Source of the DNA: an uncultured Acidiferrobacteraceae bacterium
GTDB lineage: Bacteria > Pseudomonadota > Gammaproteobacteria > Acidiferrobacterales > SZUA-150
Assembly (NCBI GenBank): GCA_913009895.1
Contig: CAJVXY010000009.1
Span: 1-64,000 of the forward strand
Reading direction: 5' to 3'
DNA: 64,000 bases
Part shown: piece after piece, positions 1 through 64,000 of the stretch
Numbering within the stretch: position 1 is the stretch's first letter
Layout of the letters: each line of letters opens with the position of its first letter
Notes under the pieces: model-generated
Told to the model about the DNA's origin: nothing
The model's input: the letters and a program-made list of their open reading frames with translations, nothing else
Databases searched by the model: none
Translations under genes and position numbers: made by a program

Positions 1-136
1 AAAGGCTTGTCTGAGATTCGGAGTAGTATTGTTTTTTTTTTTTTTATTTTGTTCGTTTTTTTTTTTTTTTCAAGCAGAAGACGGCATACGAGATATATCA
101 GTGTGACTGGAGTTCAGACGTGTGCTCTTCCGATCT
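1..136. other. Sequencing artefact: poly-T and Illumina adapter at contig end
   Basis: Bases 71-94 are the Illumina P7 flow-cell sequence (begins CAAGCAGAAGACGG). Bases 95-102 (ATATCAGT) sit where an 8-nt index belongs, and 103-136 are the TruSeq read-2 primer ending GCTCTTCCGATCT. A low-complexity T-rich run (about 31-70) precedes it. This is library adapter, not genome, so biological sequence starts at 137. Any reading frame crossing 136 has a false N-terminus. It also shows that the contig really ends here. Confidence 0.97.
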
Positions 137-491
137 TGATCTTTTAGAAAGTCTTACTAGGGAATTGAGGGTGCACTCAATTATGCCTGAAGCCAAAGGC
201 CATGTTGCCGAGTTTTGCCAACTGTTGGCTAAGATCGCGTATTCGTACGCAGTTGCTGAACTAGGGTATGGGAGTTTTGAGCCTTATTTATTACCAGGTA
301 TTTTGAGGGCAGAACTTGCAGACTGTGATTCATACGTTGGCAGTTTGGATAAAGATGAGTCTCCATCTGCATCACTTCACGAACTCTCCCTTGGGGAGAC
401 GACGCGGAGTGATAAGATAGTTGTACGGGTGCGTCTTCTATCTAAGCTTGGAACACCTACATATTTCGTTGTTGTAGGGAGAAATCCGTGA
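137..491 (+). CDS. Hypothetical protein, 5'-truncated cassette gene
   Basis: An open frame runs from the contig edge to TGA at 489-491. Its apparent GTG start at 120 lies inside the adapter, so the true start is missing and only about 117 C-terminal residues are real. The fragment has an Ala/Tyr-rich helical stretch, then an Asp/Ser-rich segment with LHELSLG, and ends in a beta-like IVVRVRLLSKLGTPTYFVVVGR. I do not recognise the family with confidence. A link to HNH-endonuclease-associated cassette proteins is only a recollection. It belongs to the first cassette, whose attC follows at 497. Confidence 0.6.
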
Positions 492-496
492 AAAAT

Positions 497-691
497 GCTA
501 ACAAGGCAAATGCACTCGTAAACCAAAAGGGTCAGACTCGATTGAAATCATAATCGTCGGGCATAATCATTGGCCAGAGAAGGAGATCGTGTAGCGATGA
601 GCTCAAAAAACAGCGGGGCTAGACTGTCAGTAGTTTCAATCGAGTCGACCCTTTTGATCCTTTTGGTCTTTGGATTCGCCCTGTGTTAGCC
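497..691 (+). other. attC-like recombination site, unusually long
   Basis: Outer arms GCTAAC (497-502) and GTTAGCC (685-691) are complementary R'' and R' boxes. Inside, 526-546 (AAAAGGGTC then GACTCGATTGAAA, separated by an extra A) pairs with 634-655. The single unpaired base resembles the extrahelical bases that orient attC. At 195 bp it exceeds the usual range of about 60-140 bp because of a roughly 87-nt loop between the arms. Recombination would fall between G685 and T686. Confidence 0.7.
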
Positions 692-728
692 GCCCTGTTA
701 ATTTCGACATTAGAAGGCAACCACGAAC

Positions 729-1529
729 ATGAAGAAGCCGAATTTCTGGATCACACTTGTTGTAGCTAGCACGGTACTCGCGCTATACGTCACTTGGCGT
801 GAAGGTGCGCTCCGTGGCGATCTTCTCGTCGAAGTGCTGCCCCTCATCCTTGGTAAAGTAGTTGCGCTTGTGTTTATTCCTGTCGTTGTTGTAGGTATCG
901 TCTTTCTGTTTGGAAAACTCATAAAACGTCACGCTTCCAATACCACGATCTTTGGAGTAACGGCGGTTGTGTGGATTTTTTTAGCTGTTAGCAGTATTAC
1001 CGCAACCTCCTATGAGACTTCAGATCGAAACGTGAGCTACGTGTTTCAGCCCAAGGGGTGTAAATACACTGTTAGATTTCCAGATGTTCCAAATTTCTAT
1101 TCAATTGATATCGAAAACACAATTGATAAATTGGTGCCCATAAAAGGGGCCCAACTTACTATTGGGAATGGAAATGCATTTTTACGTGCTGAATGTGGTT
1201 CCCATCCAAAATCGGTTGGAGTTCGACCTACTAAAGAACAGATGTACACGTATATGAAAATAATTTCATCTCGTCTTGGCCTGCAACTACCAGTATACGA
1301 ATATAACGCAGATAATTCTGAAACAGTCGGCACTGTAACTGGCACGAAAAACTCTGAAAGAGGATCGCTCACGTTTCGAGTGATCAACTATATAGGAGGC
1401 ACCTCGAACATGACGTTGTATGTAGGTTCTCGTTCGATTGATTTCATGACACCAGACATGCGGCGCTTTCTCAGCTCTATCAAGAAGAAGCCGAGTACTC
1501 AACAAATACCTACTCATAGAGGGAAATAA
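729..1529 (+). CDS. Hypothetical membrane protein (cassette gene)
   Basis: 266 residues. Three hydrophobic segments near the N-terminus (about 7-21, 36-61 and 73-92) are followed by a soluble domain of about 170 residues containing a few Cys (GCKYTVRF, AECGSHP). Topology suggests an inner-membrane protein with a C-terminal extramembrane domain. No family recognised. ATG at 729 lies 43 bp inside the cassette boundary at 685, typical for cassette genes. No clear Shine-Dalgarno sequence is visible. Function unknown. Confidence 0.75.
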   Translation: MKKPNFWITLVVASTVLALYVTWREGALRGDLLVEVLPLILGKVVALVFIPVVVVGIVFLFGKLIKRHASNTTIFGVTAVVWIFLAVSSITATSYETSDRNVSYVFQPKGCKYTVRFPDVPNFYSIDIENTIDKLVPIKGAQLTIGNGNAFLRAECGSHPKSVGVRPTKEQMYTYMKIISSRLGLQLPVYEYNADNSETVGTVTGTKNSERGSLTFRVINYIGGTSNMTLYVGSRSIDFMTPDMRRFLSSIKKKPSTQQIPTHRGK

Positions 1530-1809
1530 GGAGCGAAAACCCGGGTTTTCGCTAAGGAAGGATGGCTGAGAGCGGCCTCTCTCTTATAATAAATAGTCCG
1601 CCATGTCTTAGAAAGACTAGCCGTCTGCTGTGCAGTGAAAACAGACATTCGACAAAGGTGTATATTGCATATCTGCAACTGTGGTGTATTCAATATTAAT
1701 AACTGCTAATATAGGAACAATAAAACTTTTAAAAATATAAACTTAGGCCCACAATATCCGGACAGGTCGATTTGTTAAATCGACACCGCCGTATACTCAA
1801 CTGTTAGAA
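1530..1809 (+). other. Degenerate cassette 3' end with palindrome and attC-like right arm
   Basis: 280 bases without a gene. A perfect 20-bp palindrome at 1533-1552 (GCGAAAACCC and its complement) directly follows the stop codon and could act as a hairpin terminator. The clean R' box GTTAGAA is at 1803-1809. Just inside it GTCGATTT (1767-1774) pairs with AAATCGAC (1777-1784), flanked by imperfectly paired TATCCGG/CCGCCGTATA. A matching R'' box is not obvious; CGCTAAG at 1550-1556 is the nearest candidate. Bases 1713-1807 are clearly related to 5844-5940 in another cassette. Confidence 0.55.
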
Positions 1810-1820
1810 CTACAAAAAAC

Positions 1821-2186
1821 ATGGCCAAACTTAATAAAATACTATTTATCATTTCTTGTTTGTTATCATTATATGCTCTATACATAACAACAATAATTAC
1901 ATTATCGGTGCCTAAATACACTCAGCTCTTTTCAGGTTTTGGTGCAAAATTACCACCCGAAACTATTAATGCTCTTAACTACCATTACATAGGTTTGCTT
2001 TTACCAATTATAGCTCTCCTTTTGTGCGCATATTACTTCAAGCGTAGTAAATCTCAAGTTTCAAAAAATATAATTTATACTCTTGTAACTCTTTTATTTT
2101 TAGTTTCGTTATATTGGAGTAATTATTTTGTTGAGGCCATGTACTTGCCTATTTTTCAAATGGGAGATGTAATAAATGAGCTCTAA
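1821..2186 (+). CDS. Small hypothetical membrane protein (cassette gene)
   Basis: 121 residues with three predicted membrane helices (about 7-29, 56-73 and 84-101), a basic loop between helices 2 and 3 (YYFKRSKSQVSK), and a short tail. AT-rich, unlike the core genes. The stop codon TAA (2184-2186) is embedded in the R'' box CTCTAAC of the cassette's attC, a typical compact cassette arrangement. The start ATG is 18 bp after the cassette boundary. No family recognised. Confidence 0.75.
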   Translation: MAKLNKILFIISCLLSLYALYITTIITLSVPKYTQLFSGFGAKLPPETINALNYHYIGLLLPIIALLLCAYYFKRSKSQVSKNIIYTLVTLLFLVSLYWSNYFVEAMYLPIFQMGDVINEL

Positions 2187-2264
2187 CAAGTCGTTCAAAA
2201 CGGATTTTTTAAAAGCGGCGCTCTCGCTTCTCTTTTAAAAAACCCTTTAACTCAAACGTTATAC
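2181..2264 (+). other. attC site
   Basis: R'' CTCTAAC (2181-2187), L'' region GTTCAAAACGG, a central stem pairing TTTTTTAAAAG with CTTTTAAAAAA, L' region TTTAACTCAAACG, and R' GTTATAC (2258-2264). It is 84 bp with the standard R''-L''-L'-R' layout. R'' matches the opening bases of its own cassette (GTTAGA at 1803), confirming the cassette ends. Confidence 0.9.
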
Positions 2265-2301
2265 GTAAATAAACAAGCATTAAATATAATTGGCATATCC
2301 A

Positions 2302-2736
2302 ATGAAATTAATACAATTTAGTTCGCAAAATGGTAGTACTCAGGCTGGCGATGCAATATGGCCATACCAAAAAGAATTAAACTCTATATTCTTTAATGAA
2401 AAAAGTGATTTAAAGCTATTCAAAAGTTATGAATACTTCACAATTGTATTTCGAGTAAGTGGAAAAAATAGAGACTTTGGTAACGAAGGCCCTGAATATT
2501 TAAAAAAATCTAGAGGTCGTAATGTAATCACCATTGATCTTTCTATTCCTGAACTTCGCTGGTTAAATATAAGCAAAAAAGAACTTGGGCTATATTTAAT
2601 CAACGGAATCCATGAATGTTTTGAGCTTCTTAAAGAAAAAGCCAATAAACATAAAGAAATAACAGATGAAAATAAATTAGATGAAATATTTATAAATGGG
2701 AAAAACAAATTCATTGAGTACATAAATGAACCATAA
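2302..2736 (+). CDS. Hypothetical protein (cassette gene)
   Basis: 144 residues from ATG 2302; an upstream in-frame TTG at 2290 is less likely. Soluble, acidic and Lys-rich, with alternating beta/alpha character: a central ITIDLSIPELRWLNIS segment precedes a helix ILIKGIHECFELLKEKA-like in pattern. Size and appearance recall the small immunity proteins of polymorphic toxin systems, but I cannot assign one, so that is a guess. Flanked by attC sites on both sides, so an independent cassette. Strongly AT-rich. Confidence 0.7.
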   Translation: MKLIQFSSQNGSTQAGDAIWPYQKELNSIFFNEKSDLKLFKSYEYFTIVFRVSGKNRDFGNEGPEYLKKSRGRNVITIDLSIPELRWLNISKKELGLYLINGIHECFELLKEKANKHKEITDENKLDEIFINGKNKFIEYINEP

Positions 2737-2742
2737 CAACCC

Positions 2743-2824
2743 GTATAACAAGGCAATCAAAAAGGACGTTTAAAAGCGGTGCTCCGCACGCACTTTTAAA
2801 CGCCTCTTATTTTAATCGTTATGC
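2743..2824 (+). other. attC site
   Basis: R'' GTATAAC (2743-2749) and R' GTTATGC (2818-2824) bound an 82-bp imperfect palindrome. ACGTTTAAAAG near 2766 pairs with CTTTTAAACG near 2792 around the loop CGGTGCTCCGCACG. R'' is complementary to the start of its own cassette (GTTATAC at 2258). Confidence 0.9.
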
Positions 2825-2834
2825 CTAAAAAACA

Positions 2835-3410
2835 ATGAAATACGAAACAGAATTTAAGGTTATTGATTTGATACTTGCTTCAGATTATGAAACGAGGGGA
2901 GTGGATGCGTTTAGCTTGTGCATTATAAAAATGGAAAGGCAGATTAGAAGAGTTTTTACTCATATAGTCTATCAATGTCCAAACTTAAGCACCAATGAAA
3001 TAGTGCCATTGATCGATGCTCTAGCAAATAATAAAAATATATACTTTAGGCATTTTATTGAGGGTATTAACTCAATTCATCCAAAGTCAGTTGAAGAAAT
3101 GTTCGGTGATAACTATCAAGAAGAAAAGAGTAAAATAGATAGCGCATTAGAAAAAAGAAATAAATTATTTCATGGTCAGTTGACTGGCGAAAATATTTCA
3201 AGACAAGATTTGATTGAATTTATTTCTCATATAAGGTGTTGGTGTTCTACGTGTGCAAGTTATTTTCAGAAAAACATTGGTTACGATGGGTTCGCTAGGA
3301 AGTCATATCAGAAATCATGCGAAACTGAAATATTTAAAGACATAAAATGGCCTTTTAAAAATGTTAAGGAATATTCTGAATTTTTAGTTGAATTGCAAAA
3401 AAAGGCATAA
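2835..3410 (+). CDS. HEPN-like protein with R-N-x-x-x-H motif (cassette gene)
   Basis: 191 residues, largely alpha-helical. The segment EKRNKLFHGQLT places R108-N109-K-L-F-H113, which fits the RX4-6H (often RNxxxH) signature of HEPN ribonuclease domains found in toxin-antitoxin, abortive-infection and RNA-processing proteins. Identification rests on motif and helical context only. A Cys-rich patch (RCWCSTCASYF) follows and could bind a metal or form disulfides. The TAA stop overlaps R'' of its attC (3405). The next cassette encodes a reverse transcriptase. No antitoxin shares this cassette, so it may be a stand-alone effector or a non-catalytic HEPN protein. Confidence 0.65.
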   Translation: MKYETEFKVIDLILASDYETRGVDAFSLCIIKMERQIRRVFTHIVYQCPNLSTNEIVPLIDALANNKNIYFRHFIEGINSIHPKSVEEMFGDNYQEEKSKIDSALEKRNKLFHGQLTGENISRQDLIEFISHIRCWCSTCASYFQKNIGYDGFARKSYQKSCETEIFKDIKWPFKNVKEYSEFLVELQKKA

Positions 3411-3506
3411 CAAAACGCTAAAGTCGGACTCCGAGACACGGCGGTTTTTTTGCGCTCTTTGCAAAAAAAATGCCGTGTCTCGGACCCGCTTAGCTTGGCG
3501 TTCGGC
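3405..3506 (+). other. attC site
   Basis: R'' GCATAAC (3405-3411), R' GTTCGGC (3500-3506), 102 bp. The long central stem is clear: CCGAGACACGGC (3431-3442) pairs with GCCGTGTCTCGG (3472-3483). L'' GCTAAAGTCGG pairs with L' CCGCTTAGC with an extra unpaired base. R'' matches the cassette start GTTATGCC (2818). Confidence 0.93.
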
Positions 3507-3529
3507 GTCATAAGAGGACTCGCTAAGGA

Positions 3530-5026
3530 ATGAAGCGGTTAATTGACCTAGGTAACGAAGAAGCACGCGCCCATTTCTTAAAGGGAAGCAGCTACTTCAA
3601 TGGTGACATGCCGCGATATATAAGTTTCGAGCCAATATTGCAGGAAGTCGCCAAGATTTTAGACGGTGGTAACTACGCTCAATTCAAGGCAAGTAATCCT
3701 GCCGACCTCCCTGATGTGAATTACAGCTTCATTGCCAATAAGGATGGGAAGTTTGCTTGGCGACCATACGAGCTAATGCATCCGGCGATATACGTATCTT
3801 TAGTTAATGTAATATGTGAAGCTGAAAACTGGAACCTCATCAAATCCCGCATGGCTGATTTCGAAAACGGTGTGGTTGATTGTTGTAGCGCGCCGGTCAT
3901 GTCAGTTGACCATCAGACAGACGTTGCAGCTCAGATTAAGAGCTGGTGGCAAGCGGTGGAGCAAAGGTCACTGACCTACTCCCTAGAATTTAGTCACCTA
4001 CTTCATACCGATGTAACCGATTGTTACGGCTCGTTGTATACACATAGTATTGCATGGGCCATTAACGGAATTGAGGAAGCCAAAAAGAAGAAGGGTAAGA
4101 ACTCACCACTTGGTAACAAGATTGATTTTCATATCCAAGCTAGCCGGTATGGCCAGACCAATGGTATTTCACAGGGTTCTGTTCTAATGGATTTTGTGGC
4201 TGAAATCGTACTCGGATATGTAGATGAGTTAATTAACACTGAGTTAGGCAACAGCACTGACATCCGCATTCTTAGATACAGAGACGACTATCGTATCTTC
4301 GCGAACAGCGATGAACGTGCAGAAGAAGTTCTTAAACTTGTAAGCGATAAGTTGCGTAGAGTTGGCATGAAATTAGGAGTTTCGAAGACATTTTCCTGCC
4401 GTAATGTTGTGGAAGGCTCTATCAAACCAGACAAGCTCGCAGGGATTGAACTTCAAGATCTTGGTAAATCAAACGCCAAGACGATCCAAAAGCAACTGAT
4501 GAGACTCCATGCTTTCGGTCAACGATATCCTAATAGCGGAGCCCTACGTCGATTGGTAAGCGAGTTTCATACTAACGTTTCTGTCCAGAAAGAGGCGCCA
4601 GATGACCTCGAAGTCCAAGTGGCCATTGCAACCGATATTGCATATGTTTCACCTGCAACGTTCCCGGCGGTCGCTGGTATCTTGAGTCACCTGATTGCGC
4701 TTGCACCTAATGAGGAAAAGATGGGCCTTTGGACTAAGGTGCGGGATAAAATGAAGCGAGTTTCGTATAACGGATATCTTGAAATTTGGTTGCAGCGAGT
4801 GACCCAACCAAAGGCCGTTGGAATTCAGTTTGAGAGCGACGAGCCTATTTGCCAAATCGTCAACGGTGGATCACCTCAACTGTGGGAGTGTGGCTGGATT
4901 TCGAATGACGCTTTAATAAATGCAATTGACATCAAGAAACTTGTCGTAGCAGACGTTGCTGACGCTGCAGAAGTGATTGAGCCTGAAGAAATTGAGCTAT
5001 TCAAACAAAACGCCTGGGCTTATTAG
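3530..5026 (+). CDS. Reverse transcriptase, abortive-infection/DRT-like (cassette gene)
   Basis: 498 residues. Visible RT motifs: HTDVTDCYGSLYTHSIAWA with catalytic D161 (about 159-177), GQTNGISQGSVLMDF (208-222), RYRDD at 249-253 with the catalytic Asp pair D252-D253, and GMKLGVSKT (279-287). The SLYTHSIAWA form is typical of the unknown-group RTs that include AbiA/AbiK/Abi-P2 and defence-associated RTs, rather than group II introns or retrons. No maturase or endonuclease domain is seen. The C-terminal 200 residues are helical and of unknown role. Start ATG 3530 follows AAGAGG at 3512. The cassette is bounded by attC sites at 3500 and 5058. Role in phage defence is inferred from family resemblance. 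Confidence 0.88.
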   Translation: MKRLIDLGNEEARAHFLKGSSYFNGDMPRYISFEPILQEVAKILDGGNYAQFKASNPADLPDVNYSFIANKDGKFAWRPYELMHPAIYVSLVNVICEAENWNLIKSRMADFENGVVDCCSAPVMSVDHQTDVAAQIKSWWQAVEQRSLTYSLEFSHLLHTDVTDCYGSLYTHSIAWAINGIEEAKKKKGKNSPLGNKIDFHIQASRYGQTNGISQGSVLMDFVAEIVLGYVDELINTELGNSTDIRILRYRDDYRIFANSDERAEEVLKLVSDKLRRVGMKLGVSKTFSCRNVVEGSIKPDKLAGIELQDLGKSNAKTIQKQLMRLHAFGQRYPNSGALRRLVSEFHTNVSVQKEAPDDLEVQVAIATDIAYVSPATFPAVAGILSHLIALAPNEEKMGLWTKVRDKMKRVSYNGYLEIWLQRVTQPKAVGIQFESDEPICQIVNGGSPQLWECGWISNDALINAIDIKKLVVADVADAAEVIEPEEIELFKQNAWAY

Positions 5027-5057
5027 GAAACGTATGTTGAAGTGCTAAGATAATTAC

Positions 5058-5129
5058 GCCGAACAAGGCGCTCGTTCGGACGCAAACTACGCTGCGCTTC
5101 GTTTGCGCCGCAAAACTTTATCGTTATGT
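5058..5129 (+). other. attC site
   Basis: R'' GCCGAAC (5058-5064), R' GTTATGT (5123-5129), 72 bp. CGCAAAC (5081-5087) pairs with GTTTGCG (5101-5107) around a short loop. R'' is an exact inverse of the opening of the reverse-transcriptase cassette (TTCGGCGT at 3501), fixing that cassette at 3501-5123. Confidence 0.92.
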
Positions 5130-5191
5130 ACTACAAGGCATTCTTTTCGTGCTAAAATGAACAACATAGTGAATTAATAGGTGATAATGAT

Positions 5192-5422
5192 ATGTCCACG
5201 AAAATGAAGCAAGTTATTGAAGAGATTAAAGATTTAACCGCTCAAGAAAGGGCATTGGTTGCTCATTGCTTAATATCATCCCTTGAAAATAAGCATGACG
5301 ACGGTGTTGATGAAGAATGGGCTGAACTTGCTGAGAAGCGGTATAAAGAGCTTGAAACGGGAGCAGTTCAAGGCGTTACGTGGAATGAAATAAAGAAGGA
5401 GATTAAAGGCCAGGATGCCTAA
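5192..5422 (+). CDS. Addiction-module antitoxin-like protein
   Basis: 76 residues, acidic and helical. Start MSTKMKQVIEEIKDLTAQERALVAHCLISSLE and the C-terminal WNEIKKEIKG fit the short addiction-module component family whose genes precede ParE/RelE toxins. It would neutralise the toxin encoded by the next gene, with which it overlaps by 8 bp (translational coupling). ATG 5192 lies after AGGTGA (5181-5186). Both genes share one cassette. Autoregulation of the pair is usual but no operator could be defined. Confidence 0.82.
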   Translation: MSTKMKQVIEEIKDLTAQERALVAHCLISSLENKHDDGVDEEWAELAEKRYKELETGAVQGVTWNEIKKEIKGQDA

Positions 5423-5708
5423 GTTAATTTTCCACCCAGATATTTCATTAGAAGTAAAAAATTCCTATCAATGGTATCAGGAACAAGCCAGTGGCCTGGG
5501 TGATGACTTCCTTCACGAGCTTGAAGGGGCTTATGAAGCAATTGAGGAGTTGCCTGAAACGTGGCCAAAATTTCAGAGGGGGTTTCGAAGATTTTTACTA
5601 AGCAAGTTTCCATTCTCAGTCATTTATAGTTCAAAACAAACCCCACCATATGTTGTTGCAGTCATGCATAATAGTAGAAAACCAGGCTATTGGCTAGATC
5701 GTACATAA
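5415..5708 (+). CDS. ParE/RelE-superfamily toxin
   Basis: 97 residues with the typical pattern: FHPDISLEVKNSYQWYQEQASGLGDDFLHELE, then FRRFLLSKFPFSVIYSS and a C-terminal VVAVMHNSRKPGYW. The helical hairpin plus beta-sheet core and the HNSRKPGYW ending are common in ParE-like toxins, which act on gyrase or, in RelE relatives, on ribosome-bound mRNA. Which target applies cannot be told from sequence. The stop codon TAA sits inside the R'' box ACATAAC of the cassette's attC. Confidence 0.85.
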   Translation: MPKLIFHPDISLEVKNSYQWYQEQASGLGDDFLHELEGAYEAIEELPETWPKFQRGFRRFLLSKFPFSVIYSSKQTPPYVVAVMHNSRKPGYWLDRT

Positions 5709-5942
5709 CCAGGCGTTTCACCCGAACAAAAAAACGCGATGCTAAATAAGGAACACGCATTAAATGAAAGATAGTATTTCGTATTTATTTAGGGTCAGAG
5801 TGAAAACTCAAACATTATTGCATAGAATTTTTACTCCGATAATACACGAGCAATAAAACTAATAAAAAGATAAACTTAAGCTCATAATATCCAGACGGGT
5901 CGATTTCTTTTACCGCGCCTGCCGTATACTCAATCGTTAGAC
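5703..5942 (+). other. Compound attC region, 240 bp, with damaged internal core
   Basis: R'' ACATAAC (5703-5709) matches this cassette's own start (GTTATGTAC at 5123), and a good R' GTTAGAC lies at 5936-5942. In between, a second L'-like end ACTCAAAC (5806-5813) is followed by ATT instead of GTT, as if an inner R' had mutated. The 5844-5940 part resembles 1713-1807. The simplest reading is an attC with a dead R', followed by a gene-less cassette remnant that supplies the working right end. No gene is seen in 5709-5977. Confidence 0.6.
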
Positions 5943-5977
5943 CAATAAATTCGTATACAAGCTAAATTGAGGAAGTA

Positions 5978-6757
5978 ATGATAAAAAGGCATAGAATACA
6001 ATTTCCAAAGGGCGAATTACTCAACATCAACCAGGACGAAGCCTATTTCTACCTTCAGGGATCAGGTGGTAAGAGGAAAATAAGGTTCCACGACTACGAT
6101 GAAATTTATCAAGTGCCAGGCCTGTATGAACAAATATTTTATGATCGCCTAAAATGCACATCACCTGGTAAAGTAACATCAATACTTGAATCCGCCGTAA
6201 AACAATATCAAAACAATTTTTCTGAGCTTAGGATATTGGATTTAGGTGCAGGCAATGGAATGATGGGAGAGGAATTAAAAAAGCACGGTGTTTCTCGTTT
6301 AATAGGCGTGGATATAATTCCCGAGGCTTATGATGCAGTAATCCGGGACAGGCCGGGAGTATATGACGCATATTATGTTGAGGATTTCACTAAGTTAGAA
6401 AAAGAAAAAAAGGAAGAAATAAAATCGTGGCAATGTGATTGCATGGTAACAGTTGCCGCCCTTGGTTTCGGTGATATCCCAACAAAAGCATTTTTGGAAG
6501 CGTTTAATATTATTAAAAGCAAAGCGTGGGTGGCCTTTAATATCAAGGAAACCTTCTTTGATATAAGCGATGAATCAGGCTTTTCAAAAATGATCAGGGA
6601 ATTAATATTTTCCAAATATCTTGATATTTATTACATAGAACGCTATCGACATAGATTATCAATTGAGGGAGAGCCGCTGTATTACTTCGCAATAACAGGA
6701 TGGAAAACGTCAGATGTTCCTGACGACTTTTTGGAGTCAAAAGGCATCATGGCCTAA
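5978..6757 (+). CDS. SAM-dependent methyltransferase (cassette gene)
   Basis: 259 residues. Motif I ILDLGAGNGMMGEEL (about 86-100) and the acidic end of strand 2 (LIGVDIIPEAYDA) mark a class I Rossmann-fold S-adenosylmethionine methyltransferase. An N-terminal extension of about 80 residues precedes it. A later ITGWKTSD strand closes the fold. Substrate unknown; a small-molecule or protein role is as likely as nucleic acid, since no NPPY/DPPY motif is seen. Weak GAGG lies before ATG 5978. The cassette begins at GTTAGAC (5936), and its stop overlaps R'' GCCTAAC. Confidence 0.85.
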   Translation: MIKRHRIQFPKGELLNINQDEAYFYLQGSGGKRKIRFHDYDEIYQVPGLYEQIFYDRLKCTSPGKVTSILESAVKQYQNNFSELRILDLGAGNGMMGEELKKHGVSRLIGVDIIPEAYDAVIRDRPGVYDAYYVEDFTKLEKEKKEEIKSWQCDCMVTVAALGFGDIPTKAFLEAFNIIKSKAWVAFNIKETFFDISDESGFSKMIRELIFSKYLDIYYIERYRHRLSIEGEPLYYFAITGWKTSDVPDDFLESKGIMA

Positions 6758-6886
6758 CAAGGCAAATGAACTCGGACAGTTTAAAGCGCTCTTTCTCTTG
6801 CGTACCATTCCGCTACGCAGCATTCTAACACAAAAGAAAAAGCGCTTTAAATATTTAGGTTCAGAGCGAATACTCAAACATTTTTT
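6752..6886 (+). other. Terminal attC with probable dead R' box
   Basis: R'' GCCTAAC (6752-6758) matches the cassette start GTTAGAC. Stem arms AGTTTAAAGCGCT (6779-6791) and AGCGCTTTAAA (6841-6851) pair well. The right end reads ACTCAAAC followed by ATTTTTT where GTTRRRY is expected, so the recombination core appears mutated. This marks the right edge of the array. 6887-6964 holds nothing recognisable. Confidence 0.6.
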
Positions 6887-6964
6887 ACCTATTTTGAAAA
6901 CCATGTCAGCGAACAATTGTTTCTAATATAGTTTAAAACTATTCTCTGTCAGCACCTTTACACA

Positions 6965-7684
6965 ATGAACAACAAAACAACCAGACCTGCTCACTTAAAC
7001 ATGGATTTTTCCCGGGCGGTTTGTGTGCGGCCGGATGATCAGGAATGGGTAACCAGCCCCGCCGATGGCGTTTCTCGTGTGCACCTTGAACGCGTCGCTG
7101 AGGAATCGGGTCATGTCACGAGTTTTGTAAAGTTCGAGCCAGGCGCTTACTTTCCGTCCCATGCCCATCCCAGTGGCGAAGAAATATTGGTTCTGGACGG
7201 CGTGTTTTCTGATGAGCATGGTGATTACCCGGCAGGTACCTACATACGGAACCAGCCAGGTTCTTTTCACAAGCCGTTTACCAATGAAGGTTGCAAACTG
7301 TTTGTGAAACTTGAGCAATTTAAAAGTGATGATTCTGAACAAGTCGTGATTCGACCTAAAGATCAACAATGGGGGCAAGGAATCGGTAATTTAAAAGTGC
7401 TGCCATTGCACGCTCACGGTACAGAAAGTACCGCATTGGTTGCGTGGCCAAAAGGTGAGGTGTTTCAAACACATCACCACATGGGTGGCGAAGAGATCGT
7501 TGTCATTAGCGGCAAGTTTATCGATGAACATGGTGAATACCCGGCCGGTACCTGGCTGCGGAGTCCGGAGTCCACATCTGTCCAGCCACTTCCCTCGCGT
7601 AGAAGCAGAAACATTAATTTACGTGAAGGTTGGGCACTTGTAATCGTGGTGCAGAGGGTCGGTGGAAAGCAAGAATCAATGTAA
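6965..7684 (+). CDS. Tandem cupin (ChrR-like) protein, frameshifted C-terminus
   Basis: Two cupin domains of the ChrR/anti-ECF-sigma type: HAHPSGEEILVLDGVFSDEHGDYPAGTY (first) and HHHMGGEEIVVISGKFIDEHGEYPAGTW (second), each with His/Glu metal ligands. The second domain should end RSPHLSSHFPR...YVKVGHL. That sequence exists one frame over, ending at 7643. A tandem GGAGTCC duplication (7560-7566, 7567-7573) shifts the frame, so the encoded tail (SPESTSVQ... to 7684) is aberrant. Removing one 7-bp copy gives a 223-residue product. It is either a recent mutation or an assembly error. Cytoplasmic; substrate unknown. It is the first gene right of the cassette array. Confidence 0.8.
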   Translation: MNNKTTRPAHLNMDFSRAVCVRPDDQEWVTSPADGVSRVHLERVAEESGHVTSFVKFEPGAYFPSHAHPSGEEILVLDGVFSDEHGDYPAGTYIRNQPGSFHKPFTNEGCKLFVKLEQFKSDDSEQVVIRPKDQQWGQGIGNLKVLPLHAHGTESTALVAWPKGEVFQTHHHMGGEEIVVISGKFIDEHGEYPAGTWLRSPESTSVQPLPSRRSRNINLREGWALVIVVQRVGGKQESM

Positions 7685-7790
7685 GCCAACATTTCTTGCC
7701 TGAATAACTCATAGTTAAATTCAAAAATGGTCTATTAAGTGGTCTATTATAGTAAGTGCAGTCCACGTAAACATAAAAGATTGGATCAAT

Positions 7791-9386
7791 ATGTTACCTA
7801 CCCGTCACACCCTCACATTTATCGTAATAACACTTAGTTTGCTGCTTTTCGCCTGTGGTGGCTCAAGTAGCAGTTCACCAGGCGGTGGCACGTCGACGGC
7901 AATTAGCCTGGCCATGTCGTTTGAGCAGGGAAACCCGGGCGAGATTGATGTGCGGACACAACTAACGGTACAGAATGGGCTAGCGGGTTTTGTACCCAGT
8001 GCGGCGTTACTTATGATCAATGCAGATTTCGGCACCCTCGGCAGTGTTTCCGTGATTACAGTTCCCGGAACACCTGCTAATCAATATAACTTTTCGGCCA
8101 CACTCACGCCACCTGTGATGGACAGTTTCAATGACAACTGGACCGGCGAAATACCGGTCACCGCCCGCTACCTGGACCCTGCCAATAATTTTGATCAATC
8201 CATCACACGCATTACGCTGGTGCTTACCAGTATTTTGCCGGGTCTTGGCCAGCCGGAAGCGGTGCCCGGTTTAGTAAATACACCGGGTGTTGAAGACAGT
8301 CCCCAGGTCAGCCCGGACGGTCAGTGGCTTATCGTCGGAACTTATAACCCGGTTGATATTGGGTATTGTCTGGTAAACGGCAATGATTATACCCATCCTG
8401 CGTGCAACATTAATTATTTTGACCAGAATGGTATCGAACGCCCAAACATGTTTGGCGCGAGTCGCATCTTGAACGACACCACTATCGATCACGCGGTACC
8501 CGCCATCAACTATGATCCTGCTACTTCACCAAGTCCCATTGCCACCCCGCCAAATGCCAGTTACGGATTCAGGCTTTTAAATGACAACACATTTGGCGAG
8601 CCTTTTGTAATTGGAATCGACGCAGGTGGATATCCCTGGCAGACGGCTTTTGGTTTTTCTTTTGATTCTATTGTCGGCACTCAGGCACGCGTTTTCTATT
8701 CCTACGACAGTTTTAATGATGTGCCCGACACGCGTAATGATATCTACCATTCCGATATCACGCTGGGCGCAACAAATGTTCTGGGCGACTATCAAAATGG
8801 GGTGTTGATGAATTTCACTGGACAGGAAGCGGTCATTGACTACGTCCCCATATGTCCCACTGTCGATTGCCAAACTACCAACCCTCACATTACCCAGGAC
8901 AGGCTTTGGTTCGACAATGAACGTCAAAGTACTGACCCTCTCTTTAGCGTCGACCTTTTTTTTGTCAAGGTCACACGAGATGGTGCCGGTTTTCCTACGG
9001 CCTACTCTAGCCCGCAGTTAGTTCCGGTAAGTCAGAACCCCCGCGGTGAGTCCATGCCTTATATGGATGGCGATACGCTGTATTACCAATGCGAACAAAA
9101 TCTCTGTCGCTCACAACTGGTTGCACCCGGTGCAGACCCGGCCCTACTCGCCTCATGGCAGGCAGAAGAAACAATATTCGTTGGATCTTCGAGTATCAGT
9201 TGGACAATTAATGCTGGACGTTCAGGTCGCGTTGTCGCAACCACTGAGCCGAGTGTTGCGACCATTACCGTCAACGGCCAGATTCAAAAGTGGCTTTATT
9301 TTGGTTACCTGATGCAAGTACAATACGGAGCAGGTATATTAGATTTTGGTGCTAACTGGAACGTAGGACGAGTAAGATTGCAGTAA
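7791..9386 (+). CDS. Hypothetical lipoprotein
   Basis: 531 residues. A type II signal peptide ends in the lipobox LLFAC (Cys22), followed by GGSSSSSPGGG, a typical flexible linker of outer-membrane lipoproteins. The rest is Asp/Thr/Pro-rich and beta-rich. The segment DSPQVSPDGQWLIVGTYNP resembles one blade of a WD40/PD40 TolB-like propeller, and further blades may exist but are weak. ATG 7791 is chosen for the signal peptide. A TGGTCTATTA direct repeat (about 7728 and 7740) lies upstream. No function assignable. Confidence 0.75.
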   Translation: MLPTRHTLTFIVITLSLLLFACGGSSSSSPGGGTSTAISLAMSFEQGNPGEIDVRTQLTVQNGLAGFVPSAALLMINADFGTLGSVSVITVPGTPANQYNFSATLTPPVMDSFNDNWTGEIPVTARYLDPANNFDQSITRITLVLTSILPGLGQPEAVPGLVNTPGVEDSPQVSPDGQWLIVGTYNPVDIGYCLVNGNDYTHPACNINYFDQNGIERPNMFGASRILNDTTIDHAVPAINYDPATSPSPIATPPNASYGFRLLNDNTFGEPFVIGIDAGGYPWQTAFGFSFDSIVGTQARVFYSYDSFNDVPDTRNDIYHSDITLGATNVLGDYQNGVLMNFTGQEAVIDYVPICPTVDCQTTNPHITQDRLWFDNERQSTDPLFSVDLFFVKVTRDGAGFPTAYSSPQLVPVSQNPRGESMPYMDGDTLYYQCEQNLCRSQLVAPGADPALLASWQAEETIFVGSSSISWTINAGRSGRVVATTEPSVATITVNGQIQKWLYFGYLMQVQYGAGILDFGANWNVGRVRLQ

Positions 9387-9419
9387 TTTAATTATAAATT
9401 TAAATATACAGGACGAAAA

Positions 9420-9746
9420 ATGACGATACAGGTCTCAAGAGATAATGAAGGGTACTTAATTGACCCTGAAGACTGGAATGAGGAAATTGCAAGTGAGCTG
9501 GCCAAAGAAGAAAATATTGAGCTAGATGACAGATACTGGCCAGTACTAAATATCATAAGAAGTCATTATGAAGAGAGCCAGATTATCCCCGATATTCGTC
9601 ACGTTGTTAAGAGTTTGGCAAAGGAAAATGGAAAAGACAAAAAAGAAGTCAAAAAACTTATTTTTGAATTATTTCCATATGGCTATGTAAAGCAGGCATG
9701 TAAAATTGCTGGTATGAAACGACCGCGCGCATGGAGCACGGGTTAG
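9420..9746 (+). CDS. DsrC/TusE-family sulfur-carrier-like protein, single Cys
   Basis: 108 residues with the DsrC fold signature: GYLIDPEDWNEEIA, a long helical middle, and C-terminal FPYGYVKQACKIAGMKRPRAWSTG. DsrC uses two C-terminal cysteines and TusE uses the penultimate one. Here only the upstream Cys (C94) remains and the end is WSTG, so neither DsrC trisulfide chemistry nor TusE relay can run as described. A regulatory or alternative sulfur-binding role is possible. It lies 33 bp after the lipoprotein gene, with weak AGGA before the ATG. Confidence 0.88.
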   Translation: MTIQVSRDNEGYLIDPEDWNEEIASELAKEENIELDDRYWPVLNIIRSHYEESQIIPDIRHVVKSLAKENGKDKKEVKKLIFELFPYGYVKQACKIAGMKRPRAWSTG

Positions 9747-9762
9747 CGTAAAAAACAATCTA

Positions 9763-9788
9763 TTGAGTTTTTACTCAGACTCCAAATA
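9763..9788 (-). repeat. Inverted copy of a GGGTCAGAGTGAAAACTC-like repeat
   Basis: Read on the minus strand, 22 of 26 bases match the TATTTAGGGTCAGAGTGAAAACTCAA motif seen on the plus strand at 5786-5816 and, with a few changes, at 6852-6882. The three copies lie in non-coding DNA. The motif resembles short repeats accompanying REP-associated transposases, but none is present here. Confidence 0.5.
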
Positions 9789-9843
9789 CTTTCAAATATG
9801 TCCTGATTGGGCCGGAACTAGTACAACTACAGCCAGCATATAA

Positions 9844-9944
9844 TCACCCCTTGGCCGGTGCCGGCCAACTGGGCAACGCTTGCAATCCCCCCTCAAGATA
9901 CACGGCATCAAAACCGCGCTGGCTCATAATAAAGGCCGAGACCT
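9844..9944 (-). repeat. 101-bp direct repeat: duplicated 3' end of the cNMP/rhodanese gene
   Basis: An ungapped copy of 11567-11667, with about 9 differences by eye (roughly 91 percent identity), in the same orientation. It begins exactly at the stop codon and encodes the last 33 codons (AFIMSQRGFDAVYLEGGLQ...). It is cut off from any upstream coding sequence, hence a gene remnant. The two copies bracket brnT/brnA and the protease gene. Confidence 0.85.
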
Positions 9945-10025
9945 TTATTATTCCCTGATTTACACCATAAAAAATCATCTTACCTTTGCCTTGTAATGTA
10001 CACCATTTGTACATACACTTAGGTT

Positions 10026-10268
10026 CTGGATACAGAGTGGGACCCACGGAAGGCCGCTGACAATCTTCGAAAACATGGTGTCGATTTCGCAGATGCTGTG
10101 ATTGCTTTGGAGGATGAAAATGCCCTTACCATCGAAGATAGAGGCCATGACATCGACATTCTCTATGTTATTCATACATACCGTGATCATGATTGTATCC
10201 GCATTATTTCAGCCAGAAAAGCAGACCGTAGCGAAGCCAGACAATATTACCGAGGGTTAAAATTATGA
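10026..10268 (+). pseudogene. brnT: Degenerate BrnT toxin gene
   Basis: Translating from 10026 gives the BrnT N-terminal pattern EWDPRKAADNLRKHGV and the C-terminal IRIISARKADRSEARQYY. No ATG/GTG/TTG is available: an in-frame TAG lies at 10020-10022 and the Met position is CTG. The middle lacks about a dozen residues present in typical BrnT (the ERF...G...GR strand-turn between TIEDRGHD and ILYVIHTYR). It is probably an inactive or weak RNase toxin. The stop TGA overlaps the brnA ATG (ATGA), as in intact brnTA operons. Confidence 0.75.
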
Positions 10269-10513
10269 GCGAAGACTTCAACAGAGGAAAACGAGGCGCA
10301 GTTATAGAACCCGATCCAAATAAAGTTCGTATCACCATCCGGTTGGACAGCGACATTATCGAATACTTTAAAAACAAGGTTCATTCTGCGGGCGGTGGTA
10401 ATTATCAAACAATGATTAATGAGTCATTGCATAACTACATCCGTTCGAATGAGAAATCTTTAGAAGATACTTTGCGAAAAGTAATACGAGAAGAGTTTAA
10501 ACAAGCCGGGTAA
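10265..10513 (+). CDS. brnA: BrnA antitoxin
   Basis: 82 residues. The ribbon-helix-helix segment KVRITIRLDSDIIEYFKNKV, with GGGNYQTMINESLHNYI, is diagnostic of BrnA, the DNA-binding antitoxin that neutralises BrnT and represses the brnTA promoter. It is intact although its partner is degenerate. ATG 10265 overlaps the brnT stop by 4 bp. A 7-bp inverted repeat (CAATAGG/CCTATTG) lies just downstream without a T-tract. Confidence 0.88.
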   Translation: MSEDFNRGKRGAVIEPDPNKVRITIRLDSDIIEYFKNKVHSAGGGNYQTMINESLHNYIRSNEKSLEDTLRKVIREEFKQAG

Positions 10514-10564
10514 GCAATAGGCTGAATAAAATTACCTTGATCCTATTGGTTCTACATCGGGCTA

Positions 10565-11551
10565 CTACTCAGCCACCACTACCACAGTAGAGTTCTTAAC
10601 TCTTTTTGCCAGGACTTCCAATGACCCCTTCGTTCTGGATAGTGTTTTAGGCTTTCTTAATGGTTTTACATTGTCCAGTAAAATTGTTAGGTATCGCACT
10701 TTCATAGCGTAATTAACATTTTGAGGAATGTCTCCAGACCATTTAAATACTTCCACTGCATTTAATTTTGATGTCACTATTCCAATTGCCTCTCCCCGCA
10801 TATTTATAAGTGCACCCCCACTATTGCCGGCCTGGACTGGTACAGATATTTGATAGAGGCGTGGATCATCCTGAAATCCAGTAATAGAGTTGACTATTCC
10901 AGTGGTCAGTTTAGGCTTAATACCCATTATCTGTGTTAGTGGATACCCTATAGCAAATACCGATGACCCTATTGCCGCTTGCTTCTTAGATACTGGGATT
11001 GCCGGAGGTAAGAGGAATGGCTTTTCAGGCTTTAAAAGAACCAGGTCGTTTACTTTATCAACAACAGCGATCTTTGCTGTTTGCCGTAGTTTTTTTCCAT
11101 ATACAAAAGAAATTTCATCTTTACCATTAACAACGTGAGCATTAGTTACAATGTAACCACCCCCTACTACCCAACCGGTGCCCTGACTTGCTGATGCTGC
11201 AGATAAATTTTCAGCATTTTTTTCTTCTGATTTAGCGCTAGCTATATCTTCTTTGGGTCTTCTGTTTTTTGGGCAATTTGCCCCACGATATTTGTATGCA
11301 TCAACAATGCCCTTGACAATATAAAATCTTACAACACATTTACTTGACCCGAAGCCCCGCCTATAGCTGACAAAATAATACACAGTGGCATCATCAATCC
11401 TATCCACTGCGTCTGGATAGCCCCATTTGTATTTTACTGTTTCTTTAGTTGCGCCTAGCCACTCATTCATCAATGTTTTAAATCTTATGGCATGTGCGCT
11501 GGAAGGCAGAAATAATAATACAAGTAGAACTATAAGATTGATTTTTCTCAT
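10565..11551 (-). CDS. Secreted trypsin-like serine protease
   Basis: 328 residues. Sec signal peptide (LIVLLVLLFLPSSAHA), then a small domain of about 85 residues containing two Cys, then a chymotrypsin-fold protease with His in TNAHVV, Asp in DKVNDLVLL and Ser in QAGNSGGAL, all three of the triad. No PDZ domain is seen, so it is not a full DegP/DegS. It probably acts in the periplasm or outside the cell. It reads away from brnA and toward it convergently, inside the segment bounded by 101-bp repeats. Target unknown. Confidence 0.85.
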   Translation of the reverse strand: MRKINLIVLLVLLFLPSSAHAIRFKTLMNEWLGATKETVKYKWGYPDAVDRIDDATVYYFVSYRRGFGSSKCVVRFYIVKGIVDAYKYRGANCPKNRRPKEDIASAKSEEKNAENLSAASASQGTGWVVGGGYIVTNAHVVNGKDEISFVYGKKLRQTAKIAVVDKVNDLVLLKPEKPFLLPPAIPVSKKQAAIGSSVFAIGYPLTQIMGIKPKLTTGIVNSITGFQDDPRLYQISVPVQAGNSGGALINMRGEAIGIVTSKLNAVEVFKWSGDIPQNVNYAMKVRYLTILLDNVKPLRKPKTLSRTKGSLEVLAKRVKNSTVVVVAE

Positions 11552-11566
11552 TAATTTAAGAGGTGC

Positions 11567-11667
11567 TCACCCCTTCCCAGGCGCTGGCCAACTGGGCAAC
11601 GACTGCAATCCCCCTTCCAGATACACGGCATCAAAACCGCGCTGGCTCATAATAAAGGCCGAGACCT
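11567..11667 (-). repeat. 101-bp direct repeat, intact-gene copy
   Basis: The 3' end of the cNMP-binding/rhodanese gene. The second copy is at 9844-9944. The intact gene at this end and a displaced 3' fragment at the other is the pattern left when an element integrates into the 3' end of a gene and rebuilds it. No integrase is present between the copies. Confidence 0.82.
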
Positions 11668-12661
11668 GGCTACGGCCGCTGGTAAGACAACAAAGAATAT
11701 ATTTTTTGTCTTTATCGAGCTGAGGCAAGGTTCGGCGCAGTGCATTGAGCGGTAAGTTCCTGGCAATTTTTATGGCACCGCTGGCAAATTCTCCCGGTGT
11801 TCGCACATCGATCAGGATTGCACCCTGCTTCATTAATACTTCGGCTTTTGGCATGGGCAAGGACGCCACCAGTGGTTCCCTGAGTAAATCATTAAAGTCG
11901 GTCTTGTTCAGTCGCATGAGCTCGCCCTCTCCCATGGAAATGACATTGGCATTTCTCGGGGCATTGGATAACAAGGCCTCTTCGCCAAAAATATCGCCGT
12001 CTTTTAGTTCGGCCAGGATATGCACCTTGCCATCGGCGCCCTTGCGGGAGACGTTAAACTTGCCACTCTTGACTATATAATAGTATTCGCCCACCTCGCC
12101 CTGCTTGATAATAATCTGGCCGGCTGTGACGGGCACTGACTCCAGGCGTGAGAAAACTTCATTCATGCTGGCGGCCGGTAATTTTTCAAAGGCACTGCCG
12201 CGCAACATTTCCATCATCCACTCACCATCAATATCGATTGAAAGCTCGTCTACCTCGAGACCGTCATCTGCCCAGTCTTCCGATAACTGATCCATGGTCA
12301 GTAACCGGTCAATTTGCATGCTGTCGATTTTGGCAACCCGGGCACTGTCCACGACCTTGCCGGTATATTGTCTTGGTCGCAACTGGGCCAGGGCATAACT
12401 GGCCTCGTCGGTGTCGGCAGTGATATTTCTTTTGGCGCCGGTGCTTTTTGAGTCGAGGGCGACTTCGCCTGCAAGCAGGTATATAGACAAGGTGTCGCTA
12501 CTGCCTTCTTTGAAAATGACGGTGCCTTTTTTGAGGTTTTCAATCGTGGCGTCTTCGAACAAGGTCAGGAGATTGCTGTCGCTGAGGGAATTCAGGGGTA
12601 TAAAATTGCGCAGCCTTTCCAGGTCAGCTGTTTTTTGCTCGTTTTCGCTGGATTCTGACAT
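11567..12661 (-). CDS. Cyclic-nucleotide-binding and rhodanese-domain protein
   Basis: 364 residues from the MSESSENEQ start (12661). An ATG at 12742 would add 27 residues of poor character. Two Crp-like cNMP-binding domains: about 20-110 (GTVIFKEGSSDTLSIYLLAGEV) and about 150-255 (GQIIIKQGEVGEYYYIVKSG...GDIFGEEALLSNAPRNANV). A C-terminal rhodanese domain carries the loop CCLTSGRS, with an active-site Cys able to form persulfide. No DNA-binding helix-turn-helix is seen. It could link a nucleotide signal to sulfur transfer; ligand unknown. It faces away from mltF across a 227-bp gap. Confidence 0.88.
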   Translation of the reverse strand: MSESSENEQKTADLERLRNFIPLNSLSDSNLLTLFEDATIENLKKGTVIFKEGSSDTLSIYLLAGEVALDSKSTGAKRNITADTDEASYALAQLRPRQYTGKVVDSARVAKIDSMQIDRLLTMDQLSEDWADDGLEVDELSIDIDGEWMMEMLRGSAFEKLPAASMNEVFSRLESVPVTAGQIIIKQGEVGEYYYIVKSGKFNVSRKGADGKVHILAELKDGDIFGEEALLSNAPRNANVISMGEGELMRLNKTDFNDLLREPLVASLPMPKAEVLMKQGAILIDVRTPGEFASGAIKIARNLPLNALRRTLPQLDKDKKYILCCLTSGRSQVSAFIMSQRGFDAVYLEGGLQSLPSWPAPGKG

Positions 12662-12888
12662 AGTCCTGTTTGCTATCTTATTTTTGTCTTCTGAATCAAG
12701 AGTCTGGCCCGCAGATACTAACATTAGGCGATTAATTATCATACATATGGTCGCGGCTTCGGAAATAGTTACATTTGCAACGATTTAACAGCCAAATTGT
12801 CGAAACATAAGAATATTTTAGATTTACAATAATAACAGCCATGTAATTTTACATCGGTAAGTATTTCCAGTGACGCTATACTATTTTT

Positions 12889-14328
12889 ATGTCCCAATTG
12901 TCTTCTAAAACTGCTCACGCTCGCCTGCACGCGGGATGGCGCGCCGGCCTGGTTATTATTCTGGTCACAATCGGGATTGTGGCATGCAGCCCACCCCAAA
13001 AGACAAAACTCGAATCGGTCATTCGTGCTGGTGAACTGGTTGTTATGACAAAAAACAGTCCCACCACATTTTATGAGGGTCCGGAAGGTTATGCCGGTAT
13101 TGAGTACGACATGGTCACTGCATTTGCCGAACAACTTGGCGTGGCTGCCATTTTCAAGACCATGGATGATGAAACCGAGCTAAACGAACTTGAGCGTGGC
13201 GAGGTGGATATGATTGCTGCTGGCCTGAATATTGACAAGCAGAAAAATTTATTCCTGCGTTATACGCCCCACTACCAAGTCGTCAATCATGCGATTATTT
13301 ATCGTGCCGGTACCTTCCCACCAAAAGCAGCCAAATATCTTTACCAGCACCATATAGAAGTAATGGTCAACACCCGGCATATCAAACAACTGGAGAAGGT
13401 CAGGAAAAAATACCCAAAAACAGACTGGATGGAAGTAGTCGATAAAAGCGAAGAGGATCTATTGCAAATGGTCACGGCAGGTTTGCTTGATCTGACAGTA
13501 ACTGACTCGAATTTTTTTGATTTAAATCGCCCTTATTATCCAGATCTTCGAATTGCTTTTAAAATTGGTACACCGGAAAAACTTGCCTGGGCATTTCCAC
13601 GGACCCAGGACAAGAGTCTTTATATGGCCGCGGTAAAGTTTATTAAAAAAATTCGCAGGAATGGCGAACTGGCCCGTTTGCTTGATTATTACTATGGTAC
13701 TTCCGGTGTTTCTAACCCCATCAATATGAGCGTGTATCACCTGCGCATTCAGAATCGCTTGCCAAAATATCAAACCCTGTTTGAAAAAGCCGGCAGGGAC
13801 ACGGGTATCGACTGGCGCTTGCTCGCGGCCATGGGTTACCAGGAGTCATTCTGGAACCCCAAAGCCATCTCGCCTACTGGTGTACGTGGTTTAATGATGT
13901 TGACTAAAGGTACGGCCGAATCACTCGGTGTCACCGATCGAACTGATCCGGAACAGGCAATCAATGGAGGCGCCCGTTACATTAAGGAAATGCGTGACCG
14001 CTTACCTGAAAGTATTAAAGAGCCAGACAGGCTCTGGATGGCACTGGCGGCCTATAATGTCGGTTTTGGTCACCTGGAAGATGCCCGGGTTATCACACAA
14101 AAAAGAAAAGGCAACCCTGACAAGTGGGCTGATGTAAAACGCAGCTTACCGTTACTCGCGCGCAAGCGCTGGTATAATAATACGAAGTATGGTTATGCCC
14201 GCGGCATTGAACCGGTACGATTTGTCACCCGTATTCGTAATTATCACGATGCCCTGGTACGTATTGATGAGGAAGAACAATCATCACGGCAAACCGATGC
14301 AATTAAATTAAAGGCACCGGCGATATAG
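12889..14328 (+). CDS. mltF: Membrane-bound lytic murein transglycosylase F
   Basis: 479 residues. A lipobox-like GIVAC follows a hydrophobic N-terminus. A family 3 solute-binding-like domain (about 45-275; GVEDMIAAGLN-type segments, here RGEVDMIAAGLNID) is followed by a lysozyme-like SLT domain (about 290-440) with catalytic Glu in YQESFWNP and GLMMLT, AAYNVGFGH motifs. MltF cleaves peptidoglycan glycan strands to 1,6-anhydromuramyl ends at the outer membrane. Length matches E. coli MltF (about 500). Neighbour tadA is convergent, 31 bp away, as in many gammaproteobacteria where mltF, tadA and guaA are close. Confidence 0.93.
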   Translation: MSQLSSKTAHARLHAGWRAGLVIILVTIGIVACSPPQKTKLESVIRAGELVVMTKNSPTTFYEGPEGYAGIEYDMVTAFAEQLGVAAIFKTMDDETELNELERGEVDMIAAGLNIDKQKNLFLRYTPHYQVVNHAIIYRAGTFPPKAAKYLYQHHIEVMVNTRHIKQLEKVRKKYPKTDWMEVVDKSEEDLLQMVTAGLLDLTVTDSNFFDLNRPYYPDLRIAFKIGTPEKLAWAFPRTQDKSLYMAAVKFIKKIRRNGELARLLDYYYGTSGVSNPINMSVYHLRIQNRLPKYQTLFEKAGRDTGIDWRLLAAMGYQESFWNPKAISPTGVRGLMMLTKGTAESLGVTDRTDPEQAINGGARYIKEMRDRLPESIKEPDRLWMALAAYNVGFGHLEDARVITQKRKGNPDKWADVKRSLPLLARKRWYNNTKYGYARGIEPVRFVTRIRNYHDALVRIDEEEQSSRQTDAIKLKAPAI

Positions 14329-14359
14329 ATGCTGTATGTCGTGAGCCAGGTTAACTTTA

Positions 14360-14836
<477 letters not shown>

Positions 14837-14854
14837 TTATTCTCTCTCGCCGGT

Positions 14855-16426
14855 TTATTCCCACTCAATGGTCGCGGGTGGTTTGCCAGAAATATCATAA
14901 ACCACACGACTGATGCCGCGCACTTCATTAATAATTCGATTGGAAATCGTCGCCAGTACTTCGTAGGGCAAGTGGGCCCAGGTGGCTGTCATGAAATCAA
15001 TGGTTTCAACTGCCCGTATCGCCACGACGTATTCATAGGCGCGGGCATCACCCACGACACCCACAGACTTGACCGGTAAAAAAACCGTAAAGGCCTGGGA
15101 GACTTTTTCGTAAAGATCATTTTTGTACAACTCGTCCATGTATATGGCGTCGGCTTGTCTTAACAAATCGGCATATTCTTTTTTAACTTCGCCAAGAATC
15201 CTGACACCGAGACCGGGACCAGGAAAGGGATGACGGTAAATCATTTTGTGGGGCAGGCCCAGTGCCTCACCAATTCTTCGCACTTCATCCTTGAACAACT
15301 CCCTTAGTGGTTCCAGTAAACTCAAGGCCATGTCTTCAGGTAACCCGCCGACATTATGGTGGGATTTAATGACATGTGATTTGCCATTTTTAATCCTGGA
15401 CGATTCGATCACATCGGGATAAATCGTTCCCTGGGCAAGCCATTTGGCATTTTTGATTTTCCCGGCTTCTTCTTCAAATATTTCAATAAAGGTATAACCG
15501 ATTTGTTTGCGTTTCTCTTCCGGGTTCGAAATGCCCGCCAGTTTTTTCAGAAAACGATCTTCTGCATCTATGCGTATCACATTCACACCCATGTGATCGG
15601 CAAAGGTATCCATAACCTGGTCGCCTTCATCCAGGCGCAATAAACCATTATCAACAAAAATACAGGTTAACTGTTTGCCAATGGCTTTATGTAATAACGC
15701 GGCAACAACGGAAGAATCGACCCCGCCAGACAAACCCAGGATCACATGGTCATCGCCCACTTGTTTTCTTGTCTGGGAAACAATGTCATCAATAATATTA
15801 CCTGGCACCCAATCAGAAGCACAGCCGCAAATATTATGGACAAATTTTTCTATAATTTGCTGGCCCTGTTTAGTATGGGTGACTTCTGGATGAAACTGCA
15901 TGCCGTAAAAATTTCTGGTTTCGTCGGCAATGGCCGCCAGCGGTGCATTGTCTGACCCGGCAATGACCTGGAAACCGTTTGGCAACGTAGTAACACGATC
16001 ACCATGACTCATCCAGACATCAAGATGTTGATGTTTTTTATTTTTGCCATCGTTCAGATCACCAAACAATTTTGATTTGTTTAATATTTTAACCTGCGCG
16101 TATCCGTATTCACGATGATCTGAAGGCTCTACTTTGCCGCCGAGCTGGGCCGCCATGGTTTGCATACCGTAACAAATGCCTAGCACCGGTACGCCGAGGG
16201 TAAAAACAATATCATCGGCACGGGGCGTATTATCAGTCGTAACGGACTCCGGCCCACCGGACAATATAATGCCATTCGGCCCGAAGGTCTTAATGGCCGC
16301 TGCCGACATGTCTTCGTATTGAATCTCGCAATAAACCCCGGCCTCGCGAATGCGACGGGCGATCAGTTGTGTGTACTGGGAACCAAAATCCAGGATTAAG
16401 ATTTTTTGGTTATGAAGGTCAGACAT
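14855..16426 (-). CDS. guaA: GMP synthase (glutamine-hydrolysing)
   Basis: 523 residues (E. coli 525). An N-terminal class I glutamine amidotransferase domain has nucleophile Cys in GICYGMQ and HPEVTHT. An ATP-pyrophosphatase domain carries [10 protein letters not shown], and the C-terminal dimerisation domain ends PPATIEWE. It converts XMP to GMP with glutamine and ATP. It follows guaB with a 106-bp gap, the usual guaBA order. Confidence 0.98.
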
Positions 16427-16532
16427 GTTTTTTTTAATTGTATTAATGACTAACAGATTTTGCGATTGCCGCAGGAAATCTGGTTATAAAATGGCAAAAT
16501 TAAATTTATAAGTTGAGTAAAAATATAAAACA

Positions 16533-17996
<1,464 letters not shown>

Positions 17997-18174
17997 TTAT
18001 ACGGACAGAAGCACAATCCGTAAACTGTCTGGAACAACTAAAACTACCTATATTAGCACCTTGACGTGGTGACCATGTTTTGTTTTCATGTGTGTCTGAT
18101 TTTTGGCAAGTTTGCTAGGTCAAGAAAACATAACAATATAATTATATACAGAACACACCCTGGAGGAGCAGTAC

Positions 18175-18465
18175 ATGAAAAAAGTCATTATTTTTGCCGC
18201 CCTGTTGACCCTGAGCGCTTGCGCTGGAACTGAAGGACCTTCCTACGACGAAGTGGTTGCACAAGCCAAAAAAGAAATGAAAGTCGCTAAAAGTATGGAT
18301 GCCTTATGGCGTGACACTGGCAAGTTTCTTAAAAAGGCCGATAAAGCCAAAGAAAATGGTGACGACGCAAAAGCCATGAAACTTGCCAAGAAAGCGTTGA
18401 AACAAGCGCAACTTGCACAGGCTCAAAGTACAGCAGAAAAAGGCGCAGCACCTTATTACAAATAA
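18175..18465 (+). CDS. SoxXA-binding protein-like small lipoprotein
   Basis: 96 residues. Signal peptide with lipobox LSAC (Cys16), then a Lys/Ala-rich helical repeat: MDALWRDTGKFLKKADKAKENGDDAKAMKLAKKALKQAQ. The WRDTGK...A.KAG/ND..KA..LA..A..Q pattern and PYYK ending resemble SoxXA-binding (SoxK-type) proteins that assist the periplasmic thiosulfate-oxidising SoxXA cytochrome. No sox genes lie nearby, so the role is inferred from similarity. A strong ribosome site GGAGGAG (18162-18168) precedes the ATG, and a clear terminator follows. Confidence 0.72.
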   Translation: MKKVIIFAALLTLSACAGTEGPSYDEVVAQAKKEMKVAKSMDALWRDTGKFLKKADKAKENGDDAKAMKLAKKALKQAQLAQAQSTAEKGAAPYYK

Positions 18466-18491
18466 GTCTAAGGCGTTTCAGTCATAAATTT

Positions 18492-18519
18492 AAAAAGCCG
18501 GGTTCTCCCGGCTTTTTTT
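18492..18519 (+). terminator. Rho-independent terminator
   Basis: GCCGGG (18497-18502) and CCCGGC (18507-18512) form a 6-bp GC stem with a TTCT loop. It is preceded by A5 and followed by T7. It ends the small lipoprotein transcript and separates it from xseA. Confidence 0.93.
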
Positions 18520-18565
18520 ATAGCGTAGACTTTAATACCTCTTGTAGATAAATTTTTTCAGTAAA

Positions 18566-19918
18566 ATGCAAAACGACCAAAATAATTCGGGAAAAAATAT
18601 TTACTCTGTTTCCCAGTTTAATAGAAGCGTTCGCTCCTTGCTGGAGACCAGCTACCCCATTGTCTGGATTGAAGGAGAAGTATCCAACCTGGTGCGCCCT
18701 GCATCTGGTCATAGCTATTTTTCACTGAAAGATGAAGGCGCCCAAATTCGATGTGCATTATTTAAAAACAGGCTCAACAAAATTAGTGCGAAACTTGAAG
18801 ACGGGAAAAAAATTATTGTCCGGGCGAAAGTCAGCCTTTATGAAGGCCGGGGAGATTTTCAGCTCATTATTGAATCGTTTGAAGATGCCGGTGAAGGGCA
18901 GCTAATAAAGAAATTTGAGCAATTGAAAAATAAACTGTTGGCAGAAGGCCTGTTCGATGAGTCGGTAAAAGTTGCGCTGCCTGTATTTCCAAAACGGTTA
19001 GGCGTCATTACCTCACCGACTGGCGCTGTTATTCATGACATTATCACTGCCCTTAACCGGCGTTTTCCAGCACTACCTGTCATAATCTATCCATCCCGGG
19101 TACAGGGCGCAACTGCCGCAGAAAACATAAAAAACATGATTGAAATTGCCGCCGAGCGTAATGAATGTGATGTCCTGATAATTGCCCGTGGTGGCGGATC
19201 GCTGGAAGATCTTTGGCCGTTTAACGAAGAAATCGTTGCCCGGGCAATATTTAATTGCAAGATTCCGATTATTTCCGGTATTGGTCACGAGACTGATACA
19301 ACAATCGCTGACTGGGTTGCCGATAAAAGAGCGCCAACACCAACAGCGGCGGCCGAACTAATTAGTCCTGACCAGGCTGAAATAACAAACTCACTTTTGG
19401 AATTTGAAAATAAACTGTTCAAACTATCAAATGCGACAATTCAGAATCTATCTCAAAAAATTGATTTTTTAACAAGACAACTAAAAACCCCAGATCAGCA
19501 AATTGAACAATTTGTGTTAATGATTCAGGGACTCAGTAAAAGATTATCAACGACTATCCTCTTATCGTTGAGCAAAAAACAACAATTGAGCGAGCGTTTG
19601 AATATAAATCTGAATACCCTGCAACCATCCAATAAACTACAACTTCAAAAACAGCATGTTAATAATCTGGCTGGCAGACTAAAATCCTCCTGTAGTGAAA
19701 AAATATCTACTTTGCGCAACCGGCTACATGGGTTCTCCCGTGAGCTCAATGCAATCAGTCCCCTTGAAACTATGGCCAGGGGATATTCAATTACCCGATT
19801 ACTGGATTCTGGTATTATTTTTCGTGATATCGGGCAAGTCAGGAAAGGTGACTTAATTGAAACAGTAATAAAAAATGCGGCCGTTGTAAGTAAGGTCGAT
19901 AAAATAATCAGAAAATAA
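18566..19918 (+). CDS. xseA: Exodeoxyribonuclease VII large subunit
   Basis: 450 residues (E. coli 456). An N-terminal OB fold (WIEGEVSNLVRPASGHSYFSLKD) is followed by the catalytic domain with the conserved GVITSPTGAVIHDI and IIARGGGSLEDLWPFN, and GHETDTTIADWVADKRAPTPTAAAE. A coiled-coil C-terminal region follows. With XseB it degrades single-stranded DNA to oligonucleotides. xseB is not in the window. The next gene starts 7 bp after its stop. Confidence 0.97.
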   Translation: MQNDQNNSGKNIYSVSQFNRSVRSLLETSYPIVWIEGEVSNLVRPASGHSYFSLKDEGAQIRCALFKNRLNKISAKLEDGKKIIVRAKVSLYEGRGDFQLIIESFEDAGEGQLIKKFEQLKNKLLAEGLFDESVKVALPVFPKRLGVITSPTGAVIHDIITALNRRFPALPVIIYPSRVQGATAAENIKNMIEIAAERNECDVLIIARGGGSLEDLWPFNEEIVARAIFNCKIPIISGIGHETDTTIADWVADKRAPTPTAAAELISPDQAEITNSLLEFENKLFKLSNATIQNLSQKIDFLTRQLKTPDQQIEQFVLMIQGLSKRLSTTILLSLSKKQQLSERLNINLNTLQPSNKLQLQKQHVNNLAGRLKSSCSEKISTLRNRLHGFSRELNAISPLETMARGYSITRLLDSGIIFRDIGQVRKGDLIETVIKNAAVVSKVDKIIRK

Positions 19919-19925
19919 AACTGTT

Positions 19926-20816
19926 ATGTTCATCAACATTCACATAGTCGCGCGTTTGCTTAAAACACCAGTAATTTTTTTATTATTGACGCTGACCACG
20001 TTTGCTGCTGATGCTGCTGTTGAAGGTTCACTGCCTAAAAATTCACCGGTGCCAGGCGGTATCATCCTGGTTAAAACTGTGGCCACTGATCTACCGAAAC
20101 CTGAAGCCTATTTTTCCGGTAATCGCGTAACCGTAGTGAAAAGGAACAATTCCTGGACTGCCATAATTGGCCTGGGTCTTGATGTTAGTCCAGGTGAACA
20201 TATTCTATATACGGTTAATATGGATGGAGATCAGAAATCATACCCTTTTGTTGTCAAAGAACACGCTTATCCAAGGCAAAATCTGCGCATCAAAAACCGC
20301 AGGCAAGTAGATCCTAACGAACAGGATCTTGTGCGAATAAAAAAAGAATCTAAAATTGTCCACAATGCCTTTGAATACTGGACTGAGCGAGGTGCTGATA
20401 ATTTTAATTTCTTATTGCCCGTGAAAGGCCGACTGTCCAGTAAATTCGGGCTGAGGCGATATTTTAATAACAAACCCCGTAAACCACATAGTGGTATTGA
20501 TATCGCCGCCCCGCTCGGCACCAGTATTAAAGCGCCCGTTGATGGAATAATTATCGCAACAGGTAAATTCTTCTTTAATGGTAACACTATTTTTATCGAC
20601 CATGGTCGTGGCCTGGTCACCATGTATAATCACCTGAATATTATTAGTGTCTCAGAAGGTCAATCTGTGAAACGCGGCGAGGTGATTGGTAAAGTGGGAA
20701 AAACTGGCAGGGTTACGGGGCCACATTTACACTGGTCGGTAAGTCTTAACAATGCGAGAGTGAACCCTATGTTGTTACTAAATAAAAAGTCGAAAAAATT
20801 ACTGTGGGTCAAGTAA
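19926..20816 (+). CDS. Periplasmic M23-family peptidase
   Basis: 296 residues. An N-terminal signal sequence ends near TFAADA. A beta-rich region is followed by a LytM/M23 domain with all zinc ligands: PHSGIDIAA (His and Asp) and GPHLHWSV (His-x-His). It also has GKVGKTGRVTG. It would cut peptide cross-links in peptidoglycan. Many gammaproteobacteria place an M23 peptidase directly after xseA, as here (7-bp gap), so co-transcription is likely. Confidence 0.9.
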   Translation: MFINIHIVARLLKTPVIFLLLTLTTFAADAAVEGSLPKNSPVPGGIILVKTVATDLPKPEAYFSGNRVTVVKRNNSWTAIIGLGLDVSPGEHILYTVNMDGDQKSYPFVVKEHAYPRQNLRIKNRRQVDPNEQDLVRIKKESKIVHNAFEYWTERGADNFNFLLPVKGRLSSKFGLRRYFNNKPRKPHSGIDIAAPLGTSIKAPVDGIIIATGKFFFNGNTIFIDHGRGLVTMYNHLNIISVSEGQSVKRGEVIGKVGKTGRVTGPHLHWSVSLNNARVNPMLLLNKKSKKLLWVK

Positions 20817-20854
20817 TCATGTGAAAGCGTGATGATATTTTCTGAGTCTGGTAT

Positions 20855-21073
20855 TTAAACTAATTTAACTTTTATGTGTAATTTATACTGCCCGCACTCA
20901 ATGATATCTCCTGATTTAATTTTATTTCGTTTTCTGGTTTCTACGTTACCATTTACGACAACTTTTCCATTGGAAATCATCAACTTTGCTTCTGCGCCAC
21001 TGGAGGCGATGCCTTCAAACTTCAGGATTTTGTAAAGCTCGATGGGTTCTCTTGAAATCTCTACTTCTTTCAT
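20855..21073 (-). CDS. S4-domain RNA-binding protein (YbcJ-like)
   Basis: 72 residues covering one S4 fold: EPIELYKILKFEGIASSGAEAKLMISNGKVVVNGNVETRKRNKIKSGDIIE. The GxxxxxxxAKxxIxxGxVxVNGxxExRKxxKIxxGDxI pattern is typical. It probably binds rRNA or the ribosome. Convergent with the peptidase gene. Partner unknown. Confidence 0.88.
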   Translation of the reverse strand: MKEVEISREPIELYKILKFEGIASSGAEAKLMISNGKVVVNGNVETRKRNKIKSGDIIECGQYKLHIKVKLV

Positions 21074-21148
21074 AACAAGGGAGATATTATCAATAAATTT
21101 CGGGGTTACAAAATATTATAAAAACGAGAATTAAATATCTATTTTTAT

Positions 21149-22309
21149 TTATATTTTACCTAAAATAATTTGTTTCAGGTTTTTAGCTATTTCGAGTCCA
21201 TCCTTGTAAGCGTCTGAGGCCATCTTTTTTGCTGTTGGTATAAACGCAATTATTTCAGACCAAAAATAAATAATAACAAAAAATATAATAGCTAACAGTA
21301 ATGTATATATTGCTGGTTTTATTTTTCTGTGTAAGGCCGCCTTATCTTCATGAGCATGTGCACTTACGGTTTCACCTTTTTTTTCTATAGGTAAGGCCGA
21401 GCTAAATTTGGCGGATTTTTTCCCCAGTAATGCGTCCTGGAATTCTCGTGCTGATTTAGGTCGATCTGTAGGATAACATTGCAGCGCCCATTCCATGCAT
21501 TTAATTGTTTTTTCCTGTAACTTTCTGGTTCCTATTTTATTTACAGGCGTCATGGGGTCCGCATGGAATTTAAGAATCATCTGGTATCGATCCAGGGACT
21601 CTGTTGGCCGCTTGCCATGAAAACAACGATACATGCTCGCCCCCAGCGCATAAATGTCAGTCCATGGCCCCTGCTCGCCTTTATCAGGATATTGTTCAAT
21701 AGGCGCATAACCAGGCGTTAATATGGTTCTCTGGCTATGGCCACTCATTGCCTGGCGCGCCGATCCGAAATCAATCAATATGGGTGTATTATCTTCGCGC
21801 AAATAAATATTATCCGGCTTGATATCCAGATGTAACATGCCGGCAGCATGTACTGCTTCCAGTCCGTTTAAAATCGGCAATATGATTTGAAGCAAGTCGG
21901 CTTCTTTCATTCTATTGCCATGTTGGCGCAAGTATTGGCCAAGACTTTGGCCTTTCTCATACTCCATCACCATGTAAGCAGTGTCGTTAGCCTTCATGTA
22001 ACGCAACACCCTCACTATGTTTGAGTGTTTAAACTGCGCCAGTGCCTGGGCTTCTTTTAGAAATCTCTTTAGGCCCCAGTGATAATCCTTAACAGCATTT
22101 TTAGTGTCAAGATTGGGTATAATTTTTGTATTTTCCCCTCTTGATGCCATCTCATGGGGTAAATATTCTTTAATCGCGACTTTTGCGCCCAGGCTCGTAT
22201 CATGGGCAAGATAGGTGATACCGAACCCGCCATGGCCAAGGACAGATTCAATTGTATATTCAGCGAGCTCGTGGCCCCTGGGCAAAGCACTTTTATGATA
22301 ACCACTCAA
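21149..22309 (-). CDS. Membrane-anchored Ser/Thr protein kinase
   Basis: 386 residues. Hanks-type kinase domain (about 17-300): glycine loop GHGGFG, VAIKE lysine, HLDIKPDN catalytic loop, DFGSAR and APIEQY. A single membrane helix at about 330-352 (IYTLLLAIIFFVIIYFW) follows, with a short Lys-rich tail. The kinase thus faces the cytoplasm and lacks PASTA sensor repeats. The start ATG comes one base after the der stop codon, so translation is probably coupled to der. Substrate unknown. Confidence 0.92.
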   Translation of the reverse strand: MSGYHKSALPRGHELAEYTIESVLGHGGFGITYLAHDTSLGAKVAIKEYLPHEMASRGENTKIIPNLDTKNAVKDYHWGLKRFLKEAQALAQFKHSNIVRVLRYMKANDTAYMVMEYEKGQSLGQYLRQHGNRMKEADLLQIILPILNGLEAVHAAGMLHLDIKPDNIYLREDNTPILIDFGSARQAMSGHSQRTILTPGYAPIEQYPDKGEQGPWTDIYALGASMYRCFHGKRPTESLDRYQMILKFHADPMTPVNKIGTRKLQEKTIKCMEWALQCYPTDRPKSAREFQDALLGKKSAKFSSALPIEKKGETVSAHAHEDKAALHRKIKPAIYTLLLAIIFFVIIYFWSEIIAFIPTAKKMASDAYKDGLEIAKNLKQIILGKI

Positions 22310-22310
22310 T

Positions 22311-23729
22311 TTAGCTTCTACTTCCTTTTTTATTTCTTTTTTTATACACTTTCTTTTTTTGTTTTTTAGCTCTTCTTCCCTTGTACGGGTTTTCGCTGGC
22401 CTTAAAATCTATTCTGACAGGTGTGCCGGCAAGATTCAGCTTTTTACGATAACAGTTTACCAGATAGCGTTTATAGTGTTCGGGTACAGAGTCTACCTGA
22501 TTCCCGTGAATCATTATTTTTGGTGGATTTTTACCTGCTTGGTGGGCAAATTTCAGTCGAATTCGCCTGCCTTTGACCATTGGCGGTGAGGTTTTGGTGG
22601 TAGCTTGCTCCAGTATTCTGGTTAATAATGACGTGGGCAATACCTGGGTCGCCGCCGCATAGGCCTCGTCTACTGACAAAAATAAATTTTTCAGGCCAGT
22701 CCCCTTAAGGGCTGAAAGATAGTGATGATTAGCAAACGCCAGAAAAGGCAGGCGCCTGTCTATTTCTTGTTTTATAGCGTTTCTTTTTTCAATATCCAGT
22801 AAATCCCACTTATTTAACACTACCACCAGTGCGCAACCTTTTTCAAGAATATGGCCTGCCAGGGTGGCGTCCTGATCGGTAACACCATCCGCAGCATCAA
22901 TCACCAGGATTACTATATTTGCTTCATCTATTGATTGTAGTGTTTTTATACCTGAGAACTTTTCAACGATTTCAGTAATTTTACCTTTTCTTCTCAGGCC
23001 AGCAGTGTCAATCAACATATAAGATTGGCCATTCAGCTCAAAAGGTACGTACACGCTATCTCTTGTCGTGCCAGGCTCATCAAAGACAAGCACACGTTCA
23101 GCGCCTATCAGTGAGTTGATAAGCGTAGATTTTCCGACATTCGGCCGACCAACAAATGCTACCTTGGGAATATCTAAATCCGGATCGGCCTGTTCAGTAT
23201 TAAAATCACGATCAGCGAAAAGCAGCTCAAGTAACTCGTCTATATTATCCCCTTGAGACGCAGATAGAGCTACTGGCTCGCCTAGTGATAACTCATAAAA
23301 TTCAGAAACTGCAAGCTCTTCTTCTACACCTTCCGATTTATTGACAACAAGAAAAACCGGCTTTTCCTGTTTCCTGAGTGTATTGGCAATTACCTGATCT
23401 TGCGGTTGCAACCCCGTTCTTCTATCAACCATCAATACGATATAGTCTGCTTCATCAATTGCCTGTTCTGTCTGCAGGGCTACAAGACGGGTTATGCTAT
23501 CACTATTTTTTTTATCACTATCTTTTTTTCTATTACTGGAGAGATCCGTAATACCGCCGGTATCAATTACGAAGAATGAATAGGGATCACGCTCACATGT
23601 ACCGTATTGCCTGTCCCTGGTGATACCTGGCTCATCAATAACCAGTGCAGCTTTCTTTTTCGTAAGCCTGTTAAACAAAGTAGACTTGCCAACATTAGGT
23701 CTGCCTACTAGCGCTACTACCGGTTTCAT
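22311..23729 (-). CDS. der: Ribosome-assembly GTPase Der (EngA)
   Basis: 472 residues. Two tandem GTPase domains: GRPNVGKSTLFN / DTGGI / NKSEG, and GRPNVGKSTLIN / DTAGL / NKWDL. A KH-like C-terminal domain (PPKIMIHGNQVDSVPEHYKRYL) and a basic tail (KKQKKKVYKKRNKKG) follow. It is essential for 50S subunit maturation. Length is near that of E. coli Der (490). It lies 14 bp after bamB, the common bamB-der pairing. Confidence 0.98.
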   Translation of the reverse strand: MKPVVALVGRPNVGKSTLFNRLTKKKAALVIDEPGITRDRQYGTCERDPYSFFVIDTGGITDLSSNRKKDSDKKNSDSITRLVALQTEQAIDEADYIVLMVDRRTGLQPQDQVIANTLRKQEKPVFLVVNKSEGVEEELAVSEFYELSLGEPVALSASQGDNIDELLELLFADRDFNTEQADPDLDIPKVAFVGRPNVGKSTLINSLIGAERVLVFDEPGTTRDSVYVPFELNGQSYMLIDTAGLRRKGKITEIVEKFSGIKTLQSIDEANIVILVIDAADGVTDQDATLAGHILEKGCALVVVLNKWDLLDIEKRNAIKQEIDRRLPFLAFANHHYLSALKGTGLKNLFLSVDEAYAAATQVLPTSLLTRILEQATTKTSPPMVKGRRIRLKFAHQAGKNPPKIMIHGNQVDSVPEHYKRYLVNCYRKKLNLAGTPVRIDFKASENPYKGRRAKKQKKKVYKKRNKKGSRS

Positions 23730-23743
23730 TTGGGAAGAGGATA

Positions 23744-25006
23744 TTATTCTTTATTTCGTTTAAAAGAAAACGAAAACTTGCTCTTTTGATTATTTTCTAA
23801 CTTTAATGCTGATAATTCGCCACTGACAGAGCTGACATAGGCAATACGGCCACGAACCACTGCTTGCGTGACGATAGGGCCATCAATCTGTTTTCTGGCC
23901 AAAATACGACCATCATCCACATCTAACCAATGCACGAATCCTTCCAGATCACCCACAATTACATAACCATCAACAACGGCAGGTGGCGATGGAATTCTGC
24001 CTTGAAATTGAGTCTGTTGCCAAACAGTTGCGCCGGTTGACTTCTCATAGGCATACATTACACCCTCGTCATCCAGCACATAAATATTTTTACTGTCTAT
24101 TGCCATGTCACTGAAAATCGATAAATCCCTCGACCATAATTGTTCACCACTTCTGATATCAATAGCGACCAGTTTCCCGTGATAACTGGCAACAAATAAT
24201 CTGAATTCACTGACTATCGGCTGGGCATCGACATCTGTCAGACGCTCGATTTCATTTCTGCCTGATGGTTGGGATACTGGTATCTCCCAAATCTGCTTAC
24301 CGGTTTCCAGTAACAGTGCAACTATGGTTCCAGTCGCAAAACCGGTTATTACAATATTTTGTATAAAGATTGGCGTACTGGTACCTCTCAAGCTTAATGA
24401 GGGCCCTTCTTTATGATACCGCCACATCTGTTTTCCGGTTTTTTCATCCAGTGCGTAAATTGTCCCATCAACAGTTTGTACAATGACTTTATTAGAGGAT
24501 GCTACTGGCTTTGATAATATTTCGGTAGCCAGTCGCCTGTCCCAAAGTATTGCGCCATTTTTTGGATCAAGCGCCATAACTATGCCATCTCTTGTTCCAA
24601 GCAATAGCTTGTCTTCAGACACGCCTACGCCTGCAGTGATATCCCGGCCAAGCTCCACAGACCAGACATCGTCTCCGTCAGTCAATTTAAACGCGGTTAG
24701 TTCGCCATTAGAGCTTACGGTAAACACATTTTCGCCAAGTATTGCGGCAGATAATTTTAATAATCTACCTTCATCTGAGCTTTCAAAACTTTCATCCCAG
24801 ACTACTTTGACAGGATTTTCTGATGAGCTGTCAAAACTTTCATCCCAATCTGCTTCGGCCCAATCTGCTTCGACAGGTTTTTCTGATTCAATCTCGATCA
24901 GAGGTTCAGGCGGGCGAATATTACTGCTGGCGCCACATGCCTGTAAGAATATGGTTGCCAGAAGGAGTATTAGAATTTTATTTGGCATGTTATTTCGATT
25001 TCGCAT
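23744..25006 (-). CDS. bamB: Outer membrane assembly lipoprotein BamB
   Basis: 420 residues versus about 392 in E. coli. Signal peptide with lipobox LQAC. An eight-bladed PQQ-like beta-propeller with repeated DG.IYALD..TGK.W and WLDVDDG motifs scaffolds BamA in beta-barrel insertion. The extra length is an acidic N-terminal insert (about residues 40-80) made of repeats with WDESF(D/E)SS; see the repeat entry. The 17-bp overlap with yfgM suggests coupling. A start at 24988 (MPNKILIL) is also possible. Confidence 0.95.
   Translation of the reverse strand: MRNRNNMPNKILILLLATIFLQACGASSNIRPPEPLIEIESEKPVEADWAEADWDESFDSSSENPVKVVWDESFESSDEGRLLKLSAAILGENVFTVSSNGELTAFKLTDGDDVWSVELGRDITAGVGVSEDKLLLGTRDGIVMALDPKNGAILWDRRLATEILSKPVASSNKVIVQTVDGTIYALDEKTGKQMWRYHKEGPSLSLRGTSTPIFIQNIVITGFATGTIVALLLETGKQIWEIPVSQPSGRNEIERLTDVDAQPIVSEFRLFVASYHGKLVAIDIRSGEQLWSRDLSIFSDMAIDSKNIYVLDDEGVMYAYEKSTGATVWQQTQFQGRIPSPPAVVDGYVIVGDLEGFVHWLDVDDGRILARKQIDGPIVTQAVVRGRIAYVSSVSGELSALKLENNQKSKFSFSFKRNKE
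24771..24886 (-). repeat. Internal tandem repeat in bamB
   Basis: Two related units (24771-24822 and 24823-24886) share TCAAAACTTTCATCCCA and ACAGG(A/T)TTTTCTGA. Within the second, a 15-bp CCAATCTGCTTCG-containing piece is itself duplicated. The protein gains tandem Trp-Asp-Glu-Ser-Phe acidic segments between the lipid anchor and the propeller. Confidence 0.75.
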
Positions 25007-25625
25007 TATCTAGCTTCATCTGCAAGACAGGTTTGTAGTCACCGGATAAGGAAGAGCTTGACAGTGCCAGCTCGTAACTTTTTATTGCATCACCTGTTTT
25101 GCCAGTGCTCATATAAATATCACCTAGCAATTCATTATATTGAGAAGAGAACCCATTTGTTTCTATTGTGCTAATGAGCGCCAGCGCCTCATCGGCTTTA
25201 TTTTCCTGGAAAAACAATATTCTTGCCAATCTTAGTCGCGCCACATGAATAATATCGTTTTCGTTTCCCTGGTCAATTGTGATATTCAAATATTCTTTTG
25301 CTTTCGGATATTCTTTCTCATCTATATATTTTTTTGCCAACATCAGTGACGCCAGCGCCAGGTAAGGTGATGAAGAATATCCGTTAACCAGTTCTTTTGT
25401 AGATTTTTCAGCACTCTTCAGCTTCCCTTGAGAGATATCTGATATTACCTGCTCATATATTTCTGATGCCTGGTCATTTTGCATGTCAGTATAATAATTC
25501 CAGTAACGATAACCGCCAATAAAAAGGGCACCAAACGTAACACCGACAATGATGGCAACGCCATATTCCTTCCACCAGGCTTTTAGTGCTTCTACCTGAT
25601 CTTCATCTGCATATGGTTCGCTCAA
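24990..25625 (-). CDS. yfgM: YfgM-like ancillary SecYEG translocon protein
   Basis: 211 residues. An N-terminal cytoplasmic segment (EDQVEALKAWWKEYG) precedes one membrane helix (AIIVGVTFGALFIGGYRYW), then a periplasmic tetratricopeptide-like region (TPR_21). E. coli YfgM pairs with PpiD at the translocon and influences Rcs signalling. Position between hisS and bamB is the conserved order. Confidence 0.93.
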   Translation of the reverse strand: MSEPYADEDQVEALKAWWKEYGVAIIVGVTFGALFIGGYRYWNYYTDMQNDQASEIYEQVISDISQGKLKSAEKSTKELVNGYSSSPYLALASLMLAKKYIDEKEYPKAKEYLNITIDQGNENDIIHVARLRLARILFFQENKADEALALISTIETNGFSSQYNELLGDIYMSTGKTGDAIKSYELALSSSSLSGDYKPVLQMKLDNAKSK

Positions 25626-25692
25626 TTCTGATTTCTCCTACAATGAATCATCATTAATATTTTCGTTATTTAGTCTCATGATTTGTTTCAGG

Positions 25693-26949
25693 TTAAGGCA
25701 GTAGATGAGAGAATATATCTTTTTGATCTACCGAATACTGTGATTTTTTTTCTCGCAGAGGTTTTATAATGATCTTACCACTACCCACCTCGTCTTCTCC
25801 CAAAATAAGTGCTACTTTAGCCCCACTCTTATCAGCCTGTTTTAATTGGCTCTTGATGCTGCCATCACCACAATGGGCCAGTACGCTTAATGACTTATCG
25901 CGTAATTTTTCCGCCAGCAACATGCCTGTTTTTTTTGCCTCGTTACCCAGCAGGCACATATATATATCTATGTGACCGGACAGCATAGTGCTACCATTTA
26001 TTTTGACCAGCTCTATTATTCTCTCTAGCCCCATGGCAAATCCGACTGCAGGAACCTGTTTACCGCCTAATTGTGCGACCAGGCCATCAAAACGACCACC
26101 GGCACAAATAGCGCCTTGGGCACCTAATTGGTCTGTGGTCCACTCAAACACTGTTCTTGAATAATAATCCAGCCCCCTGACCAGCCTGGGATTTATGTGG
26201 AATTCAATTTCATGGCTTGTAAGCATTTTCTTTAGTTGATTAAAATGTTCCAACGAGGCCGAATCCAGATAATCAATGAGTTTAGGGGCCCGCTCGATAA
26301 TATTTTGCATGTCAGGATTTTTACTATCCAACACTCTTAGTGGATTACTTTTAAGCCTGCGTTTACTGTCTTCATCAAGCTCATCGGTATTGTCAGAAAG
26401 GTAGGCTGTCAACACCTTAATATAAGCAGTCCTCGACTCAATACTGCCAAGTGAATTTAATTCAAGTTTAACGTTATCCAGTCCGAGCTTTCTCCAGATG
26501 CGGGCAGACAGCGCGATTAACTCACAATCAATATCCGGGCCATCAAAACCAAAACACTCAACACCAGTCTGGTAAAATTGTCTGTAACGTCCTTTTTGTG
26601 GTCGTTCATGACGAAACATTGGCCCCGTATACCATAAACGTTGAGTCTGGTTGTGGAACAAACCGTTCTGGATACCCGCACGTACGCACCCTGCTGTTCC
26701 CTCCGGCCTTAAAGTAAGATTATCGCCATTTCTATCGGCAAAGGTATACATTTCTTTCTCAACAATATCTGTTGCACCACCGATTGATCGGGAAAACAAG
26801 GTGGTCTTTTCCAGTAACGGTAATCTTATTTCCTTGTAGGCATACTCGGACAAAGTCGTTTTGATAATAGATTCTACTGCTTGCCATGTACTTGTTTGAT
26901 CAGGTAACAAGTCATTCATGCCGCGAACTGCCTGTATAATGTTCGCCAT
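25693..26949 (-). CDS. hisS: Histidine-tRNA ligase
   Basis: 418 residues (E. coli 424). Class II motifs: RPEGTAGCVRAG (motif 2 region), RHERPQKGRYRQFYQ, LVRGLDYYSRTVFEW (histidine A signature) and GFAMGLERI (motif 3). It charges tRNA-His. It ends with an anticodon-binding domain. It starts 5 bp after ispG. Confidence 0.98.
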   Translation of the reverse strand: MANIIQAVRGMNDLLPDQTSTWQAVESIIKTTLSEYAYKEIRLPLLEKTTLFSRSIGGATDIVEKEMYTFADRNGDNLTLRPEGTAGCVRAGIQNGLFHNQTQRLWYTGPMFRHERPQKGRYRQFYQTGVECFGFDGPDIDCELIALSARIWRKLGLDNVKLELNSLGSIESRTAYIKVLTAYLSDNTDELDEDSKRRLKSNPLRVLDSKNPDMQNIIERAPKLIDYLDSASLEHFNQLKKMLTSHEIEFHINPRLVRGLDYYSRTVFEWTTDQLGAQGAICAGGRFDGLVAQLGGKQVPAVGFAMGLERIIELVKINGSTMLSGHIDIYMCLLGNEAKKTGMLLAEKLRDKSLSVLAHCGDGSIKSQLKQADKSGAKVALILGEDEVGSGKIIIKPLREKKSQYSVDQKDIFSHLLP

Positions 26950-26954
26950 TAAAC

Positions 26955-28073
26955 CTATCCTACTTTTATAACAGGAATAATTTTTTCATCCGATTTTTCC
27001 AGCTGGCCTATCTGGTTACGAATCGTTTTTTCAAGCTCGTCTACAAGTTCGTTGTCTTCAAGTTTTCCTGCAGTCTTACCATTCACATACAAAAGATTTG
27101 GTTTGCCACCGGTTATGCCAATGTCCGCAGTTTTTGCCTCGCCTGGTCCATTTACAACGCAACCAATAATTGCCACATCAATTGACTCATTGATATCGCT
27201 TAAACGTTCTTCCAGCGCATTCACAGTCGTAATAACATCGAATTGTTTGCGTGAACATGTTGGGCAGGCAATGAAGTTAATTCCTTTTTTTCGTAGATGT
27301 AAACTTTTCAGGATGTTAAAACCTACCTTTACTTCCTCAACTGGATCAGCAGCAAGCGATACCCTCAAGGTGTCGCCAATACCGGCCATTAATAAAACAC
27401 CCAGTCCAATGGCACTTTTTACAGTGCCTGACTGTAAACCACCTGCTTCTGTGATGCCCAGGTGAAAAGGTTGATCGATCTGGTTTGCCAGTAATTTATA
27501 GGCAGCAATGGTCATAAAAATTTCTGAAGCCTTGAGGCTGATTTTGTAATTTTGAAAATCGTATTTATCCAGTATATCTATGTGGCGAAACGCTGATTCA
27601 ACCAATGCCTCGGGTGTCGGCTCTGTATATTTTTTTTGAAGGTCCTTCTCCAGGGAGCCAGCATTAACACCGATTCTTATGGGTATACCATGATCCTTAG
27701 CGGACTGGATAACCTGTTTGATTCGATCTTCCTTGCCAATATTGCCAGGATTTATCCTGAGACAGTCTGCGCCCTGTTTGGCCGCTTCCAGTGCAATGCG
27801 GTAATCGAAATGAATATCTGCTACCAGCGGCACATCAACACCTTTTTTAATTTTTCCAAAAGCGATTGCTGATTCAATTGTAGGCACAGAAACTCTGACA
27901 ATATCTGCTCCTGCACCTGACAGGCTCAAGATTTGTTTAGTCGTTGATTCCACATCACACGTATCGGTTGTCGTCATCGACTGGACACTAATCGGTGCAT
28001 CGCCGCCGATTGGCACCTTGCCAACGGTTATCTGGCGTGTTTTCCTTCTTGTAATTGTGGACAGATCTGTCAT
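26955..28073 (-). CDS. ispG: 4-hydroxy-3-methylbut-2-enyl-diphosphate synthase
   Basis: 372 residues, same as E. coli. TIM barrel with [11 protein letters not shown] and INPGNIG. The [4Fe-4S] Cys ligands are in [11 protein letters not shown] and [10 protein letters not shown]. It reduces MEcPP to HMBPP in the MEP isoprenoid pathway, so it depends on the ISC genes to its right. Start 7 bp after rodZ. Confidence 0.98.
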
Positions 28074-28080
28074 GTTAAAA

Positions 28081-29067
28081 TTATTCTTGCTTGCCTACTG
28101 TAAATCTGGCAATTAACCCACGCTTGTATTTATCAAAGTTTACCTGTTTCCCGTTATAACTCAGCTTAACGCCATCGGCGTTACCAAGGAAAATCTTAAA
28201 GGGGGCAACCCCTTTGACCGTGACAACTCGCCCTTCGTCAATAGTTTTATAGAGCAGCTTCTTGTCATTTGTATCCCGCACATCAACCCAGGAATTTTCT
28301 TCAAAAAATAAAACAATCTCGTCTAAACGTTCGCTCTTGACAGGTACTTCAGTTTTTTTATTATCAGTATCACCTCTTCTTGTAGTCTGATTATTTTCCG
28401 GGGCTGCTTCTTTTTTTGCGTTAGTCTCGACAGCTGGTCGACTGGTTTTAGTGGCGGGAGTTACTGCAGAAATTGTATCTGGCTGTTTCGGTGCCGCTGG
28501 ATATTGTGGTTCTTGTTCTTGTAATGCAGTATCTACTGTATCGCTCCCAACTTCTGAGTCTGGCCCGTCTCCTTCATCAGCTTGCCCTTCCAGTCGAGGA
28601 CCGAATAAATCTTCAGAAGCTTGTTCAGCAATTGTCACAGTAGTTTCTGCCTGCCCTGAAACTTTCTCGCTATAACCCTGCGTGCCAATCCAGATACCAA
28701 CAATCACTATCACCAAAACAACAATCCCGAAGATTGTGTACATTACTTTCGTGTCATTTGATGCGATTAACTTTTGTTGATTGACGGCTACTGTTTCAAT
28801 GGTATCATTTTTTTTAGGCTTCACCCTTTCTATATATGATTCAATTAGCGGAGCATGATCCAGCTCCAGTAATTTTGCATAATTTTTTATGTAACCTTTT
28901 ACATAAGTAGCTTCAGGCAATGATTCATAATCATTTTCCTCGAGTGATTGAACTTGAACAGCAGATAAGTGTAAGCGTGCGGCCACTTCATCCACCGCAA
29001 AGCCTTTTTCCTGCCTGGCCCTTGCTAATGACAAGCCTGGTTCTTTATTGTCAACTTCTTCTGTCAT
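28081..29067 (-). CDS. rodZ: Cytoskeletal shape protein RodZ
   Basis: 328 residues from the second ATG (29067), which has AAGGAA about 8 bases upstream; the ATG at 29088 would add 7. Domains: an N-terminal Xre-like helix-turn-helix ([35 protein letters not shown]) that binds MreB in known RodZ, one membrane helix ([21 protein letters not shown]), a low-complexity Pro/Glu-rich linker, and a C-terminal periplasmic DUF4115 beta domain. It controls rod shape. Confidence 0.95.
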
Positions 29068-29100
29068 AGAATTTTCCTTATGATCCATATTTTACAAGTA

Positions 29101-29877
29101 TTAACGAATTAATTTAGCTTCCTTTGAATCTGGAAATTTTCCTTTTAGTCGTATTTTATAACTTGCATGGGCATCACCACCGCCCAACTTCTCTTCAACT
29201 TTTACTGCAATGTACAATATCTCCGGTGTATCTTTTCCGACTTCAAAATATCTCTGCAAAAAAGCCCTGGTTGTTAAGTATTTCTTTTGTTCAAAACTAA
29301 TTTTTGCCATCGCACTTAGTGCTTTTGGCAAGTTACGGTTTTCCTTCAATGCAGCACGAAAGAATTTCGCAGCATTTTTTGTATCATGCTTTTTCATGAG
29401 ACACAGGCCGGCATTCAAATTTGCCTGTGCTGGCGTTTCATACATAGGATTTTTCAGGGCAAGCTGAAAACGCTCAACGGCATCGTCCAGTTTTCCCTGC
29501 TGGCAAAGAAGTACGCCCAGGTTATTCTGGGCACTGGAATCTTTGGGGTCAATGTCTGTGGCTTTTGTTAGAAATTCCACTGCCTTATCTGTTTCATTCA
29601 GTTTCCACATTAACAGGCCCATGGCATTATTGGCGCTCGCGCTGTCCGGATCAAGTTCAAGTGCAATATCAAGTCGTTCCTTGGCGTAACCCCACTTTTT
29701 TCTGCTCATATATTCAATGCCCAGTTGAATATTGGTATCTATCTGTTTTTCCAGTTTTTTGTCACGAGCTTTTTGTTCCTGTGTGGTCGTGCAACCAGCC
29801 AGGGTGAATACAATCAAGATAATTGAGAGCGTAAACAATCTTAAGGATAATCCAGAAAGTTTTTCTGAAATATTCAT
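29101..29877 (-). CDS. pilW: Type IV pilus biogenesis/stability lipoprotein PilW (PilF)
   Basis: 258 residues. Signal peptide with lipobox LAGC (Cys29). Six-repeat-like TPR solenoid: [51 protein letters not shown] and following. Outer-membrane pilotin for PilQ secretin assembly. It overlaps rlmN by 4 bp (ATGA), the usual rlmN-pilW pair. Confidence 0.94.
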
Positions 29878-31001
29878 GATTGATTTACTGCTGCTGTTGC
29901 ATAGGTTTTTGATCGGCGTGTGCGATCAACAATGCTACCGGCTAATTGACCACAGGCCGCATTAATATCATCACCTCTTGTTTTTCTGGTTACGGTAATA
30001 ATGCCGGCCTGCATTAGTATCTCCCGAAAATTATTTATAGCATCCATGCCCGATCGTTCAAACCCGGAATCATCGAATGCGTTAAAAGGTATAAGATTAA
30101 CTTTTGCTGGAACGCCCGATAAAATTTTTATTAATTGCCGGGCATGTTTTTCATTATCGTTAATCCCTTTTAACATGACATATTCCATGGTCACCCTTCT
30201 CCGAGGTTCGCCTGCAACATATCTTTTGCAGGCATCCATGAGGTCTTTTATGGGGTACTTTTTATTCAATGGAACAAGCTGGTCACGCAACTTGTCATTT
30301 GGTGCATGTAATGAGACGGCCAGGCTCACGGGATTAGTCTCCTTTAGCTTATCGATCATTGGTATTACGCCAGATGTGCTCAAGGTGACTCTCCTTTTAG
30401 AAAGGCCATAACCAAGGTCGTCCTGCATAATATCCATTGCCTGGTTAACATTATCAAAATTTAACAGGGGTTCGCCCATACCCATCATCACAACATTCGT
30501 GATGATTCGGTCATTATTATTTCCGTCCTGATTACCAGTCAACTTTCGAAGTACCTGGTTAGCAACATATAGCTGGCCAATAATTTCATGGACTTCCAGG
30601 TTTCGGTTAAAGCCCTGCCTGGCTGTTGCACAAAAAGTGCAATTTAAAACACAACCAGCCTGGGATGATATGCATAAGGTACCGCGATCATCTTCAGGGA
30701 TAAATACTGTTTCGATAGAATTGCCATCTTCAAGGCGAAGCAACCATTTGTATGTGCCATCATCTGAAATTTCTTGTGATGCGATTTCCGGTGCCTTGAT
30801 ACAGGCTTGCGATATTAGCTGCGCACGTAACACTTTTGAGATATCCGTCATTTCGCCAAAATCACAAAAACCGTGCTGATGTATCCACTTGAATACCTGG
30901 CGACCACGAAAGGCTTTTTGACCCAGGCCCTCAAAATACGCCTGGATACCCGCGAGATTCAAATTAAGGAGATTTTGTTGCAATGGTGTACTCATGCTCA
31001 A
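29874..31001 (-). CDS. rlmN: 23S rRNA (A2503-C2) / tRNA (A37-C2) methyltransferase RlmN
   Basis: 375 residues. Radical SAM cluster motif CTFCATA within [32 protein letters not shown] and a C-terminal AACGQLAG (methyl-carrier Cys) are present. It methylates A2503 of 23S rRNA and A37 of some tRNAs, affecting translation fidelity. It requires an iron-sulfur cluster, consistent with the adjacent ISC operon. Confidence 0.97.
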
Positions 31002-31257
31002 GTGTAATAATAACAGTATATAATGAAATTTAAGCTAATCTTATACTTAAAGTATAAGCTGTAACTACATGTTTATATTAATTATTCTTAAATTACTGAT
31101 ATTCCTGCCAGTCTGAAAATCAGCCTGAAAATTGGCGCTAGTGTAGCGGTTGGAGGCAGTTTAAACAATGAGTTAGGTGGCTAGCAGTAGACCGACAGTC
31201 TGCTTTTTAACAGGCAGGTTTAACCTGGTATATCGGGCATATTTATATAATCTTTGG
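31002..31257. other. Non-coding gap between rlmN and iscX
   Basis: 256 bases with no gene seen. In many relatives ndk lies here; it is absent. The sequence is AT-rich, and the likely rlmN promoter is within it, but no clear -35/-10 pair or terminator could be fixed. Confidence 0.5.
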
Positions 31258-31458
31258 CTAATCTTTTGCTTCTTCAATCCAGGCCATTTGAATAGCCTCC
31301 AGAATTTTTTCACCAGAGTGCTCAGGATCATCATCAAAGTCGTCCAGGGCTAAAACCCATTCCCGTAAATCAGTAAACAGGACTGTTGTCGGGTCTACTT
31401 CTGGTTTCGCTTCAATTAAGGAAATGGCTATCTCCAGACTATCCGTCCATTTAAGCAT
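31258..31458 (-). CDS. iscX: Fe-S assembly protein IscX
   Basis: 66 residues, acidic, with the family pattern LKWTDSLEIAISLIEAKPEVDP, LREWVLALDDFDDDP and AIQMAWIEEAKD. It binds IscS and iron as a regulator of cluster assembly. Last gene of the isc run, 23 bp after fdx. Confidence 0.96.
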   Translation of the reverse strand: MLKWTDSLEIAISLIEAKPEVDPTTVLFTDLREWVLALDDFDDDPEHSGEKILEAIQMAWIEEAKD

Positions 31459-31481
31459 GGGTGCGCTCCTTGATTTTAATG

Positions 31482-31820
31482 TCAGTGGGTCTCAGAGACC
31501 TGGTTGATTGTGTATTTTGGAATCTCGACTATCAAATCTTCCTGGTCCACCGTAGCCTGACAACTCAAGCGGGATTCTGCTTCCAGTCCCCACGCCTTAT
31601 CGAGCAAGTCTTCTTCGACTTCCTCGGCATCCGCCATGCTATCAAATCCTTGCCTGATAATCACATGACAAGTGGTACAGGCACATGCCTTCTCACAGGC
31701 ATGCTCAATTTCAATGCCGGCTTCAAGCGCAGCGTCGCATATGGTTGTGCCGGGTTTTACCTCAATGGTTTTTCCCTCCGGGCAAATTTCTTCATGGGGT
31801 AAAAAAGTTAATTTCGGCAT
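31482..31820 (-). CDS. fdx: ISC [2Fe-2S] ferredoxin
   Basis: 112 residues from MPKLTFLPHEE (31820), 4 bp after hscA; an ATG at 31883 lies within hscA and is unlikely. Cluster ligands are in CEKACACTTCHV and LSCQ. It supplies electrons to IscU-based cluster assembly. Confidence 0.96.
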   Translation of the reverse strand: MPKLTFLPHEEICPEGKTIEVKPGTTICDAALEAGIEIEHACEKACACTTCHVIIRQGFDSMADAEEVEEDLLDKAWGLEAESRLSCQATVDQEDLIVEIPKYTINQVSETH

Positions 31821-31824
31821 ATTG

Positions 31825-33708
31825 CTAATCAGGCTCTTTGGTAAACTCGTTAATATTGTGACCGGATAATGCGCGCGAAACACCCAGATCCATTCTCATA
31901 GCAGCAAATTCCTGGGTGGTTTTATCCAGCCTCTCAATCGCCAGCTTAATCGCATTTCGATCAGTATTTTTACTGACGTCGCTAAGTGTTTTCAGGCGAT
32001 CATTGATCTCGGAAATTGTACGCTCATCAAGAAGCGCTTCACCATCCTGGGCAAGCGCGGCCGTAACTGCCTCAAACAACCTGTCTGCCTCTACCTGCTG
32101 TTCGCGCAAGGCACGGGCAGCCATATCATCGCCAGCATGTGCCATGGAGTCTTTCAGCATGGATTCAATCTCGCCATCTGTCAGACCGTAGGAGGGAATA
32201 ACCTCAACCCTGGTTTCGATTCCGCTCGTTAACTCGGTTGCACTTACATTTAATAATCCATCCGCATCAACCTGAAAAGTTACCCTGATACGCGCTGCAC
32301 CCGCCACCAGGGGGGGAATTCCTTTTAAGTCAAATTTTGCCAAAGACCTGCAATCGGCAACCATTTCTCGCTCGCCCTGCAATACATGAATAGACATTGC
32401 AGTTTGTCCATCTTTAAAAGTGGTAAACTCCTGGGCCTTTGCAACCGGGATGGTAGCGTTTCTGGGTATAATTTTTTCAACCATGCCACCCATTATTTCA
32501 AGGCCCAGTGACAAGGGAGTTACATCAAGCAGGAGTACATCGTTGTTTTTATTGCCCGCCAGCATATCGGCCTGTAATGCTGCGCCTATAGCAACAACTT
32601 TATCAGGATCAATATCTGTCAGGGGTGCTTGTCCAAAAAATTCTGATACCAGGTTTCTGACAATCTGCATGCGAGTGGGGCCGCCGACCATTACAATACC
32701 ATCTATATCATCTTTTTTAATTCTGGCATCGCGCATGGCCCGTTTACAGGGTTTAAGACTTTTTTCTACGATCGGTGCCACGAGCACCTGCATTTTTTCC
32801 CTGGTTAATTGTCCTGACCATACTTCACCATTCGTCAACAACAATTTTATATCTGTTTTTTCATTTGTCAGCAGATTTTCTTTTATATTTCTTGCCTGCA
32901 TAAGTGCGTTTCGTTTGAATACCGGGTCATCAGTATTTTTTTCCCCGCACTCTGCCATGAGGTAATCAACAATAACATGATCCATGTCATCACCGCCCAA
33001 TGCGGCATCGCCAGCCGTTGCCAGCACCTCGAATATTCCCTTGTTTAGTCTAAGAATTGATACATCCATTGTGCCACCGCCGAGATCATAAATGACAAAT
33101 GTTCCATTCGCCTGTTTGTCCAGGCCATAGGCAACAGCTGCTGCAGTAGGCTCATTAATTAAACGCAAAATCTTAAGCCCGGCCAGCCTGGCTGCATCTT
33201 TTGTAGCCTGTCTCTGGGCGTCATCAAAATAAGCTGGCACGGTTATCACCGCGCCAAAAAGTTCACCGCCCAGTGTTTTTTCGGCACGGTCGCGTAATGA
33301 CTTGAGAATATCCGAAGAAATTTCTATTGCACTTTTTGAACCTGCAGCGGTTTTAATTCTTGGTACGCTGGTATCTGTATCAACAATTTTATTGCTTGAC
33401 CTGTTGACCACGGAACTGATCTCGGAAAATGACCTGCCCATCATTCTCTTGACAGAGGAGATTGTGTTCACGGGATCCGTTTGCCCCGCCAGTAATGCAT
33501 CGTTACCCACTGTACTGTTTTCCTTGTCGGTATAATGGACAACGGATGGCAATAGATGGTGGCCATTTGCATCAGGCATGGTATCTGCAATACCACTACG
33601 TACTGATGCCACCAGGGAATTAGTGGTACCCAGATCAATCCCTATCGCCAGACGATGCTCGTTTGGCGATGTGGATTTTCCCGGTTCACTAATTTGGAGT
33701 AATGCCAT
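31825..33708 (-). CDS. hscA: Fe-S chaperone HscA
   Basis: 627 residues (E. coli 616). Hsp70 ATPase: [36 protein letters not shown]. The substrate domain binds the IscU LPPVK loop, which is present in the IscU here. It is activated by HscB, encoded next to it. Confidence 0.98.
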
Positions 33709-33773
33709 GTGTTAATCTGAGGCCTGTATATATGTAGTCAGGCGGGTGAAGTCAGTTCAAAATAATTTCAATA

Positions 33774-34313
33774 TTACAGAAAGTCATCGTCAAGCTCTTC
33801 GAGCTGAGTTGCCATTTTTTCAAAAAATTGTAATTCCCTGATCAGGTTCCTGGCGTGAATAAGTGACTCATCAGTAACCGTTTTAAAGCATTTTTGCAAT
33901 TCATTAATTCTTTTTACTTGACCGGATTTAATTGTAAGCGTCAATTCCTGAATTTTTTCTTCCTGATCATTGTTATTTTTCATTTCATCAAGCTGCTCTC
34001 GCAGCTCCATTTGTTCCATGAGAAATGATGCGTCCATTTTTGTATCTGATTCATCATTGACGTTAATATCATTTAACTTCAACATGTAACTGCCACGACT
34101 CAGCGGTTTGATTAATGTCTGGTAAGCCTCATTAATATGTGCGGTTAACTGCATGGCAATTCTCCGTTCTTGCTCAGAGACTGAAACAAAACGATCAGGG
34201 TGAAATTCTTTTTGGAGTTTCCTGAAACGACTTTCCAGATCATCCAGATCTAAATCAAACGAGGCGTCCAGGCTGAATAATTCGAAATAGTTTTTTGTCA
34301 AATCAGACAACAT
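33774..34313 (-). CDS. hscB: J-domain co-chaperone HscB
   Basis: 179 residues. J domain with HPD in FHPDRF and a C-terminal three-helix IscU-binding domain. It delivers IscU to HscA and stimulates its ATPase. Normal length (E. coli 171). Confidence 0.97.
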   Translation of the reverse strand: MLSDLTKNYFELFSLDASFDLDLDDLESRFRKLQKEFHPDRFVSVSEQERRIAMQLTAHINEAYQTLIKPLSRGSYMLKLNDINVNDESDTKMDASFLMEQMELREQLDEMKNNNDQEEKIQELTLTIKSGQVKRINELQKCFKTVTDESLIHARNLIRELQFFEKMATQLEELDDDFL

Positions 34314-34346
34314 AATTAAATCTTTGTCTTGCCAGGTCTTATCAGA

Positions 34347-34670
34347 CTAAATAGTAAAACTTTCGCCGCAGCCGCACTCATCCTTTACGTTGGGATTATT
34401 AAATTTGAATCCTTCGTTCAGACCCTCCCGGGTAAAATCAAGCTCGGTACCATCAATATAAACCATGCTCTTGGGGTCAACCACAATTTTCACGCCATAA
34501 TTCTCGAAGATGTTGTCTTCGTCATTAATTTCATCAACAAACTCGAGCACGTATGCCATGCCCGAGCATCCGGAAGTCCGAACGGCCAGCCGCAAGCCTT
34601 CACCAGAACCTCTCTGTGCCAGGGAATTCTTGATATGCTCAGCAGCTTTTTCAGTTAGTGTTACAGGCAT
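34347..34670 (-). CDS. iscA: Iron-sulfur carrier IscA
   Basis: 107 residues. A-type carrier ligands: SGCSGMAY (first Cys) and ECGCGESF (paired Cys at the C-terminus). It passes clusters or iron to target proteins. It lies between iscU and hscB as in E. coli. Confidence 0.97.
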
Positions 34671-34739
34671 GGATTACTCTTTACGTTTAATTTTTGAAAT
34701 AATCTGGAATAGCCAAACAATGATACATCTGGCATTTCC

Positions 34740-35120
34740 TTATTTTTGTTTGCCCTTGTAGTCTTCAATTGCGGCCTTGATTGCATCTTCTGCTAATACT
34801 GAACAATGAATTTTCACAGGTGGTAGCGCCAGCTCTTCTGCAATATCAGTGTTTTTGATTTCAAGCGCCTCATCGATTGATTTGCCTTTAACCCACTCTG
34901 TTACCAAAGAACTTGAAGCAATCGCAGAACCACAGCCATAAGTTTTAAATTTTGCATCTTCGATGACACCCTTATCACTAACCTTGAGCTGTAATTTCAT
35001 CACATCACCACAAGCTGGTGCACCGACCATGCCTGTACCCACGGATGAATCATCTTTATCGAATGTGCCCACGTTGCGGGGGTTTTCGTAATGATCAAGT
35101 ACTTTTTCGCTATATGCCAT
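34740..35120 (-). CDS. iscU: Iron-sulfur cluster scaffold IscU
   Basis: 126 residues from ATG 35120, preceded by GAGG at a good distance; a TTG at 35126 is the alternative. Ligands: GAPACGDVM, YGCGSAIASSS and HCSVLAEDA. The HscA-recognition loop LPPVK is intact. Scaffold on which IscS-derived sulfur and iron assemble. Confidence 0.97.
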   Translation of the reverse strand: MAYSEKVLDHYENPRNVGTFDKDDSSVGTGMVGAPACGDVMKLQLKVSDKGVIEDAKFKTYGCGSAIASSSLVTEWVKGKSIDEALEIKNTDIAEELALPPVKIHCSVLAEDAIKAAIEDYKGKQK

Positions 35121-35188
35121 AATCAAACTACCTCACTGAAAATATATTGGTAAACTGAAACTAGTTAAATAAATTATTTCACAAAAGA

Positions 35189-36403
35189 CTAATGAGCCGC
35201 CCATTGCACGCTGCTTAGATCTATCCCCTCTTTGTACATATCCCACAAAGGAGATAATTCCCTTAATTTGCCAATTTTCCCTTTCACAAGTTCGATTGTG
35301 TAGTCGATTTCTTCCTCGGTCGTAAATCGACCAATCGTAAACCTGATTGAGCTATGGGCAAGTTCATCACTGCGCCCCAACGCTCGTAAAACATACGATG
35401 GCTCCAGGCTGGCGGAGGTACAAGCTGACCCCGACGAAACGGCCACATCTTTCAGGGCCATAATCAGGGATTCACCTTCAACGTAATTAAAGCTGATATT
35501 AAGATTGCCCGGGATGCGATGTTTCATGTCGCCGTTGACATATACTTCCTCGATATCCTGGAGGCCGCGCAGTAACTTGTCGCGCAGCTTGCCAATTCTT
35601 TCGGCCTCTGATGCCATTTCCTCTTTCGCGATTCTAAATGCCTCACCCATACCGACAATCTGGTGAGTGGCCAGGGTACCTGAACGCATGCCTCTTTCGT
35701 GGCCACCGCCATGAATTTGTGCTTCCAGTCTAACCCGTGGCTTGCGCCTGACATATAGTGCGCCGATTCCCTTTGGGCCGTAGATTTTATGTGCAGATAA
35801 TGACAATAAATCTACATTCATCTCATTCACATCAACAGGAATCTTGCCGGCACTTTGCGCGGCATCACAATGTAATAGAATTCCTTTCTCACGAGTCAGT
35901 TTGCCAATTGCTGCCATGTCCTGGATAACACCAATTTCGTTATTAACATGCATGACCGAGATGAGAATTGTTTCTGGTTTTATTGCGGCTTCCAGTACCG
36001 CCAGATCCAGGCGTCCGTCTTCCTGTGGGTCTAAATAAGTAATTTCAAAACCTTCGCGCTCAAGCTGACGACAAGTATCCAGTATGGCCTTGTGTTCGGT
36101 CTTGACCGTAATTAAATGATTGCCTTTCTTTTTGTAAAAGTGTGCCGCACCTTTGAGCGCCAGGTTATCAGATTCAGTTGCGCCAGAAGTCCAGACGATC
36201 TCTTTCGGAGAAGCACCAATGAGTGCAGCCACGTGGGCACGCCCTGCCTCAGCGGCCTCATCGGCCAACCAGCCATATTCATGTGAGCGCGAAGCGGGAT
36301 TACCATAAACCCCTTCTGTCGTAAGGTGCTGGCATAGTTTTTCAGCAACCCGTGGATCACAAGGTGTTGTAGCTGAGTTGTCCATGTAAATCGGTTTTTT
36401 CAT
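35189..36403 (-). CDS. iscS: Cysteine desulfurase IscS
   Basis: 404 residues, identical in length to E. coli IscS. The pyridoxal-phosphate Lys is in [10 protein letters not shown], and the mobile loop Cys in [17 protein letters not shown]. It makes alanine and persulfide sulfur for IscU, tRNA thiolation and other acceptors. Second of two desulfurase genes in the operon. Confidence 0.98.
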
Positions 36404-36445
36404 AAATGCTTCTTCAATAATAGTGTAAATATTAAAAGTTCAGGT

Positions 36446-37606
36446 TCAGATAGCCACGTTACTTGCGATACTGTTAAAACTGGCAAGCTTCATTTTTAAT
36501 GTCTCGAGAAACGTATCAATTTCATTTTCAGTATTATCTTTTCCCAGGCTCACCCTTAAGGCACGGCGCGCAAGACTTTTATCCATGCCCATCGCGGTTA
36601 AGATTTTGCTTGGTGTGTTATCATGGCTGGAACAGGCCGAACCACTGGCAATCGCAATACCCGCTTTGTCCAACATCATTAACATCGTTTCACCTTCCAC
36701 TGACGCCATTGTAAAACAACTTGTATTGACAAGCCGATCTGTCTTATCGGCAATAATTTCAATACCGGGTATCATCCTTAAACCATTTTCCAGTTTTGTT
36801 CTGAGCGCCAGTAACTTTTCACTTGTTCGCACCAGGCTTTCATGGGCTAACACTGCTGCTGCGCCAAAACCAACTATGGCGGCAACGTTTTCGGTTCCGG
36901 ATCGAAGTCCTGCCTCATGGCCACCGCCGTCCATTTGTGGCTCAATCGCAATCGATTTATCACGAATCAATGCGCCAATGCCCTTAGGACCATGAATTTT
37001 GTGTGCTGACAGGGTCAGCATGTGCACACCCAACGCCGAAAAATTTAATGGCAGTTTACCTGCCGCCTGTACCGCATCCGTGTGAATGGTGACGCCTTTA
37101 TCCTTTAACCCGAGCTGCCCATACAATTCGCTAATCGGTTGAATAACACCGGTTTCATTGTTGGCCAGCATTACCGACACCAAATCACCAGATTTGGCCA
37201 TGTTTAATTTTTCCATGGCCTCGTCACTTAACAAACCATTCTCTGTCACTGGCAACTCAAACCTGGACCAGCCATCGAACCTTGCTTGTTTGTCGGCGGT
37301 ACTTGTTACTGAGGGATGCTCAGTGCTGCCAATAAATAAACGGCCGGACATTACACCGGCCACATATCCCTTGATCGCCAGATTATTTGCCTCGGTACCA
37401 CTGCCCGTAAAAATTACCTGGCTGGGATGCGCCGATACCAAACTTGCGACTTGCTCTCTTGCAGTATCAATAGCAGCTCTTGCAGCCCGCCCCTGTCGAT
37501 GACGACTGGACGGGTTACCAAACTTTTCTCTTAAGTAAGGCAACATGGTTTCAACAACGGTCGAATCCATTTGCGTGGTCGCGTTATTATCCAGGTAAAT
37601 CATCAC
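36446..37606 (-). CDS. Second cysteine desulfurase (NifS/IscS-like)
   Basis: 386 residues, a separate paralogue. PLP Lys in SAHKIHGPKG, and a catalytic loop SGSACSSHDNTPSKIL with the Cys in a shorter NifS-like context. It sits between iscR and iscS, so it is likely under the same IscR control. It may serve a distinct acceptor, for example in sulfur oxidation or tRNA thiolation, or be a backup. GTG 37606 is preceded by GAGG; an ATG follows at 37603. Confidence 0.93.
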   Translation of the reverse strand: MMIYLDNNATTQMDSTVVETMLPYLREKFGNPSSRHRQGRAARAAIDTAREQVASLVSAHPSQVIFTGSGTEANNLAIKGYVAGVMSGRLFIGSTEHPSVTSTADKQARFDGWSRFELPVTENGLLSDEAMEKLNMAKSGDLVSVMLANNETGVIQPISELYGQLGLKDKGVTIHTDAVQAAGKLPLNFSALGVHMLTLSAHKIHGPKGIGALIRDKSIAIEPQMDGGGHEAGLRSGTENVAAIVGFGAAAVLAHESLVRTSEKLLALRTKLENGLRMIPGIEIIADKTDRLVNTSCFTMASVEGETMLMMLDKAGIAIASGSACSSHDNTPSKILTAMGMDKSLARRALRVSLGKDNTENEIDTFLETLKMKLASFNSIASNVAI

Positions 37607-37686
37607 AAGCAGTCCTCAAACCATCCCTAATAATAAACGCATGATGGACTGTATGAAATCAGAAAAAACATTTAGCCTGATCTTTT

Positions 37687-38142
37687 TTAAGCTGAAGCCA
37701 ATTCAGCCCTGAGAGACTGTCGTTTGGCCACTTCCTGAACATTTGGTTGCGACACCAAATCCCCTAAAGTGATATTTGTCAAAAAATCACTAATTCTTTG
37801 ACTAAGATCTTCCCACAATTGGTGTGTCAGGCATTTGGTATCGCCTTCGCAATTTTCTTCGCCGGCGCATTTTCTGATATCGACATTTTCGTTAATGGCA
37901 AAAATAATAGATGCGACGGTAATTTCTTCAGGAACCCTGGCTAAATTATAACCACCGCCGGGCCCACGGACGCTGTCAACCAGTCCATTGCGTCTCAGTT
38001 TGGCAAAGAGTTGTTCAAGGTATGAAAGTGAAATGCCTTGTCTTTTGGCAATCTCCGCCAGCGTGACCGCGCCCTGGTCAAAATGCAGGGCTAAATCCAG
38101 CATTGCGGTTACGGCATATCGCCCTTTAGTTGTCAGTTTCAT
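37687..38142 (-). CDS. iscR: Iron-sulfur regulator IscR
   Basis: 151 residues. Rrf2-family winged helix (ATMDL-like start [38 protein letters not shown]) with three cluster Cys in [18 protein letters not shown] and the fourth ligand His. The [2Fe-2S] form represses the isc operon at type 1 sites, one of which lies upstream. Confidence 0.97.
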
Positions 38143-38174
38143 CTTGAATCCCTTGGCCAGTTAACACGTTCGAG

Positions 38175-38206
38175 AGTTTACATTCCCGACAATTTTAGTC
38201 AACTAT
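38175..38206 (-). promoter_or_regulatory. iscR promoter with type 1 IscR operator
   Basis: On the minus strand, TTGACT (38202-38197) and TAAACT (38180-38175) form a -35/-10 pair with 16-bp spacing. The 25-bp IscR site at 38182-38206 matches the type 1 consensus ATASYYGACTRWWWYAGTCRRSTAT at 23 of 25 positions and covers the -35. Binding of clustered IscR would block RNA polymerase, giving feedback repression of iscR and the genes after it. Confidence 0.88.
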
Positions 38207-38227
38207 TTCAGCCTCGCGGATATCAGG

Positions 38228-38998
38228 TTAATGCTCGTCTTTTTGTGTTTTTGGGTCTCCCAAATGAGGGAGATCCAGTTCAGGCAAATCAGTCTCGCTG
38301 ATATCAAATCCCTTACTTTTCAATGCTTTACAGATTTTTTCCAATTTATGGTCAGTCGCCTGCATGTGGTCAAGCAGGCAATCGACCGCGTATGCAATGG
38401 GGTCTGGCATATCTGCGCTTTGGCCATAAGCATCAAAGCCTATTTTTTCAGCCATGGCTTTGCGTTTTTCATGTTTTTCCAAATCCCGCTGCACCACTAC
38501 CCTGCCCGGTATACCTACGACTGTGGCGTCCTCCGGTATGTCTTTAACCACCACGGAATTTGAGCCAATACGGGCATTGGCGCCAATAATAATCGGTCCC
38601 AGGACCTTGGCACCGGCACCAACCACAACATTATTGCCAAGGGTGGGATGGCGTTTTTCCTTTTTCCAGGTGGTACCGCCCAGGGTAACCCCATGATAGA
38701 GGGTGACATCGTCGCCAATTTCAGCCGTTTCGCCAATCACAATACCCATGCCATGATCAATGAAAAACCGACGCCCGATGGTCGCACCCGGGTGAATTTC
38801 TATGCCGGTTATCCAGCGCCCGATCTGGGACAACATGCGGGCCAGCCATAACAAACCCATCTGCCACATGAAATGTGAGATTCGGTGCAACGCAATGGCA
38901 TGCAGCCCTGGATAAGCCGTTATTATTTCCAGTCTGGATCGCGCAGCCGGATCCCTGACGGGTACGATTTCTAAATAGTCTTTAAGATCGTGATACAT
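38228..38998 (-). CDS. cysE: Serine O-acetyltransferase
   Basis: 256 residues. Left-handed beta-helix hexapeptide repeats ([43 protein letters not shown]) with catalytic His residues, then VVGIPGRVV. It makes O-acetylserine for cysteine synthesis, the substrate of the desulfurases downstream. Gap to iscR is 85 bp, holding the IscR promoter. Confidence 0.96.
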
Positions 38999-39030
38999 AA
39001 TGTCATTCTAAAACATTCTTTTGATTTCCA

Positions 39031-39807
39031 CTATTTTTGCTTACGCTTTTTTCCTCGTGCTCCTTGTGGGTTAAGGCCGGCCACTTTCTCAATACTGGTC
39101 AACATGCCCCTTAGGATGTTCACCTCTTTTTCTTCCAGTTGCGCCCTGTGAAATAACCGATACAAACGCCGCATCAATTTTTTGGGTGTGGCGGGATTAA
39201 GAAAATCTATCTCAACCAATACCTTTTCAAGGTGTTTAAAAAAGCCCTGGATCTCAAGCTGGGATGCCAGTGCGCTTTCCTGGTCGTCATCGTTAACCCT
39301 CTGCTCAAAATTCAGGTAAGCCTTGCGCAGCTCGTAAGTAATAATTTGCACCGCTGCTGCCAGGTTTAATGAAGAAAATGCAGGATCGACCGGTATGGTC
39401 ACAAAAAACTGGCATTTGTCCAGTTGTTCATTCGTTAATCCGGCGCGCTCATTACCAAATATAATAGCAACACTGTCCTCACAACTTGCACTAATAACCT
39501 TGCTGGCGCAATTCTCCGGGTCAAGTGCAGGCCAGGATAAACGACGCGCCCGGGTACTTGTACCAATAACCAGCCTGGTCTCGGAAATTGCCTCATCCAG
39601 CGACTCAACGACTACTGCATTATCCAATATATCGTGGGCACCGGCTGAACGCGCAATCGCTTGCTGATCGGGGAATTGTTTTGGATTAACCAGACACAGG
39701 CTGCTTAAGCCCATATTTTTCATAACACGGGCAATCGCACCAATATTACCGGCATGTGACGGATTGACTAAAACAATTTTTATATGGTTTAAATTCGGAC
39801 TCATCAT
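39031..39807 (-). CDS. trmJ: tRNA (cytidine/uridine-32-2'-O) methyltransferase TrmJ
   Basis: 258 residues. SPOUT-family fold with the trefoil-knot motifs VLVNPSHAGNIGAIARVMKNMG, AIIFGNERAGLTNEQLDKC and IPVDPAFSSLNLAAAVQI. It methylates position 32 of certain tRNAs. The trmJ-cysE-iscR order is typical. Confidence 0.95.
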   Translation of the reverse strand: MMSPNLNHIKIVLVNPSHAGNIGAIARVMKNMGLSSLCLVNPKQFPDQQAIARSAGAHDILDNAVVVESLDEAISETRLVIGTSTRARRLSWPALDPENCASKVISASCEDSVAIIFGNERAGLTNEQLDKCQFFVTIPVDPAFSSLNLAAAVQIITYELRKAYLNFEQRVNDDDQESALASQLEIQGFFKHLEKVLVEIDFLNPATPKKLMRRLYRLFHRAQLEEKEVNILRGMLTSIEKVAGLNPQGARGKKRKQK

Positions 39808-39940
39808 TAAATCGTCTTGCGCTCAAGCAACAAGGCAATAATAACAATAAATGGCTGCGAAATGCTGTGTCTGCTTACTAAACTTAAATTAAATACTTAA
39901 ATTGATCGTCAAAGTATTATAGAAAAAAATAATATTCCTG

Positions 39941-41284
39941 CTATCGATTGGCTTGCAGGCCAGTAACTGTGTTGGTGATAGTTTTGTAAGCATCGTAGTT
40001 CCATGAAAACGACAAGCCTGTACTGAATAAACTCCTGGTATTCATAAATGTCCTGATACCCCTGGTTAGCGATGTGCCAAAAGAAGATACTTCTTTATAC
40101 GCGCCAACAAGGCCATCGTATAATTCATCAGGTGTCATATTTTTTGGTTTAAACACGGGTTGGAAAATTGTGTAATGCTGCCAGTCGCGTGGGTAATCCG
40201 TCAGCAATAAGCGGTTTTCACTAACAATTTGTTTATACCTTGCCGTACCTGGTAAGGGTGTTTCAATCGTAAACTGGACCGCATCGATCTGGTTTTCAAG
40301 GACAAAATCGACTGTCCTTTTAAAGATATCTTTATTCTGCGAATCAGAACCAAAAATGAAACAGCCGACCATGGCAATGCCATGATCATGGATTTTTTTG
40401 ATTGCATCTTTAAAGTTTTTAGTTTTTGCTCGTAAATTAACCGATTTGTTCATATCCGAAGCAATCGTTTCAGCGTCGATGGACTCAAAACCAATCAACA
40501 ATGCCTTGCAGCCGCCGCGTTGCGCAGCTTGCAACAAGTTATCGTGTTCCACAATATTGATACACGCCTGGCCGCCCCACTCTTTACCGGTATCCTTCAT
40601 GCGATCAAATAATTCGTAAGATCTCTCGATGCATTTTTTTCCAGAGCCAACAATATTGTCATCAGTGAAAAAAATTCGTTTGGATTTAAGAGAGTTAACT
40701 TCATCAATAACATTATCAATATTTCTGAGCCGGTATTTAGCGCCGTTAAACGCAGTAACAGAACAAAAGCTACACTTGAACGGGCAACCTCGACTGGTCT
40801 GGATGGTTTCTACAAAATAATCTCCATTAAAGAGATCTCTTCTCGGAACTGGCAGATTGGTAATATCCGGCCTGTCTTCCACGGTATAAAATTTCTGCAT
40901 TTGTCCGTTTTCGAAATCTTCCAGTACCTTTACCCAAATATGATCTGCTTCACCAATAACGACGCAGTCGGCATACCTTGCTGCTTCTTCGCTCATGTAA
41001 GAAACGTGGACCCCGCCGATGACAACAGGAATGCCCCGTTTTCTAAATTCATCACAAAGCTCATAAGCCCTCGGCGCAAGTGGCGTCATACAGGTGATGC
41101 CAACCAAATCATAATGCTGGTTGAAATCAATGTCCTCAACCGCCTCATCTACTATTGATACATCAAATCGTTCCGGGGTTTGACTGGCAAGCGTCGCCAG
41201 GTTTAGTGGTGGAATTGCCAGCACCTTTATATTGGTGTGCAGACTTCCTTTGTATGAGGGATTAACTAATAATATTTTTTTCAC
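39941..41284 (-). CDS. B12-binding-domain radical SAM protein
   Basis: 447 residues. An N-terminal cobalamin-binding-like Rossmann domain (about 1-135; KILLVNPSYKG, VVIGGVHVSYM) is followed by a radical SAM domain with cluster motif CPFKCSFC at about 166-173 and the C-terminal half ETPLPGTARYK. This architecture is shared by methylases and cyclases of lipids and natural products, such as hopanoid methylases. The His of the DxHxxG B12-ligand motif is not evident. Substrate unknown; no biosynthetic neighbours. Confidence 0.87.
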   Translation of the reverse strand: MKKILLVNPSYKGSLHTNIKVLAIPPLNLATLASQTPERFDVSIVDEAVEDIDFNQHYDLVGITCMTPLAPRAYELCDEFRKRGIPVVIGGVHVSYMSEEAARYADCVVIGEADHIWVKVLEDFENGQMQKFYTVEDRPDITNLPVPRRDLFNGDYFVETIQTSRGCPFKCSFCSVTAFNGAKYRLRNIDNVIDEVNSLKSKRIFFTDDNIVGSGKKCIERSYELFDRMKDTGKEWGGQACINIVEHDNLLQAAQRGGCKALLIGFESIDAETIASDMNKSVNLRAKTKNFKDAIKKIHDHGIAMVGCFIFGSDSQNKDIFKRTVDFVLENQIDAVQFTIETPLPGTARYKQIVSENRLLLTDYPRDWQHYTIFQPVFKPKNMTPDELYDGLVGAYKEVSSFGTSLTRGIRTFMNTRSLFSTGLSFSWNYDAYKTITNTVTGLQANR

Positions 41285-41574
41285 TGTTCACCACCCTGTT
41301 ACTAAACTTCGCCAGTCACAGAAAAAAGGATTACATCAGAGTATGGCAGAGCATGGCTTCATTGATTTTATAATTTATTCTTATACTACGAACCATTCTG
41401 CCACTATTTACAGTGTTTCAGCAAGTATCCGCAGATGACGGGATGGGACAGTACAAAATGACAACACACTTTCAATGGTCTTTGGACTATAATGACCTGG
41501 CTATACCGCCGTGTTTACTAAAGCTACAATCCACGGCAAATTTTTTACAACATTACAAAGCAGCAGGACAACCA

Positions 41575-42357
41575 ATGCATCCCTTACTCAACACTGCCAT
41601 CAAGGCGGCCCGAAAAGCCGGTACCGTTATCCTTCGTCATGCCGATCACCTGGACAGGTTATCTATCGAAACCAAGGGACGTAATGATTTTGTATCAGAG
41701 GTCGATCGACTTGCTGAAGCAGAAATCATCCAGATAATCCATAACGCCTATCCGGATCATGCAATCCTGGCAGAAGAAAGTGGCGAGCAGGCAGGATCAC
41801 AATACAAATGGATTATTGACCCGCTGGATGGCACCACTAATTTTCTCCATGGTTACCCACAATATGCTGTCTCAATAGCGGTCAGCCATGATGGCAAACT
41901 TGACCAGGCAGTTGTATTTGATCCATTGAGAAATGAGATGTTTATTGCTTCCCGAGGCAAGGGCGCACAACTTAATGACAGAAAAATCAGGGTAAGCAAA
42001 ACTGTAGAAATGGAGGCTGCCTTGTTGGGAACCGGTTTCCCCTTCAAGGAATTTGATAAACTTAACGTTTGGATTGAGACCTTCAGGCAACTACTGCCTA
42101 TGACCAGTGGCGTCAGGCGCGCGGGTTCGGCCGCACTTGACCTTGCTCACCTGGCCAGCGGCAGACTGGATGGATTTTGGGAATTTGGGTTAAAGCCATG
42201 GGATATGGCGGCAGGCTGCTTGTTGATACAGGAAGCTGGCGGCATTGTGACAGATATTGATGGAACTGACGGTTACCTGGAAACCGGAAATATTGTGGCC
42301 GGCACGGTAAAAATCTATGAAGCGATGTTAAAAATTCTGAATGAAAAAAATTCTTAA
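41575..42357 (+). CDS. suhB: Inositol-1-monophosphatase family protein SuhB
   Basis: 260 residues from MHPLLNTAIKAARKAG (41575). An ATG at 41413 would add 54 unrelated residues. Metal/phosphate motifs: EESGEQ, WIIDPLDGTTNFLHG and KPWDMAAGCLLIQEAGG. SuhB dephosphorylates inositol phosphate and, in E. coli, joins the rRNA antitermination complex. Its stop overlaps that of the convergent downstream gene by 4 bp. In relatives it neighbours trmJ; here one gene intervenes. Confidence 0.95.
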   Translation: MHPLLNTAIKAARKAGTVILRHADHLDRLSIETKGRNDFVSEVDRLAEAEIIQIIHNAYPDHAILAEESGEQAGSQYKWIIDPLDGTTNFLHGYPQYAVSIAVSHDGKLDQAVVFDPLRNEMFIASRGKGAQLNDRKIRVSKTVEMEAALLGTGFPFKEFDKLNVWIETFRQLLPMTSGVRRAGSAALDLAHLASGRLDGFWEFGLKPWDMAAGCLLIQEAGGIVTDIDGTDGYLETGNIVAGTVKIYEAMLKILNEKNS

Positions 42358-44099
42358 AGAGAAAACATCGTGTCACTCGCATCGGCAGCCATATCTGCAA
42401 AAACAATATGCTCATAAGCATTTGTGTGCTCTAGCAAATCAAGTGCCTTGATTTTTCGTTGCATTCCATCTGCCTCAATCATCTCAAACGGCTTTTCACG
42501 CTTATAAAAACCCGCAGGCATTATTAACGTGGCTGGCCTCTTTAATGCCGGCATTGGTGGTACCAGCAAAGCCTGGGAATATTCCATGTTTTCTTTTTCG
42601 AGTAAGCGAATAGCAACAGGGCTTGCATCCGGGGTAAGCATTTCAAGTCCGATTTCAATCCTGGCCTTGCTTGGCGTTTTTAACCACCTGACTGCGCCAA
42701 TACGCCAGGCACGGGGGTTATTACTGTCCTGAACACCAAGTAAATCACCCACCCTGACCCTGGCGCCAATCTGGCCATCATGCAGAATCCTCATTCCGCC
42801 CGCGCTTTCATCAGCGATTCGCCATTGGTCAATTCTAAAAACAGAATCGGCGGTAGCCGGTTTTGCCTGGGAGTCTCCTGTGCTGGTCAAATCATCATTG
42901 GCAACCACATCAAGGTCGATATAACCTGAGTCCTCGTCACATTCTATATCAACAATATCTTCAGGACCTGGTATTGCCGCAGGTGACTGAGCGTCGATAC
43001 CGTTCGGCCCATGGACGGAAAACGGGGTTTGGCCACTGCTGAAATAATGAATTGCCCGCAAACCTGAAGCGATAAAACATTTACCACGGGCTTTGATCCT
43101 CGAACGAGATCGCCTGACAGCCAGCCCCCAGTTACGCATCATGCGTTTCAACATATCCAGACAATCTGAATCGAGACAATCAGTTTGCAAGCCAAGTTTC
43201 GAAACATGTACCCCGCTCTTGAGCCTGGTAATAGCATCTTGTAATTTCCTGGCGATACCGAGCGCATTTAATGAACGTAAATGTGACACCGGCTGCATGC
43301 TGACGTCGCTCGGGAACGGTGCTGGTGGAGAATCTGAAGTCAGGTCAATCAAAAAATGTCCCGCGATATTATTAATCTCAAGTTTCGGTGATATTTCTGC
43401 TAGCTGTGCCCAACCTTCCAAAAACTCCCTGACTTTTCCAAGCTCTTGTTCAGGCAATTGATAGGGGTTGTTAAGTCCCATTAAAATGTTGATCAGATAT
43501 TCTTTAGTGATAGGCGAGATTCCGGCACCTGTTTCGTTTTTAAAGTCTAACCAACCAAGTTGTTCGGCATACTGGTAAATACCGTGAATCTCATTCCAGA
43601 CCCTCGATGGGCACGCCATATAAACCTCGTAGGAACATTTCAACACCTCGCCAAGATAAAACATTGCATATGTAGCGGCCTGCACCTTAAGTTCTTTTTT
43701 GCCCCACATGAACCGCGCCTTTTCAGCATCCAGAATCGTGCACTTATACCCATGTGCCATTTCCATCTGCAGTTCACGGACAAATTCAGCCAATTGTCTT
43801 TTTATTTTGTTTAAGGGAAAAACGTTTTTTTGATACTGCGACTTGAGGGCGTTACTTATAGTGTCAACTGGCTGTCGATAAAGTTGTAATATTTTAAAAC
43901 GGCTGGCTGGACCGATCTTGAGCCGGTTTAGGGTGTATATTGCCTGGTAAATTTCCCGTGAAGCCTCCGCGATATCGCCCATGGGTAAATTGGTAATCCA
44001 TTCCTGGGCGCTTTTAGGGTCGGTTTCAGTTACCCACGCAGACACCTGTTTTGCGGGTACCGAAAAAGGGGCGATTTCCTGTGTGATATTTGTTGACAT
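42354..44099 (-). CDS. Conserved hypothetical protein, 581 residues
   Basis: No signal peptide or membrane segment. An N-terminal half of about 270 residues is helical and Trp/Leu-rich. After an acidic Asp/Ser linker (about 370-410), a C-terminal region has ...IDQWRIADESAGGMRI and VRVGDLLGVQDSNNPRAWRIGAVRWLKTPSKARIEIGLEML, reminiscent of PilZ-like beta-barrels. The RxxxR and D/NxSxxG c-di-GMP motif is not seen in standard form, so ligand binding is unproven. Likely cytoplasmic. I do not recognise a named family. Confidence 0.8.
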   Translation of the reverse strand: MSTNITQEIAPFSVPAKQVSAWVTETDPKSAQEWITNLPMGDIAEASREIYQAIYTLNRLKIGPASRFKILQLYRQPVDTISNALKSQYQKNVFPLNKIKRQLAEFVRELQMEMAHGYKCTILDAEKARFMWGKKELKVQAATYAMFYLGEVLKCSYEVYMACPSRVWNEIHGIYQYAEQLGWLDFKNETGAGISPITKEYLINILMGLNNPYQLPEQELGKVREFLEGWAQLAEISPKLEINNIAGHFLIDLTSDSPPAPFPSDVSMQPVSHLRSLNALGIARKLQDAITRLKSGVHVSKLGLQTDCLDSDCLDMLKRMMRNWGLAVRRSRSRIKARGKCFIASGLRAIHYFSSGQTPFSVHGPNGIDAQSPAAIPGPEDIVDIECDEDSGYIDLDVVANDDLTSTGDSQAKPATADSVFRIDQWRIADESAGGMRILHDGQIGARVRVGDLLGVQDSNNPRAWRIGAVRWLKTPSKARIEIGLEMLTPDASPVAIRLLEKENMEYSQALLVPPMPALKRPATLIMPAGFYKREKPFEMIEADGMQRKIKALDLLEHTNAYEHIVFADMAADASDTMFSL

Positions 44100-44416
44100 G
44101 TGTCAGATTTAAATAAACTATTGCCGATTCCAGACTTTAATGTTTAATTGTATCAATAAGTTAAAACGACTTCTACGACTGTATTCTCGATCTCGGTTGC
44201 TGGCAGCGCCAAAACCGGACACCCTGCCTTATTTAATGACATTCGCGGAGGCTGGTACCGACTTATCCCGCTTTTAATACCAATAAATATAGCAGTAAAA
44301 TACCATTAAAATGGCAGTTCAGATGGCGTTTCTCATCTGAGGTGGTTCATCAGGCCTGGCTGAACGTGTATGATGCGCGCCCGTTGTGCTGAATAATAAT
44401 TCTGGAGATCGTCGTT
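44100..44416. other. Intergenic region upstream of fdxA
   Basis: 317 bases without a gene, between two divergent genes. A 7-bp perfect inverted repeat TCAGATG (44319-44325) / CATCTGA (44334-44340) with an 8-base loop lies 77 bases before fdxA. It could be an operator or a 5' leader hairpin. The promoters of both flanking genes must lie here. Confidence 0.45.
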
Positions 44417-44740
44417 ATGACCTATGTGGTCACTGAAAATTGTATTAAATGTAAATACACAGACTGTGTTGAGGTCTGTCCTGTGGATTGCTTCCATGAG
44501 GGACCTAATTTTCTTGTGATCGACCCGGAAGAATGCATTGACTGCACCTTGTGTGTGCCGGAATGCCCAATAAACGCTATCTACGCAGATGATGACTTAC
44601 CCGAGGATCAACAGGAATTTCTTGCGCTCAATGAAGAATTATCTAAAATTTGGCCAGTTTTGACCGAGATGAAAGACGCACCGCCTGATGCCGATGACTG
44701 GAAAGACAAGCCTGATAAGCTGAAATTACTGAAACGCTGA
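44417..44740 (+). CDS. fdxA: 7Fe ferredoxin FdxA
   Basis: 107 residues. Cluster motifs [17 protein letters not shown] and [16 protein letters not shown] give a [3Fe-4S] and a [4Fe-4S] centre. The C-terminal tail ([23 protein letters not shown]) is typical of the gammaproteobacterial FdxA. Electron carrier; partner not apparent locally. A terminator follows. Confidence 0.96.
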
Positions 44741-44796
44741 AATTCACGTTACTTAATCTGGCCTGCTAAAGACCGTCGTACCCCGGTTTCGATAAA

Positions 44797-44832
44797 AAAG
44801 GAAAAGGCGGTCTCATGACCGCCTTTTCCTTT
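44797..44832. terminator. Rho-independent terminator, likely bidirectional
   Basis: A perfect 16-bp stem, AAAGGAAAAGGCGGTC (44797-44812) with GACCGCCTTTTCCTTT (44817-44832), around a TCAT loop. It lies 57 bases after fdxA and before the convergent helicase gene's 3' side. The remaining gap (44833-45044) is AT-rich with no supportable gene. Confidence 0.88.
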
Positions 44833-45044
44833 ACCACCCTCCTGAACAGCTTTATCGCCTTCCATGGCCATCCTGTTTATTGCAGCTTTATCAGGCGGTC
44901 TTACTTCCTTGTCAGCGGCCTCCTTGCCACCGCTTGCGATCATGCAAAAATCTGAACTAAAAATCAATTAATATTAGCTATAACTTAAAAATAAATTAAA
45001 TAACTATAATAAACAATATGTTATTTACTTTTTAATTTATCAAT

Positions 45045-46973
45045 TTATTGAATATTTTTTAGAAACTCGGTTACCTGCGTCAAAGATTGCACCTGTGGCA
45101 TCGCCGGCAAGCTGTTCAAGAATGATTTGCCATAGCCCTTACTGAGCAATCTTGGGTCACACAAAACAAGCACGCCACGATCCTTCTCGTCCCTGATTAA
45201 ACGACCCGCACCCTGCTTCAGGCTAATGACCGCGTTAGGGACCTGAAACTGGAAAAATGGGTTAATGCCGGCCTCTTCCAGGGCCTGACAGCGCGCCTTT
45301 AATACTGGTTCACCAGGCGAGGCGAATGGTAGTTTATCGATAATAACGCAGGTCAGCGCCTGTCCTCTTACGTCGACACCTTCCCAAAAACTACCTGTGC
45401 CCAGCAGCACGGCATTACCCAATGCCCTGAATTTACCCAGGAGTTGCGTTCGGGGTGCATCTCCCTGCACCAGTATTGGATAATCGATTAACGTGGCCAA
45501 TAACTTGGCTGCCAAATTTAACGCCCTGTAACTGGTAAAAAGCAGGAATGTACGACCACCACTTGCCTCCAGTAATGGCAAAATAGCCTGGATCATGGAT
45601 TGTGTGAACTCAGGCTGATTGGGTTCTGGTAAGTTACGCGGTAAATACAGCATTGTCTGGTCCTGGTAGTTAAATGGGCTGTCCCATATGCCAGTGTCGC
45701 TATCCGCTAATCCCAGTTGATCCTGAAAATGGTTAAATTTTTTGTTGACGGCCAGGGTCGCAGATACAAAAACCCAGGCAGTCTCTTGCTCGCTGGTAAT
45801 TTCCTGGAAGGCATCGGCGATATCGATCGGTGTCATATGCAAGTTGAAACCCCGTTTGCTGGTCTCAAACCAGGGAACATATTCAGGCTGCACTTGATCA
45901 GAAAAGTTTTGTAAATTCTGAAGAATATCAGTGGCTCGGCGAAAACAATTCGCCAATCCCTTGCTCTTGACGCTGGCGACCTCAAGCAAGCCATGTAGAT
46001 TTTGCAAATTAATCGCCAGTTTTTCGAGGCCATTGATTTGTTTATTGAAATTTGAATTATTCCAGGCGCCTCGCTCTGTATTTTCACTGCCAAAAGAGAG
46101 TCGAAAGTCTGCCACCGATTTTTCTGTTGACCTGGCGGTATCTTCAAGTTTTCTGACAACACTTCTAGCAATCAATTCTTCTGTAATAACATCCCGGCAC
46201 AGATTTTTCAGACGATAACTACTCACCGTTTTACTAAAGAATCGTGATGCCGTGTCTACTAACTGGTGTGCTTCATCAAAAATTACTGTGTCCACATTTG
46301 GTAACAGCCTTCCGAAGCCCTCCTCCTGCAACATCAGGTCGGCAAAAAAGAGATGGTGATTGATTACAACAATATCTGCCTCCAGGGCATCACGTCGCGC
46401 TTTCACCACAAAACATTCTGAAAAATGTTCACATTCCGAGCCAATGCAATTATCTACAGTTGAAGTCACCGTTGGCCAGAGCATCGAATCTTCAGAAACT
46501 GACTCGACTTCTGAAATATCTCCCGTTCTCGTTAGTGATGACCACTCTGTAATTGAATGTATACTCTCGGAATCGCTCCTGGTTCTGAATCGTCCCTCAA
46601 GCGCCGCCCGGTGTAATCGATATATGCACAAATAATTACTGCGTCCTTTCAGCAAGGAAAAATTACCTGGCATATTCATTGCGCGAGCAATCACAGGCAG
46701 GTCCTGCTGAAATAACTGGTCTTGTAAGTGACGGGTCCCTGTAGAAATTAGCGCTTTTTGTCCTGATAAAATAATGGGCGCCAGGTAGGCAAATGTTTTA
46801 CCGGTACCGGTTCCCGACTCCACTATAAGTCGATTGCCATTCTTGATTGCACCGCTGATTTTTTCAGCCATTTCAATTTGCCCGGAACGGACACGAAACC
46901 CTTTAATAGCAGTAGCCAGAGCGCCATCGGCACCAAGAATATCCCGCATTGAATTGTAATCAGAATCTGGCAA
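45045..46973 (-). CDS. DinG/YoaA-family ATP-dependent DNA helicase
   Basis: 642 residues. Walker A ESGTGTGKTFAY, four Fe-S Cys in the inserted domain (DNCIGSECEHFSECFV), a DEAH box (IFDEAHQL), and helicase motif QGAGRLIRDEKDRG. XPD-like superfamily 2, 5'-3' polarity in relatives. Length fits YoaA (636) better than DinG (716). YoaA acts in damage tolerance with HolC. It begins 24 bp after pgi ends. Confidence 0.93.
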   Translation of the reverse strand: MPDSDYNSMRDILGADGALATAIKGFRVRSGQIEMAEKISGAIKNGNRLIVESGTGTGKTFAYLAPIILSGQKALISTGTRHLQDQLFQQDLPVIARAMNMPGNFSLLKGRSNYLCIYRLHRAALEGRFRTRSDSESIHSITEWSSLTRTGDISEVESVSEDSMLWPTVTSTVDNCIGSECEHFSECFVVKARRDALEADIVVINHHLFFADLMLQEEGFGRLLPNVDTVIFDEAHQLVDTASRFFSKTVSSYRLKNLCRDVITEELIARSVVRKLEDTARSTEKSVADFRLSFGSENTERGAWNNSNFNKQINGLEKLAINLQNLHGLLEVASVKSKGLANCFRRATDILQNLQNFSDQVQPEYVPWFETSKRGFNLHMTPIDIADAFQEITSEQETAWVFVSATLAVNKKFNHFQDQLGLADSDTGIWDSPFNYQDQTMLYLPRNLPEPNQPEFTQSMIQAILPLLEASGGRTFLLFTSYRALNLAAKLLATLIDYPILVQGDAPRTQLLGKFRALGNAVLLGTGSFWEGVDVRGQALTCVIIDKLPFASPGEPVLKARCQALEEAGINPFFQFQVPNAVISLKQGAGRLIRDEKDRGVLVLCDPRLLSKGYGKSFLNSLPAMPQVQSLTQVTEFLKNIQ

Positions 46974-46996
46974 ATCAGGCGCCTGGAAATAGTAAG

Positions 46997-48643
46997 TTAG
47001 TTATCACGTAGCTTTTTATAATAATTGATTAAGCCATTGGTCGAAGAATCATGAGACGTAACCGGTTTTTTATCACGTAATTCTGTCTGTATCGATCTGG
47101 CCAGCTCTTTGCCAAGCTCCACACCCATTTGATCAAAGGAGTTGATGTTCCAAACAACGCCCTGGACGAATATTTTATGCTCATACAAAGCAATTAATTT
47201 TCCCAATGTCTTTGGGTCGAGCTGTTTGTACATGATTGATGTACTTGGTTTGTTGCCGAAAAATTTCTTGTAGGGCAACAGGGACTGGATCATCTTATCA
47301 TTATAACCCTGCTGCTTAAGATTTTTTATTGCCTCATTTTCACCACGACCATTCATAAAGGCCTCTGTTTGAGCAAAATAATTTGAGGCGAGAATTTCGT
47401 GATGGTTTTCCAGGTTAAGACTGGGTCTGGCGGCAACAATAAAATCTGATGTTGTAAATTGGGTGCCCTGATGTAATAGCTGGTAAAAACTGTGCTGCCC
47501 GTCAGTCCCTGCGTCCCCAAATACAATTGGTGACGTTAGATAATCAAGAGGCTTTCCCTGCTTGTCGACACCCTTGCCATTGCTTTCCATTTCCGCCTGG
47601 CATAAATACGCAGGCAGTCCATGCAAGTTCTGGTCGTACGGCAAAACGGCATGGGCGCGAACATCAAAAAAATTTATATACCAGACGCCCAGCATTGCCA
47701 TCATTACCGGTAAGTTATTTCTATAGTCAGCATTCAAAAAATGCTCATCCATTTCGTAGGCGCCAGCCAGGAGGTCTTCGAAATGATCCATCCCGACATA
47801 TAAAGCGATTGGCAGGCCTATTGCAGACCAGAGTGAAAATCTGCCGCCTACCCAGTCCCACAACTCAAAAATATTTTCTTTGGCAATGCCGAATTCTGTT
47901 GCCGCTTCAAAATTTGATGAAATGGCCACAAAATGATCAGTTACTGCCCGGGTATCGCCAATCAAGTTCACCAACCATTGCCTGGCAGTCTCGGCATTCA
48001 CCATCGTTTCCTGTGTGGTAAATGTTTTTGAGGCCACTACAAATAATGTCGTTTCAGGATTCAGGTGCCTGGTAATATGCTGAAAGTGATTACCATCAAT
48101 ATTTGATAAAAAATGGACATTGATGTTTTTGCTTGCATAGGGATCAAGCGCTTCACATACCATCGCCGTGCCCAAATCTGAGCCCCCGACACCAATATTA
48201 ACCACATCTGTAAATGTCTTGCCAGTGAACCCGGTTCGTTGCCCCGTTCTTACCGCGTCAGAAAAATGACGCATCTGTCGTAACACCCGTTTGACAGATG
48301 GCATGATATCAACGCCATCAACCAGCATGGGTCGCTTACTTTTGTTTCTAAGTGCGACGTGGAGTGCCGCCCTTGATTCAGTGTGGTTAATTTTATCGCC
48401 GGCAAGCATTTTATTTGTCCACTCTTGCAGTGCGGCTTCATCTGCTAATTGCAGCAACAAAGACAAGGTTTCTTCTGATATGAAGTGCTTGGAAATATCC
48501 AGTAAAAAATCATCGCACTGAAGAGAGAATTTTTCGAATCTTGATTTATCTTCCCGGAAAAGATCGCACAACTGTCGCCCGGACCACTGCTGGCGATGCT
48601 CGATCAGTTTAGCCCAGGCAGGAAATTGCGTGAGAAAAGTCAT
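46997..48643 (-). CDS. pgi: Glucose-6-phosphate isomerase
   Basis: 548 residues, same as E. coli. Signatures NIGVGGSDLGTAMV, GGRFSLWSAIGLPIAL and FDQMGVELGKELA are present. It interconverts glucose-6-phosphate and fructose-6-phosphate in the cytoplasm. Possibly transcribed with the downstream helicase gene. Confidence 0.98.
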   Translation of the reverse strand: MTFLTQFPAWAKLIEHRQQWSGRQLCDLFREDKSRFEKFSLQCDDFLLDISKHFISEETLSLLLQLADEAALQEWTNKMLAGDKINHTESRAALHVALRNKSKRPMLVDGVDIMPSVKRVLRQMRHFSDAVRTGQRTGFTGKTFTDVVNIGVGGSDLGTAMVCEALDPYASKNINVHFLSNIDGNHFQHITRHLNPETTLFVVASKTFTTQETMVNAETARQWLVNLIGDTRAVTDHFVAISSNFEAATEFGIAKENIFELWDWVGGRFSLWSAIGLPIALYVGMDHFEDLLAGAYEMDEHFLNADYRNNLPVMMAMLGVWYINFFDVRAHAVLPYDQNLHGLPAYLCQAEMESNGKGVDKQGKPLDYLTSPIVFGDAGTDGQHSFYQLLHQGTQFTTSDFIVAARPSLNLENHHEILASNYFAQTEAFMNGRGENEAIKNLKQQGYNDKMIQSLLPYKKFFGNKPSTSIMYKQLDPKTLGKLIALYEHKIFVQGVVWNINSFDQMGVELGKELARSIQTELRDKKPVTSHDSSTNGLINYYKKLRDN

Positions 48644-48667
48644 AATAGTGCTATCATTTGAAAGTGA

Positions 48668-48706
48668 TTATTCACCATTTGTTGACTATTTCCAATGGGT
48701 GAATAA
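48668..48706. promoter_or_regulatory. Inverted repeat between pgi and ccmF (possible operator)
   Basis: TTATTCACC (48668-48676) and GGTGAATAA (48698-48706) form a perfect 9-bp inverted repeat with a 21-bp spacer. It contains TTGACT, and lies 25 bases before the pgi start codon. It could be a regulator site for pgi. Nothing else recognisable occurs in 48707-48860. Confidence 0.4.
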
Positions 48707-48864
48707 AATTGTCCAAAATGTGACAATAATATCTTTGTTTGCTGCTGTGCCATGATAGAATGCGTCCAGACTATAGTTGTATTGGGCTTTGTTGTATTTT
48801 AAATGTAGCCAGGTTCTTCAATTCGAGATAACAGACTATGTAATAACCAATCACCATAATTAAC

Positions 48865-48966
48865 TTAACTAAATCACATTTTAACCAAATCACATTACCC
48901 CGCTTCATGATTTCTAAACCTTATAATTCCTGAGACTTATGATTCCTGAGACTTATGATTCCTGAA
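48865..48966 (+). repeat. Two 16-bp tandem repeat arrays before and across the ccmF start
   Basis: First array: TTAACTAAATCACATT (48865-48880) and TTAACCAAATCACATT (48881-48896). Second array: CCTTATAATTCCTGAG (48919-48934), ACTTATGATTCCTGAG (48935-48950) and ACTTATGATTCCTGAA (48951-48966). The last copy supplies the ccmF ATG (48955). The previous copy has an ATG (48939) that reads only eight codons before TGA, a decoy start. Confidence 0.85.
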
Positions 48967-50937
48967 ATTGGCCATTTTGCCCTTATTTTAGCACTCACCC
49001 TGGCAATAATGCAGGCCGTGCTACCCATCATTGGTGCCGCCCGGGGAAATATTCAGTGGATGCAATTAGCCAGACCGCTGGCTTTTGGCCAAACTTTTTT
49101 TCTCGGCGTGTCATTTGCGGCATTAACTTACGCCTTTATCGCCAATGACTTCTCAGTTAAATATGTGGCGACGAATTCAAATTCCGCATTACCTATCGGC
49201 TACCGAATATCTGCGGTCTGGGGAGGGCATGAAGGTTCCCTGCTTTTATGGGCACTCGTAATGGGGCTCTGGTCATCTGCAGTGGCCATCTTTAGCAAGA
49301 AATTACCACAAATAACGATTGCCCAGGTTCTCGGTGTCATGGGAATTATCAGTATTGGATTTCTGCTTTTTATGTTACTGACTTCCAACCCTTTTGACAG
49401 GTTAATCCCGGCTGCACCCGATGGGCGCGATCTCAACCCCTTGCTGCAAGATATCGGGCTCATTTTGCACCCCCCTATGCTTTACATGGGATATGTTGGC
49501 TTTTCCGTCGCATTTAGTTTTGCCACTGCAGCCCTTTTAAGCGGTCGTCTTGATGCGGCCTGGGCCCGCTGGTCCCGGCCCTGGACAACGGTTGCCTGGC
49601 TATTCCTGACACTCGGGATTTCACTGGGAAGTTGGTGGGCCTATTACGAACTGGGCTGGGGTGGCTGGTGGTTTTGGGATCCGGTCGAAAATTCCTCATT
49701 CATGCCCTGGCTGGTGGGTACTGCGCTCATACATTCACTGGCTGTGACTGAAAAACGTGGGACCTTCAAGTCCTGGACTGTTTTGCTTGCCCTGCTCGCG
49801 TTTTCGCTTAGCCTGTTGGGAACCTTTCTGGTGCGTTCCGGTGTGCTCACATCAGTCCATGCTTTTGCCACTGATCCTGAGCGGGGTATATTTATTCTGG
49901 CATTTCTTGCCATTGTCATTGGGGGTTCACTTGCGCTTTACGCCTGGCGCGGCCCACAAATTCGAAGCGTTGGAAAATTTCAACTAGTATCGCGAGAATC
50001 ATTCTTGCTAGTCAACAACGTTTTGCTGGTAGTTGCTTGTGCTGCTGTATTGATCGGTACACTTTATCCGCTAGTTCTGGATGCACTGGGCTTAGGAAAA
50101 ATTTCTGTCGGTCCACCTTATTTCTCCCGTGTGTTTGTTCCAATCATGATTCCATTATTGTTTTTAATGGGTATTGGGCCGCTCATGCGCTGGAAAAAAG
50201 ATGATCCCGTTAAGCTAATGCGTCACCTGCGCCTGGTATTGCTTTTTAGTTTTATAATCGCAGTGATATTCACATGGGCTGCCACGGCTGAACTTTCTCT
50301 TGGCGTGCTGTTTAGTATTACCTTGTCTGTCTGGATAACAGGCAGCGCCTTGCTAAATCTCTGGAAAAGGATTCAATCAAAAAATAATCTGGTCACAGGA
50401 ATCAAAACAACACCACTGTCTTTTTACGGCATGACGCTGGCACATATCGGCATTGCAGTGCTTGTTGTTGGTGTAACTTTTGCTTCAGCCTACAGCATTG
50501 AAAAAGATGTACGAATGGATATTGGCCAAAGCCGTGACATTGGGGGATACACGTTCCGGTTCGATGGTATGGAAAATTATACCGGCGCCAACTTTCAGGC
50601 CAAACAAGGCAAGATAACCATCACCCAGGCAGGCAAACCAGTCGCCACCCTCAGGCCTCAAAAACGTACTTACAAGGTCCAGAGCAATCCGATGACCGAG
50701 GCTGCAATAGATCCAGGTTTTTTTCGGGATCTCTACGTCGCCATGGGCGAGCCACTTGATTCAGGCGCCTGGAGCGTACGCATCTATTACAAACCGTACG
50801 TAAGATGGATATGGATAGGTACTATTCTTATGGCCCTGGGAGGTGCATTGGCTGTTGGTGACAGGCGTTATCGGATTGTTACCAAAAAACAGGCGAGCCT
50901 GAAAAATAATAAAAACATGGAAGCCAGTATTTCGTGA
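48955..50937 (+). CDS. ccmF: Cytochrome c maturation haem lyase subunit CcmF
   Basis: 660 residues (E. coli 647). Multi-pass membrane protein with the haem-handling WWD motif GWGGWWFWDPVENSSFMPWL and conserved His residues in periplasmic loops. With CcmH and CcmI it attaches haem to apocytochrome c. The start is fixed by the repeat structure: ATG 48955 is the first one that stays open. ccmABCDE are not in the window. Overlaps ccmH by 4 bp. Confidence 0.97.
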   Translation: MIPEIGHFALILALTLAIMQAVLPIIGAARGNIQWMQLARPLAFGQTFFLGVSFAALTYAFIANDFSVKYVATNSNSALPIGYRISAVWGGHEGSLLLWALVMGLWSSAVAIFSKKLPQITIAQVLGVMGIISIGFLLFMLLTSNPFDRLIPAAPDGRDLNPLLQDIGLILHPPMLYMGYVGFSVAFSFATAALLSGRLDAAWARWSRPWTTVAWLFLTLGISLGSWWAYYELGWGGWWFWDPVENSSFMPWLVGTALIHSLAVTEKRGTFKSWTVLLALLAFSLSLLGTFLVRSGVLTSVHAFATDPERGIFILAFLAIVIGGSLALYAWRGPQIRSVGKFQLVSRESFLLVNNVLLVVACAAVLIGTLYPLVLDALGLGKISVGPPYFSRVFVPIMIPLLFLMGIGPLMRWKKDDPVKLMRHLRLVLLFSFIIAVIFTWAATAELSLGVLFSITLSVWITGSALLNLWKRIQSKNNLVTGIKTTPLSFYGMTLAHIGIAVLVVGVTFASAYSIEKDVRMDIGQSRDIGGYTFRFDGMENYTGANFQAKQGKITITQAGKPVATLRPQKRTYKVQSNPMTEAAIDPGFFRDLYVAMGEPLDSGAWSVRIYYKPYVRWIWIGTILMALGGALAVGDRRYRIVTKKQASLKNNKNMEASIS

Positions 50938-51425
50938 GCGTCAGTAAATTATTGAAATATCTTTTTATCTCATTGGCGCTATTGTTAAGCCTGGGTCTGA
51001 ATACTCAAAAAAGTGCAGCCGCAGCTGTTGATCCCCTGGTATTTACCGATGCCAAAAAAGAGGCGCGATATAAAAATCTGATCGGTCAGTTACGATGCCT
51101 GGTATGCCAGAACCAGTCTATCGCTGAATCAAATGCCGAATTGGCACAGGATTTACGCAAAGAAGTATACGACATGATTATCGCAGGTAAATCCGACCAG
51201 GAAGCAATTGATTTTCTTGTGGCTCGTTATGGTAATTTCATACTCTATCGTCCACCGCTCAATGCACAGACTCTCCTGCTTTGGTTTCTCCCCGGCATTC
51301 TTGTCATCCTGGCATTAATTTTAGTTATTATAATAATTAAAAAAAGAAGCCGCCAGGATCAAAAAGTTATGCTTGACGATAATGCAGAAGATCGCCTGAA
51401 TAAATTAATCGGACCAAAAGTTTAG
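50934..51425 (+). CDS. ccmH: Cytochrome c maturation protein CcmH (CcmL-type)
   Basis: 163 residues. Signal sequence, redox motif LRCLVCQNQS with the Cys pair, a three-helix bundle, and one C-terminal membrane helix (LLLWFLPGILVILALILVIIII). It reduces the apocytochrome CXXCH disulfide. The E. coli CcmH has an extra TPR domain, which is a separate gene (ccmI) here. It follows ccmF directly, without the usual ccmG between them. Confidence 0.95.
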   Translation: MSVSKLLKYLFISLALLLSLGLNTQKSAAAAVDPLVFTDAKKEARYKNLIGQLRCLVCQNQSIAESNAELAQDLRKEVYDMIIAGKSDQEAIDFLVARYGNFILYRPPLNAQTLLLWFLPGILVILALILVIIIIKKRSRQDQKVMLDDNAEDRLNKLIGPKV

Positions 51426-51439
51426 GATACCTTGCAGAC

Positions 51440-52660
51440 ATGGTTTTTTGGATTGTTATAACAATTTTTATGCTCATCGCGCTCGCGATTGCGACGATAC
51501 CCTATTGGCGTAAGCTGGACACAGGTGCGCTTGACAGTAATGAGCTCAATATCCTGCTTTTTAAAACTCGCCTGACAGAGCTTGACCTTGATTTGAGTAA
51601 TGATGTGCTTGATCAGGAGCAGTATGATCTGGCGGTCTCAGAACTTAAGCTACAACTTTTATCCGATGTCCCAGAAGACCAGGAAAGAACAGGCAGTGGT
51701 TCTAAAACGTGGTCCAAACAAACTATAATTGCTACTTTTCTTTTGTTGCCCGCACTTTCCATTGGCCTCTACATCAAGCTGGGAAATAAAGACGTTGCAA
51801 CCGGCAACATTGAAGTCACTAGCCACCAGCAAAATCCAGACATCAAAAAAATGATTGCAGGTATTGAAAAACGACTTGAATCCGAACCTGGTAACGTTCG
51901 TGGCTGGACGATGTTAGGCAGAACATACGCGGCAATAAACCAGTATGATAAAGCGTTGATAGCTTACGAAAAAGCCTACAAACTCGCACCTGAAGATGCA
52001 GATATTCTTACCGGTCTGGCTGAGTCACTGGCTATTGTCCAGAATAATCAATTGCAAGGTCGTCCGCTCAAGCTGATTGAAAAAGCGCTTAAGATAAACA
52101 ATAAACACCCGCGCGCGCTCTGGTTGGCGGGACATGCCCAGATGCAATTGGGTAACAATAAAAAAGCCGTAGTATACTGGCAAACACTTTTAGCCAGTCT
52201 CCCACCGGATCATGAGTCGGCGCAAAAAATTCGCCAATTCATCAGCGAGCTGGGAGGCGAAGCCGCAAGCAGTGGCCATCCCGCATCGAAGGATAATAAA
52301 CCTGGTCAAGATAACATAGGTATCAGGATTAAAGTCAGGCTTGCAAAAAACCTTGAAGATGTGGCACCGAAAAATGCCACCTTATTTATTTTCGCTCGTG
52401 CGGCTAAAGGGCCACGAATGCCATTAGCTGGCAAGAAATTGCGAGTAAGCGACTTACCAACAGAGATTGTGTTAAATGACGATAATGCCATGATCCCTGG
52501 CAAGACTATTTCAAGTGTGAATCAAATAATTATTGGCGCCAGAATTTCCAGGAGTGGCGGACCTATTTCAAAACCTGGCGACCTTGAAGGTTACAGCCCT
52601 GTGATATCGAGCGCACACCCGGAAACGCTAGAAGTAGTAATTAACCAAATTGCACAGTAG
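51440..52660 (+). CDS. ccmI: Cytochrome c maturation protein CcmI
   Basis: 406 residues. Two N-terminal membrane helices (about 1-20 and 95-113) flank a loop. A periplasmic TPR region (WTMLGRTYAAINQYDKALIAYEKAYKLAPED) and a C-terminal beta domain follow. It is the apocytochrome chaperone for the haem lyase. 14 bp after ccmH; convergent with the next gene. Confidence 0.93.
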   Translation: MVFWIVITIFMLIALAIATIPYWRKLDTGALDSNELNILLFKTRLTELDLDLSNDVLDQEQYDLAVSELKLQLLSDVPEDQERTGSGSKTWSKQTIIATFLLLPALSIGLYIKLGNKDVATGNIEVTSHQQNPDIKKMIAGIEKRLESEPGNVRGWTMLGRTYAAINQYDKALIAYEKAYKLAPEDADILTGLAESLAIVQNNQLQGRPLKLIEKALKINNKHPRALWLAGHAQMQLGNNKKAVVYWQTLLASLPPDHESAQKIRQFISELGGEAASSGHPASKDNKPGQDNIGIRIKVRLAKNLEDVAPKNATLFIFARAAKGPRMPLAGKKLRVSDLPTEIVLNDDNAMIPGKTISSVNQIIIGARISRSGGPISKPGDLEGYSPVISSAHPETLEVVINQIAQ

Positions 52661-52663
52661 GGG

Positions 52664-53299
52664 CTAAAAAATCTCGACATCGCTCTCTTTGTGGGACTTT
52701 TCCTGTTCTTCCATTAATTTCACTACCTCTTCAATACTTGCTCCCTCTAGCACCGCGTCAAACATTTTTACTTCATCAGATAATGAATACTGTGAACGTA
52801 TTTTTTCTTGCAGTCCTTTCCATTCATAAGGTGAATACAGACGAACTGGGTCTGATACAAGAGAAGCCAAAGCAGACATGCTGCGACTTATATGGGCCAG
52901 GCGTTGAACCAGCTTGTCGTAAAATTGAAATGCAACAATAACACTATGCATTTTCATGCTGACATCATTACAGTTTCCCAGTACACCATCCTTTATTACA
53001 TCGTCGACATCAGAATTTTCCCACACCTGTTCAAGCGCGCTTCTGATGGCAGCAACATGGCCTGCCATATTTGTAAATGAATTGGTAAGGGTATTCACAG
53101 AATCATCCCCATCGCGCATGCAATACTCTATACGTGCCGTAGCCAGGTTTAACATCAGGATGGTTTCCCTGACCTGACTCCAGTCCAGATCAGGCTCACT
53201 GGATGTAGATTTGGGACTAACACCAACGGCAGATGGTTTCATTTTTTTCCCTGGAAAAGTAATAATAGAGTCCCATTGCTGGGGTTTTTTATCCTGCAA
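52664..53299 (-). CDS. CheZ-like chemotaxis phosphatase
   Basis: 211 residues. A helical middle (RETILMLNLATARIEYCMRDGDDSVNTL) precedes FQFYDKLVQRLAHI, where D128 and Q132 match the D-x3-Q catalytic spacing of CheZ (E. coli D143/Q147), which dephosphorylates CheY-P. The C-terminus, DVEIF, resembles that of the receptor gene in the facing operon (NVELF). Identification is from these features and position; full-length similarity to CheZ is weak. Divergent from the chemosensory operon across a 297-bp region that must hold both promoters. Confidence 0.65.
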   Translation of the reverse strand: MQDKKPQQWDSIITFPGKKMKPSAVGVSPKSTSSEPDLDWSQVRETILMLNLATARIEYCMRDGDDSVNTLTNSFTNMAGHVAAIRSALEQVWENSDVDDVIKDGVLGNCNDVSMKMHSVIVAFQFYDKLVQRLAHISRSMSALASLVSDPVRLYSPYEWKGLQEKIRSQYSLSDEVKMFDAVLEGASIEEVVKLMEEQEKSHKESDVEIF

Positions 53300-53596
53300 T
53301 TACATTAAAAAAATAGTCCAGACAATGACTGTTGTCAATCCACGGCGCGGTATTCACAATTCGAGCCCGCCATGATCCGACAAATGTCATGAAGCGACAT
53401 GTAACGTATGTTTTGGCCTTATTATGTTGTTTTTAATAACTATTTTTATCCCTGACCGTACCGTGACAATTGCGTAATTATTGCTATGTTTAAGTCAGGA
53501 TCGCTAAAAACCTCGACGACTCACCGAGATTTTTTCACCCAAATATAGTTCGTAACTAGCTGTTTATATTAAAGTTATTAGACAGGCATTAAGATT
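53300..53596. other. Divergent control region of the chemosensory genes
   Basis: 297 bases, no gene. AT-rich, especially at 53560-53590 before the STAS gene. No convincing sigma-28 or sigma-54 promoter was found by eye. Confidence 0.4.
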
Positions 53597-53908
53597 ATGG
53601 CTTTACTCAAATTACAACACAAGAATGGTGCAACACTTATTAACCTGGGTGAGCACCTGGACGTAAATTGTGCCAACGAACTTTATGCTGATTTGGGCAT
53701 GGCCCTGAAACGAAAACCGAACAAGATTATTTTTTATGCTGAAAAACTTGTTCGCATTGATACGGCGGCACTGCAATTGCTCATAGCCTGTACTCGCGAA
53801 GCTATACGTCTGAAAAAAACAGTCAGTTGGGCTGAAACCAGTGAAGAATTTCGTGAATGTATTGAATATGCCGGCATGGATGAAGTGCTTGGTTTCCATG
53901 ACACCTAA
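53597..53908 (+). CDS. STAS-domain protein
   Basis: 103 residues with the STAS fold of anti-sigma-factor antagonists: INLGEHLDVNCANELYADL, then IIFYAEKLVRIDTAALQLLIA. The phosphorylatable residue is Thr (IDTAALQLL) where Ser is usual. First gene of the chemosensory operon, 25 bp before the receptor. It may sense or buffer signalling by a phosphoswitch, or bind the receptor array. Confidence 0.85.
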   Translation: MALLKLQHKNGATLINLGEHLDVNCANELYADLGMALKRKPNKIIFYAEKLVRIDTAALQLLIACTREAIRLKKTVSWAETSEEFRECIEYAGMDEVLGFHDT

Positions 53909-53933
53909 CCAGCAGTTACCTTAAGGGATTATT

Positions 53934-55277
53934 TTGAATTCAAACACATCAAAAAATAAAATATTCTGGCTCCTGGTCACACTATTCATTGCGGGTTCAT
54001 GGCTTTTAACTGTCTCCTTTGTTTCGGTCTGGGTGGCAGTCAGTAGCGGACTTAGCGCTGCAATTGCCATGGTCTTGATTCTGGATTTTTCCAGGAAACA
54101 AGATAATTTCGATGAATTTCAGGACGCCTCGCTTGACGAAAAGACGTCTCCCATTGATGCCATTGATGAGCAATTAAGGTCTGCAATTGAACCTGCCAAA
54201 AATGATATTAACCAGCTTCCAAAAATTGATGACCTTCTAACAACCATGGCAGGTGTAAGCGAAAGACGCCGCATTGACGGACTGATAAGAAAATGGGCAG
54301 AACTTGCCAAACAATTTGACGCTGTTAAACACCATCTGGAGGCGAAAATCAGTGAAGTGATTGCGCAAAGTGAAAAAGCCACAGATACGATTGCCAGTAG
54401 CTTCAAAACAGTCATCAACAAGGCTACTTTGCAGGCAAGCCAGGCCATGAACCTACTGGAAGGAACACAGGGCGCCACCAGTGATGGTTCGCCACAGTCG
54501 CTACAGGATTTTATTCGCGTGTCCGATGTACGTCTGAACAAGATGGCGGATGAAGTGATAAGAGTTGCCGACCTGTCAGTAAAAATGGTCAGGGACCTGG
54601 ATGACGTAAAAGACCGAACACAGGCTATTGACGGATTCATGCTGGATGTGGGAAAACTGGCTGATCAGACCAGCTTGCTGGCACTAAATGCGGATATTGA
54701 GGCTTCCCGCGCCGGCGAAGCTGGACGTGGTTTTGGGATTGTTGCCCAGGAGGTAAGGCGCCTCAGTAAACGCTCCAATGTATTCAGTCATGAAATACGC
54801 AACCATCTCAGAATGGTAAAAAATGGCCTTAATGCAACCTACAGCAATATGCAGACACTGACATCCAAAGACATGGCCCATGCGAATAATATCAAGAATG
54901 ACATTATGATGCTTACAAAAACACTGGAAGATAAAAATCGTGAGGTTGCCGAGACAGTGAGCGACATTAATAACATAAGCAAAGAAATTGCCCAGGATGT
55001 ACAGAATGTAGTTATCTCGCTTCAATTTCACGACATCATTTCCCAAAAGCTGAATAGTATTACTACACCTATGGACAACCTTGCTACTGAATTCGATTTA
55101 CTTACCAATGAAACCAATAACCTGGGCCTTACCAGCAACTGGAATAAAGACTTGCCTATGCAAAACCAGCAAAAGATATCTGCTACAAACGGGAAAGCTC
55201 TGCCAAGCATCAATAATGACGCCGTTAGCAAAGATAATTCGGTACCCGATAGCGGCCCAAACGTGGAACTATTTTAA
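53934..55277 (+). CDS. Methyl-accepting chemotaxis protein-like receptor
   Basis: 447 residues. Two adjacent N-terminal membrane segments (about 11-50) with almost no periplasmic part, so it likely senses internally. The coiled-coil hairpin tip [25 protein letters not shown]...VRRLSKRS (243-281) contacts CheA/CheW. C-terminally, LQFHDIISQ (D367, Q371) has the CheZ-like D-x3-Q pattern, and the tail ends NVELF, comparable to the NWETF tether for CheR/CheB. Start TTG 53934 after AAGGGA. Confidence 0.88.
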
Positions 55278-55288
55278 AGGAGATTTAA

Positions 55289-55651
55289 ATGGCAACTATT
55301 CTTATAGTAGATGATACCGCTTCGATGAGACAAATGATTGGTTTTACGCTTAATGACGCTAGTTATGAAGTGACTGAAGCAGCCGATGGTAATGAAGCGC
55401 TTGAAGCTGCACGCAAATCAAAATTTGATGCAGTAATTACAGATATCAATATGCCCAATATGGATGGCATTGCCCTGGTGCGTGAATTACGCTCATTAGC
55501 AGAATATAAATTTACGCCCATACTCATGTTAACGACAGAATCACAGGATTCAAAAAGAAAGGAAAGCAAGGAAGCTGGCGCTACAGGCTGGATTGTGAAA
55601 CCCTTCAATCCAGAGCAGCTATTAAACGTTATTAAAAATGTTCTAAATTAA
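55289..55651 (+). CDS. cheY: Chemotaxis response regulator CheY
   Basis: 120 residues, a lone receiver domain. Acidic pocket in ILIVDDTASM, phosphoacceptor Asp in VITDINMPNMDG, Thr in LMLTTES and Lys in IVKPFNPE. Phosphorylated by CheA. A very good ribosome site, AAAGGAGA, lies 5 bases before the ATG. Second position after the receptor is typical. Confidence 0.95.
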   Translation: MATILIVDDTASMRQMIGFTLNDASYEVTEAADGNEALEAARKSKFDAVITDINMPNMDGIALVRELRSLAEYKFTPILMLTTESQDSKRKESKEAGATGWIVKPFNPEQLLNVIKNVLN

Positions 55652-55655
55652 TTTA

Positions 55656-57704
55656 ATGGTTATTGATCTCACACAATTTCATCAGACTTTTTTTGAAGAA
55701 AGTCTTGAAGCATTGTCTGATATGGAAGCCGAACTACTTCGTCTTGACAGCCAAATGTCCGGGCGAAGATTTTCTGATGAGTTTAAAGCAAATAACGAAT
55801 CTCTAAATATTATTTTCCGGGCTGTCCATTCAATTAAGGGCGGAAGTAGTACTTTTGGTTTTGAAGTTGTTGCCAACTTCAGTCATGTTCTTGAAAACCT
55901 GCTTGATGATATTCGAGAAAACCGTTGTAAAACAACACGAGATCTCATTAGCATTTTACTGCAATCATGTGATTGCCTGCGAACTTTAGTTCAGAATGCA
56001 CAAAACGGGATCAACACTCTACCCACCGATATAAATGATTTTCAAATTAAACTGGAAAAATTACGGGGTACAAATTGCGCTGTTCCGCTGGACAGAAGGA
56101 AAAATATAAGGTCGATCGATAATTTTAATGACAGCAAGACTGGCTGGAATATTTCGTTTACGCCAAACAGGGACATGTTATCTACTGGTAATGATCCGGT
56201 TCGGATTATTCGTGCGTTGACACAACTTGGTAAAATCAGGTCAATATTAAATATAAATTCCTTGCCGAGCTGGAAAAATATAAATCCGGAAGATATTTAT
56301 TTATCATGGGATATTGATTTTTTTGAACCAATCAAGAAAAGTATGTTAGAAAATGTTTTTTCATGGGTGGAAGATGATTGTGTTTTAAATATTATACAAA
56401 AAAAAGATCCTCAAAAATCGTCAACTTCTAAATCCGGGCAATACATTGACACGAATGCTGATACTATGGTTCCTGCCCCAGGCGCTTCAGGTAACGGCCT
56501 CGAAGTTCAGTCGATCCGCGTTAGCACACCGAAAGTAGATGCCCTGGTTGACCTGGTGGGCGAACTTGTAATAACCCAGACAATGCTTAGTCAATTCTCT
56601 GAAGAAATAACGCCTGAATCAATTGAAAAGTTACAGCTTGGTCTGAGCCTGTTAGAAAGAAATACACGAGAATTGCAGGAAAGTGTTATGAGAATTCGAA
56701 TGTTGCCGGTGGGTTTCGCCCTGAATAAACTTCCCAGAATTGTTCGCGATGTCAGTCAAAAGCTTGGTAAAAATGTGAAACTTGATATAAGCGGGGAAGG
56801 CACAGAGCTCGATAAAAGCGTTATTGAAAGCATAGGCGATGCACTGATGCATATTGTTCGCAATTCGGTTGATCACGGTCTTGAGTCGCCCGCCGAAAGA
56901 ATTAAAGCCGGTAAACCTGAAACTGGCACGATTCACGTACAAGCCTCTCAAAAAGGCGGCAGTGTCGTGATCACTATAGAAGACGATGGCAGTGGCCTGA
57001 AACGAGATTTAATCTTGAAAAAAGCTACAGAAAAAGGCCTGGTCGCGGAAGATGCAAATTTAACCGACGAACAAATCGATAATCTCATTTTTATACCAGG
57101 TTTTTCCACGGCCTCCCAGGTGACGGGCGTATCTGGCAGAGGTGTAGGCATGGATGTGGTAAGAACTCGCATCAGTGAATTGAGCGGTAATGTAGAAGTT
57201 ACAAGCAAACCTGGAACAGGAACTAAATTAACATTACGTCTACCGCTGACTCTCGCAATTATGGATGGGCTTTGCGTCAAGGTTGGTTCGCAGGTTTACA
57301 TCATTCCCCTCTTGTCTGTAATTGAATCCCTATCAGTTCCGGAGCAGGAAATTAGCAGGCCTGCTGGCGGCTCTGAGCTGGTTCCTTTTCATGGCGAATA
57401 CTTACCGTTCCTGAAACTCCACGAATTATTCAAATTAAACACGGCAGTCAAAAACACTTCTGACGGAATTATCATCATCGTGGAAGCTGAAAGCAAAAAA
57501 ATTGGCCTGTTAGTGGATGAAATTGTGGGTCAACAACAAGTGGTCGTGAAAAGCCTTGAGACACATTATAAACGTGTTGAAGGTGTGGCCACTGCAACCA
57601 TTCTAGGCGACGGAGAAGTGGCATTAATACTGGATATATCCACCCTTACAAACCTTGTAAATCACAAACACCATCAGGGTCATACGCTTAAAGAGGCATC
57701 CTGA
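55656..57704 (+). CDS. cheA: Chemotaxis histidine kinase CheA
   Basis: 682 residues. HPt domain with phospho-His58 in AVHSIKGGSSTFGF. A mid domain (about 160-255, WNISFTPNRDM...RALTQLG) forms a P2-like segment. Dimerisation follows, then the ATPase with RNSVDHGLE (N box), DDGSGL (G1) and SGRGVGMDVV (G2), and a C-terminal CheW-like domain. It transfers phosphate to CheY and CheB. Starts 4 bp after cheY. Confidence 0.97.
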   Translation: MVIDLTQFHQTFFEESLEALSDMEAELLRLDSQMSGRRFSDEFKANNESLNIIFRAVHSIKGGSSTFGFEVVANFSHVLENLLDDIRENRCKTTRDLISILLQSCDCLRTLVQNAQNGINTLPTDINDFQIKLEKLRGTNCAVPLDRRKNIRSIDNFNDSKTGWNISFTPNRDMLSTGNDPVRIIRALTQLGKIRSILNINSLPSWKNINPEDIYLSWDIDFFEPIKKSMLENVFSWVEDDCVLNIIQKKDPQKSSTSKSGQYIDTNADTMVPAPGASGNGLEVQSIRVSTPKVDALVDLVGELVITQTMLSQFSEEITPESIEKLQLGLSLLERNTRELQESVMRIRMLPVGFALNKLPRIVRDVSQKLGKNVKLDISGEGTELDKSVIESIGDALMHIVRNSVDHGLESPAERIKAGKPETGTIHVQASQKGGSVVITIEDDGSGLKRDLILKKATEKGLVAEDANLTDEQIDNLIFIPGFSTASQVTGVSGRGVGMDVVRTRISELSGNVEVTSKPGTGTKLTLRLPLTLAIMDGLCVKVGSQVYIIPLLSVIESLSVPEQEISRPAGGSELVPFHGEYLPFLKLHELFKLNTAVKNTSDGIIIIVEAESKKIGLLVDEIVGQQQVVVKSLETHYKRVEGVATATILGDGEVALILDISTLTNLVNHKHHQGHTLKEAS

Positions 57705-57747
57705 TGTTTTTTAAACTTAATTACATTTGTTATTTCGGAGTACAATA

Positions 57748-58269
57748 ATGGATAACACGAATCTGGCAGACATCAAAGAAGACCTGGATAATCTTGAGCA
57801 ACAGTATCTGACCTTCAGACTGAGTGATCAGGATTATGGTATACCCATTCTCGAAGTTCAGGAGATAAAAGGATGGACTGCGGTCACGCCAATCCCCAAC
57901 TCTCCCCATTTTATAAAAGGTGTCTTGAATCTGCGCGGCACCATCGTGCCCATTATAGATTTAAGACTACGCTTTAATCTTGAAAGAAAGGAATACGACC
58001 AATTTACAGTAATCATAGTTGTTAATATTGCCGGCAAGCTTGCTGGCCTGGTTGTTGATTCTGTTAGCGATGTTGTGAATGCATCCAATGAGCAGCATTG
58101 TGAAGCACCAGAATTTGAGGGGCAGCTTAACAGGCAATTTATTGAGGGTCTGGTCCAGTTTGATGAAAAACTCCTCATACTGCTGGATATCAGCAAACTT
58201 GCAGATATCGATGATCTGACCGACGTAAGTGCTGATCAAGACCCCGGTACAGTGCCTGAAGAGAATTAG
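57748..58269 (+). CDS. cheW: Chemotaxis coupling protein CheW
   Basis: 173 residues from ATG 57748 with CGGAG before it; a TTG at 57727 is an unlikely alternative. One CheW fold (YLTFRLSDQDYGIPILEVQEI ... GVLNLRGTIVPIIDLRLRF ... GLVVDSVSDV). It couples the receptor to CheA. The acidic C-terminal tail (about 15 residues) is longer than in E. coli CheW. Confidence 0.96.
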   Translation: MDNTNLADIKEDLDNLEQQYLTFRLSDQDYGIPILEVQEIKGWTAVTPIPNSPHFIKGVLNLRGTIVPIIDLRLRFNLERKEYDQFTVIIVVNIAGKLAGLVVDSVSDVVNASNEQHCEAPEFEGQLNRQFIEGLVQFDEKLLILLDISKLADIDDLTDVSADQDPGTVPEEN

Positions 58270-58367
58270 CCATACCTTTTATAAAAGTTGGTAACGCTTG
58301 TACTTCTAACAAGCTACATAGTATTAGCATTACACCATTAAATACTTTGAGTATGGACCATTAAGGT

Positions 58368-59246
58368 ATGACAGCAAATTTACGATCTCCGCTGATACAG
58401 CACGCGGATAACTTAACTGACAAGGAATTCAGGTTATTCAAGGAGCTGATCTATGAGCAGACCGGTATCTCATTATCTGAACATAAACGAGCGCTTGTCT
58501 ATTCCCGCCTTGGAAAAAGGTTGCGATTCCACGGCCTGAAGACTTATCTTGATTACTATAACTATATCTTAAATAATGACACAGCCGGCACAGAGCTGGT
58601 TGAAATGATTAATGCAATTACAACCAATAAGACCAGTTTTTTTCGTGAGGATTTTCATTTCAAGTTTTTAAGCGAAACACTATTTCCAGCCCTGAAGGAA
58701 AATGCTCAAAGTCATGATACCAAAACTATAAATATCTGGAGTGCCGGCTGTTCTACCGGTGAAGAAGCATATACTATCGCTATGGCACTTTCTGAAGCCT
58801 TTCCTGATAATTTTGGCTGGCATATAAAGATACTTGCTACGGACATAGACACCAATGTCCTTAAAAAAGCTTCTGAGGGTATTTATCCCATTGAGAACAC
58901 CTCTCAAATTCCAAATAATCTTTTACTTAAATATTTCCACAAAGGAAGAGGAGAAAACCAAGGATTCTTCAGGGCCTCGGACAAATTAAAAGATTTAATT
59001 ACTTTTCAACAGCTGAACTTACTTGATTCAAAATGGTCTCATCGCCAAAAGTTCGATATTATTTTTTGTCGAAATGTAATTATTTATTTTGACAAGAAAA
59101 CACAACATGATCTAATCCATCGTTTTCAGGATCATCTGGATTTAGATGGATATTTAATGCTTGGTCATTCCGAATCTCTACATGGGCAAGAAACGAACCT
59201 GATCAATCTTGGTAAAAATATTTACCAGGCTAACAAGACAAGCTAA
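58368..59246 (+). CDS. cheR: Chemoreceptor methyltransferase CheR
   Basis: 292 residues. N-terminal CheR helical domain (FRLFKELIYEQTGISLSEHKRALVYSRLGKRLR), then SAM binding in IWSAGCSTGEEAYTIAM and DIIFCRNVIIYFD. It methylates receptor glutamates. A 98-bp gap separates it from cheW, so a second promoter is possible. Confidence 0.96.
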   Translation: MTANLRSPLIQHADNLTDKEFRLFKELIYEQTGISLSEHKRALVYSRLGKRLRFHGLKTYLDYYNYILNNDTAGTELVEMINAITTNKTSFFREDFHFKFLSETLFPALKENAQSHDTKTINIWSAGCSTGEEAYTIAMALSEAFPDNFGWHIKILATDIDTNVLKKASEGIYPIENTSQIPNNLLLKYFHKGRGENQGFFRASDKLKDLITFQQLNLLDSKWSHRQKFDIIFCRNVIIYFDKKTQHDLIHRFQDHLDLDGYLMLGHSESLHGQETNLINLGKNIYQANKTS

Positions 59247-59252
59247 TTTATT

Positions 59253-59858
59253 ATGTTGCAAAACGCTAATTTATCTTCATCTAAACATCGTCGCCTGCCT
59301 AAAGAAGTGGAAGGGCTTCCTCTGGAACGTATAAATATTGGTTGCGTCAAAGTTAGCAAAGATCCTGTTGTTTTTGACACTGTACTGGGCTCGTGTATTT
59401 CCGTGTGCATGTATGATCCTGAATGTAATGCTGGCGGAATGAACCATTTTATGCTGCCAAAAGCTACGGACTTAAATAACCCGTTGAGTACGCGTTATGG
59501 TGTACATGCGATGGAGTTATTAATTAATAATCTCATTAAAATTGGCGGTGTACGTTCTCGTTTTATCGTAAAGGTATTTGGCGGCGGACACGTTCTGGAT
59601 ATCCCTAACTCCAATAACAGTGTACCAAGTATGAATATCAGTTTTGTTGGTAAGTTTCTTGCCACCGAGAAAATAAAAGTTATCACCAGTGACCTTGGTG
59701 GAAAACACCCAAAACGCGTACTATTTTTCCCACATACAGGAAAAGTATATTTAAAACGCCTTGGCGAAAATGAAGCAACTAAAACAATTACCGAAGAAAA
59801 TATTTTCCTATCCAAACTTAGAACAGATGAACTGGACGGAATACCCACCCTCTTCTAG
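59253..59858 (+). CDS. cheD: Chemoreceptor glutamine deamidase CheD
   Basis: 201 residues. Catalytic Cys in TVLGSCISVCMYD and His in GGMNHFMLP, with the follow-on HAMELLINNLIKIGG. It deamidates receptor Gln to Glu and can act with a CheC/CheX phosphatase. 6 bp after cheR, so co-transcribed. Confidence 0.96.
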   Translation: MLQNANLSSSKHRRLPKEVEGLPLERINIGCVKVSKDPVVFDTVLGSCISVCMYDPECNAGGMNHFMLPKATDLNNPLSTRYGVHAMELLINNLIKIGGVRSRFIVKVFGGGHVLDIPNSNNSVPSMNISFVGKFLATEKIKVITSDLGGKHPKRVLFFPHTGKVYLKRLGENEATKTITEENIFLSKLRTDELDGIPTLF

Positions 59859-59880
59859 TAATTTAAACTGGTGAGAATTT

Positions 59881-61005
59881 TTGGCTAAAATAATTAAAGT
59901 CCTGATTATCGATGACTCTGCTGTCATGCGAGAGCTGCTTAAATCTATCATCACAGAAGACCCAAGATTTGAAGTTGTTGGTGTGTCTTCTGATCCTATT
60001 CTTGCTAAAAATAAAATTCCCAGGATTAACCCTGACGTCCTGACCCTGGACGTAGAAATGCCGCGCATGGATGGTCTTACTTTTCTCAAAGAATTAATGG
60101 AAATAAGACCAATGCCTGTTGTCATGGTTTCGTCATACACGGAAAAAGGCGCACGCGAAACTTTCCGGGCACTTGAACTGGGTGCGATTGATTTTATTAC
60201 TAAACCAAAAATGGATGCCAGTGGTTCATTGGATCCATTTATTACAGATCTTTGTAACAAACTGGAAGCTGCTGCCAACGCAAAAATTCGCTCAAGTGTT
60301 AGATTAATAAATAAACAAGATGCTAACGACAGGGGTTCCCTGGACCACCTGGAATCAACTACTGGCCCCAGGAAAGTAAAAATTAATCCGTCATCCAGGT
60401 CCGGGAGCAGAAAAATCATTGTTATTGGTGCGTCTACTGGCGGAACAAAGGCAATTCAGGAAATTGCCGAAGCATTGCCGGTTGACAGCCCGGGGATTGC
60501 TGTCGTCCAGCACATGCCACCACGTTTTACCGGTATGTATGCCCAGAGAATCAACCAGCTATCAGCCCTCGATATCAGGGAAGCGCAAGATGGTGATACT
60601 TTAGCACCCGGTACAATGTTGATAGCCAATGGTGCTTATCATTTAGCTGTTGCACAAAACTCCCGGAATGAATTTATTGTAAACGTCTTTGATGGAGATC
60701 TGATCAATCAACACAAACCGGCAGTTGATATTTTATTTGAATCCGCCAGCCATTATCCAGGCGCAGATATTCTGGGAATTCTCCTTACGGGCATGGGAAA
60801 AGATGGCGCTAAAGGGATGCTTTCAATGTACAGGAATGGCTCCTATACAATTGCCCAGGATAAAAAAAGTTGCGTGATTTATGGTATGCCCGATCAGGCA
60901 AACAAACTTGGTGCTGTCAATAAAATACTATCGATTAGTGATATTCCTTCTTACATAGCTCGCTGGGCCACGGGAAATATTTCCAGCAACAGGGTAGCTT
61001 CATAA
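59881..61005 (+). CDS. cheB: Protein-glutamate methylesterase CheB
   Basis: 374 residues. Receiver domain (VLIIDDSAVMR, phospho-Asp in LTLDVEMPRMDG) and a C-terminal esterase with GASTGGTKAI (Ser), HMPPRFTGMYA (His) and LLTGMGKDGAKGM (Asp). It removes methyl groups from receptors after CheA activation. TTG start at 59881 with GGTGAG upstream. Last gene of the operon; convergent with the GTPase. Confidence 0.96.
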   Translation: MAKIIKVLIIDDSAVMRELLKSIITEDPRFEVVGVSSDPILAKNKIPRINPDVLTLDVEMPRMDGLTFLKELMEIRPMPVVMVSSYTEKGARETFRALELGAIDFITKPKMDASGSLDPFITDLCNKLEAAANAKIRSSVRLINKQDANDRGSLDHLESTTGPRKVKINPSSRSGSRKIIVIGASTGGTKAIQEIAEALPVDSPGIAVVQHMPPRFTGMYAQRINQLSALDIREAQDGDTLAPGTMLIANGAYHLAVAQNSRNEFIVNVFDGDLINQHKPAVDILFESASHYPGADILGILLTGMGKDGAKGMLSMYRNGSYTIAQDKKSCVIYGMPDQANKLGAVNKILSISDIPSYIARWATGNISSNRVAS

Positions 61006-61008
61006 TTT

Positions 61009-63021
61009 TTAAACTATTGGTTTTTGTATTTTCTTAAACAAACCGTTAACTGTCCCAAGCTGAGATGCGATATTAGCTTTTTCCTGCTCAAGGCTTGATA
61101 TTTGCTGACCAATAGTATCAATGTCGTCATGGATTGCGCGAATTGATTCCAGTCCTTTATCGATTATATTTTTATGTACCCTTAACTGGTTATGCACCTG
61201 GCTAGCCAGTTCCTGGAACCATCCCTGGGCGTGCTGGCTACAATCATCATAGATTTTCCTTGCCTCTGAAACCATCACAACAAAAAATTTACTAATAACT
61301 GTATTCTGCTCAGTAACAATAATTGCCGCACTACTCCTGAATACCTCAGCCCTGCCCTCCAGTTTTTTCAGATCCATCACATAAGGCACCAGCGACAAGG
61401 CAGGTACCCGAATCAGGGGAAGCCCATATTCTTTGTGCATTTTCAAACATATTTCATCTACTGATTTTTTAATTCCCTCAGACTTCTCTTTAATATTACC
61501 CATCGGGTTCATGGCAGTTCTAAAGAATTGTCTTATGGCCTTCTTTAAACCAGCCGTTGTCCAGCTCTCTTTCATATTTTTACGTGTCAAACGAATTAGC
61601 TGATCCAGCGCCTTTAAACTCAGGTCATTAAATAGAACACCTGCCTGTTCTGTTAATACTTTTCTCGTTATTTCAAATCCCTTGATTTCCATTTCATATT
61701 TCTTCTTCTCCTTGCGCATCATAGAAACCATTTCCTGGATTTCGTCAAGATTTTTACCGCCAAGTTCTTTTAATTTTTTTAGCTGATTATCTACTCCGTT
61801 ATATTTAGCTTTTAGTAATTGCTGGCTTTTTTCCACCCTGCCACTAACCTCATAAACAACTTTACGGCGTATTATCTCGTATTTAGCAGGTAAAATTTGC
61901 TTGGCCAGACATAATTCAAGATAATTTATTCCACTTTTTTCAAGTAGCTCCCTGTCGTTATTTATTTTTGCTGTCAGGCCAGCCTTGGCCGATACAGGCA
62001 TTATTATTTTTCTGTTTTCCTTTAACGAACGCGCCGTACTTTCAATTTGATTGTTTATTAGTTTTTTAACTTCGGATTCTGTACGTAACGGATCCCACAT
62101 TGCATCAATTTTGTTCAGGACAACCAGGCGTTCATGTAGCTTGTCCTTTTTAGCACTGGTAACATGATTGTTCCATATCTCCATATCACTTACTGTTACA
62201 CCAGTATCCGCCGCCAATACAAAAACTACGGCATGAGCTTCTGGTAACATACTTAACGTAAGTTCAGGCTCAGAACCCAGGGCATTTAGTCCTGGTGTAT
62301 CCAGAATCACAAGGCCTTTTTCCAATAAAGGATGGGAGTAATTAATAATTGCGTGACGCCAGCAGGGTATCTCAATCATGTCATCAACAATCGAAACCCC
62401 CCTGTTGGCTATCTCATTATTTGGATCATACAAACCAAGCTCTTCGGCTTCCCGGGTATGCACCCTCTTGGTTTTGGTGACCTCCAAAAAAGCAGCTTCA
62501 AGTTCCTCGCCAGAATCTCGCTTAAGCAGGTGTAAAGTTGTCCACTGCACCGGATTCTGCTTGTACTCGGCAATGGTTGTATCCGTCTTACGCGTTTCGA
62601 TAGGCAACAATTTTATACAGGACCCGGTTTTAACGTCATAACGAAGCTCAGTCGGACACATGGTTGTCCGCCCTGCTGATGAGGGTAATAAACGCTTTTT
62701 ATAGTCAGAGAAAAATAAGGCATTAAGCAGTTCTGTTTTGCCACGGGAGAACTCTCCCATGAAAGCAATTTTTAACTTGTCAGATTTTAACGCCTCAATC
62801 AGCTCATAAATTCGCAGGTCGTTTGCGCCCTCAGCCGGCTCATTCTGCTCAACCCACTCCTGATACGCCTCAATCGCAGCTACAAACTGCTCACGCCAAA
62901 TGCTGAAACTGGCAAGTTTCTGCGTAAACCCTTCAGCCTGGGTGAGCATTGGCTTTTTCACAGCACTCGATTTGCGCCGACCGGGGGCAGGACTGCCTTT
63001 TGATATGCTTATATTTGCCAC
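61009..63021 (-). CDS. Dynamin-family GTPase
   Basis: 670 residues. G1 GEFSRGKTELLN (about 91-102), G3 LDTPGLNALG, G4 VLNKIDAM. Long C-terminal helices and a coiled coil (REKKKYEMEIKGFE; LEQEKANIASQLG) follow. An extended basic N-terminal tail occurs before the G domain. Bacterial dynamin-like proteins remodel membranes. No transmembrane segment is evident, so membrane contact would be through a paddle-like helix. Shares no operon with cheB; transcribed toward it. Confidence 0.88.
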   Translation of the reverse strand: MANISISKGSPAPGRRKSSAVKKPMLTQAEGFTQKLASFSIWREQFVAAIEAYQEWVEQNEPAEGANDLRIYELIEALKSDKLKIAFMGEFSRGKTELLNALFFSDYKKRLLPSSAGRTTMCPTELRYDVKTGSCIKLLPIETRKTDTTIAEYKQNPVQWTTLHLLKRDSGEELEAAFLEVTKTKRVHTREAEELGLYDPNNEIANRGVSIVDDMIEIPCWRHAIINYSHPLLEKGLVILDTPGLNALGSEPELTLSMLPEAHAVVFVLAADTGVTVSDMEIWNNHVTSAKKDKLHERLVVLNKIDAMWDPLRTESEVKKLINNQIESTARSLKENRKIIMPVSAKAGLTAKINNDRELLEKSGINYLELCLAKQILPAKYEIIRRKVVYEVSGRVEKSQQLLKAKYNGVDNQLKKLKELGGKNLDEIQEMVSMMRKEKKKYEMEIKGFEITRKVLTEQAGVLFNDLSLKALDQLIRLTRKNMKESWTTAGLKKAIRQFFRTAMNPMGNIKEKSEGIKKSVDEICLKMHKEYGLPLIRVPALSLVPYVMDLKKLEGRAEVFRSSAAIIVTEQNTVISKFFVVMVSEARKIYDDCSQHAQGWFQELASQVHNQLRVHKNIIDKGLESIRAIHDDIDTIGQQISSLEQEKANIASQLGTVNGLFKKIQKPIV

Positions 63022-63313
63022 TAATTAACCTAATAGTTGTTTATAATCAGTAAGATAGAAGATGTTACTGCCTAAGACTTAAAGTCACTGACTTCACTAG
63101 AAAGACTAGCAAACCAGTCCCAAAAGTTAAGTAACAGCGGCAACTATTTAACAAAATTACCCTGTTTTTTACTTAAAAACGATCCAATGAATATCGCCTT
63201 TATTTTTGATGATTTATTGCACACAATGGCGCTATTGGCTTTTTCCTGTGCTATATAAAACAGAGGAAGTTCAATATTTTTTGGCACAGAAATACTCAAC
63301 ATCGAGGCATCAA
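63022..63313. other. Divergent intergenic region
   Basis: 292 bases between the GTPase and GGDEF genes, with no gene and no clear promoter by eye. Confidence 0.4.
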
Positions 63314-64000
63314 ATGAGAAACCATGATCAAACCAGAGGCAAATCTGGGCTAGACAATGGTCCCGATTCCCTGCGTCAGGATCTGGACGAGAGCAAAACC
63401 AGGATCAAGGTATTATTGAAGAGTGTGTCAGATGCCGTGGTTATTGCTGACATAGATGGCACCATTGATACCTACAATAATGCCGCCCAAACGTTATTTG
63501 GTTATTCAGCCGATGAGGTACTTGGTAAGAGCGTGACTAAACTCATGACGTCTTTTGATGCCGGCCGTTTTGACAAGTATGTGGAACGATTCCTGAAAAG
63601 TGATTGCAGTGAAATCATCAGCGCGGGCCCGAAGGAAGTAATTGTTGGCCATAAAGATGGCAGCTCTACGCTGGTCGAATTAACATTGGCTGAATTATCT
63701 AGCGGCAAAAAACGGTTGTTTATCGCAGCCATGAAAGACATCAATGATCGCGGGCCCAGCCTTGAAGATATCCATAAAATTGCAGATCATGATCCACTAA
63801 CGGAACTCTACAATTACAATTACCTGAAAATGGAGCTGGGCCGGGTAATGGAGCGCAGGAAGCGAGGAGAAGGTAACCCAAGTGCGCTTTTATATATTAA
63901 CGTAGACAGATTTAAATTTATAAATGACACCATGGGGCTCGATGCAGGAGACTGTGTTTTGGTTGCGCTTGGTAAAAAAATAAAACAACGTCTTCGTGGC
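63314..64000 (+). CDS. PAS-GGDEF-type diguanylate cyclase, 3'-truncated by window
   Basis: 229 codons open to the window edge. After a hydrophilic start, a PAS domain (about 33-140) has SDAVVIADIDGTIDTYNNAAQTLFGYSADEVLGK, then a linker and the start of a GGDEF domain: DHDPLTELYNYNYLKMELGRVM and LLYINVDRFKFINDTMGLDAGD. The GG(D/E)EF catalytic motif is beyond the edge, so activity and any EAL domain cannot be judged. No membrane segment in this part, so cytoplasmic. Confidence 0.88.
   Translation, partial: MRNHDQTRGKSGLDNGPDSLRQDLDESKTRIKVLLKSVSDAVVIADIDGTIDTYNNAAQTLFGYSADEVLGKSVTKLMTSFDAGRFDKYVERFLKSDCSEIISAGPKEVIVGHKDGSSTLVELTLAELSSGKKRLFIAAMKDINDRGPSLEDIHKIADHDPLTELYNYNYLKMELGRVMERRKRGEGNPSALLYINVDRFKFINDTMGLDAGDCVLVALGKKIKQRLRG

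Follow-up and report, generated by a model that had tools for sequence, protein, structure and literature searches.

The window, by which we mean the whole stretch of 64,000 nucleotides that was analysed, opens with an integron cassette array, which stands at the left end of contig C9 in a draft genome of 2.85 Mb. At least seven cassettes, all on the + strand, extend from position 139 to about 6850, with crossover points at 685 (G^TTAGCC), 1803 (G^TTAGAAC), 2258 (G^TTATACG), 2818 (G^TTATGCC), 3500 (G^TTCGGCG), 5123 (G^TTATGTAC) and 5936 (G^TTAGACC). The G+C content of the cassettes varied from 30% to 46%, a spread expected for genes of mixed origin. The cassette at 1804–2258 encodes a 121-aa protein (1821–2186) and is marked by the junction GTTAGAAC and an attC at 2181–2264, and that at 2259–2818, the termini of which match over 8 bases, encodes a 148-aa protein without assigned function (2290–2736; attC at 2743–2824). 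It is followed by a cassette at 2819–3500 (termini GTTATGCCT and AGGCATAAC, matching at 9/9 bases), and by the reverse transcriptase (RT) cassette described below. Beyond this, a cassette at 5124–5936 (termini GTTATGTAC and GTACATAAC, 9/9) carries an antitoxin-like gene (5192–5422; PF09720, E=7e-13) and a 97-aa partner (5415–5708). The protein encoded at 2835–3410, directly before the RT cassette, weakly resembled HEPN_RiboL-PSP (Pfam E=3e-5, under the curated cut-off), and its gene is possibly another toxin or defence gene.

Two further features of the array were recorded. A 110-nt segment is present twice, at 1707–1816 and 5840–5949 (78% identical), each copy finishing just beyond the crossover of a different cassette; it may represent a promoter cassette without a gene, or else a long variant of attC. 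Positions 71–136 correspond to what we take to be an Illumina adapter (P7 end, index and TruSeq read-2 primer) assembled after poly-T, and the first ~137 bases of the window are an artefact that truncates the array on its left.

The RT cassette is 1,623 bp long (3501–5123, + strand, as are all of its features given here) and is bounded by the crossovers at 3500/3501 and 5123/5124. It contains one uninterrupted, intact open reading frame of 498 codons (3530–5026). In an integron cassette the R″ box at the 3′ end is complementary to the cassette's own 5′ end. The R″ box of the RT cassette is CGCCGAAC at 5057–5064, and the 5′ end of the cassette, GTTCGGCGT, is the exact reverse complement of its own R″ sequence, ACGCCGAAC, at 9/9 bases, whereas against the other five junctions tested only the invariant GTT was matched. 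Over all six cassettes in this test, four R″ boxes found their best match (8–9 bases) in their own upstream junction; the remaining two matched their own junction at 5–6 bases, in one case not uniquely. The RT cassette takes its left end from the R′ box of the preceding attC (3405–3506; GCATAAC...GTTCGGC), which folds into a strong hairpin (z=−8.6 relative to dinucleotide shuffles). The cassette's own attC (5058–5129; GCCGAACAAGGCGCT...CGTTATGT) has good R″ and R′ boxes and a weak hairpin, no more stable than shuffled sequences (z=+0.3). As its 3′ half is also similar to that of the attC at 2743–2824 (74%), the site may be a hybrid, or may have decayed. A search with the strict RYYYAAC/GTTRRRY pattern did not recover the real attC sites. 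The earlier examination of the DNA, made from the letters alone (the sequence-only reading), had described the RT as a single-gene integron cassette, and the G^TT crossovers at both ends, the 9/9 match of its own ends and the array context bear this out: the RT is the sole gene of an integron cassette, a conclusion that we hold with great confidence.

The same reading had likened the protein to AbiK/DRT-type RTs. Comparison with the PADLOC families confirmed an Abi-type RT but not AbiK: the best family was AbiP2 (PDLC03744; E=1.5e-189), which covered residues 1–495 of 498, followed by UG14 (E=3.8e-48), whereas the AbiK profile aligned with the RT core only (E=1.3e-27). The nearest neighbours by PADLOC profile are thus the Abi-P2/UG14/DRT6/DRT4 group, and the AbiP2 profile was matched by all of the aligned relatives (54/54). 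The top sequence match in the PDB was Abi-P2 itself (7r08; phmmer E=1e-69, residues 1–445), and Pfam RVT_1 was detected at residues 157–290 (E=1e-9). Identity to the Abi-P2 of E. coli P2 phages is only ~31%. That the RT belongs to the Abi-P2 family, rather than being an AbiK or a generic DRT, is as good as certain.

An AlphaFold2 model built with 54 aligned sequences (pLDDT 89.6, pTM 0.90) had the layout of 7r08, with palm and fingers and a C-terminal helical domain. In Foldseek searches it matched 7r08_A along the entire chain (E=7e-27, TM 0.85/0.87); the six top PDB fold matches were the six chains of 7r08 (TM 0.82–0.85), and the matches that came after, at TM 0.53–0.64, were DRT4 (0.64), DRT6, UG15 and AbiK (~0.54). 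The C-terminal 200 residues had previously gone unrecognised, and structure prediction had been proposed for residues 300–498. This region (about residues 300–498; 4427–5023) is in fact spanned by the AbiP2 profile and by the whole-chain fold match (TM 0.85), and in the model it is mostly helical, with pLDDT mostly 80–97. Since the fold ranking puts the 7r08 chains first, the model identifies it as the Abi-P2 helical domain.

All three catalytic residues named from the sequence, D161, D252 and D253, are present, and D161 and the Y250-R-D252-D253 motif are near-invariant among 88 aligned relatives. D161 (codon at 4010–4012) is D in 85/85 relatives that cover the position; the YRDD motif (Y250–D253) lies at 4277–4288. 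Abi-P2 has been described as a trimer that is protein-primed at Tyr61 and makes DNA without a template or a nucleic-acid primer; the Y61F substitution destroys this synthesis but Y46F does not, and E. coli gains protection against T5 from orf570 of P2-EC30 (Figiel et al., PMC9508834). In the gapless phmmer alignment to 7r08, Tyr61 corresponds to Y30 of the RT (codon at 3617–3619) and the dispensable Tyr46 to H15. Y30 was Y in 84/84 relatives covering the site, whereas position 15 was H, Y or F, as would be expected if DNA synthesis is primed at Y30.

Relatives were collected from one genome per species, and the best 80 of 441 were taken. The nearest of them are 60–89% identical, and their hosts include Aeromonas, Thiocystis, Geothrix, Chloroflexota, Planctomycetota, Acidobacteriota, Bipolaricaulota, Cyanobacteriota, candidate phyla and others. 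Within the host's own class, full-length Abi-P2 was found in only 3/369 genomes, together with one broken copy. Cassette status was assessed by inspection of the flanks and a scan for attC sites, and a relative was scored as a cassette only if a box or hairpin adjoined the RT or the ends matched, a judgement made partly by eye; an initial attC score failed to tell real sites apart from the chromosomal background, and a second gave about one chance match per 13 kb per strand. Scored in this way, 12/77 tree rows (the window, L050, L054, L055, L058, L059, L062, L063, L077, L081, L086 and L124) show one or more cassette boundaries at the RT. They fall in six phyla (Pseudomonadota, Planctomycetota, Fidelibacterota, Candidatus Abawacabacteria, Chloroflexota and Candidatus Eisenbacteria), of which that of any single contig may be wrong, as several of the genomes are metagenome bins. 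L106, outside the tree, also has a cassette boundary, and in L051 (Geothrix), L065 and L089 (Thiocystis, 89% identical) a left end only was seen. The clearest array among the relatives is L058, with four similar attCs at 3295–3423, 3806–3935, 5549–5677 and 6647–6775.

In a maximum-likelihood tree the window was placed within a set of 14 rows (SH-aLRT 93), of which eight are cassettes and three others have just a left end. Cassette carriage changed state at least eight times across the tree and so has been gained or lost repeatedly; the number of changes does not itself separate gain from loss. An 8-base end-match test was positive at 6/83 loci, compared with 0.5 expected, although L071, one of these positives, appears to be a chance match. 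At the left junction of six relatives, identity was 88% over the 11 nt after the junction, a value that is partly due to construction because this motif served to align the loci, and 29%, the background level, over the 40 nt preceding it. Of 18 genomes with such relatives that were tested, eight had an integron integrase, none of them shown to lie on the contig of the RT itself. Eight attCs were aligned with MAFFT, and their loop lengths were too unlike for a covariance model. A close Abi-P2 cassette was not seen among the plasmid matches listed.

Two other observations on homologues were made. The Agrobacterium leguminum plasmid L043 carries at 4001–5407 a homologue, unannotated in PLSDB, that is 71% identical; its in-frame similarity ends after residue 435, and the C-terminus apparently continues in another frame. 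A Bacteroidota Abi-P2 clade (L118, L119, L121, L127 and L128; 42–43% identical) has a GTTATGGGC-like sequence upstream and/or a GCCCATAAC-like sequence downstream, L128 having them at both ends, and these flanking sequences suggest a second, cassette-like family.

The RT cassette leaves 29 nt before the open reading frame and about 30 nt between the stop codon and the attC, and the ~490 bases ahead of the gene contained no promoter-like site. With so short a leader, and lacking a recognisable promoter, the RT gene must be transcribed from a promoter further upstream. As at least five cassettes also stand ahead of it, the gene may be silent until shuffled forward. Such expression of silent cassettes after shuffling forward has been reviewed for Vibrio integrons (PMC12409362). 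The only recognisable intI of the genome is on another contig (C3:61858–62804; L010 7847–8823, − strand), where it has its own attI-side array to the right (attCs at L010 9395, 10549, 11055 and 14951), and it is split between two frames, which may reflect a real lesion or a draft-assembly error. Present mobility of the RT cassette is therefore unproven. The frameshifted integrase, the weak attC of the cassette, the lack of a promoter-like site close upstream and the five or more cassettes ahead of it are what would be seen in a fossil, that is, a former Abi-P2 gene left unexpressed and immobile in a dead array. However, the open reading frame is fully intact, its active site and priming tyrosine are conserved, the Thiocystis protein (L089) is 89% identical and the integrase lesion is possibly one of assembly only, and we consider a fossil unlikely.

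CRP/rhodanese fusion genes occur near both arrays of this genome (window 9844–10047 and 11567–12742; L010 6545–7588), and the one in the window has a truncated 3′ copy of itself ~1.6 kb away, which hints at duplication beside the arrays.

With regard to function, the RT is best compared with Abi-P2 of the P2-like prophages (orf570 of P2-EC30 and orf544 of P2-EC58; 7r08). They have in common the profile and fold over the whole length, the YRDD motif, the priming tyrosine, the helical domain and the single-gene organisation, and differ in sequence (~31% identity) and in vehicle, an integron cassette here. AbiK of Lactococcus (7r06/7r07/7z0z) is of the same mechanism class, being protein-primed, untemplated and oligomeric, as the RT is by inference, but its sequence alignment is limited to the RT core (E=1e-27), its TM is ~0.54 and its helical domain differs. 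DRT4, DRT6, UG14 and UG15 are the next-nearest neighbours in sequence or fold, with E-values at least 100 orders weaker than that of AbiP2. In the best-known Abi-P2 relatives, the infected cell shuts down and spread of the virus is stopped. A role in the integron, or in housekeeping or stress, for example through terminal-transferase-like DNA synthesis, could be argued from the fact that function was demonstrated in a relative only about 31% identical. The function of the family known so far is nevertheless phage exclusion, most relatives are without any integron, and the copies on viral contigs, plasmids and prophages fit a defence gene, so that a non-defence role appears improbable.

Other DRTs make use of a neighbouring RNA, and an attC is able to fold, which raises the idea of an RNA-templated enzyme (DRT2/DRT9-like) or a retron, with a non-coding RNA that overlaps either the attC or the open reading frame. 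We give this very little credence, because the cassette has 29 and about 30 nt to spare, an Rfam search of the window gave no match, the nearest families are Abi-P2/UG14/DRT6/DRT4 and not DRT2/DRT9, and, judged by eye, cassette and non-cassette relatives looked different in their downstream flanks. A retron RT was also rejected on the profile and fold evidence, which favours AbiP2. The sequence-only reading had likewise seen no partner gene or RNA, and this agrees with an open reading frame that fills the cassette and with the blank Rfam result; a protein-primed, untemplated enzyme requires no partner RNA. Group IIC-attC introns insert at attC sites, and the RT gene adjoins such sites and has an RVT_1 domain, but an intron-encoded RT can be set aside almost entirely, as the maturase profile TIGR04416 gave only E=7e-11 (far under its cut-off; AbiP2 gave 1.5e-189), Rfam matched no group II intron within the window, the frame fills the cassette and the model has TM 0.85 to Abi-P2 compared with ~0.4 to group II intron RTs, so that the placement among group II intron or retron RTs to which the sequence-only reading had been exposed was not found.

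Phage defence by the RT through protein-primed, untemplated DNA synthesis is thus the function that we think probable, by analogy with Abi-P2. The protein would assemble as a trimer, perhaps a hexamer, and begin DNA synthesis on its own Tyr30, from which the DNA would be extended without a template. Phage infection would unleash this activity and phage production would be stopped, probably by abortive infection. The RT would work without a partner protein or RNA, and for that reason would suit a single cassette.

Since 2025, integrons have been presented as reservoirs of compact defences against phage (Darracq, Kieffer and Getz, as related in PMC12409362 and PMC12444791), and the anti-phage cassettes of those studies, in the form in which they are summarised there, likewise place a compact defence between attC sites; the passages of the two articles that deal with them name no Abi-P2 or RT cassette. 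A literature search, to which the original 2025 cassette lists were external, did not find AbiP2 or Abi-P2 together with an integron. Abi-P2 and integron-borne defence genes are each already known separately, and it is the repeated carriage of an Abi-P2 clade in cassettes that looks to be an unreported vehicle. We propose tentatively, at slightly less than even confidence, that Abi-P2 circulates as integron cassettes in many phyla and that integrons, beside prophages and plasmids, are an important road between phyla. Close relatives have probably moved between phyla with the help of integron recombination as well as by other movement. A defence enzyme that needs neither a partner protein nor an RNA template is well suited to a small integron cassette, and if the pattern holds it would help to explain relatives 60–89% identical in Aeromonas, Thiocystis, Chloroflexota, Planctomycetota, Acidobacteriota and candidate phyla, and would provide compact natural Abi-P2 variants for tests of phage protection and untemplated synthesis.

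Follow-up and report, generated by a model that had tools for sequence, protein, structure and literature searches.

A conserved C-terminal tail of McpA-like chemoreceptors travels with a CheZ-type element, [AS]xxFxDxxxQ, an association that is new. The window analyzed here is a 64,000-nucleotide stretch of DNA from an uncultured Acidiferrobacteraceae bacterium, and in it a 211-aa CheZ-like protein and a 447-aa receptor carry both the motif and the tail, as the original prediction had described (Table 1). Our preferred reading, to which we assign a probability of roughly 55%, is that motif and tail together constitute a CheY-P phosphatase module that occurs either free or fused to an MCP hairpin and whose tail would dock CheY.

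Table 1. Features of the window that bear on the motif and tail.
Feature	Coordinates	Strand	Basis
CheZ-like protein, 211 aa, TTG start	52664..53299	-	homology; no Pfam or NCBIfam match above cut-off
FYDKLVQ, residues 126-132 of the 211-aa protein, D128/Q132	52904..52924	-	read from translation; invariant in 19-sequence alignment A3
DVEIF C-terminus of the 211-aa protein, residues 207-211	52667..52681	-	read from translation
STAS-domain protein, anti-sigma-factor-antagonist type, operon gene one	53597..53908	+	PF13466, E = 3e-7
Short membrane-anchored McpA-like chemoreceptor, 447 aa	53934..55277	+	PF00015, relatives, predicted fold
MCP signalling domain, receptor residues 217-362	54582..55019	+	PF00015
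FHDIISQ, receptor residues 365-371, D367/Q371	55026..55046	+	invariant in alignments A1 and A2
NVELF C-terminus of the receptor, residues 443-447	55260..55274	+	read from translation
CheY, presumed substrate, 11 nt 3' of the receptor gene	55289..55651	+	Pfam; neighbourhood
CheA	55656..57704	+	Pfam
CheW	57727..58269	+	Pfam
CheR	58368..59246	+	Pfam
CheD, terminating in IPTLF; most relatives terminate in G(E/D)(V/I)(E/D)LF	59253..59858	+	Pfam, translation
CheB	59881..61005	+	Pfam

The AlphaFold model of the receptor (pLDDT 75) contains helices at residues 6-24 and 29-62, followed by a helical hairpin and a disordered tail, and we take the two predicted N-terminal helices to be membrane anchors. 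The MCP signalling domain is matched by PF00015 with E 6e-26 (91.7 bits against a cut-off of 34.6), the MCP tip residues are invariant in receptor alignment A2, and chemoreceptors in the PDB are the top fold matches of the model. A search of the receptor for the strict methylation-site consensus, returned none, a result of low weight given that functional receptors can deviate. Numbering of the 211-aa protein depends on its TTG start; an in-frame ATG at residue 20, where close homologues begin (L025, 192 aa), would give D109/Q113. Its AlphaFold model is poor (pLDDT 63), with low-confidence helices at residues 40-93 and 100-148, and the matches listed for that model in a fold search are generic helical hairpins alone, CheZ 1kmi not being among them, an absence that carries no weight in either direction. 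A PDB sequence search with alignment A3 likewise returned no CheZ, its matches being mostly coiled-coil or helical proteins.

The receptor gene is the second in an operon ordered STAS, receptor, cheY, cheA, cheW, cheR, cheD, and cheB (53597-61005), from which the gene for the 211-aa protein diverges. Convergent with cheB lies a gene for a dynamin-family GTPase (61009-63021, minus strand; PF00350, E 4e-17). The assembly to which the window belongs comprises 2.85 Mb at 90.5% completeness and 4.45% contamination. No match to FliM was found in it, and the output of this che pathway is therefore probably not flagellar, the assembly being incomplete. The sole match to canonical CheZ (Pfam PF04344) in the same assembly lies at another place with E 0.38. 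CheW-domain matches occur in the window cluster, in a near-copy on contig C12, and at a third locus with an 1822-aa open frame. The C12 copy duplicates the entire che cluster, its CheZ-like protein being 91% and its receptor 89% identical to those of the window, and could be either paralogous or derived from a second strain binned with the first. Elsewhere, the CheZ-like protein usually occurs alongside canonical CheZ (13 of the 16 genomes up to handle G142), which suggests that proteins of the 211-aa type target a different CheY than canonical CheZ does.

We examined the association of motif and tail from both directions. A degenerate DNA search of 10 genomes for the tail followed by a stop, run without assuming the association, gave 29 places. 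In 21 of them the tail closes an ORF of 150 aa or longer, and the other 8 are tiny frames or non-stops. These 21 ORFs encode eight motif-bearing short MCPs, four CheZ-like proteins, five CheD proteins, three GGDEF cyclases (two assigned by Pfam, the third by likeness), and one MCP with a HAMP domain assigned by Pfam. Searching the same genomes for (L/F)QFxDxxxQ gave 37 places, 30 of them with the locus examined; the tail is present in 15/15 ORFs with this pattern that are MCPs (11) or CheZ-like (4) and in 0/15 elsewhere. Across 80 loci from named genomes, the tail terminates 60/62 motif receptors, 26/27 CheD proteins, 4/4 CheZ-like proteins, and 0/704 other ORFs, counted over ORFs that are complete, do not overlap, and reach 150 aa, a filter that dropped 18 of the 80 receptors. 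Chance as the cause of the pairing is ruled out by these tail, motif, and named-locus counts together with the relatives found by similarity. The HAMP-containing MCP among the 21 (L174 in genome G034) lacks the D-x3-Q motif and ends in GDIELF at the usual position of the pentapeptide.

Relatives of the receptor were collected by a similarity search that did not require the motif, which gave a match in 35 of 369 genomes of the class. An MCP ORF was recovered at 29/30 of the resulting loci, the window's own included; D-x3-Q, in the form Q(F/Y)xDxxxQ, is kept in 29/29 of these receptors and the (V/I)(D/E)LF end in 28/29, the exception being ITFF. The Asp and Gln are unchanging throughout this set, whereas most neighbouring helix positions vary. 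Orthologues at the level of the order have both the motif and VELF in 11/11 complete cases, with one further sequence (L123) cut by its contig, and the only invariant columns of the 18-row alignment A5 are an earlier Asp, the motif Q..D...Q, and the final Leu-Phe. For the CheZ-like protein, relatives occur in 21/185 genomes of the class, and among the 20 of 24 places fetched F-x-D-x3-Q is kept in 20/20 and the exact tail in 18/20 (L038 and L044 lack it). Both tails are thus conserved in homologues, one of the points on which the original prediction had staked itself. Two receptors (L076 and L081) retain the old tail as GDIDLF and then continue into an extension that terminates in a second tail, ESVELF, so that the end position behaves as if under selection.

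The 80 named-genome receptor loci, which include Methylotuvimicrobium, Thiomicrorhabdus, Stenotrophomonas, Luteibacter, Lysobacter, and Magnetococcales, came from a scan whose pattern required the motif. Its invariance there and in alignment A6 is consequently built in and is not evidence, and the tails alone count: 78/80 receptors end in (V/I)(D/E)(L/I)F, the others in IEMF and AELF. In other families of the phylum, we also observed apparently soluble relatives of the receptor (L333-L360, four of which were read through) that keep the motif and tail; by reading, their MCP tip is LNARIVxAR instead of LNAAIEAAR, with the tip Glu-Ala altered, and the membrane helices have been lost. The named loci from Magnetococcales resemble these in length and ending.

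Profile comparison (hhalign) aligned the receptor C-terminal region with the CheZ-like family with P 96.5 and E 8e-10, the motif being in register, and the match persisted at E 5e-6 after the motif columns were deleted. A control profile of 32 MCP C-halves lacking the motif reached E 0.015 against the same family, which rules out general MCP or coiled-coil similarity as the source of the match. The relationship to canonical CheZ is more distant. A CheZ profile built from 19 sequences, 44-53% identical to the first, matched the receptor C-terminus weakly in the right register (E 0.003-0.005); a receptor-based search matched PDB CheZ 1kmi weakly in register (E 1.4); and the 211-aa family gave no in-register alignment with canonical CheZ (E 0.08). 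Pfam CheZ also gave sub-threshold matches, reaching E 3e-6 at most, to ORFs roughly 400 aa long; one such match (in genome G011) overlaps a place matched by the receptor. Canonical CheZ (PF04344) is accordingly not supported as the family of the 211-aa protein, which has neither a Pfam match nor an in-register alignment. The motif [AS]xxFxDxxxQ nevertheless agrees with the published CheZ composite AxxFQ-DxxxQ (PMC7750401) at A/S, F, D, and Q, the difference being a Gln at D-3 here instead of D-1. Given the weak profile match and this agreement, we describe the module as one that probably works like CheZ and do not file it as CheZ.

Weakness of the CheZ match would also fit an explanation in which the Asp and Gln are structural, setting how helices pack both at the base of the receptor bundle and within the CheZ-like hairpin, and the tail recruits a shared partner with no catalysis, the proteins serving as scaffolds or CheY-P sinks. 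That CheD, GGDEF proteins, and one MCP have the tail and lack the motif points the same way. We nonetheless regard this explanation as rather unlikely, because the two residues are unvarying in the 29 relatives found by similarity while the helix around them changes, and because the motif coincides with the CheZ composite (PMC7750401) at four positions.

The catalytic reading gains from stand-alone versions of the receptor's C-terminal region. A profile of that region found a match in 96 of 299 genomes of the phylum, and the 30 loci returned by this search have the motif and tail in 30/30. Nine weaker matches in short ORFs, when fetched, proved to be stand-alone proteins of 148-191 aa that have the motif and lack the MCP tip. 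The long tail seen in the receptor is present in 7/9 of them (for example, NPVTQSEMDAGSVELF), and in 7/7 loci of these seven proteins cheY lies 30-139 nt downstream on the same strand. The receptor gene is itself directly upstream of cheY in 11/11 relatives, with gaps of -38 to 16 nt, and the same position upstream of cheY is therefore taken by a stand-alone protein elsewhere and by the receptor in this window and its relatives. Against the receptor C-terminus, the seven stand-alone proteins score P 98.9 and E 3e-17 over both motif and tail, with the long tail PVxQxxMxxGxVELF inside the matched stretch, and they match the CheZ-like family profile with E 2e-8. They showed no match to the profile of MCPs without the motif, and those tested against the family databases had no significant Pfam match, no NCBIfam match above cut-off, and no CheZ match at E<=1. 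The other two of the nine, short QFQDxxxQ proteins near che genes (L369:978-1508 and L370:3-539) with tails EVDLF and DITLF, may have branched off further from the rest of the module.

As a statement about anatomy, the suggestion of a CheY phosphatase-like element built into the receptor thus has good support: every relative found by similarity keeps the motif, it agrees with the CheZ pattern, and proteins with the same tail stand alone beside cheY.

A second proposal, that NVELF could replace the NWETF tether, fared less well. The two sequences have the N, E, and F positions in common, the operon includes cheR, cheB, and cheD, and binding to CheR has been reported for CheT of Sinorhizobium meliloti, itself a DXXXQ phosphatase (PMC12654446), so that a variant CheR/CheB tether is at least conceivable. 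Both NVELF and DVEIF, however, have Val at position 2 and miss the tether consensus x-[HFYW]-x(2)-[HFYW] (PMC7184735), which calls for an aromatic residue there. In Pseudomonas aeruginosa McpA (CttP), Val at this position prevents interaction with any of the four CheR proteins (PMC7184735, citing Garcia-Fontana 2014), and the pentapeptide was present in 0/39 other McpA-like sequences (PMC7184735). Within the window's own assembly, three other MCPs end in GWSLF, DWEDF, and DWEDF, and one ends in KQAS; aromatic tethers and VELF tails therefore coexist in one assembly as distinct endings. It is not obvious what the CheZ-like, CheD, and GGDEF proteins would gain from tethering CheR, the reported binding of CheR by CheT notwithstanding. 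Considering the coexisting aromatic endings, the lack of a strict methylation consensus in the receptor, and the literature, we rejected the tether and regard it as very improbable.

That both proteins bind the same partner through their tails, the remaining claim of the original prediction, is plausible and is better supported now that CheD and a GGDEF protein are found to carry the tail as well. Among CheD proteins at 30 loci, 22 have the exact end, six have the tail 1-6 residues inside, one ends in AELF, and one in TLF. The placement of ELF 1-6 residues before the end indicates that a free carboxylate is not always needed. In the window's own assembly, a GGDEF diguanylate cyclase (L164:481-1518, contig C1 near 98582; relatives L177 and L166) ends in GDIELF and may be an output of the che pathway.

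A tail borne by proteins of such differing activities, the GGDEF protein included, could also be a localisation or array-docking signal for a hub common to CheD, the CheZ-like protein, the receptor, and the cyclase, and unrelated to CheY. The clustering of Shewanella oneidensis McpA at the pole with CheA3 (PMC9855816) would be in keeping with such a signal. We judge it improbable, since a transmembrane receptor already within the array should not need a docking signal, the stand-alone forms adjoin cheY, and the tail ends none of the 155 CheA, CheB, CheR, CheW, and CheY ORFs at the named loci.

We therefore return to the phosphatase module, whose mechanism we outline by analogy. For CheZ, Zhao 2002 and Guhaniyogi 2006 are reported to have shown that CheY-P is gripped by the C-terminal peptide, while a helix supplies the Asp/Gln pair needed to complete the site of hydrolysis. 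The module proposed here would comprise a helix with [AS]-x-x-F-x-D-x-x-x-Q, a flexible stretch, and a docking peptide (D/E/G)-(V/I)-(D/E)-L-F. Its free soluble forms would be the 211-aa protein and, in other genomes, the proteins of 148-191 aa encoded ahead of cheY, and its fused form the end of the short membrane-anchored MCP hairpin in the window receptor and McpA-like receptors. The tail would capture CheY-P much as the CheZ peptide does, and the Asp/Gln pair would then enter the CheY active site and bring about hydrolysis; a receptor-borne module could in this way terminate the signal within the CheA/CheW array. Against this mechanism, the window CheY, aligned by eye, has Asn at the position equivalent to E. 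coli Lys26, the partner of the CheZ Asp. If the module docks CheY, then CheD and the diguanylate cyclase of the same assembly, which have the docking tail without the motif, would be recruited by CheY-P. The sequences establish that motif and tail are present, conserved, and paired, that the modules are related, and that they are syntenic with cheY; that the module is catalytic, that its tail binds CheY, and what the tail does in CheD and the cyclase are all proposed from sequence, and our searches found no published biochemistry for any member of the module. More tentatively, and at well short of even odds, -(V/I)(E/D)LF could be a pathway-wide CheY-P docking code used by the phosphatase, whether free or built into a receptor, by CheD, and, in this apparently non-flagellar lineage, by the cyclase. 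Output, adaptation, and termination would then all be wired through a single short peptide, with McpA-type proteins acting as receptor-phosphatases that switch off CheY-P inside the array.

Early-stage F7 systems are reported to be the ancestors of the E. coli pathway (PMC7184735). In stages 1-2, cheZ occurs in F6 systems only and the F7 clusters are without it, and McpA-like receptors are said to have a strikingly conserved C-terminus whose role is termed "important yet unclear" (PMC7184735). If our reading is true, the module would answer both F7 puzzles, that of the missing cheZ and that of the conserved tail. As far as we found, no chemoreceptor before the window receptor has been proposed to act directly on CheY-P, and the sequences suggest that some chemoreceptors carry their own off-switch. 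In the open-licence literature, we found no paper that connects receptors of the McpA type with either a CheZ motif or dephosphorylation of CheY, which is not proof of absence.

Among known systems, the window receptor belongs to, or lies very close to, the McpA-like receptors (PA0180, VCA1088, and SO_2117), an identification that rests on gene order, architecture, and tail. Like them (PMC7184735 and PMC7534058), it has a transmembrane region, is encoded in a che cluster together with cheD, lacks the CheR pentapeptide, and has a conserved C-terminus in which Val replaces the aromatic residue at pentapeptide position 2. It differs in lying upstream of cheY in the operon, not after cheB, and in coming from a genome without a FliM match. 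Ortega 2020 places the McpA-like receptor of stage-1 F7 systems after cheB (PMC7184735), which is the position of the named receptors that follow cheB as their nearest che gene, within 600 nt (48/80), in clusters that include cheA, cheW, an MCP ending WxxF, cheR, and cheD. The accessible portions of PMC7184735 and PMC7534058 mention no CheZ-type motif in these receptors. In S. oneidensis, overproduction of McpA raises swimming, as does that of three other MCPs, and deletion of mcpA has no swimming effect (PMC9855816); McpA has so far no phenotype of its own there, which counts against the phosphatase reading.

CheD (PF03975) resembles the module in its G(E/D)(V/I)(E/D)LF ending, found in most gammaproteobacterial CheD proteins examined, and differs in being a known receptor-modifying enzyme. 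CheT of S. meliloti and Agrobacterium, which we compared by description only, is likewise CheZ-like with a DXXXQ motif, is reported to be a CheY phosphatase, and is described as without significant homology to known chemotaxis proteins (PMC12654446); it differs in being alphaproteobacterial and in its reported binding of CheR (PMC12654446). Another parallel is CheZ, in which a C-terminal CheY-binding region is marked (PMC7750401). Both have Asp-x3-Gln preceded by Phe at -2 and by a small residue at -5. In the low-confidence model of the 211-aa protein the motif falls on helix two of the hairpin, as in CheZ, and an acidic C-terminal peptide ending in Phe is a candidate counterpart of the CheY-binding peptide. 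The tail sequence is unlike the VDDLLSSLGF of canonical CheZ, the 211-aa protein has no PF04344 match, and the receptor version is fused to an MCP hairpin. What these comparisons describe is a CheZ-like module that is either free or receptor-borne and has its tail in common with CheD.
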